DNA of 26,430 nt from positions 1 to 26,430 of the IMG/VR virus record IMGVR_UViG_3300017769_000105, one strand, 5' to 3'. Below the pieces are notes generated by a model. The model saw nothing but the letters and a program-made list of their open reading frames with translations. It was not told where the DNA came from and did not search any database. Positions 1 to 26,430 of the stretch are shown here, one piece after another. The stretch's first letter is position 1. Each line of letters begins with the position of its first letter. The translations under genes were made by a program, and so were the position numbers. The stretch comes from a virus.

Positions 1-2
1 CT

Positions 3-143
3 GATCCTTTAGCAGTTAACTATAATGAATTTGCTTGTTTTGATGATAATTCATGTATAACAGCAGTTCCTGGTTGTACTGATGTTTCAGCTTACAATTA
101 TAATCCAGCAGCAAACGTTTCAGATTCAACAGCATGTTTATAT
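3..143 (+). repeat. Tandem GCTD-type protein repeats (two copies visible, first partial)
   Basis: In the translated frame, bases 3-59 encode the end of one repeat and 72-143 a complete one. Both share the pattern D-x-x-A-x-N-Y-N-x-x-A-x-x-x-D-x-x-x-C. More copies may lie upstream of the window. Confidence 0.7.
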
Positions 144-533
144 GATGCGGGATGTTATGGAGGACCAGGTATACCATACTGGTTAAATGATGGATGTTAT
201 GCTTGGGTAATTAGTGTAGATGATTATTGTTGTACTAATGATTGGGATCCTACATGTCAATCAATGTATGATTATTGTCAATTAGGATGGCCAACTTCTA
301 TACCTGACGTTTCAGCTTTGGGGATTGCTGTTTATCCAAATCCAACGCATGATGTATTAAGTATAGATACTAGATTAGATATTCAAATAGAAGTACATGA
401 TTTAATGGGTAAATTATTAATAAAGACCGAAAATGTTAATAGATTAGATTTATCTGATTTATCAAATGGGTTATATAATCTATCAATAATTCATGAAGAA
501 AAACGCTATAATAAACAGATAATTAAACAATAA
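3..533 (+). CDS. Cys-rich surface protein with T9SS type A C-terminal sorting domain (5' end missing)
   Basis: The reading frame is open from the left edge, so only the last 176 residues are visible; the ATG at 264 is internal. Two copies of a Cys-containing repeat come first: the tail of one (DPLAVNYN...DDNSC) and a full one (GCTDVSAYNYNPAANVSD...C). This GCTDxxAxNYNPxA repeat is typical of secreted proteins of marine Bacteroidetes. A second Cys-rich segment follows (DDYCCTNDWDPTCQSMYDYC, about residues 75-94). The last ~70 residues carry the hallmarks of a type A T9SS sorting domain: VYPNPTHDVLSID, a central VHDLMGKLL strand, LSDLSNGLYNL and a terminal KQIIKQ. In the host, such a domain directs export across the outer membrane by T9SS and usually surface attachment. 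Any N-terminal signal peptide lies outside the window. It shares strand, base composition and spacing with the phage genes downstream, so I infer it is phage-encoded. The passenger function is unknown. Confidence 0.88.
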   Translation, partial: DPLAVNYNEFACFDDNSCITAVPGCTDVSAYNYNPAANVSDSTACLYDAGCYGGPGIPYWLNDGCYAWVISVDDYCCTNDWDPTCQSMYDYCQLGWPTSIPDVSALGIAVYPNPTHDVLSIDTRLDIQIEVHDLMGKLLIKTENVNRLDLSDLSNGLYNLSIIHEEKRYNKQIIKQ

Positions 534-553
534 CCAGTTTCCGAAACAATTTT

Positions 554-567
554 ATATTTATTACAGA
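554..567 (+). promoter_or_regulatory. Candidate phage promoter, ATATTTAT core (site 1)
   Basis: ATATTTATTACAGA lies in the 50-nt gap before the gene at 584, ending 16 nt before the ATG. The same 8-nt core occurs upstream of the genes at 5835, 9425, 20151 and 24966. A promoter role is inferred from recurrence and position. The core is also the reverse complement of much of the T4 late box TATAAATA. Confidence 0.45.
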
Positions 568-583
568 ATAATACATTATAGAC

Positions 584-1429
584 ATGGCAAACGATAAATT
601 TTACGGATATTCACCTAAAAAAGAGGAATCTCCTTCTAGATTAGACAAATATAACCCATACGAATTTAGAAAAGGTATGGATTATGAATTAACAGAAATG
701 GGTGTTAGTAGATTAGCAGAATCTACACCTGAAGAAAGAGAAAAAGCTACTGAAGCTGTTCTTAAAAGTTTAGAAGAACATGGTGGTTATTATTCTGCGT
801 TAATTCATTATGAAACAGAATACCGTAATACAGAAAGTAAGCCTACTTTTAAAAACTGGTTAAAAGAATTTTACGAAGAAAATAATATGAAAGAAGTAGA
901 TAAAGAGTTTAAAAACGACAAAATGGAAAAACTTAAAGAAGCTATTAAAACTGAAGTTAAAAATATTTTAGTAGAAGCTAAAGATGATGATGATAAAAAA
1001 GCATCTAAAGCAGCTAAAGGTAAAGTTAAAGGTATGAAAGCTTTAGAAAAAGAAGAGCAAAAACTTCGTGACCAAAAGAAAAAACTTCAAGATAAAATAT
1101 TTCCACTTATCCAAGATTTTAAAAATAAAAAAATCGATAAAGATAAATATACTAAAAAAGTAGGTGATATTCCACAACAAATTAAAGATATTAATAAGCG
1201 TTTAAGTGATATTTCAAAAGAACAAGAAGATATAACACTTAAAGAAAAAGAAGACAGAAGATCTGTTGCTGAAACTGCTATGGATAGAGAAGTACACATG
1301 GAACTTTTAAATATAATTAAAGAAGCTGGTGTGTCATTAAGAGAAGGATCTGAAGGTGTTAAAACATATTACGAAATAGCTAAAATGGCTTATATGGAAG
1401 GTTTAACAGCAGGATTAAGAGGAGAATAA
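584..1429 (+). CDS. Charged coiled-coil protein, probable virion assembly or interior protein
   Basis: A 281-residue protein of unknown function, highly charged and almost wholly helical in character. Residues 1-100 form a mixed region that includes NPYEFRKGMDYELTEMG and a 'PEEREKATEAVLKSLEEH' helix. Residues 113-131 are an amphipathic helix (KLKEAIKTEVKNILVE) followed by an acidic stretch, DDDD. Residues ~153-228 are a long Lys/Glu-rich coiled coil, and the C-terminus is a small helical domain (EVHMELLNIIKEAGVSLREG). The amphipathic segment resembles N-terminal helices of the proteins at 1684 and 9425. The ATG is the first in the frame and follows the candidate promoter at 554. Its place at the head of a run of small charged proteins in a structural gene block suggests a scaffold, core or internal virion protein. 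That is inference from context only. Confidence 0.6.
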   Translation: MANDKFYGYSPKKEESPSRLDKYNPYEFRKGMDYELTEMGVSRLAESTPEEREKATEAVLKSLEEHGGYYSALIHYETEYRNTESKPTFKNWLKEFYEENNMKEVDKEFKNDKMEKLKEAIKTEVKNILVEAKDDDDKKASKAAKGKVKGMKALEKEEQKLRDQKKKLQDKIFPLIQDFKNKKIDKDKYTKKVGDIPQQIKDINKRLSDISKEQEDITLKEKEDRRSVAETAMDREVHMELLNIIKEAGVSLREGSEGVKTYYEIAKMAYMEGLTAGLRGE

Positions 1430-1447
1430 TAATATAATTAACTAGTT

Positions 1448-1687
1448 ATGATAGAATATTTAAAAAATTTATGGAATGCTCTTTGGGCTAAAACAACAAT
1501 AGATGAAGAGTTTAAATCCAGATACGACGAGGTCGTAAAAGAATTAGCTGATGTTAAAAAAGCAGCTAAAAATGTAGCTAAACAAACTAAGGATGTTGTT
1601 GATGCTGCTAAAGGTAAAAAAAGACGGGGACGTAAATCCACTAATAGACGTAAAACTAATAATAACTCTAAAAAAGTAAAAAAATGA
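1448..1687 (+). CDS. Small protein with basic, AT-hook-like tail
   Basis: A 79-residue protein. Residues 1-52 are helical and contain Trp and charged residues (MIEYLKNLWNALW...). From residue 53 the tail is almost entirely Lys, Arg and Asn, with KKRRGRKS at 57-64, which resembles an AT-hook core (RGR flanked by basic residues). A near-identical string occurs near the N-terminus of the sigma factor at 5041. The stop overlaps the start of the next gene in an ATGA, so the two are probably translationally coupled. The partner is extremely acidic. Nucleic-acid binding is a reasonable inference from the tail; no known family was recognised. Confidence 0.6.
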   Translation: MIEYLKNLWNALWAKTTIDEEFKSRYDEVVKELADVKKAAKNVAKQTKDVVDAAKGKKRRGRKSTNRRKTNNNSKKVKK

Positions 1688-2085
1688 ATTTAAAAGAATT
1701 ACAAGCAATGATCAAGGAAGAACTTGATGCTTACATGAACGAAGAAGAAGTAGACGTTGATGTAGATATGGATGCGGGTGATGTTGATGCTGATGGTGCC
1801 GAAAAAGGCGATAACTCAGAAGACATACTTATGCAAATCTATAACATGTTAAAAGATAAATTCGAAGGCGAAGAAGAAATGGATATGGATGATGAAGAAG
1901 CTGGAGAAGAAGACGCTGAACTAGCGGAAGAAGATTCTATAGAAGAAGCTTCAGAAGAAATCGAAGAAGCTAAAGACGAAGATCTTGACGAAGGTAAACA
2001 CGATGATGAAGATTTAGAAGAAACTACTTTTAAACCAGGTCACCTTCAAGAAAGATTTAAAAAGTTAGCTAACATTATTAAGTAA
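1684..2085 (+). CDS. Highly acidic protein with amphipathic N-terminal helix
   Basis: A 133-residue protein in which 53 residues (40%) are Asp or Glu. It starts with a short amphipathic helix (MNLKELQAMIKEELDAYMNE), has a long acidic, probably disordered middle, and ends with a basic helix, LQERFKKLANIIK. The N-terminal segment matches in pattern the helices in the proteins at 584 (residues 115-131) and 9425 (residues 5-25). It overlaps the basic protein upstream by 4 nt. Function is unknown. The composition recalls scaffolding or internal proteins of T4-like proheads, and I-x-E at residues 10-12 fits the T4 prohead protease consensus (I/L-x-E), but no homology to a named protein was recognised. 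Confidence 0.6.
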   Translation: MNLKELQAMIKEELDAYMNEEEVDVDVDMDAGDVDADGAEKGDNSEDILMQIYNMLKDKFEGEEEMDMDDEEAGEEDAELAEEDSIEEASEEIEEAKDEDLDEGKHDDEDLEETTFKPGHLQERFKKLANIIK

Positions 2086-2092
2086 TATACTT

Positions 2093-3187
2093 ATGACTCT
2101 TGACGAGTTATTATTAGAATGGTCTTATAGGTCAGAAAAGGGGTACCCAAACATGGGTAACCCTTCTGACATCCTTTTATTAGAAAAAATCCTTTTGGAA
2201 TTAGACCTCCCTACAGACGAAATTTTATCAAAATTAGAAGCAGACGAACCCGGTGGTGATGATATTGAAACACCTGGTACAGATGGTATGGAAGATTCAG
2301 AAGTTGAAGATGACAACGAAGAAGATGCTGCTATAGATTCAGGACAAACAACTGAATATGATGAATTAATTAAAAAAACCTTAGGAGTAGATCAAGTTCC
2401 CCAATCAAAAAATAAATATAAATACCCAGGTTCCGGAGGTGACACTTATATGGAACAAGTTAAACCAGATGATTTAGAAATATGGCAAAAGCTGTGGGCT
2501 GCTAAACCAGAAAAGAAAACCGAAAAAGGTGTTGAAACAGCTGGTGTAGGTAAAGGTGAATTATCATTATATTGGTTATATAATCACTCTAATTCTGGTG
2601 TAAAGGTAGCAGAAGGTAGAGATGGTGATGATCCGGATTTATTTTTTAATGGAAATGGTGTTGAAGTTAAAGCATACAGTTCACATAACGCTAAATTATC
2701 AATTGGTAGATATGGTGCTGATAAAGAAAATTTAAGATTATTAGGTACTATATTTGGTATAGCTACATTAGCTAGAGTATTTGGTGGTGAAGGTAATGAT
2801 AAAACTATTAATCCTACTAATTTTAAAGGAATAGATTTAGAAAATGCATTTGAAAGTGTAGCATCTTTTAGTAATGTAGATCTTGAACAATTATCTGATG
2901 TTTATCCTATATTTAAACAAATAAAAGATAATTTAGATTTTTTAGATTCAAAATTAGAATTTACAAATGCTAAAGAAGGCGCATTAGCTATGGGTAGAAA
3001 ATTCTTAAAAGATAAATTAGGTAGAAAACCAGGTGATGGTAATCACTTAGTTAATATTAAAAAAGATGGAAGTATGAAGTTTTTTCTTATATCTTTTGAT
3101 AAATTAAACAGTGATGAAGATATATTAACTAAAATGGGTTCTTCACAAAGCGCTATGGGTCTAAACTTTACAAAAACTTTCGGTTAA
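2093..3187 (+). CDS. PD-(D/E)XK nuclease-like protein with N-terminal tag and acidic linker
   Basis: A 364-residue protein in three parts. Residues 1-38 form a leader (MTLDELLLEWSYRSEKGYPN...NPSDILLLEKIL) rich in Leu and aromatic residues. Residues ~45-90 are an acidic linker. Residues ~125-364 form a folded domain containing GVGKGE (151-156), D/PD (180-182) and VEVK (190-193). This order, Glu then Asp then ExK on adjacent strands, is the signature of PD-(D/E)XK nucleases, with E156, D182, E191 and K193 the likely metal and catalytic residues. The C-terminal third is Lys-rich and ends in a beta-rich segment. Plausible roles are DNA processing or trimming in the virion or host DNA degradation. 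A non-catalytic structural role cannot be excluded. A strong RNA hairpin (2131-2170) lies within its leader codons. Confidence 0.65.
   Translation: MTLDELLLEWSYRSEKGYPNMGNPSDILLLEKILLELDLPTDEILSKLEADEPGGDDIETPGTDGMEDSEVEDDNEEDAAIDSGQTTEYDELIKKTLGVDQVPQSKNKYKYPGSGGDTYMEQVKPDDLEIWQKLWAAKPEKKTEKGVETAGVGKGELSLYWLYNHSNSGVKVAEGRDGDDPDLFFNGNGVEVKAYSSHNAKLSIGRYGADKENLRLLGTIFGIATLARVFGGEGNDKTINPTNFKGIDLENAFESVASFSNVDLEQLSDVYPIFKQIKDNLDFLDSKLEFTNAKEGALAMGRKFLKDKLGRKPGDGNHLVNIKKDGSMKFFLISFDKLNSDEDILTKMGSSQSAMGLNFTKTFG
2131..2170 (+). other. Strong RNA hairpin inside the 5' coding region of the nuclease-like gene
   Basis: Arms GTCAGAA (2131-2137), GGGT (2141-2144) and ACCCA (2145-2149) pair with TGGGT (2154-2158), ACCC (2160-2163) and TTCTGAC (2164-2170). 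This gives 16 base pairs with an AACA loop, an AAG bulge and a one-base A bulge. It starts 38 nt after the ATG and is GC-rich for this sequence. The structure is seen directly; any role in translation or RNA stability is inference. Confidence 0.55.
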
Positions 3188-3218
3188 AAAACTTGGATTA
3201 TATTAATATTTTACGTAT

Positions 3219-3253
3219 CCTACAACTGTAGGGGTTTTTAGGTCGAAACGGCC
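3219..3253 (+). promoter_or_regulatory. Paired hairpins in the 73-nt leader of the gene at 3261; the first is terminator-like
   Basis: CCTAC (3219-3223) pairs with GTAGG (3228-3232) around an AACT loop and is followed by GG and TTTTT (3235-3239), like a weak rho-independent terminator. GGTCG (3241-3245) then pairs with CGGCC (3249-3253), with one G-U pair and a 3-nt loop. The last five bases before the ATG, CAGTT (3256-3260), are complementary to AACTG (3224-3228), largely the first loop, so a pseudoknot touching the start codon is possible. This is the longest intergenic gap in the window and is unusually GC-rich. Confidence 0.4.
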
Positions 3254-3260
3254 GCCAGTT

Positions 3261-3632
3261 ATGAATCAATACGATCCCAAAAACATAGATAAAGCATTAA
3301 AACGGATGGAAAAATCTGATAACCTGAAAAGCATACATCGTTCAGGGACTAACATAATGTCATTTTTTGATGACAATGATAAAGAACACGAGTTACAAAA
3401 ACAACAATCCGCAGCTGAATTAAAAAAACAAGAATATTTAAAAAGTGTTGAATTACTTAAAAAACTTATTGAAGAAAACGGAACAAAAGAACATCTTACC
3501 CGTATAATAGCAGTGGGTTATTTAATTGAGTCAACAGACTTCCTTAATTTAAAACCAGATCGTAAAAAAATGTTAAAAGAAAATATGATTTGGTGTAATA
3601 AAATCTATAAAGAATACACAAATGAAGATTAA
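3261..3632 (+). CDS. Small helical protein, unknown function
   Basis: A 123-residue protein with high helical content and many charged residues. The N-terminal ~45 residues look flexible; residues ~48-75 (Gln/Glu/Lys-rich, QKQQSAAELKKQEYLKSVEL) could form a coiled coil; the C-terminal half (HLTRIIAVGYLIESTDF...) looks like a compact helical domain. No catalytic motif was recognised. The start is set by the ATG directly after the structured leader at 3219-3260. The gene overlaps the next small gene by 11 nt in another frame. Confidence 0.6.
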   Translation: MNQYDPKNIDKALKRMEKSDNLKSIHRSGTNIMSFFDDNDKEHELQKQQSAAELKKQEYLKSVELLKKLIEENGTKEHLTRIIAVGYLIESTDFLNLKPDRKKMLKENMIWCNKIYKEYTNED

Positions 3633-3759
3633 AAATTTAGACCGTTGGTCTGATGATGATTACTATCCAAAAAGACAAAAAATTAAACGTACAAAACCTC
3701 GTAAAAATGATTTGGATGGGTTAAAAAAGAGTCGTACGTTTAAACCAACTAAAAAATAA
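3622..3759 (+). CDS. 45-residue Lys/Arg-rich protein
   Basis: An ORF of 45 codons filling the space between the genes at 3261 and 3764. It begins MKIKNLDRWSDDDYYPKRQK and ends FKPTKK; 17 of 45 residues are Lys or Arg. It overlaps the 3' end of the upstream gene by 11 nt and stops 4 nt before the next ATG, the close packing expected of a real gene in this window. Such basic peptides may bind nucleic acid or an acidic partner. No family was recognised, and its small size means it could be missed by automated annotation. Confidence 0.55.
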   Translation: MKIKNLDRWSDDDYYPKRQKIKRTKPRKNDLDGLKKSRTFKPTKK

Positions 3760-3763
3760 TATT

Positions 3764-3982
3764 ATGGCTTACGAAAGACAAGTACAAATAGCAATAGATA
3801 GATTAGATCAATCTTTAGCTAGATTAAGAGACTTAATTAAAAGAGGCGAAAACCCAGCCGCTATTCGATTTATGGAAGAAGGTGAATTAAAAGAACGTTT
3901 TGGAGAACTTCAAAATATGATTACTATATCTCAAACAGGTAATTATGGTGCTAGAGGAGTTCAAAATACACGTCCACTTTAA
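3764..3982 (+). CDS. Small helical protein, unknown function
   Basis: A 72-residue protein. Residues 1-55 look like a pair of helices (RQVQIAIDRLDQSLARLRDLI, then MEEGELKERFGELQNMI), with a short flexible Gly/Asn/Thr tail. It starts 4 nt after the preceding stop and is followed 14 nt later by the HD-domain gene, so it is probably in the same transcript. There is no membrane segment, metal motif or recognised family. Confidence 0.6.
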   Translation: MAYERQVQIAIDRLDQSLARLRDLIKRGENPAAIRFMEEGELKERFGELQNMITISQTGNYGARGVQNTRPL

Positions 3983-3996
3983 AAAATAAAAAGGTT

Positions 3997-4782
3997 ATGT
4001 TATCAGCAGAAAAAATCCAATCAAATTGGGATCGTTATTTAAATGAAATAAAAACTAATATATCTAAAGAACGAACAAATATATTAATTCCATTTATGGA
4101 AAAATATAAAGAACGTTTTATGATGATGCCAGCAGCAGCTAAAAATTGGCATCACTCAGCATTTGCTGGTGGTTATGTTGATCATGTTTTACGTGTATAT
4201 GATTGTGCAAATGAATTATATAAAACGTGGAGTAAAATGGGTGGAGACGTATCTACATACTCTGTTGAAGAGATGCATTTCGTTGCTTTATTTCATGATT
4301 TAGGTAAGATGGGTCAACAAGAAGGCGAATATTACCAATTAAATGATTCACAATGGCATATTGATAAATTAGGTCAAGTATATAAATTTAATACTAATAT
4401 ACCTGCTATGAAAGTACCAGAACGATCTTTATTTTTATTACAAGAAATTGGTTGTAAAGTAACTCAAAATGAATTTATTGGTATTAAAATACATGATGGT
4501 TTATATGATGAATCAAATAAGTTTTATTTTATGTCTAGTATGAAAGAAACTAAATTAAGATCTCATTTACCATTATTAATGCATCAAGCAGATCATATGG
4601 CTGCTCAAATAGAATATGAAATATGGAATAACGCTACAGATGCAGTACCTAAAACTAGTAAACCTAAAAATGCTAGTAAAGGTGATAAAACATTAAGAGC
4701 AGCTAAAAAAATAAACACTGATAATAATCCAAACTTATCTAAAGCAACAATAGATGTTATAGATTCGTTTTTTAAAGATTAA
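3997..4782 (+). CDS. HD-domain metal-dependent phosphohydrolase
   Basis: A 261-residue protein. It has the conserved HD-superfamily histidines and aspartates in order: HH (52-53) and DHV (62-64) in the first helices, FHDLGK (99-104) with the namesake H100-D101, IHD (165-167) and HQADH (196-200). HD proteins use one or two metal ions to hydrolyse phosphate esters such as nucleotides, cyclic nucleotides or RNA 3' ends. The arrangement GGYVDH...VALFHDLGK resembles phage and YhaM-like HD proteins, but the substrate cannot be read from the sequence. The tail after ~215 is Lys-rich. It lies directly upstream of a membrane protein (2-nt gap) and the late sigma factor, which suggests a role in nucleotide or RNA metabolism during infection. 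Confidence 0.85.
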   Translation: MLSAEKIQSNWDRYLNEIKTNISKERTNILIPFMEKYKERFMMMPAAAKNWHHSAFAGGYVDHVLRVYDCANELYKTWSKMGGDVSTYSVEEMHFVALFHDLGKMGQQEGEYYQLNDSQWHIDKLGQVYKFNTNIPAMKVPERSLFLLQEIGCKVTQNEFIGIKIHDGLYDESNKFYFMSSMKETKLRSHLPLLMHQADHMAAQIEYEIWNNATDAVPKTSKPKNASKGDKTLRAAKKINTDNNPNLSKATIDVIDSFFKD

Positions 4783-4784
4783 AT

Positions 4785-5033
4785 ATGATAACACTTAGTA
4801 TTATATTAGCAATAGTATTAACAACTTCTTTTTTTGTAATTAGAAATTTAATTATTAAAAATGAAAGATTAGAAGATTTTATTTCTAAACAAAGCGAAGC
4901 AATTACAGCTTGTGATAAAAGATTACAAGAAATTGATGATAAAGGTGTATTTTATGCCGATGATCAAATAGGTTGGTTTTTTAAAGAAATACAAAAAATA
5001 CAAGAAGCACTAAATGAATTTACATTAAAATAA
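4785..5033 (+). CDS. Small single-span membrane protein
   Basis: An 82-residue protein. Residues 2-21 are a hydrophobic segment (ITLSIILAIVLTTSFFVIRN) with no signal peptidase site obvious, so it is probably an N-terminal membrane anchor. It is followed by an amphipathic, possibly coiled-coil region (KNERLEDFISKQSEAITACDKRLQEI) and a C-terminal helix. It starts 2 nt after the HD gene stop and ends 7 nt before the sigma factor start, so the three are likely co-transcribed. The topology would leave the helical domain in the cytoplasm if the few N-terminal residues face outward. Function is unknown. Confidence 0.65.
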   Translation: MITLSIILAIVLTTSFFVIRNLIIKNERLEDFISKQSEAITACDKRLQEIDDKGVFYADDQIGWFFKEIQKIQEALNEFTLK

Positions 5034-5040
5034 CCCTTAA

Positions 5041-5808
5041 ATGTCAAATGAAAATAAAAAAGAACCGGCTACCACCGGTTCTCTTACTCCCGAACCTGTT
5101 GTTAAAAAGAAAAGAGGTAGAAAACCATCTAAAAAACAATATTTTACATCAGATGTAGATGCAGCTATACAAGAATATTTAGCATCATCTAATCAAGAAG
5201 AAAGAAATGAAATATACCGTTCTCGTATAGCATATGCTTTTTATAAATTAGCTGAAAATTTAATCCACACATTTAAATTTTATTATACTGAAGTTGAATC
5301 ATTAGAGGATTTAAAACACGAAGTATGTTGTTTTTTCTTAGAAAAATTAGATTATTGGAAACCAGAAAGAGGTACTAAAGCATTTAGTTATTTTTCTATT
5401 GTAGGTAAAAATTATCTTATATTATATAATAATAACAACTATAAAAAGAAAAAAGCAAAAGCAGACCCTTTAGCTGCAGATGAAGATGCTGGGGTATTAC
5501 GTCAGTTAGGTAGAGATCAACGTAAACAAGATATAAAAGACTTTATTGATTATTTTACTGAATATGTAGATAAACATATGTTTACTTTATTTAAAAAAGA
5601 TCATGATAGAAAGGTATGCGACGCAGTAAATATATTATTTAAACGAAGAGAAAATCTAGAAATATTTAATAAAAAAGCATTATACATTTATATAAGAGAG
5701 ATGACCGGTGTAGAAACTCCAGTAATTACTAAAGTAACTAAAGTACTTAAAAAATTATATAAAAAATTGTATACTGAATACGCTGAAACAGGTTACATAA
5801 GAATCTAG
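5041..5808 (+). CDS. T4 gp55-like late transcription sigma factor
   Basis: A 255-residue protein. Residues ~55-140 look like sigma-70 region 2 as found in T4 gp55: a helix of the IAYAFYKLAENLIHTFKF type, then ESLEDLKHEVCCFFLEKLDYW and TKAFSYFSIVGKNYLI. T4 gp55 directs RNA polymerase to late promoters together with the sliding clamp. This protein is longer than T4 gp55 (185 residues). It has an N-terminal disordered stretch with an AT-hook-like KKKRGRKPSKK (22-32) and a C-terminal helical region (MTGVETPVITKVTKVLKKLY, 221-240) that could be a helix-turn-helix. An RNA hairpin at 5061-5082 lies in its first codons. It is the best candidate reader of the repeated ATATTTAT sites. The gp55-like role is fairly secure; the roles of the extra ends are inference. 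Confidence 0.78.
   Translation: MSNENKKEPATTGSLTPEPVVKKKRGRKPSKKQYFTSDVDAAIQEYLASSNQEERNEIYRSRIAYAFYKLAENLIHTFKFYYTEVESLEDLKHEVCCFFLEKLDYWKPERGTKAFSYFSIVGKNYLILYNNNNYKKKKAKADPLAADEDAGVLRQLGRDQRKQDIKDFIDYFTEYVDKHMFTLFKKDHDRKVCDAVNILFKRRENLEIFNKKALYIYIREMTGVETPVITKVTKVLKKLYKKLYTEYAETGYIRI
5061..5082 (+). other. Perfect 8-bp GC-rich hairpin 20 nt into the sigma factor gene
   Basis: AGAACCGG (5061-5068) and CCGGTTCT (5075-5082) are perfect inverted repeats around a 6-nt loop, CTACCA. The arms are preceded by an A-rich run. The position just after the start codon suggests translational or stability control of the sigma factor, but this is inference. Confidence 0.5.
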
Positions 5809-5815
5809 TTTTTCC

Positions 5816-5829
5816 ATATTTATAATAAA
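5816..5829 (+). promoter_or_regulatory. Candidate phage promoter, ATATTTAT core (site 2)
   Basis: ATATTTATAATAAA lies in the 26-nt gap between the sigma factor gene and the next gene, ending 5 nt before the ATG. It matches sites 4 and 5 at 13 of 14 positions. The very short distance implies a nearly leaderless transcript if this is a promoter. Confidence 0.45.
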
Positions 5830-5834
5830 ATAGT

Positions 5835-6218
5835 ATGGATCCATTAAACCAAATATTATTTGACGATAAATCTTTTAGTGATTTATTAAAGGAAATTCAT
5901 GGTAATCAAAAGAAAAAAGCAAAACAATTAGCTCAACTTATATCTGAATTAAAACCTTTAGTGCAATCATTAGGTGATGCTACTGTTGTAGTTCCATTAA
6001 TTAAAGAATATATGGAAATAAGTGTTAAAAATGATGACCAATTAATAAAAATGGCTGCTATTGTACAACGCTTATCAACAGGTACAACAAATTCGGGTGA
6101 TGGTGGATTATTAACAGAAGAAGAAATGGCTCAACTTCAAGAGTTAACTGAAGAAATAGCTAAAACTGTTGAAGAACCTAAACAACTAGAAGCACCTGAT
6201 CAAAATGGCGATAATTAG
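5835..6218 (+). CDS. Helical structural-region protein, unknown function
   Basis: A 127-residue, mainly helical protein that opens the spike/baseplate block directly behind a candidate promoter. Residues ~15-80 are amphipathic helices (SDLLKEIHGNQKKKAKQLAQ, then VVVPLIKEYMEISVKNDDQL). A Gly/Thr-rich turn at ~82-91 is followed by a final acidic helix and a Pro/Asp-rich tail. The stop overlaps the next gene by 14 nt, which suggests coupled translation with the spike protein. No motif gives a function. A chaperone or small structural component of the tail is possible from context alone. Confidence 0.55.
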   Translation: MDPLNQILFDDKSFSDLLKEIHGNQKKKAKQLAQLISELKPLVQSLGDATVVVPLIKEYMEISVKNDDQLIKMAAIVQRLSTGTTNSGDGGLLTEEEMAQLQELTEEIAKTVEEPKQLEAPDQNGDN

Positions 6219-7347
6219 ATCAAGAAAAAATAGAGAGCAAATATCATTAAATACTGAAAGCAAATTAAAAGCTGTTAGAGTAATTGATATTATATTAGAT
6301 ATAAATCACCCATTAGCATCCGATTATGGTAATTATGATGCTGTAGGTACTATATTTTATGTAGATTTAGAAGGAAATAATCCCGAAATTAACCCAAAAG
6401 ATGCATCAACTGCTTCTCCTTTATTTTCACATTTAAAATATTATCCTTTAATAAATGAAATAGTACTAATATTATCTACTAATGATAAAAATTTTTATAA
6501 TGATAAACAAATAACTACATATTATTTACCTCAAATAAATATGTGGGGTCACCCTCACCATAATGCTTTACCAACAGTAAAAGGACTAGAATCAGGACAA
6601 ACTTTAAATGATTATCAACAAACTGAAGCAGGATTAGTTAGAAAAGTAGAAGATGGTGGAACAGATATAAATTTAGGAAACTATTTTAATGAACAAATTA
6701 ATATAAAACCATTATTACCTTACGAAGGTGATATGATTTTAGAAGGTAGATTCGGTAATTCTATTCGTTTTGGTTCAACTAATATAAGTAACGATATTTC
6801 TAATCCTAATGGATGGAGTAATTCTGGAAATACTGGTGATCCTATTACAATTATAAGAAATGGTCAATCATCGAATTTAGATGAAAAAGGATGGTTACCT
6901 ACAACAGAAGATATAAATGGGGATGCATCTAGTATATATTTAACATCTAATCAAAGAATTCAAAATTTTAGACAAGCTTCACCTTATATGAATTCTTGGG
7001 ACGCTGAGTATATAGAACCTCAAACAATAGAACAAGCATTATTAAATCCTACACCTTCATTAAATACAGGAACAGGTTTAACATTATCAGAAGTACAAGC
7101 ATTAAATAGTAATAATGAATCACCTATAAGTAGTACTCCTACTCAACCAGTTGCTGAACAAGATGAACTACAAGAAGTTGTAAATAATCCTAAAACAATA
7201 AATGAATCAGAAGATTCAGTACCAGACCAAGTAGTACAAAAAGACACTGATATACAATTACCTTCTACTTATCAAAACCCAGGTTCTGGTGGTGGCGGCG
7301 GTGGCGGTGGTGGAGCTAATATGTTATTTGAAGTAACTAGTAATTAA
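6205..7347 (+). CDS. OB-fold baseplate spike/hub protein (gp5-like N-terminal part)
   Basis: A 380-residue protein. Residues ~22-120 are beta-rich (KAVRVIDIILDINHP...VGTIFYVDL...YPLINEIVLIL), as in the OB fold of T4 gp5 and related spike proteins that plug the tail tube end. The middle has GDMILEGRFGNSIRFGST (175-192), GDPITIIRNGQ (211-221) and NGDASSIYLTSNQ (238-250), a pattern I associate with phage hub/spike proteins. Residues ~270-360 are a low-complexity, probably disordered region, followed by nine glycines (362-370) and a short hydrophobic end, ANMLFEVTSN. The next genes encode an M15 peptidase and a beta-rich protein, matching the lysozyme and tip parts of T4 gp5. Assignment rests on fold-like patterns and context, not on a catalytic motif. 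Confidence 0.6.
   Translation: MAIIRSRKNREQISLNTESKLKAVRVIDIILDINHPLASDYGNYDAVGTIFYVDLEGNNPEINPKDASTASPLFSHLKYYPLINEIVLILSTNDKNFYNDKQITTYYLPQINMWGHPHHNALPTVKGLESGQTLNDYQQTEAGLVRKVEDGGTDINLGNYFNEQINIKPLLPYEGDMILEGRFGNSIRFGSTNISNDISNPNGWSNSGNTGDPITIIRNGQSSNLDEKGWLPTTEDINGDASSIYLTSNQRIQNFRQASPYMNSWDAEYIEPQTIEQALLNPTPSLNTGTGLTLSEVQALNSNNESPISSTPTQPVAEQDELQEVVNNPKTINESEDSVPDQVVQKDTDIQLPSTYQNPGSGGGGGGGGGANMLFEVTSN
7288..7314 (+). repeat. GGN codon run encoding nine consecutive glycines
   Basis: Nine Gly codons (GGT, GGC and GGA mixed) form a GC-rich island within a very AT-rich gene, near the C-terminus of the spike-like protein. The mixed codons argue against simple slippage being the only origin. 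It probably serves as a flexible linker. Confidence 0.75.
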
Positions 7348-7348
7348 T

Positions 7349-7885
7349 ATGAATATAGAAGAATCCATAGGAAGGTATTTTAAATTAAAACATTTAATTT
7401 ATTCAAATACCGCTAAAAATAATGGTATTAATAATTTTCCAGGTATTGATAATTCACCTAGTCAAACTGAAGTAATTGAAAATTTAAGATCACTAATGAA
7501 TATTGTTATTGATCCCATTGTAGATGTATATCCAGATTTAATAATAACTTCTGGATATAGATGTATAGAATTAAATAGTAGTCTAGGTGGATCTAGTACT
7601 TCACAACATGTATTTGGTCAAGCAGTAGATATACAAATACCTGGATTAACAACAGCTCAAGTATATAATTATATTTATTATCAAGTAACAGGCTGGGATC
7701 AATTAATATGGGAATATCCTGAAAGAGGAGGAGGAAGTTGGGTACATGTATCTTATGGTCCCCAAAATAGAAGAAAAACAACTTTAGCTTCTAATGCAAA
7801 TACTTATCATGATTTATATGGTGGGTCAAGATATGGATCAAGGAATCAATACCAACATGGTATAACTGATGCAAAAATAGTATAA
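7349..7885 (+). CDS. M15-family peptidoglycan peptidase, probably tail-associated
   Basis: A 178-residue protein matching the zinc-dependent M15 (DD-carboxypeptidase / L-alanyl-D-glutamate type) fold. It has ITSGYRC (66-72), then SQHVFGQAVD (85-94), the SxHxxGxAxD motif whose H87 and D94 bind zinc, and WVHVS (131-135) with H133 as the third ligand. E122 in the preceding strand (WDQLIWEYPE) is a candidate catalytic acid. It cleaves peptide cross-links of peptidoglycan. There is no signal peptide and no holin next to it. Its place 2 nt after the OB-fold spike gene argues for a virion enzyme that opens the cell wall during DNA entry, as gp5 lysozyme does in T4, rather than a free endolysin. It could serve both roles. 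Confidence 0.9.
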   Translation: MNIEESIGRYFKLKHLIYSNTAKNNGINNFPGIDNSPSQTEVIENLRSLMNIVIDPIVDVYPDLIITSGYRCIELNSSLGGSSTSQHVFGQAVDIQIPGLTTAQVYNYIYYQVTGWDQLIWEYPERGGGSWVHVSYGPQNRRKTTLASNANTYHDLYGGSRYGSRNQYQHGITDAKIV

Positions 7886-7886
7886 T

Positions 7887-8372
7887 ATGGCTTATAAACC
7901 TTTAAACGGAGACATATATCAAGGCAAACAAGTAATAATAGATTCAGATAGATTATTATTTAATGCTCATACAGATGCTATATTATTATTTTCAAGAAAA
8001 GCAATCGGTTTTAGCACACAAGGTAGTATTCATTTTGATACAAGTGACCAAAAAGAATCTAGTGAATCATCTGATGCTAGTAAATTTGTTGTAAATTCAC
8101 CTAATATATACTTAGGTTTAAAAACAGATAACAACTTACCAACTGAACCTGCTTTATTAGGAAATGAATTTGACGAATGGGCTAATGAGTTACTAGATAT
8201 GATAGATGGATTAATGGATGATATAATATATAATGTAACTTATATGACCCCAGCTGGACCAACAGGTCCTATGTCTACTAATGAAGCTTCATTAAGTTTA
8301 AGAAGAAAACAAGTTAAAAATTTAAGAAATAATATACAATATTTTAAAAGCGAAATAACAAAATTATCATAA
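7887..8372 (+). CDS. Beta-rich spike-tip-like protein
   Basis: A 161-residue protein. Residues ~15-77 form consecutive short beta strands (QVIIDSDRLLFNAHTDAILL, then KAIGFSTQGSIHFDTS, then SKFVVNSPNIYLGL) of the kind found in C-terminal parts of gp5-type spikes. A Pro-Ala-Leu-Leu-Gly turn and an acidic helix (FDEWANELLDMIDGLMDDI, 95-113) follow, then a short PAGPTGP collagen-like turn (122-128) and a C-terminal helix. It starts 1 nt after the M15 stop. Together with the two genes upstream it reproduces the domain order of T4 gp5 (OB fold, cell-wall hydrolase, beta tip) as separate proteins. Role inferred from composition and context. Confidence 0.5.
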   Translation: MAYKPLNGDIYQGKQVIIDSDRLLFNAHTDAILLFSRKAIGFSTQGSIHFDTSDQKESSESSDASKFVVNSPNIYLGLKTDNNLPTEPALLGNEFDEWANELLDMIDGLMDDIIYNVTYMTPAGPTGPMSTNEASLSLRRKQVKNLRNNIQYFKSEITKLS

Positions 8373-8373
8373 G

Positions 8374-9381
8374 ATGGCTAAAGATCCTATAGAAAAAGAA
8401 AAAGAAGACAATCCTAATACTCCAGGTGCTGGTTTATCTAAAACTGAAGAAACAATTCAAAAAACAAAAGAACTAACAGATAAAATAAATGAAGTAGGTG
8501 GAAAAGTTCAAAAAGGAATGACATATGCTTTATATGCTATAGATGGTATTTCAACAATTAGATCATTAGTTGGTAATGCAGATGAAGCAGCTTACGATGC
8601 TAGGCAAGAATTAAAACAACAAGCAAAAGGAGAAGCAATACAAAGAGTCAAAGAAGAATTACCAACTAAACAAGAAATAATAGATAAATTAATGGGTTAT
8701 AGTTGTGATTTAGAAGTTATAAAAGCTGTAAAATTTACAAAAACTAAATTAGAAGATGGATTAAATTTTGGAAAAAATATTTGTGAAAGTGTTGTTAAAA
8801 AATTAAACAAATTACAAGAAAAAATGGAAAAGGCAGCAGAAAAAATAACTACTATAACAACTATATTAGCTGTATTTCAAGCATTAGTAATAGCATTTGA
8901 AATATTAGTAACAGCATCTCTTTTAGCTTTAAATTTCTTTACAGCATTATTTGCAGCTGGTGGTCTTGAAAAAGTAATTAGTGATGCTATAGATAAGGCA
9001 AGAGGATTTATTTTAAAATATACTGAAGCTATAAAAGGTTTTACAACAAAATGTTTAAAAATATTAGGATCAGTAATGATTATATTTAATTTAATTCCAA
9101 AAATAATAAGCTTATTTAGTACCTTATTACAAATGATAGCAGATTTTTTAACTTTAATAGCTCAATTATTCGCAGAATATATAAAAGGATGTATACCAGC
9201 AGGAGATCTTGTAATTGATAATGGTGATGGTACTGAAACAGTTGATATAAATAAACTAAATAACTTTTTAGATAGTAATTTAGGAGGAACAGGAACACCT
9301 CAACAAAAAGATATAAGAGGGTCATACGTTTTTGATGGTTCTAAACCACAACATAGAATTTATAAACCAAAAGTAAACTAA
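8374..9381 (+). CDS. Baseplate-region protein with two long hydrophobic segments
   Basis: A 335-residue protein. Residues 1-160 are charged and helical (KTEETIQKTKELTDKINEVG and a later KKLNKLQEKMEKAAEKI). Residues ~161-198 (TTILAVFQALVIAFEILVTA onward) and ~227-273 (LKILGSVMIIFNLIPKIISL onward) are long hydrophobic stretches, each able to span a membrane once or twice. The last ~60 residues are polar and end in a basic tail. It starts 1 nt after the spike-tip-like gene. A protein held in the tail and inserted into the host inner membrane during DNA entry would fit. A short tape measure is another option, but 335 residues is short for a myovirus tail and the sequence lacks a long uniform helical repeat. 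Function not established. Confidence 0.5.
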   Translation: MAKDPIEKEKEDNPNTPGAGLSKTEETIQKTKELTDKINEVGGKVQKGMTYALYAIDGISTIRSLVGNADEAAYDARQELKQQAKGEAIQRVKEELPTKQEIIDKLMGYSCDLEVIKAVKFTKTKLEDGLNFGKNICESVVKKLNKLQEKMEKAAEKITTITTILAVFQALVIAFEILVTASLLALNFFTALFAAGGLEKVISDAIDKARGFILKYTEAIKGFTTKCLKILGSVMIIFNLIPKIISLFSTLLQMIADFLTLIAQLFAEYIKGCIPAGDLVIDNGDGTETVDINKLNNFLDSNLGGTGTPQQKDIRGSYVFDGSKPQHRIYKPKVN

Positions 9382-9395
9382 TTTTTAAAAAATTT

Positions 9396-9410
9396 ATATT
9401 TATTAACAAA
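9396..9410 (+). promoter_or_regulatory. Candidate phage promoter, ATATTTAT core (site 3)
   Basis: ATATTTATTAACAAA lies in the 43-nt gap before the gene at 9425, ending 14 nt before the ATG. Like site 4 it is preceded by a TTTTTAAAAA tract (about 9383-9392) and followed by CAACAAT-type sequence, so the similarity extends beyond the core. Confidence 0.5.
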
Positions 9411-9424
9411 CAACAATTAACAAT

Positions 9425-9856
9425 ATGAAAGCAAAAACTTTTGAAAATCTAATTAGAAAAGTAGTTAGAGAAGAAATCGATTATGCGTTACGTAGAGAAA
9501 TCAAATCACTTAAAGAAGATTTACGTGATGAACTTAAACCAACTATAACAGAACATACTGAAAGAAAAGTTGAAGTTCCACAACAATCCACTTTAAAAGA
9601 AAAAATAATGGGTAAAAAACCATTTAAAAAACAACAATTTGTATCAAATAGTACATTAAATGATCTTTTAAATGAAACAGCAGCAGGAGATACAAATACT
9701 CAAACAGCTATGGCTCCTGTAAGTTTATCTCAACCATTTGCATCAGGAGCTCCATTACCAATGGATACAGCAGGTATGCCTGAATCAGTAGCAAACGCAG
9801 TAACAAGAGATTATAGTGGTTTAATGAAAGCAATAGATAAGAAAAAAGGATTATAA
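9425..9856 (+). CDS. Protein with amphipathic N-terminal helix and disordered tail
   Basis: A 143-residue protein. Residues 5-40 form a charged amphipathic helix (KTFENLIRKVVREEIDYALR, then SLKEDLRDEL). Residues ~50-75 are basic, and the remainder (Thr/Ala/Pro/Gly-rich, AMAPVSLSQPFASGAPLPMD) looks disordered, ending in the basic IDKKKGL. The helix shares its [IV]-[KR]-x-E-[LIV] core with segments in the proteins at 584 and 1684. It is the first gene after a candidate promoter and precedes gp25 by 3 nt. No function was recognised. A small virion or assembly protein is likely from context. Confidence 0.55.
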   Translation: MKAKTFENLIRKVVREEIDYALRREIKSLKEDLRDELKPTITEHTERKVEVPQQSTLKEKIMGKKPFKKQQFVSNSTLNDLLNETAAGDTNTQTAMAPVSLSQPFASGAPLPMDTAGMPESVANAVTRDYSGLMKAIDKKKGL

Positions 9857-9859
9857 TAA

Positions 9860-10267
9860 ATGCCATTAATTCAGGATATAAAAAGAATAAACCCATTAGA
9901 TCTTAACAATAATGCTAGGATTGGGGTTGCTTTTCCCTTGAATGATATAAATATGACATCTGGTACTTTAACAACTAAAGAACAATTAAAAGCTAATTTT
10001 TTAAATTTATTATTAACAGTACCTGGAGAAAGATTAAATCATCCTACTTATGGAATTGGCTTAAAAAGTCAATTATTTGAAAATAGTATAGATGAAATAA
10101 CATTACAAGAAAATATAAATGGTCAATTAGCATTTTGGATCCCAGAAATAACAGTAACTGATGCTTCTTTAAGACAAGATATAGATCAATATAGAGTTTC
10201 TCTTACATTAACATATTCTATTTCTTTAGACGAAGCAGAAGATTCAATACAAATAAATTATAGTTAA
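9860..10267 (+). CDS. 25: Baseplate wedge protein, GPW/gp25 family
   Basis: A 135-residue protein, close to the usual length of T4 gp25 (132). It carries the family core PGERLNHPTYGIGLKSQLFE (55-74), where the PGER...P.YG.GL pattern is diagnostic, preceded by the helix TKEQLKANFLNLLLT and followed by the final beta region (YRVSLTLTYSISL). Proteins of this family link the baseplate wedge to the sheath initiator at the tube end in contractile tails and related injection machines. It lies directly upstream of the gp6-like gene (1-nt gap), as in many contractile systems where gp25 and gp6/J-type genes are neighbours. Confidence 0.94.
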   Translation: MPLIQDIKRINPLDLNNNARIGVAFPLNDINMTSGTLTTKEQLKANFLNLLLTVPGERLNHPTYGIGLKSQLFENSIDEITLQENINGQLAFWIPEITVTDASLRQDIDQYRVSLTLTYSISLDEAEDSIQINYS

Positions 10268-10268
10268 A

Positions 10269-12161
10269 ATGGCTTATAGTAAAGTATCAAATAAAACACA
10301 AGATAAAGACGTAAAATATCTAAGTAAAGATTATAATTCTTTTAAAGATCAACTAATGGAATTTGCGGAAGTATATTTCCCAAATAACTTTAATGATTTT
10401 AGTGAAGGTAACCCTGGTATGATGTTTATGGAAATGGCAGCATATGTTGGTGATGTTTTATCTTACTACACAGATACACAATTAAGAGAATCTCTTTTAT
10501 TATTAGCCCAAGAAAAAGAAAATTTATTTAATTTAGCTTATGCTATGGGTTATAGACCTAAAGTAATAGAAGCCTCTAGTGTTGATTTAGAATTATTTCA
10601 TTTAATACCTTCAACGGGTGCTAGTGGCGATTATGGTCCAGATTTTAATTATGCTTTACAAATTAATCCTAATTCAACATTTAATTCTACTGAGGGTCCT
10701 ACTTTTTATATTAATAATGAAGTAGATTTCAAAGTATCTTCAAGTTTTGACCCTACAGAAATTAGTATATATCAATATGATAGTTCAAATAATCCAGAAT
10801 ATTATTTATTAAAGAAAAAAACAAAAGCAATATCTGGACAAGTTAAAGAACAAACTTTTACATGTGGTGCTGCCGAAGCATTTAAAACATTCACTTTATT
10901 TGATACTAATATTATATCAATAGAATCTATTACTGATTCAAATGGTAATGAATATTATGAAGTACCTTATTTGGCCCAAGATACAATTTTTCAACAAGTA
11001 GAAAATATAGGAACTAATGATCCTGAACTTTTAGGGCTTAATAACCAAACACCCTATTTACTTAAAATAATAAAATCATCAAGAAGATTTGTAGCTAGAT
11101 TTAAAGCCAATAATCAACTTGAAATCCAATTTGGAGCAGGTAATAGTGATAAAGCAGATGAACAAATTATCCCTAATCCAGATAATATAGGTTTAGGAAT
11201 TAAAGACGGAAGAAGTAAATTAGACACAGCTTATGATCCATCAAACTTTTTAATGACTAGAGCATATGGACAAGTACCTGCTAATACTACACTTACAGTA
11301 AAATATTTAGTAGGAGGAGGAATAACCTCAAATGTAAATGCAAATACAATTACAGAAGTAGATACATTACTTATTTCTAATAATCCTAATTTAAATGGAT
11401 CTTTACTTAATTTTGTAAAAACATCTGTAGCTGTAAATAATCCAGAGGCTGCTAAAGGTGGAGGTGATGGTGATTCAATAGAAGAAATTAGAGAAAATAC
11501 AATGGCTCAATTTGCTACTCAGCAAAGAACAGTAACTAAAGAAGACTATATTATAAGAACTTTAAGTATGCCTTCTAAATTTGGTAGAGTTGCTAAAGCA
11601 TATATAGTTCAAGATGATCAAATTTCTCCTTTATCTAATGAATTTAACAGAATTCGTAATCCTTTAGCTTTAAACTTATATACTTTAGGATATGATAATA
11701 ATAAAAAACTAACAAATCTTAATGTAGCTACAAAAACAAATCTTCAAACATATCTTGAACAATATAGAATGTTAACAGATGCTATTAATATTAAAAATGC
11801 ATTTGTTATTAATTTTGGTATTGATTTTGAAATTACAGTATTTAAAAATTATAATAATAATGAAATAATACTAAATTGTGTAGCTGAATTACAAGATTAT
11901 TTTAATATAGATAAATGGCAAATAAATCAACCTATTATAAAATCAGAAGTTGAAAATTTATTATCATCTATAGTAGGTGTTCAATCAGTAGAAAATTTAA
12001 CATTTATAAATAAAAGTGGAACAGCTTTAGGTTATTCGCAATACAAATATGATTTTGAAGGAGCTACAAGAAAAGGAGTAATATATCCTGCTTTAGATCC
12101 TAGTATATTTGAAATAAAAAACTTAAATACAGACATTAAAGGACGAGTAACAACATATTAA
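10269..12161 (+). CDS. 6: Baseplate wedge subunit, gp6/J-like
   Basis: A 630-residue protein, close in length to T4 gp6 (660). The N-terminal ~100 residues have the typical gp6 pattern: VKYLSKDYNSFKDQLMEFAE, NPGMMFMEMAAYVGDVLSYY and ENLFNLAYAMGYRPKVIEAS. The central region is beta-rich. A conserved segment near residues 413-450 (TQQRTVTKEDYIIRTLSMPS...FGRVAKAY) matches the baseplate J/gp6 family. The C-terminal part contains strands and helices ending in GRVTTY. gp6 proteins form the ring that holds baseplate wedges together. The gene starts 1 nt after gp25 and is followed 1 nt later by the next baseplate gene, so the block is probably transcribed and translated together. Confidence 0.9.
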   Translation: MAYSKVSNKTQDKDVKYLSKDYNSFKDQLMEFAEVYFPNNFNDFSEGNPGMMFMEMAAYVGDVLSYYTDTQLRESLLLLAQEKENLFNLAYAMGYRPKVIEASSVDLELFHLIPSTGASGDYGPDFNYALQINPNSTFNSTEGPTFYINNEVDFKVSSSFDPTEISIYQYDSSNNPEYYLLKKKTKAISGQVKEQTFTCGAAEAFKTFTLFDTNIISIESITDSNGNEYYEVPYLAQDTIFQQVENIGTNDPELLGLNNQTPYLLKIIKSSRRFVARFKANNQLEIQFGAGNSDKADEQIIPNPDNIGLGIKDGRSKLDTAYDPSNFLMTRAYGQVPANTTLTVKYLVGGGITSNVNANTITEVDTLLISNNPNLNGSLLNFVKTSVAVNNPEAAKGGGDGDSIEEIRENTMAQFATQQRTVTKEDYIIRTLSMPSKFGRVAKAYIVQDDQISPLSNEFNRIRNPLALNLYTLGYDNNKKLTNLNVATKTNLQTYLEQYRMLTDAINIKNAFVINFGIDFEITVFKNYNNNEIILNCVAELQDYFNIDKWQINQPIIKSEVENLLSSIVGVQSVENLTFINKSGTALGYSQYKYDFEGATRKGVIYPALDPSIFEIKNLNTDIKGRVTTY

Positions 12162-12162
12162 T

Positions 12163-13341
12163 ATGGCATATTATTTTATATTTCCCGAAAAAGACGCTAC
12201 TTTATATAGTCATCCAGAACGTAATACAATGAATACTGGTAATGATGAAATTCTTGAAATTGTAAAAGAAAAAGGAAGTGGTAATTTATATTATCCCTCT
12301 AGGGCTCTTATTAAATTTAGAAATGAAGATATTTTATCTGTTGTAAATGATAAAATAACCCCAACTATTTTTCAGAATGGAACATCACAAGCATGTTTAC
12401 AATTACTTACATCTGAACATAGAAATTTAACAAATGTATTAAATTTAGAAGTCTTTGCATTATCACAATCATGGGATGAAGGAACTGGTAGATATTCAAA
12501 TTTACCAACAGGTTCAAATGGTTGTTCCTGGTTATATAGAGATAATGATACAGATCAATCATTATGGGTATCTTCAAGTTTATTTAGTGGTAGTTATACA
12601 AGTAGCTTAGGACCTAACACCACAGCATCCTTTGGAGATAGCAATGTTCCCGAAGGTGGTGGAGCTTGGTACACAGGTAGTGAATTCCAAGGTGCACAAC
12701 AATTTTTAAAAGGTGATAGTTTAGACACAGATATAAATGTAACAGATATAGTTATAAAACACCATAGAAATTTACATCATAATCTTGTATACCCAATGGG
12801 AATAGCTAATGAAGGTTTTATTATTAAACAACCAGATACAATAGAACAAAATATGTCTGCTAGTTTTGGTGAAATGAAATATTTTTCAGTAGATACTCAT
12901 ACAATATTCCCACCAAGATTAGCCTTTAAATGGGATGACAGTTCACATAGTTCACAGTCATTAGCGAAACAAAATGGAGAATTAAGTGTTTTATTATATA
13001 GAAATCAAGAAGAATATAATCAAAATGATGAAGCAACTTTTAGAGTACATGTTAGAGATAAATACCCAGTTAGACAATTTGCATCCTCATCTAATTTTTT
13101 AAACGTTGGATATTTTACAACATCCTCCTTCTATAGTATAAGAGATGCACACACAGAAGAAGAAATTATACCATTTGATACTACATTTACAAAAATGAGT
13201 GCTGATAATGATGGAATGTATTTTAAAATATATATGAAAGGTTTACAACCTGAAAGATACTATAGAGTACTATTTAAACACACTAATAACGAAGGAACAA
13301 CAGTATACGATAACAATTATCACTTTAAAGTAGTTAGATAA
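12163..13341 (+). CDS. Baseplate/peripheral protein with DNRLRE-like N-terminal domain
   Basis: A 392-residue, beta-rich protein. Residues ~5-60 (FPEKDATLYSHPERNTMNTG, then a segment ending PSRALIKF) resemble the start of DNRLRE-type modules, which begin with D-A-T-(L/V)-Y and contain a SRALIKF-like strand. The family is carbohydrate-binding in bacteria. The middle is rich in Ser/Gly/Asn with repeated SSSLFSGSY-type turns. The C-terminal ~100 residues look like an Ig or fibronectin-like beta domain (ATFRVHVRDKYPVRQF ... GLQPERYYRVLF). Placed between gp6 and the next tail proteins, it is probably part of the outer baseplate, perhaps an attachment point for fibres. The similarity is read by eye and should be treated as moderate. 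Confidence 0.5.
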   Translation: MAYYFIFPEKDATLYSHPERNTMNTGNDEILEIVKEKGSGNLYYPSRALIKFRNEDILSVVNDKITPTIFQNGTSQACLQLLTSEHRNLTNVLNLEVFALSQSWDEGTGRYSNLPTGSNGCSWLYRDNDTDQSLWVSSSLFSGSYTSSLGPNTTASFGDSNVPEGGGAWYTGSEFQGAQQFLKGDSLDTDINVTDIVIKHHRNLHHNLVYPMGIANEGFIIKQPDTIEQNMSASFGEMKYFSVDTHTIFPPRLAFKWDDSSHSSQSLAKQNGELSVLLYRNQEEYNQNDEATFRVHVRDKYPVRQFASSSNFLNVGYFTTSSFYSIRDAHTEEEIIPFDTTFTKMSADNDGMYFKIYMKGLQPERYYRVLFKHTNNEGTTVYDNNYHFKVVR

Positions 13342-14969
13342 TGGCCAAAAATAAATCTAATACATACCAATCAACTAAAAGCCCTGGTAATTTTGAATCT
13401 AATAAACCAAACTATTCAAAACCAACAGGAGGTAAAGGCCAATATATTTTAGATTCATCTGGAAAACCAGTTTCACCTGTTCCACCTCCTATTGAAGGTG
13501 AAATAATAGAATTACAAAAAAGACATTATGGTCAGAGTAATATAAACGAATTATTAGATCGTGGTTTTTCTGAAATAACAAAAACAAAAGAAAAAATTTC
13601 ACCTATTAATTTTTTTAACTTATATCAAGAATTATTTTATGATATTCCTAAACAAGGAAAAAGATCACATACCTTTTTAATTGAAGAAAGTACTAAATAT
13701 ATAGGGGGATATGAAGATCCTAAAGAAGATAAAATACAAAATTTATTAGATAAAGTAGTAGATTTAGAAACTTCAATGATCCAAACACCTTCAGAACACC
13801 CATTATTTAGAAATGGAACAGCTGTTAGAGCAGGTGGTAAATTGGGTATAATGCAAGAAGGAAAATTAAGAGGAGTTTCTAATCAAGGTGATCCTTCGCC
13901 CTTTACTCAACTTAAAAAAACATTAGGAATAACAGATGCTGATGGAAAACCTTTAACGGGAGAAGATAGTTGGACTAGAGTCACAGAACAAACATGGGAT
14001 TCTTTACCTAAATGGCCACCAGGAACAGATATTAATCAATCAGCTGATTGGAGCTTATCACTATCACAATTTAATAAAGCAGCAAGTAATATAACTGTAT
14101 TAACTGAAAATATAAAAATATCAGAGTTAGGTCAAGCAGAAATTGATTTTTTAATAAATGAATTACAAAGTAAAACACCATTTGAAGGTATAACATTAGA
14201 AGATAGTTTATCTGGAAATGTACCTATCGAAGATTTAACACCCTTTGGGGTTCCTGGGAATAGTGATGGCGCTGTAAAAATTTATTATAATGGTGGAGAA
14301 TTTGGGGATGCTGGGACTATAAGTAGTTGGAGGACTTTAATGGAAAATATTATAGCAAAATATGAAGCTAGAGATAATAAAGGTATTTATGGAATAGGTA
14401 ATAATGTTTACCCAAATTCATTAACTTCAGGTCATTTCTCCCGAGGTGAATATAATTTAGAATATAATAGAAGAAATAATATTTATCAGGAAGAATATGA
14501 CGATTATATAGATGGTTTAAACGCTGTAGCTGTGGGTTCTGCTGTTGGGTCTTTTATTCCTGGAGTAGGAACACTAGTAGGTGGTATAGTTGGGGGAATT
14601 ATAGGAGGTGCAAGTCCATTCCCCCCTACTTTTAATGATCCTATTAGTTTGTATAATGATCAAACTCAAAGATATGGTGCAGATTGGAAAAGTCAACGAG
14701 TTGAAGAATTAGAAACATTACGAAATGAAATACGAAATAGAAGATTTGAACGATATTTTTTCCAATTTGATCCAGAAAGAAGTCTCCAAACACAAACAAT
14801 AGAAGGGATACCTGTATCAACAGGACAATTATTTTGGGTAAAAGATCCAACTGATATTTACCAGAACTGGGCTGCAAATAAAGTTCAAGAAGAAATAGAT
14901 AATCATAAAGCCGAATATGGAAAACTATCTGTTTTAAGTAATTTAGAAGACAGAATAAGAGGATATTAG
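13341..14969 (+). CDS. Baseplate-region protein with glycine-zipper segment
   Basis: A 542-residue protein whose ATG overlaps the upstream stop by one base (TAATG). Residues 1-60 are polar, Pro/Ser/Lys-rich and probably disordered. Residues ~60-390 are a mixed folded region. At ~394-425 there is a Gly/Val/Ile-rich stretch (VAVGSAVGSFIPGVGTLVGG then IVGGIIGG), a glycine zipper able to cross or pack in a membrane. The C-terminal ~110 residues are helical and charged (VEELETLRNEIRNRRFERYF). No family was recognised. Position within the wedge operon makes it a tail or baseplate component, and the zipper suggests contact with membrane at some stage, but this is inference. Confidence 0.5.
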   Translation: MAKNKSNTYQSTKSPGNFESNKPNYSKPTGGKGQYILDSSGKPVSPVPPPIEGEIIELQKRHYGQSNINELLDRGFSEITKTKEKISPINFFNLYQELFYDIPKQGKRSHTFLIEESTKYIGGYEDPKEDKIQNLLDKVVDLETSMIQTPSEHPLFRNGTAVRAGGKLGIMQEGKLRGVSNQGDPSPFTQLKKTLGITDADGKPLTGEDSWTRVTEQTWDSLPKWPPGTDINQSADWSLSLSQFNKAASNITVLTENIKISELGQAEIDFLINELQSKTPFEGITLEDSLSGNVPIEDLTPFGVPGNSDGAVKIYYNGGEFGDAGTISSWRTLMENIIAKYEARDNKGIYGIGNNVYPNSLTSGHFSRGEYNLEYNRRNNIYQEEYDDYIDGLNAVAVGSAVGSFIPGVGTLVGGIVGGIIGGASPFPPTFNDPISLYNDQTQRYGADWKSQRVEELETLRNEIRNRRFERYFFQFDPERSLQTQTIEGIPVSTGQLFWVKDPTDIYQNWAANKVQEEIDNHKAEYGKLSVLSNLEDRIRGY

Positions 14970-14970
14970 T

Positions 14971-17900
14971 ATGAGTCATAATAATCAATTTAACATAACA
15001 GATATATCATCAGAAGTAAAACTGAGTTTTGATACTACTTCTTTTAGAGATTTAAATAAAAGATTTGGTAGAAATGAAGATTACTTAGAATTAAAAGTTC
15101 ATACATTAAATGATGAATTAATTTCTACTATTAGAGTTGATAGTAGTAGATATAGATTAGTAAATCCTGATAATGATAATCAATCTAATGAAGTACAAAT
15201 TGATTTTAATGGAATCCTTAGATCTAATGGTTTTAGTGTAGGAAAATATAAACTAAAATTATGTGTATATAGACCAAAAATATTTAATGGCACTTCTTTT
15301 AATATAAAAGAAATATCTCCTTCTAGAAAAGAAATAAGAGCAGTAGCGGATGGTATAAATAATAAAAGTTTTGATTTAGGGATAAAAAATTATATTGCAG
15401 AAAGAGATAGTACCCCATACTTTAAAGATTTTATATTAAAATTTTCAGACACAGAAGCTGTTGGTATTAATATTTTATTAAATGATTTAGTGGCTAAACA
15501 TGAGTTACTTATAAAAACTTATGAACCACTTCCACCTTCTATATCACTAAGAAATTCTTTTAGTATTATAGAAGAAATAATAGACCCATTATTTTTAATA
15601 GTAGATTTAAATTTAGACTTAACAGGTATAGGGGATGAACAGGGTGGAAATCAATTTTTACAACCTAATTTTGATATAGATACTAGAACTAATAATAGTA
15701 TTCCTTCATCATATAAAGATTTTAATAATATATTAAATTATAGTTTAACTTCTTCATATCAAAATCTTTTAAATCAATTAGAAAATAGAGATGTTCCTGA
15801 AATAGCTTATGATTATATTAGACCTATATCTTCAAGCACAGAAAACATAGATATACCTTCACATTTTGAAAATTTTGTACATTTTGGTAGTGCTACAGAA
15901 CGTTTACATAATTTTAAATACAAATTAGAATTAATAGAGCTATATGATAGACAGCTAGGAAATATAGCAACCATTACAGGTAATGCTTCTGCTTCTTCTT
16001 TTACATTAACTAATAAAGAAGATATAAATACTAAAAAACAAAACGTAATAAAAGGATTTGATGGATATGAAAAATTCTTATATTTTACAGAAGGAACTAA
16101 CCCATATACCTGGCCTAAATCTACAACAAGTTATCCTTTTCAATTATTTCCTACAACATCTTCACAAGCAATTAGTTGGTTAGGAGATGAAGGATATGGA
16201 GAATCAGTAGCAAATGGACAACTACATTCAGCATCTAGATATGATATAGATAATCCATATAATTTACAAAAATTAGTACCTAATCACATAAAAGAAAATG
16301 GAGAAAATAATTTTTATTTATCTTTTATTAATATGATAGGTCAACATTTTGACCATATATGGACACATATAAAACATATAACTGAAATAAATGATACACA
16401 CCATACAAGAGGTATTTCAAAAGATTTAGTTTGGTATCAATTAAAAGCTTTAGGAATAGATGCCTTTGATCAATTTGAAAATTCTAACTTAATAGAATAT
16501 ATATTAGGACAAGGTACAGCAGGAAGTCAATTTTATGATACACCTACTAACCAAACACTAGTTACGGCTTCAAATGCAGGTTCAGTAGCTAAACAAGATA
16601 TTTCAAAAGAAGTTTGGAAACGTTTATATCATAATGCACCTTATCTTTTAAAAACTAAGGGAACAGAAAGAGGAATCAGAGCATTAATGGCTTGTTATGG
16701 TTTACCTTCAACTATCTTAAATATAAAAGAATATGGTGGCTCAACACCCATAACAGGTTCTTTAAAAGATGTAGACCCAGCTGATTTTTATAAAACATTT
16801 ACTTATCAAAAATCTAGTTTAGCCTTAAAAACCACAGAAGCAATAGATGCTGGTAATTTTATGGTTCGTTTTCCTTGGAAAGCAAATAATATAGCAGGAC
16901 GTACATCTAAAGCTATAGAATTAAGAATTAAACCAATAAAAGGTAATGAAGGTATAGCTTTAAGTTTAGGTGATACTCCTACTGATGCTAATGGATTACA
17001 ATTAACACTAGATAAATATGAGGGTAATGATATAAGCTCTAGTGGTGATGCTTCAATTTTTGGTAGAATAAATTTAGAACAAGGAGGAACCGTTAGAGCA
17101 TCTACTAGTTTTTTTCCTTTATATAATGGAAATTTTTGGAATTTACATTTAATGGGGACAGGAACAAATGCTAATTTTGGTGCTTATCAAACTAACCATT
17201 TAAAAAATACTTTTAAATTCACTGGTACTTGGGGTGGAAATAATTTTGCAAATACTTTTGGTGCTAATTCAGGAGCAGGAAGGACATATGTTTATGGTGG
17301 AACAAATGGGTATGAAGGGTCAATTCAAGAATTAAAATGTAATTGGGGAGAAGAACTCACAGATACAACACTTACAAAACATTCACTTGAACCCTTTATG
17401 TATTCAGGTAACTCAATTTCTTCTTCATTTAGTAATGTAATTATTAGATTACCTTTAGGAAGTACTGACGTAGAAACTTTTGAAAATCACCCACCAGATA
17501 CTACACTTACAAATGCAAATACAGTAGCAAATTCAACAGCAAATGGAGGTACTATTTACGAAGAAATAGTAGAAGATCATCATTTACCTACACCTGATAC
17601 AGTGGGTAGATCAATGTCAAGTGAAAAAGTTAGAATAGATACAGGTATTATAGATGATGATATATTACAACCATTTACTAAAGGAGAAATATCAACATTA
17701 GATAGACAACCACAAGATTTTAGTGATTTAGGTATACATTTTTCTCCTACAATGGAAATAAATGAAGATATACTCTATACTTTAGGTTCATTTAGATTAG
17801 ATGATTATATAGGTTCACCTTTACCATTAGTTCAATCTTCTTCCCAATACACAGATTTAAAGGAAATAAATAATTATTACTTTAAAAAAGTAAAACATAG

Positions 17901-18453
17901 ATATAATTATTGGGATTATATTAAATTAATTCAATATGTAGATCATACATTATTTAAAATAATAGAAAATTGGGTACCTTGGAAAGCAAATACAAAAACA
18001 GGTTTATTAATTGAACCACATTATTTAGAAAGAAATAAATTTGCAAGAACATTACCTAAAAGAGTAGATGGTCAAACAATGACACCTGGTTCTCATGGGA
18101 CTATTGAAGCTCAAGTAACTGGAGAATCAATAAATGAATTATATAATTTATCTAATAGTTCAGTAATAACAACTAATAATTTATTACCTACATTAACTAA
18201 TGAACAAAGACAAGAACAAGGAACAAATGGAAATATAAATATTTTTGATAATTATACTAATCCATTTTTAAGAGATGCTAATTTTGAAAATAACCATTCA
18301 TCACAAGCACCTATTACTCCACACCCTTCTTCAGGGCAACCTGATGGGTATATAGCTCATAAATCAAATGTTTTATTAGGAAATGCAACTAAAGGAAAAA
18401 TATCTCGTAGGTATTTCCGAACATTAAGAAATGGTAAAGAAACAGACTTTTAA
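14971..18453 (+). CDS. Large baseplate/tail protein with LamG-like insertion
   Basis: At 1160 residues this is the largest gene in the window, similar in size and position to baseplate wedge gp7 of T4 (1032), but sequence identity to gp7 was not established. Residues ~445-590 contain a helical region (HFDHIWTHIKHITEI; KDLVWYQLKALGIDAF) and VWKRLYHNAPYLLKTKGTER with GIRALMACYGLP, a pattern reminiscent of tail proteins of the P2 gpI kind (K-G-T-x-x-x-x-R). Residues ~610-795 look like a concanavalin/LamG-type beta sandwich (KAIELRIKPIKGNEGIALSL; FWNLHLMG; YEGSIQELKCNW). Residues ~945-1010 contain YWDYIKLIQYVDHTLFKIIE and GLLIEPHYLERNK. The end is polar and basic. It starts 1 nt after the preceding stop. 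Likely baseplate periphery with a sugar-binding domain. Confidence 0.5.
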   Translation: MSHNNQFNITDISSEVKLSFDTTSFRDLNKRFGRNEDYLELKVHTLNDELISTIRVDSSRYRLVNPDNDNQSNEVQIDFNGILRSNGFSVGKYKLKLCVYRPKIFNGTSFNIKEISPSRKEIRAVADGINNKSFDLGIKNYIAERDSTPYFKDFILKFSDTEAVGINILLNDLVAKHELLIKTYEPLPPSISLRNSFSIIEEIIDPLFLIVDLNLDLTGIGDEQGGNQFLQPNFDIDTRTNNSIPSSYKDFNNILNYSLTSSYQNLLNQLENRDVPEIAYDYIRPISSSTENIDIPSHFENFVHFGSATERLHNFKYKLELIELYDRQLGNIATITGNASASSFTLTNKEDINTKKQNVIKGFDGYEKFLYFTEGTNPYTWPKSTTSYPFQLFPTTSSQAISWLGDEGYGESVANGQLHSASRYDIDNPYNLQKLVPNHIKENGENNFYLSFINMIGQHFDHIWTHIKHITEINDTHHTRGISKDLVWYQLKALGIDAFDQFENSNLIEYILGQGTAGSQFYDTPTNQTLVTASNAGSVAKQDISKEVWKRLYHNAPYLLKTKGTERGIRALMACYGLPSTILNIKEYGGSTPITGSLKDVDPADFYKTFTYQKSSLALKTTEAIDAGNFMVRFPWKANNIAGRTSKAIELRIKPIKGNEGIALSLGDTPTDANGLQLTLDKYEGNDISSSGDASIFGRINLEQGGTVRASTSFFPLYNGNFWNLHLMGTGTNANFGAYQTNHLKNTFKFTGTWGGNNFANTFGANSGAGRTYVYGGTNGYEGSIQELKCNWGEELTDTTLTKHSLEPFMYSGNSISSSFSNVIIRLPLGSTDVETFENHPPDTTLTNANTVANSTANGGTIYEEIVEDHHLPTPDTVGRSMSSEKVRIDTGIIDDDILQPFTKGEISTLDRQPQDFSDLGIHFSPTMEINEDILYTLGSFRLDDYIGSPLPLVQSSSQYTDLKEINNYYFKKVKHRYNYWDYIKLIQYVDHTLFKIIENWVPWKANTKTGLLIEPHYLERNKFARTLPKRVDGQTMTPGSHGTIEAQVTGESINELYNLSNSSVITTNNLLPTLTNEQRQEQGTNGNINIFDNYTNPFLRDANFENNHSSQAPITPHPSSGQPDGYIAHKSNVLLGNATKGKISRRYFRTLRNGKETDF

Positions 18454-18455
18454 TT

Positions 18456-19343
18456 ATGCCACAAACACCTAACATAAATTATTTTACAGGAAATCCTGCA
18501 GTTAGTAAAAGTTATGATGTTGAATTTGATGATGCCATAGCAGATACTCGATTTTGGAAAGCAAGATCAGAAGGAACCCAATTAAGTGCTCAAGCAATAA
18601 ATACATTTAATGAAGGAGATACATCATATGGTAAAAATCCAGTAATAGAAAATAAAATAGCAGCATTATACGTAGGTACAACAGTAATAGGTTCTGACGA
18701 AGATCCTTCAAGAGTAGCTATAAATGGACATAGTTTTATCACTATAGATAGAATATTATTAATTGACATAGAAACAGATGAAGTTCAAATAATAAACAGA
18801 CAAAGTATAATTGATGTAAATACTAATACTATCGGTGCAGAAAAAGCTTTTAAAAGATATATAACAAGAGATTTTTTTGAAGGATCAGAAATAAATATAA
18901 GATTAATAGATAAAACAGTACAAAATTCATTAAAACCAGCTCATAGAGTAAAATTTAATAGAGGTTCATTAATGAAAATTTATGAATACACCCCTAATGA
19001 TAATGGTTTTGAAGATGGAGTATTTGGGGGACATGGAATAAGAAATAACGCAGGAAATATACACACAGGAAGTTTAGAAGGACCAGGATTATTTGGTTAT
19101 GGTATGACTGCTGCTGTAAGTAGATCTTTATTTGATAGCAATTCAATAGAATTTGTAACATCATTACCCGCAGAATTAAATGACTATTCAGGGGATGTAA
19201 ATTTAAGTTTAATAGATGAATTATGCCCAATAACGGCTTCAGTTGGTGGTGGATTTTCACCTGTAACTGTTCCTATTACTGTAACTAATATTCAAGTAAC
19301 TGCTAACCCTAATTTTAATCTTAGTGCTGCACCTAAAAATTAA
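18456..19343 (+). CDS. Structural-region protein, unknown
   Basis: A 295-residue protein beginning 2 nt after the large tail gene. The N-terminal half is mixed alpha/beta (SHDV-type start, then HSFITIDRILLIDIETDEVQ and IDVNTNTIGAEKAFKRYITR). A Gly-rich loop region lies at ~185-222 (GFEDGVFGGHGIRNNAGN; GPGLFGYGM). The C-terminus is a Thr/Val-rich beta segment (VTVPITVTNIQVTANP). No signature of a known family was recognised. Tight spacing within the baseplate block makes a baseplate or tail role likely. Confidence 0.5.
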   Translation: MPQTPNINYFTGNPAVSKSYDVEFDDAIADTRFWKARSEGTQLSAQAINTFNEGDTSYGKNPVIENKIAALYVGTTVIGSDEDPSRVAINGHSFITIDRILLIDIETDEVQIINRQSIIDVNTNTIGAEKAFKRYITRDFFEGSEINIRLIDKTVQNSLKPAHRVKFNRGSLMKIYEYTPNDNGFEDGVFGGHGIRNNAGNIHTGSLEGPGLFGYGMTAAVSRSLFDSNSIEFVTSLPAELNDYSGDVNLSLIDELCPITASVGGGFSPVTVPITVTNIQVTANPNFNLSAAPKN

Positions 19344-19348
19344 ATAAT

Positions 19349-20107
19349 ATGCCAGGATATTTTAATAAAACATCATACTCACCAGCATCACCCTCTACAA
19401 ATAAAACACCTACAGTTCAGGCAAGTGCTTATAGACCATTATTAAATAATGGTAATTTAAAATCATTTTATGATGATATAGTTTATTGGGAAATAGCAAA
19501 AAATAATAATAAGTTTTATGTTACTTTTATGAGGGGAGAATATGCTTATCCTAACAATAAACAAGAATCCATAGCTACTATGGAAATTAGTTACCCTCAT
19601 ACAGTTTTAGGTAATAGTTCTACATCTTCTTTTGGAACCGGCTTTAATAGAGTTAGTGCAAATCCAGAAACATTCCAACAAAATATTGAATCAAGTTCAG
19701 TATCAACAGCTGTATTAGCTAGCCATAATTATAATGGTTTTATACCTATAACAGAACTAAATGGTATAAAATTTTTTAGATCAACAATAACATCATCTAT
19801 TTTTGAAGAAAATACATATCAATATGAAATACATGATAACACAACTACCGAAGCTGAAAGAACAGTACAAGCTGCATATTTTTATCCATTTTCTAATTAC
19901 CAACTAAGTGTATTAAGGGATGAACCAACTTTAGTAGTAAATATGGATAAAGAAAATGAATTAAATGATGGTCCTGGTGAGGATGGTTTTGTAGTAATAC
20001 CACAAAATTGCCATGAAAAAGTAAAAAATAATGTAGAATATTACTTAGAAAAAGCAGGATTAATGAATAAAACAACTAAATTTAAAAACCAATCACCAAG
20101 AAGATAA
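19349..20107 (+). CDS. Structural-region protein, unknown
   Basis: A 252-residue protein. The first ~25 residues are Ser/Thr/Pro-rich and probably flexible; the core is beta-rich with aromatic residues (DDIVYWEIAKNNNKFYVTFM; NGFIPITELNGIKFF); the C-terminal ~40 residues are helical and basic (NCHEKVKNNVEYYLEKAGLM). It closes the tightly packed run that starts at 9860, and a 43-nt gap with a candidate promoter follows. No recognised family. Expected to be a tail or baseplate component from context. Confidence 0.5.
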   Translation: MPGYFNKTSYSPASPSTNKTPTVQASAYRPLLNNGNLKSFYDDIVYWEIAKNNNKFYVTFMRGEYAYPNNKQESIATMEISYPHTVLGNSSTSSFGTGFNRVSANPETFQQNIESSSVSTAVLASHNYNGFIPITELNGIKFFRSTITSSIFEENTYQYEIHDNTTTEAERTVQAAYFYPFSNYQLSVLRDEPTLVVNMDKENELNDGPGEDGFVVIPQNCHEKVKNNVEYYLEKAGLMNKTTKFKNQSPRR

Positions 20108-20125
20108 TATTTTTTAAAAACATAT

Positions 20126-20139
20126 ATATTTATAACAAA
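20126..20139 (+). promoter_or_regulatory. Candidate phage promoter, ATATTTAT core (site 4)
   Basis: ATATTTATAACAAA lies in the 43-nt gap before the gene at 20151, ending 11 nt before the ATG. It is identical over 14 nt to site 5 and is preceded by a TTTTTTAAAAA tract (20110-20120), as at site 3. Confidence 0.55.
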
Positions 20140-20150
20140 ACAAATCAACA

Positions 20151-20834
20151 ATGGGATACTTAGATAATACTTCAATTACAGTAGATGCTATCTTAACTAA
20201 AAGAGGACGTGAATTACTTTCTCAAGGAGGGTTAGGAGCTTTTAATATTACACAATTTGCTTTAGGAGATGATGAAATTGATTACACTTTATTCAATGAA
20301 GATCATCCTAATGGTTCTCAATTTGCTGGAGAAGCAATTGAAAATATGCCTTTAATTGAAGCTATACCAGATGAAGGAAATATAATGCTTCATAGGTTAA
20401 TTTCTTTAAATTCAGGAACATCTAAACTACCTATAGTAACAGCTAATGTACCTAAAATAACATTAAATTTAGGTTCTTCATTTGTTTTAACCCCTTCAAC
20501 ACTTAATTTCAACGATGTAAGTGCACAATCAGAACCAGGCGGGTATCTATATACAATAGCAGATAGAAGGCTACTAAGTGCTTTTGGTGGACAAACATCT
20601 GCAACTAATTTAACAGCAAGATCTGCATTTAGCCAAACAATAGCAGGTGGCAATACAATATCTTTATCAGCGTTAAATAGTACTTCATTATTTGGGAATA
20701 ATCAAAAATTATTAACTACATTAACAGTAGAAGGAAGAGACACAGGAGCAAGAGTAACAATTCCAGTAGAAATTAGCAAAACTGTAATAGGAACAACAAG
20801 TGTTCAGGCTGAAACTGGTATAACATTAAAATAA
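20151..20834 (+). CDS. Virion structural protein, unknown role
   Basis: A 227-residue protein. The N-terminal ~50 residues (TSITVDAILTKRGRELLSQG, then FNITQFALGDDEIDYTLF) form a distinctive segment that I associate with virion proteins of marine myoviruses. The rest is beta-rich with Ser/Thr/Asn (KITLNLGSSFVLTPSTLNF; LLTTLTVEGRDTGARVTIPV). It is the first gene after a candidate promoter and heads a three-gene set with the two proteins at 20845 and 21898. A strong promoter of its own would suit a protein needed in many copies. The exact part of the virion cannot be given. Confidence 0.55.
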   Translation: MGYLDNTSITVDAILTKRGRELLSQGGLGAFNITQFALGDDEIDYTLFNEDHPNGSQFAGEAIENMPLIEAIPDEGNIMLHRLISLNSGTSKLPIVTANVPKITLNLGSSFVLTPSTLNFNDVSAQSEPGGYLYTIADRRLLSAFGGQTSATNLTARSAFSQTIAGGNTISLSALNSTSLFGNNQKLLTTLTVEGRDTGARVTIPVEISKTVIGTTSVQAETGITLK

Positions 20835-20844
20835 AAAATAACAT

Positions 20845-21885
20845 ATGTCATTCGTAAGATTCAACCAAACAGATATAGTAAATGATACCGCAAAGATAAC
20901 AACTTCTACGTGGACTAATAATACTAATGCATTAACATCTGCACATAATACTTCATCACTTCAAGCTTTATTTAGCTCAGCTACAAGTTCAGGAGCACAT
21001 TTTGTAGAAATATATAATGCTGATCCTGATACAGATTCAACAGCAGAAGTTCAATATTCAGTAGCATATGGTCATAGAGGTGGATCAGGTTCTTTAAATT
21101 TTACACACGCTGTAGGTGCACATGGAAAAAGTCCATCAAGAAACATATATAGCCAATACAGACAATTAGTTTTTGGAACAGAAACAACAGATTTTAATTT
21201 TACAGATTTCACTCCTGATAGTATTTATGTAATTAATATTAATAGATCTAGATATAAACATAATTTAAAACCAGGATCTTTAAATTTAACCTTAGGAACA
21301 GTAGCAGGTGGTAGAATTAAATTAACTGATGATTCAGTTACAACAACAGGATCTTCAACAGTAACAAATGCTGGTAGACAATTTAATATAGTATCAGGTT
21401 CAAATGGTATAAGAAAGGGAGGCAATACTGTTCAAGTAGCAGGTAGTGGCTCATATGGTTTTTATTATCCCGATTCAGGATTTATAGTTTTAAATGCAGC
21501 TGCTTTAGATGCATCTAAAGCGGATGGAGGTACAGGATTAGGAACTGTAGAAGCATCAAATACTACAAATAACAATCATCTTAAATTATTAGATAAAATT
21601 AATGATGGAGGTAGTTTTATAGTTGATAGTGAAGAAAAAGTATCATCAACTTATTATTTTGCTAGAGCAAGAAATTTTGAATTTAATTATACTACAAATC
21701 CTTCATTTGTAGATTCAAATGGAAATGTATTAATTAATTCAATGATAGATAACCCTACAACTTATATTACAACAGTAGGAATGTATAATGATGCTGGTGA
21801 TTTATTAGCAGTAGCTAAATTAAGTCAACCAATAACTAAAGACTTTACAAAAGAAGCACTTATTAGAGTAAAATTAGACTATTAA
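20845..21885 (+). CDS. Virion/appendage protein sharing a C-terminal domain with the next gene
   Basis: A 346-residue protein rich in Ser, Thr, Asn and Gly with many predicted beta strands, as in fibre or baseplate-attached proteins. Residues ~60-150 contain AEVQYSVAYGHRGGSGSLNF and YRQLVFGTETTDFNF. The C-terminal ~60 residues (YITTVGMYNDAGDLLAVAKL, then SQPI and a terminal VKLDY) align by eye with the end of the protein at 21898 (YVTTIGLYNENNELLVVGKL, ASPI, VVRWDS). This suggests a shared attachment domain carrying different outer parts. No catalytic motif was seen. Confidence 0.55.
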   Translation: MSFVRFNQTDIVNDTAKITTSTWTNNTNALTSAHNTSSLQALFSSATSSGAHFVEIYNADPDTDSTAEVQYSVAYGHRGGSGSLNFTHAVGAHGKSPSRNIYSQYRQLVFGTETTDFNFTDFTPDSIYVININRSRYKHNLKPGSLNLTLGTVAGGRIKLTDDSVTTTGSSTVTNAGRQFNIVSGSNGIRKGGNTVQVAGSGSYGFYYPDSGFIVLNAAALDASKADGGTGLGTVEASNTTNNNHLKLLDKINDGGSFIVDSEEKVSSTYYFARARNFEFNYTTNPSFVDSNGNVLINSMIDNPTTYITTVGMYNDAGDLLAVAKLSQPITKDFTKEALIRVKLDY

Positions 21886-21897
21886 AATGTCACCTAA

Positions 21898-23562
21898 ATG
21901 TCGACTGTATATAAAAAATTTACACCACAAGACTACGCGATAGTTCCATTTAATGCTCACAAGCAATATAATTTTGCATCCTCTTCAGCTTCTACAAATT
22001 CAGTAAACCATTATTCTACTCAATGGACTTCAGAATCTTTAGATTTACATACTGATGGTAATATAAAATATAATCAAATAGATAATTTATTTTATAGAAA
22101 TTTTAAAAAAATCCATAATATATCAACGGGTGAAAAATATTTTGGGCATGATGATTTAAATTATTTAAAACACAAAAGAGTATTATATAGAAAGACTAAC
22201 ATATTATCTATTCCCACAGGTTTATATGGTGCTGAGATAAAACCAAATTCGGTGTATATTTCATCTAGTGCTTTTGAATTTAAAGATGATGGTTATGGTA
22301 ATCTTATGTTATATGGTGATAGTGTAGATGCTTATGAAAATGATATACGTTCTAATGTTTTAAATATAGGACCTGTGAATGGTTTTAAAAGATATGATTT
22401 AAATGTTTATGATGGTTACGTAGTTGATGGTGTAGATCAATATTTTTATTTAGACGGGGTTGAAAAAGTAAACCCTATTTCATCATATAGTACTCCTAAA
22501 GGAGATGAATATGATGATAGTTATTTTTACAATTTAATACAATATAAAAAGGTTAATTTTTCAGAACAAACTTTAAGTAATGGTAATTTTCCTTGTATAG
22601 ATTTTGATAGTTCATTGTCTGCTTCAATTAGAATAGGTCATAAAGGAGATTTTAATTTTAATCCAGGAGAAGATTTTACTATTACATTTTGGGCTAAAAT
22701 AAATCATGGCGCAACAGGTAAATCTTACCTAATTTCTAAAAGTACAATTAAAGAAGCTAACCCAGGTAACTTTCCTAAATTACATAATTCAGCTAGTAAC
22801 CCTTATAATATACCCTACGAAATAGAAGCAGAACCACAATTTCCTTTTGAAATTTATGCTGAAGGTAATAAAATATATTTTAGTAGATCGGATGGAAACA
22901 CAACTACAACTATAAACGGCACATTTACTTTAAATACAACAACCCATTTTGCTTGCAGGTTTTCTGCTTCTCAAATGGAAATTTTTAGAGATGGATCATC
23001 AATAGTTACTGGTACTGATAACATAGTAAAACAAACACAAAACACAGCTAATGTATATATTGGTAGTAAAGGTGATAAAGAAAAATACTTGAATGGTTTT
23101 ATGAGTCAGATTAATATATTTAATAAGGTTTTAACAAACACACAAATAACTAATCATTATACAAGTGGTAATGGTTCACCTTATGTAGGAAATGTATTTT
23201 ATAAAAATGGTTTTATAACTATAACACACCCAAAATACATTAGTGCATTAGATACAACAGCAAATGGTATCATAGATACCTTACAATTTCAAGGTTCACA
23301 CCAAATTTATGAACACGAATACCAGTGTACAGTAGGAGAACATGAGTACAATAATACAACAAACATATCAGCAAGAAAAATAGGATCAATAACTGAAGAA
23401 GAAATGGCAGGATTTCAAACAAGTTCTGCTTTTAAACCTTACGTTACAACAATTGGTTTATATAACGAAAACAACGAATTATTAGTAGTAGGTAAATTGG
23501 CTTCCCCTATTAGAATGTCAAATGAAACAGACACTACTTTTGTAGTTCGTTGGGATTCCTAA
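21898..23562 (+). CDS. Appendage protein with LamG/concanavalin-like domain, candidate receptor binder
   Basis: A 554-residue protein. Residues ~1-225 form an N-terminal region with many aromatic residues. Residues ~231-425 look like a LamG/concanavalin-type beta sandwich: FNPGEDFTITFWAKI, ATGKSYLISKS, FACRFSASQMEIFRDGSSIV, TANVYIGSKGD and NGFMSQINIFNKVLTNTQIT are in the usual order for this fold, which often binds sugars. The C-terminal ~40 residues (YVTTIGLYNENNELLVVGKL) match the end of the upstream protein. An overlapping ATG at 21887 is in another frame and opens only a short ORF; the ATG at 21898 fits the conserved length. A role in binding host surface glycans is inferred. Confidence 0.6.
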   Translation: MSTVYKKFTPQDYAIVPFNAHKQYNFASSSASTNSVNHYSTQWTSESLDLHTDGNIKYNQIDNLFYRNFKKIHNISTGEKYFGHDDLNYLKHKRVLYRKTNILSIPTGLYGAEIKPNSVYISSSAFEFKDDGYGNLMLYGDSVDAYENDIRSNVLNIGPVNGFKRYDLNVYDGYVVDGVDQYFYLDGVEKVNPISSYSTPKGDEYDDSYFYNLIQYKKVNFSEQTLSNGNFPCIDFDSSLSASIRIGHKGDFNFNPGEDFTITFWAKINHGATGKSYLISKSTIKEANPGNFPKLHNSASNPYNIPYEIEAEPQFPFEIYAEGNKIYFSRSDGNTTTTINGTFTLNTTTHFACRFSASQMEIFRDGSSIVTGTDNIVKQTQNTANVYIGSKGDKEKYLNGFMSQINIFNKVLTNTQITNHYTSGNGSPYVGNVFYKNGFITITHPKYISALDTTANGIIDTLQFQGSHQIYEHEYQCTVGEHEYNNTTNISARKIGSITEEEMAGFQTSSAFKPYVTTIGLYNENNELLVVGKLASPIRMSNETDTTFVVRWDS

Positions 23563-23586
23563 AATATTTTTTATACATTAAGGGTT

Positions 23587-24012
23587 ATGTGGTATTTCTT
23601 AGACAAACAAATAGACGAAATTTCTGACCTTCCTGAAGGAGCATTCGGATTTATTTATCAAACAACTCACTTACCAACTGGAAAAAAATACATTGGTAAA
23701 AAATCTTTAATTTATAATTTAAAGAAAAAATTAGGTAAAAAAGAAAAAGCACTTTGGGAAGGAAAAGGACGACCTCCTATGTACAAACAAGTACAAAAAG
23801 AAAGCGATTGGAAAACTTACTATGGTTCACATTCTTTTATTAAAGAAGCAAACGATAAAGATTTAGAAAGAAAAATACTACAGGTGGCTTTTAATAAAAA
23901 AGAACTTACATACTTAGAATGCAAATGGCAATTTGTATTAGAGGTATTAGAAACTAATAAATATCTTAATGATAATATATTAGGTAAGTTTTACGATAGA
24001 GACTTTAAATGA
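23587..24012 (+). CDS. GIY-YIG nuclease-like protein (SegE type)
   Basis: A 141-residue protein. It has GFIY (21-24) and KYIGKK (34-39), the two halves of the GIY-YIG motif, then DWKTYYGS (74-81), LERKIL (93-98) with R95, and LTYLECKWQ (107-115) with E111, followed by NDN (128-130). This order (Tyr, Tyr, Arg, Glu, Asn) is that of GIY-YIG nucleases, and the WKTYYGS...YLE pattern resembles the SegE-type family of T4-like phages. Such enzymes are homing endonucleases or DNA-processing nucleases. It is not inserted inside another gene and overlaps the primase start by 4 nt (ATGA), so a resident role in DNA metabolism is as likely as mobility. Confidence 0.78.
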   Translation: MWYFLDKQIDEISDLPEGAFGFIYQTTHLPTGKKYIGKKSLIYNLKKKLGKKEKALWEGKGRPPMYKQVQKESDWKTYYGSHSFIKEANDKDLERKILQVAFNKKELTYLECKWQFVLEVLETNKYLNDNILGKFYDRDFK

Positions 24013-24932
24013 AAGAAGATTTATTAAAAAAATTATTAGAATCAGTTTTAGGTAGAAGTAAGTCAGCCCGTGGGGGTGGAGAAGCAGTATTTACTTGTCC
24101 TTCTTGTAACCATCATAAGAAAAAATTAACCCTAAATCTATCAACTCAAAAATTCCAATGTTGGGTTTGTGGTTATAAAGGACACAGAGCATTCAAACTA
24201 CTTAAAGCAGTAAGTGCATCACCAAAAGCATACGAACTTTTAAAAGACATTGACTCTCAATACAGTTTTAAAAAACAAACCACAGTCAAATTACCATCGG
24301 GTTCCTTGCAATTACCATCGGGAGTAACGCCTATAATGTCATCTTCAGCTATATTGTCGAAACACGCACTACATTATTTAAATCAAAGAGGAATCACTCC
24401 CCAAGACGTAGTTAAATATAATTTACATTACTGTGAACAAGGAGAATTAAGAAATATGGTTGTAATACCTTCATATGATAAAGATGGTTTTTTAAATTAT
24501 TATGTTGGTAGATCATTTGATAAAAACGCATATATTAAACATAAACTCGCTTCCAGTACTAAGGACATAATTGGGTTTGAAATGTATATAAACTGGGATT
24601 TACCCATTATTTTATGCGAAGGTGCGTTTGATGCAATGGCTATAAAACGTAACGCGATTCCTTTATTTGGTAAACGAATTTCTGATTCTTTAATGAAACA
24701 AATAATCGAATCAAATGTTGAAAAAATATATCTTGCTTTAGATGAAGACGCTCTTAAGGATGCTTTTAAACATGCTGAAACGTTTCTATCCTATGGAAAA
24801 AAGGTCTATCTTATAGAAATGGGTGATAAAGACCCATCTGAATTAGGTTTTGAAGCTTTTACAAAATTACTACATAAAGCAACAAAACTAACAGCTTCTA
24901 TATTAATGAAGAAAAAATTAGCCTTGTCATAG
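24009..24932 (+). CDS. DNA primase (gp61-like), zinc finger plus TOPRIM
   Basis: A 307-residue protein. A zinc-binding motif near the N-terminus has C30, C33 (CPSC) and C51, C54 (CWVC), typical of DnaG/gp61-type primases that recognise the template start site. A linker with a duplicated LPSG motif follows (24289-24322). Residues ~118-170 (HYLNQRGITPQDVVKYNLHY) are the primase N-terminal core. The TOPRIM domain has ILCEGAFDAMA (201-211, E204 and D208), LALDEDALKDA (242-252, the DxD-type motif) and GDKDPSEL (272-279). It makes RNA primers for lagging-strand synthesis. There is no helicase domain, so it should work with a separate helicase, as T4 gp61 does with gp41. Length is near that of T4 gp61 (342). 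Confidence 0.9.
   Translation: MKEDLLKKLLESVLGRSKSARGGGEAVFTCPSCNHHKKKLTLNLSTQKFQCWVCGYKGHRAFKLLKAVSASPKAYELLKDIDSQYSFKKQTTVKLPSGSLQLPSGVTPIMSSSAILSKHALHYLNQRGITPQDVVKYNLHYCEQGELRNMVVIPSYDKDGFLNYYVGRSFDKNAYIKHKLASSTKDIIGFEMYINWDLPIILCEGAFDAMAIKRNAIPLFGKRISDSLMKQIIESNVEKIYLALDEDALKDAFKHAETFLSYGKKVYLIEMGDKDPSELGFEAFTKLLHKATKLTASILMKKKLALS
24289..24322 (+). repeat. Short direct repeat in the primase linker
   Basis: AATTACCATCGGG occurs at 24289-24301 and again at 24310-24322, a 21-nt period that encodes two LPSG-containing heptads between the zinc finger and the core. The nearly exact nucleotide match suggests a recent small duplication. Confidence 0.6.
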
Positions 24933-24938
24933 AGGTTC

Positions 24939-24952
24939 ATATTTATAACAAA
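24939..24952 (+). promoter_or_regulatory. Candidate phage promoter, ATATTTAT core (site 5)
   Basis: ATATTTATAACAAA lies in the 33-nt gap between the primase and the nucleotidyltransferase gene, ending 13 nt before the ATG. It is identical over 14 nt to site 4. Confidence 0.55.
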
Positions 24953-24965
24953 CTATAGTTAATTA

Positions 24966-26430
24966 ATGGAAAGAATCGCACTTTTACCTGGAGGATTCAA
25001 ACCTCCTCATGCTGGTCATTATAATATGGCTATATGGTTAGCACAAAATACTAACGCTAATACTGTAATTATAAAAGTAGGAGCTAAAGAGCGAGATGGT
25101 ATAACAAGAGAAATTTCTTTACAATTATGGGATTTATATAGAAAAAATGATCCCGATCCATTATCTCAAAAACTAACAATATTAGCTTCAAATTCAAATT
25201 CTCCGGTACAAGATGTATATGATTTTGTAGAAAAAGAAGCACCGGAAGAATCTACAATTTATTTAGGAATGGGTGAAAAAGACATAAATGACGCTCGTTT
25301 TAAAAATATCCCAAAATTTGCAGAACCAAAAGGAATTAAATTCGAAACAACTTTAGTACCACCCCAAGCAGGAGGTGTATCAGGTACTAAAATGAGAGAA
25401 TTTATTAAAAGTGGTGATAAAGAATCATTTCAAAAGTTTATTCCTGAATTTTTAACAGATGAACAAAAAGATAAAGCATGGGAATTAGTTTCATCATTAG
25501 AAGAATTAATGTATGGAACTATGACTAAGCAAGAAAAAGCTAAACATGCTAAAAATCTTAAACGTCTTAAAAAAGACATGTCTAAACAGGGAGATCAATA
25601 TATGGAAGTACCTAGCTACCTAAAAGGTACTTTAAAAAGAAAAATGTATGAAAGAGATCTTTCAGATAAAGAAGAAAGAATAGCTCAAAGTTTACCAGAC
25701 AAAGAATTTAAAAAACGTTATGGTAAAGATTGGAAGTCAGTTAAGATAGCAACAGCAACAAAAATGGCTAAAAAAGAAGGAATGTATCCACCTTATAAAG
25801 CAGACCAAGTACAAAAAGTAAGATACCAAGCAAGTGATACTTTTACTAATAGCCCCAAAGACGCTAAAAAAAGAGGTTACTTAGAAGGTGATACTTACGA
25901 AAAAATGGCTGCTAAAGGTAAGAAAAAAGGCAATTTAAAACAAGGCACAGTTAGAAAAAGATTAAAAATTAAAGACGGGGAAAAAATTCCTTTATCTAAA
26001 ATAAATAAAGCTATTTCAAAGATAAAGAAAATGAAAAACCCAAGTGAAAAAAATAAAAAATATCTTAAAGCATTAAATTTAGCTAAAACTTTAAAAACAA
26101 CAACACATAAAGAAAATATAGACCCTAAATCCCAAGCTAAACATAAAGGTAAAGCAGCCCCTTACGGTTCAGCTTATGAACCAGTTAATGAAGCTGATCC
26201 TAAAAAAGGAACAGGTAAAAAACCTAAAGGATCAGGAAGAAGATTATACACAGACGAAAATCCAAAAGACACAGTTAAGGTTAAATTTTCAACTAGACAA
26301 GACATAGTGGACACTTTAAATAAAAAATCATTTAAAAGTAAATCTCATAAACGTCAGTCTCAAGTTATAAATTTAATACACCAAAGAGTAAGAGCAGCTT
26401 TAAATAGAGCTAAAGATCCAGATGTTAAAA
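24966..26430 (+). CDS. HxGH nucleotidyltransferase fused to a long Lys-rich modular tail (3' end missing)
   Basis: The frame is open from this ATG to the right edge, giving 488 codons. Residues 1-~150 form a cytidylyl/adenylyltransferase-like domain: PGGFKPPHAGHYNMA (8-22) with the HxGH motif at H15-H18, and GVSGTKMREFI (137-147), equivalent to the ISSTxxR motif. This superfamily transfers nucleotides to small substrates such as NMN, phosphopantetheine or sugar phosphates; which one is not clear. From ~185 the protein becomes strongly basic with several distinct segments: EVPSYLKGTLKRKMYERDL (214-232), FKKRYGKDWKSVKIATATKM (248-267), a Lys-rich stretch (310-400) and PKGSGRRLYTDENPKD (420-435), with FKSKSHKRQSQVINLIHQRV (456-475) further on. 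Plain members of the enzyme family lack such a tail. It may bind DNA or place the enzyme in the virion; both are inference. Confidence 0.82.
   Translation, partial: MERIALLPGGFKPPHAGHYNMAIWLAQNTNANTVIIKVGAKERDGITREISLQLWDLYRKNDPDPLSQKLTILASNSNSPVQDVYDFVEKEAPEESTIYLGMGEKDINDARFKNIPKFAEPKGIKFETTLVPPQAGGVSGTKMREFIKSGDKESFQKFIPEFLTDEQKDKAWELVSSLEELMYGTMTKQEKAKHAKNLKRLKKDMSKQGDQYMEVPSYLKGTLKRKMYERDLSDKEERIAQSLPDKEFKKRYGKDWKSVKIATATKMAKKEGMYPPYKADQVQKVRYQASDTFTNSPKDAKKRGYLEGDTYEKMAAKGKKKGNLKQGTVRKRLKIKDGEKIPLSKINKAISKIKKMKNPSEKNKKYLKALNLAKTLKTTTHKENIDPKSQAKHKGKAAPYGSAYEPVNEADPKKGTGKKPKGSGRRLYTDENPKDTVKVKFSTRQDIVDTLNKKSFKSKSHKRQSQVINLIHQRVRAALNRAKDPDVK

Follow-up and report, generated by a model that had tools for sequence, protein, structure and literature searches.

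A phage gene for a putative T9SS-exported protein and its linkage to a predicted envelope module in uncultured marine phages

The window analyzed here, by which we mean the whole stretch of DNA, comprises the 26,430 bases of a virus contig from IMG/VR (IMGVR_UViG_3300017769_000105). Its first gene is an open reading frame at 3-533 on the plus strand, whose beginning is cut off by the left end of the contig; it encodes 176 amino acids up to a stop codon at 531-533, and its remainder lies beyond that end. From the ORF call and from homologues in 37 viral contigs, we assign it as the C-terminal 176 codons of a putative phage-encoded T9SS cargo protein. The visible portion contains the GCTD-type repeats that a first-pass annotation had reported, present as an incomplete unit at 3-56 and one full unit, GCTDVSAYNYNPAANVSDSTAC, at 72-137 (plus strand, by sequence and alignment). 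It continues on the same strand with a Cys-rich domain at 135-293 (GGPGIPYWLNDGCYAWVI..DDYCC..WD..C...YDYC), delimited by alignment and profile search and almost invariant across the cargo family, and with a T9SS type A sorting domain (CTD) at 330-524.

The stop codon is followed on the plus strand by an intergenic spacer of 50 nt (534-583), which holds an exact TTTATATTTAT box at 551-561, a candidate promoter for the transcription unit that follows, and then by a gene of cluster c9 (584-1429), whose place after the cargo is kept in close relatives; as a query, c9 found only five contigs. Two baseplate wedge genes (9860-12161, by PHROG matches) and a primase gene (24009-24932) lie further along on the plus strand, in agreement with the earlier statement that the surface protein gene stands 50 nt before phage genes of the same orientation. 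Judged by its two baseplate wedge genes, the window contig is that of a contractile-tailed phage. Boxes identical to TTTATATTTAT or differing from it by one mismatch occur in intergenic gaps at 551, 9393, 20123, and 24936 and are perhaps a phage promoter, their frequency over the whole window not being above chance. At the right end, the protein encoded at 24966-26429 starts with MERIALLPGGFKPPHAGH, which by eye resembles the nucleotidyltransferase HxGH motif, without a supporting Pfam match.

That the frame carries a type A sorting domain was confirmed by two profiles, both matching above their curated cut-offs. Residues 110-174 (nt 330-524) reach 46.5 bits against PF18962 (E 4.6e-12, cut-off 27) and 43 bits against TIGR04183 (E 3.4e-11, cut-off 23), and a separate search placed the PF18962 match at the same nucleotides with an E value of 2.8e-14. 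In an AlphaFold model of the window fragment, the CTD part has pLDDT values mostly between 84 and 92, and its fold search gave two matches at E<=1e-3, both with E about 1.5e-4, namely DUF3244 and, second, the NucA CTD bound in a T9SS complex (8glk_D, E 1.5e-4, TM 0.74 on the target), with the CTDs of mirolase, RemA, and FspA ranking next. Searched as a sequence profile against the PDB, the CTD found chains of NucA, FspA, RgpB, and mirolase. The domain is under purifying selection, with dN/dS values of 0.06-0.38 between close pairs. Of the 37 retrieved virus records, 36 contain a PF18962 match above the cut-off, one match each, so that CTD homologues do occur inside other phage genomes. Eight loci (L038, L095, L100, L102, L104, L118, L121, and L128) keep the Cys-rich domain and end in another C-terminus (..TDILGRPTK..LLLFIYSDGSVTKQLIKK), which is possibly another sorting signal; compared with the CTD, of which it might be a shortened form, it obtained an unconvincing hhalign probability of 2.4%, and similar endings may occur in flavobacterial proteins.

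A gene at a contig edge that carries a bacterial-type sorting domain could belong to the host and have come to stand beside phage genes through misassembly or because the contig spans a prophage boundary. Against such an origin, the scan of viral contigs yielded 37 cargo loci, with relatives 43-96% identical on contigs of up to 170 kb, several of them with the T4-like capsid protein Gp23, and the 533-584 junction recurs in ten other viral contigs from different metagenome datasets with similar spacing and a TTTATATTTAT box. Counting the window, 11 contigs share the succession of stop codon, spacer of about 50 nt with the box kept exactly or nearly, and next gene, and the conservation of the 534-583 spacer argues against a chimeric join. 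The PF00589 integrase was absent from all 27 large contigs searched, ten of which encode Gp23; in the lineages without Gp23, a PHROG scan of the large genes left the phage type unsettled. A chimera or prophage edge between 533 and 584, named earlier as a hazard, is ruled out by the conserved junction together with the lack of an integrase in these 27 contigs. One pattern, the Cys-rich/CTD alignment, was run against 84,980 genomes of bacteria and archaea and matched once, on a 3.8 kb contig from an archaeal MAG; being a single pattern scan without systematic coverage of Bacteroidota, it falls short of proof that cells lack the family. Searches for the cargo family in plasmids found none. The matching contig (L050, CALBOT010000064.1), binned into a Nitrosopelagicus MAG, encodes a cargo C-terminus and is probably a misbinned phage fragment. 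With the same junction in 11 contigs and the homologues inside viral contigs of up to 170 kb, we give the host-gene explanation practically no weight.

Since the window copy is truncated, the full-length features of the cargo come from homologues without an edge cut (64 unique). These proteins have 671-1413 amino acids, 5-24 GCxD repeats, and 5.3% Cys, and consist of a signal peptide followed in order by an N-terminal domain that varies, the GCxD repeats, the Cys-rich domain, and, in most, the CTD. All 64 begin with a signal-peptide-like N-terminus, as judged by a rule-based check rather than by SignalP. Some carry an N-terminal MAM domain (in L038, PF00629 with E 3e-24; the PDB matches are MAM-containing proteins), while the N-terminal domains of others are unnamed. 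Related phages differ in their cargo through exchange of this N-terminal domain. The first 150 amino acids of the cargos in L022 and L035 are 94% identical, whereas their C-termini and their copies of c1, a neighboring protein described below, are each 64% identical; conversely, L013 and L015 share 88% identity in c1 and 38% in the cargo N-terminus. These pairs show that the N-terminal domains move between phages.

Receptor-binding proteins typically have terminal domains that vary and can be exchanged, and tail genes are present in the window, so the cargo might be a tail fiber or adhesion protein of the virion in which signal peptide and CTD are kept by chance or for folding. This is improbable, given that a signal peptide is found in every uncut copy, that the linked partners carry signal peptides too, and that an exported copy would be outside the cytoplasm during virion assembly. 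On sequence evidence, the cargo is very probably a genuine phage-encoded protein exported through T9SS. Within it, the GCxD repeats and the Cys-rich part would form a constant stalk, and the exchangeable N-terminal domain would be the working head, which probably binds a ligand.

The cargo does not stand alone. At the retrieved loci it is accompanied on the same strand by genes for three proteins, c1 (about 360 amino acids), c2 (about 118), and c3 (about 94), and in L004 and L029, close relatives of the window, the order is c1-c3-c2 followed by the cargo. Going by these two relatives, we infer that the window's own c1, c3, and c2 lie beyond its left edge. The association was also examined in reverse, by a scan with c1; it found at least 556 viral stretches, and from the 80 best of these, 79 c1 loci were examined. 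A cargo gene was found within 2.8 kb in 68/79 of these loci, always on the same strand and at a median distance of -3 nt, with c2 present in 68/79 and c3 in 70/79. In the remaining 11, the contig ends less than 4 kb from c1 on one side; at L120, L124, and L125, the start of a cargo-like gene is visible at the contig cut beside c1. Signal-peptide-like starts, scored by one rule, were found in 24 of 27 cargos, 27 of 28 c1 proteins, and 22 of 27 c2 proteins vs 31 of 529 other ORFs.

Structure modeling of c1 gave moderate confidence (mean pLDDT 66.5), and among the 50 fold matches listed nearly all are outer-membrane beta-barrels, the best being NanC (E 1.1e-6), so that c1 is a predicted outer-membrane beta-barrel. 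It has no Pfam match, no meaningful NCBIfam or PHROG match, and no PDB match by sequence, and was not found among 50,697 phage records; an assignment of c1 to a known T9SS component or a named family was ruled out on this basis. Among the c1 proteins of L011-L038, a lipobox-like motif (e.g. LLASCAAPKKCC) occurs in 13/28 and an ordinary signal peptide in others. Meanwhile, c2 matches thioredoxins without their CGPC segment and is a predicted exported thioredoxin-fold protein with the active site missing, and c3 shows, by eye, a single hydrophobic segment and, after it, a stretch resembling a coiled coil.

These features can be combined into a mechanism in which the cargo is one part of a phage envelope module. 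Judging from the signal peptide of its full-length homologues, the cargo would cross the inner membrane by Sec, traverse the periplasm, and pass the outer membrane via the host's own T9SS by means of its C-terminal sorting domain. It would then be displayed on the surface of the infected cell, where proteins with a type A CTD are usually anchored after cleavage. Below it, c3 may sit in the inner membrane with its coiled coil in the periplasm, and c2 may be periplasmic, a thioredoxin fold devoid of active-site cysteines, while c1 would form a beta-barrel in the outer membrane, with the cargo outside. Use of the host T9SS is the natural reading since a phage gene under purifying selection encodes both a signal peptide and a CTD. 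The most likely benefit would be surface remodeling, in which receptors are masked from other phages and progeny are kept off cell debris.

The same arrangement could instead serve lysis, with c3 acting like an inner-membrane spanin, c1 as its outer-membrane partner, and the cargo weakening or coating the outer membrane before release. Such a role fits the topology of c3, as seen by eye, and the lipobox-like motif in 13/28 c1 proteins, and in several lineages a holin-like gene, c37 (phrog_3427, E 1.3e-31), and an endolysin-like gene, c7 (phrog_33083, E 5.3e-17), lie near the module. However, no holin-like or c7 gene was found beside the module in the window's lineage, a protein of 700-1400 amino acids with swappable MAM-type heads is not needed for lysis, and the predicted beta-barrel of c1 sets it apart from the known outer-membrane spanins. 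We consider a lysis function unlikely, though still worth keeping in mind. The heads themselves allow another role, as MAM-type domains, repeats, and 5.3% Cys resemble extracellular adhesins and the heads are swapped among phages. Infected cells would, on that account, stick to bacteria, algae, or particles, and progeny would be released beside new hosts; what an apparently virulent phage would gain from this inside a single infection is uncertain, and the adhesin account has, in our judgment, a rather small chance of being correct.

Returning to surface remodeling, we hold with moderate confidence that the cargo is exported and has some surface-modifying role, and put forward receptor masking as its purpose more tentatively, as a plausible proposal that falls short of even confidence. 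The linkage of a T9SS-labeled cargo with envelope genes suggests that a large group of uncultured marine phages may rebuild the outer surface of their host during infection. At its widest, the proposal is that such phages, in their hundreds, possess a system of four parts reaching through all layers of the host envelope, with an exchangeable binding head displayed by the host's T9SS; this would be an apparatus dedicated to remodeling the infected cell's surface and without a described counterpart, which we regard as possible but doubtful. If the cargo is exported, these phages invest in rebuilding the host surface via a host secretion machine, beyond making virions, and the exchange of N-terminal heads points to phages competing at the surface of the cell. 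Besides, the tight linkage of cargo, barrel, periplasmic protein, and coiled-coil protein provides a concrete gene set for tests.

Among cultured phages of flavobacterial hosts, the closest relative is Flavobacterium phage immuto, at 47.5% identity in the baseplate and 44% in the primase; Microcystis phage Mel-JY01 comes as near as immuto in the baseplate (48.6% identity). By a partly circular argument, which combines the sorting domain with the Flavobacterium host of this cultured relative immuto, the host is probably a T9SS-bearing member of the Bacteroidota. The immuto genome (NC_055915) contains one PF18962 gene, gp015 (YP_010114427.1), which like the cargo combines a signal peptide with a PF18962 CTD, but unlike it has a cohesin domain in place of the GCTD repeats and Cys-rich domain. 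Its neighbor gp013 combines a C-type lectin domain with a signal peptide. By eye, gp013 contains a dockerin-like stretch, and the two genes (NC_055915 10527-13422, L131) look like a surface display pair. An uncultured phage of 635 kb (LR745206) has one PF18962 match above the cut-off and one below. Searches run with a positive control did not find c1 in immuto or in LR745206, and PF18962 had no match in nine further annotated phages, namely Mel-JY01 and eight whose names refer to Bacteroidota hosts. With a T9SS cargo of its own, the cultured relative immuto opens the question to tests in a laboratory strain.

The first-pass annotation had presented the locus as a secretion-system hijack by a virus. 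This reading is partly supported, in that the phage gene is real and conserved, evolves under purifying selection, and carries the two signals needed for export; the idea of T9SS hijack had already been published. The roles suggested in that annotation, among them superinfection exclusion, adhesion, and release on lysis, are candidate functions. More informative is the linked envelope module, which lies outside what the annotation could see. A conserved envelope module with swapped heads in apparently virulent marine phages was not found described; our search for descriptions of the module covered the open-access literature, with subscription papers and preprints mostly outside it. Among cellular proteins, the T9SS substrates NucA, FspA, RemA, mirolase, and RgpB resemble the cargo in CTD profile and/or predicted fold, but they are cellular genes, whereas the cargo family is represented outside viruses, in the one pattern scan, by a single contig that looks misbinned. 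In function, a parallel may be Llp of phage T5, a superinfection-exclusion lipoprotein that sits in the host outer envelope and blocks receptors; the cargo would work alike, by a different export route.

Among phages, T9SS sorting domains occur in crAss-like cluster 2, one of them on a protein with BACON repeats (PMC6949934), which involves another repeat and another phage group, and the passages on these domains describe no linked envelope module. A close precedent is Cryophage, a 76 kb phage in which three different and variable cargo genes with T9SS CTDs, for an endoglucanase, a GH39 protein, and a PA14 protein, led to the proposal that the host system is hijacked (Bellas et al. 2020, PMC7468147), and superinfection exclusion was suggested for these cargos (PMC7468147). 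As here, the Cryophage proteins carry type A T9SS sorting domains and are highly variable between phage variants (PMC7468147). What sets the present family apart from Cryophage is a single homologous cargo per phage, linked to c1, c2, and c3 and spread over many marine contigs, T4-like ones included.
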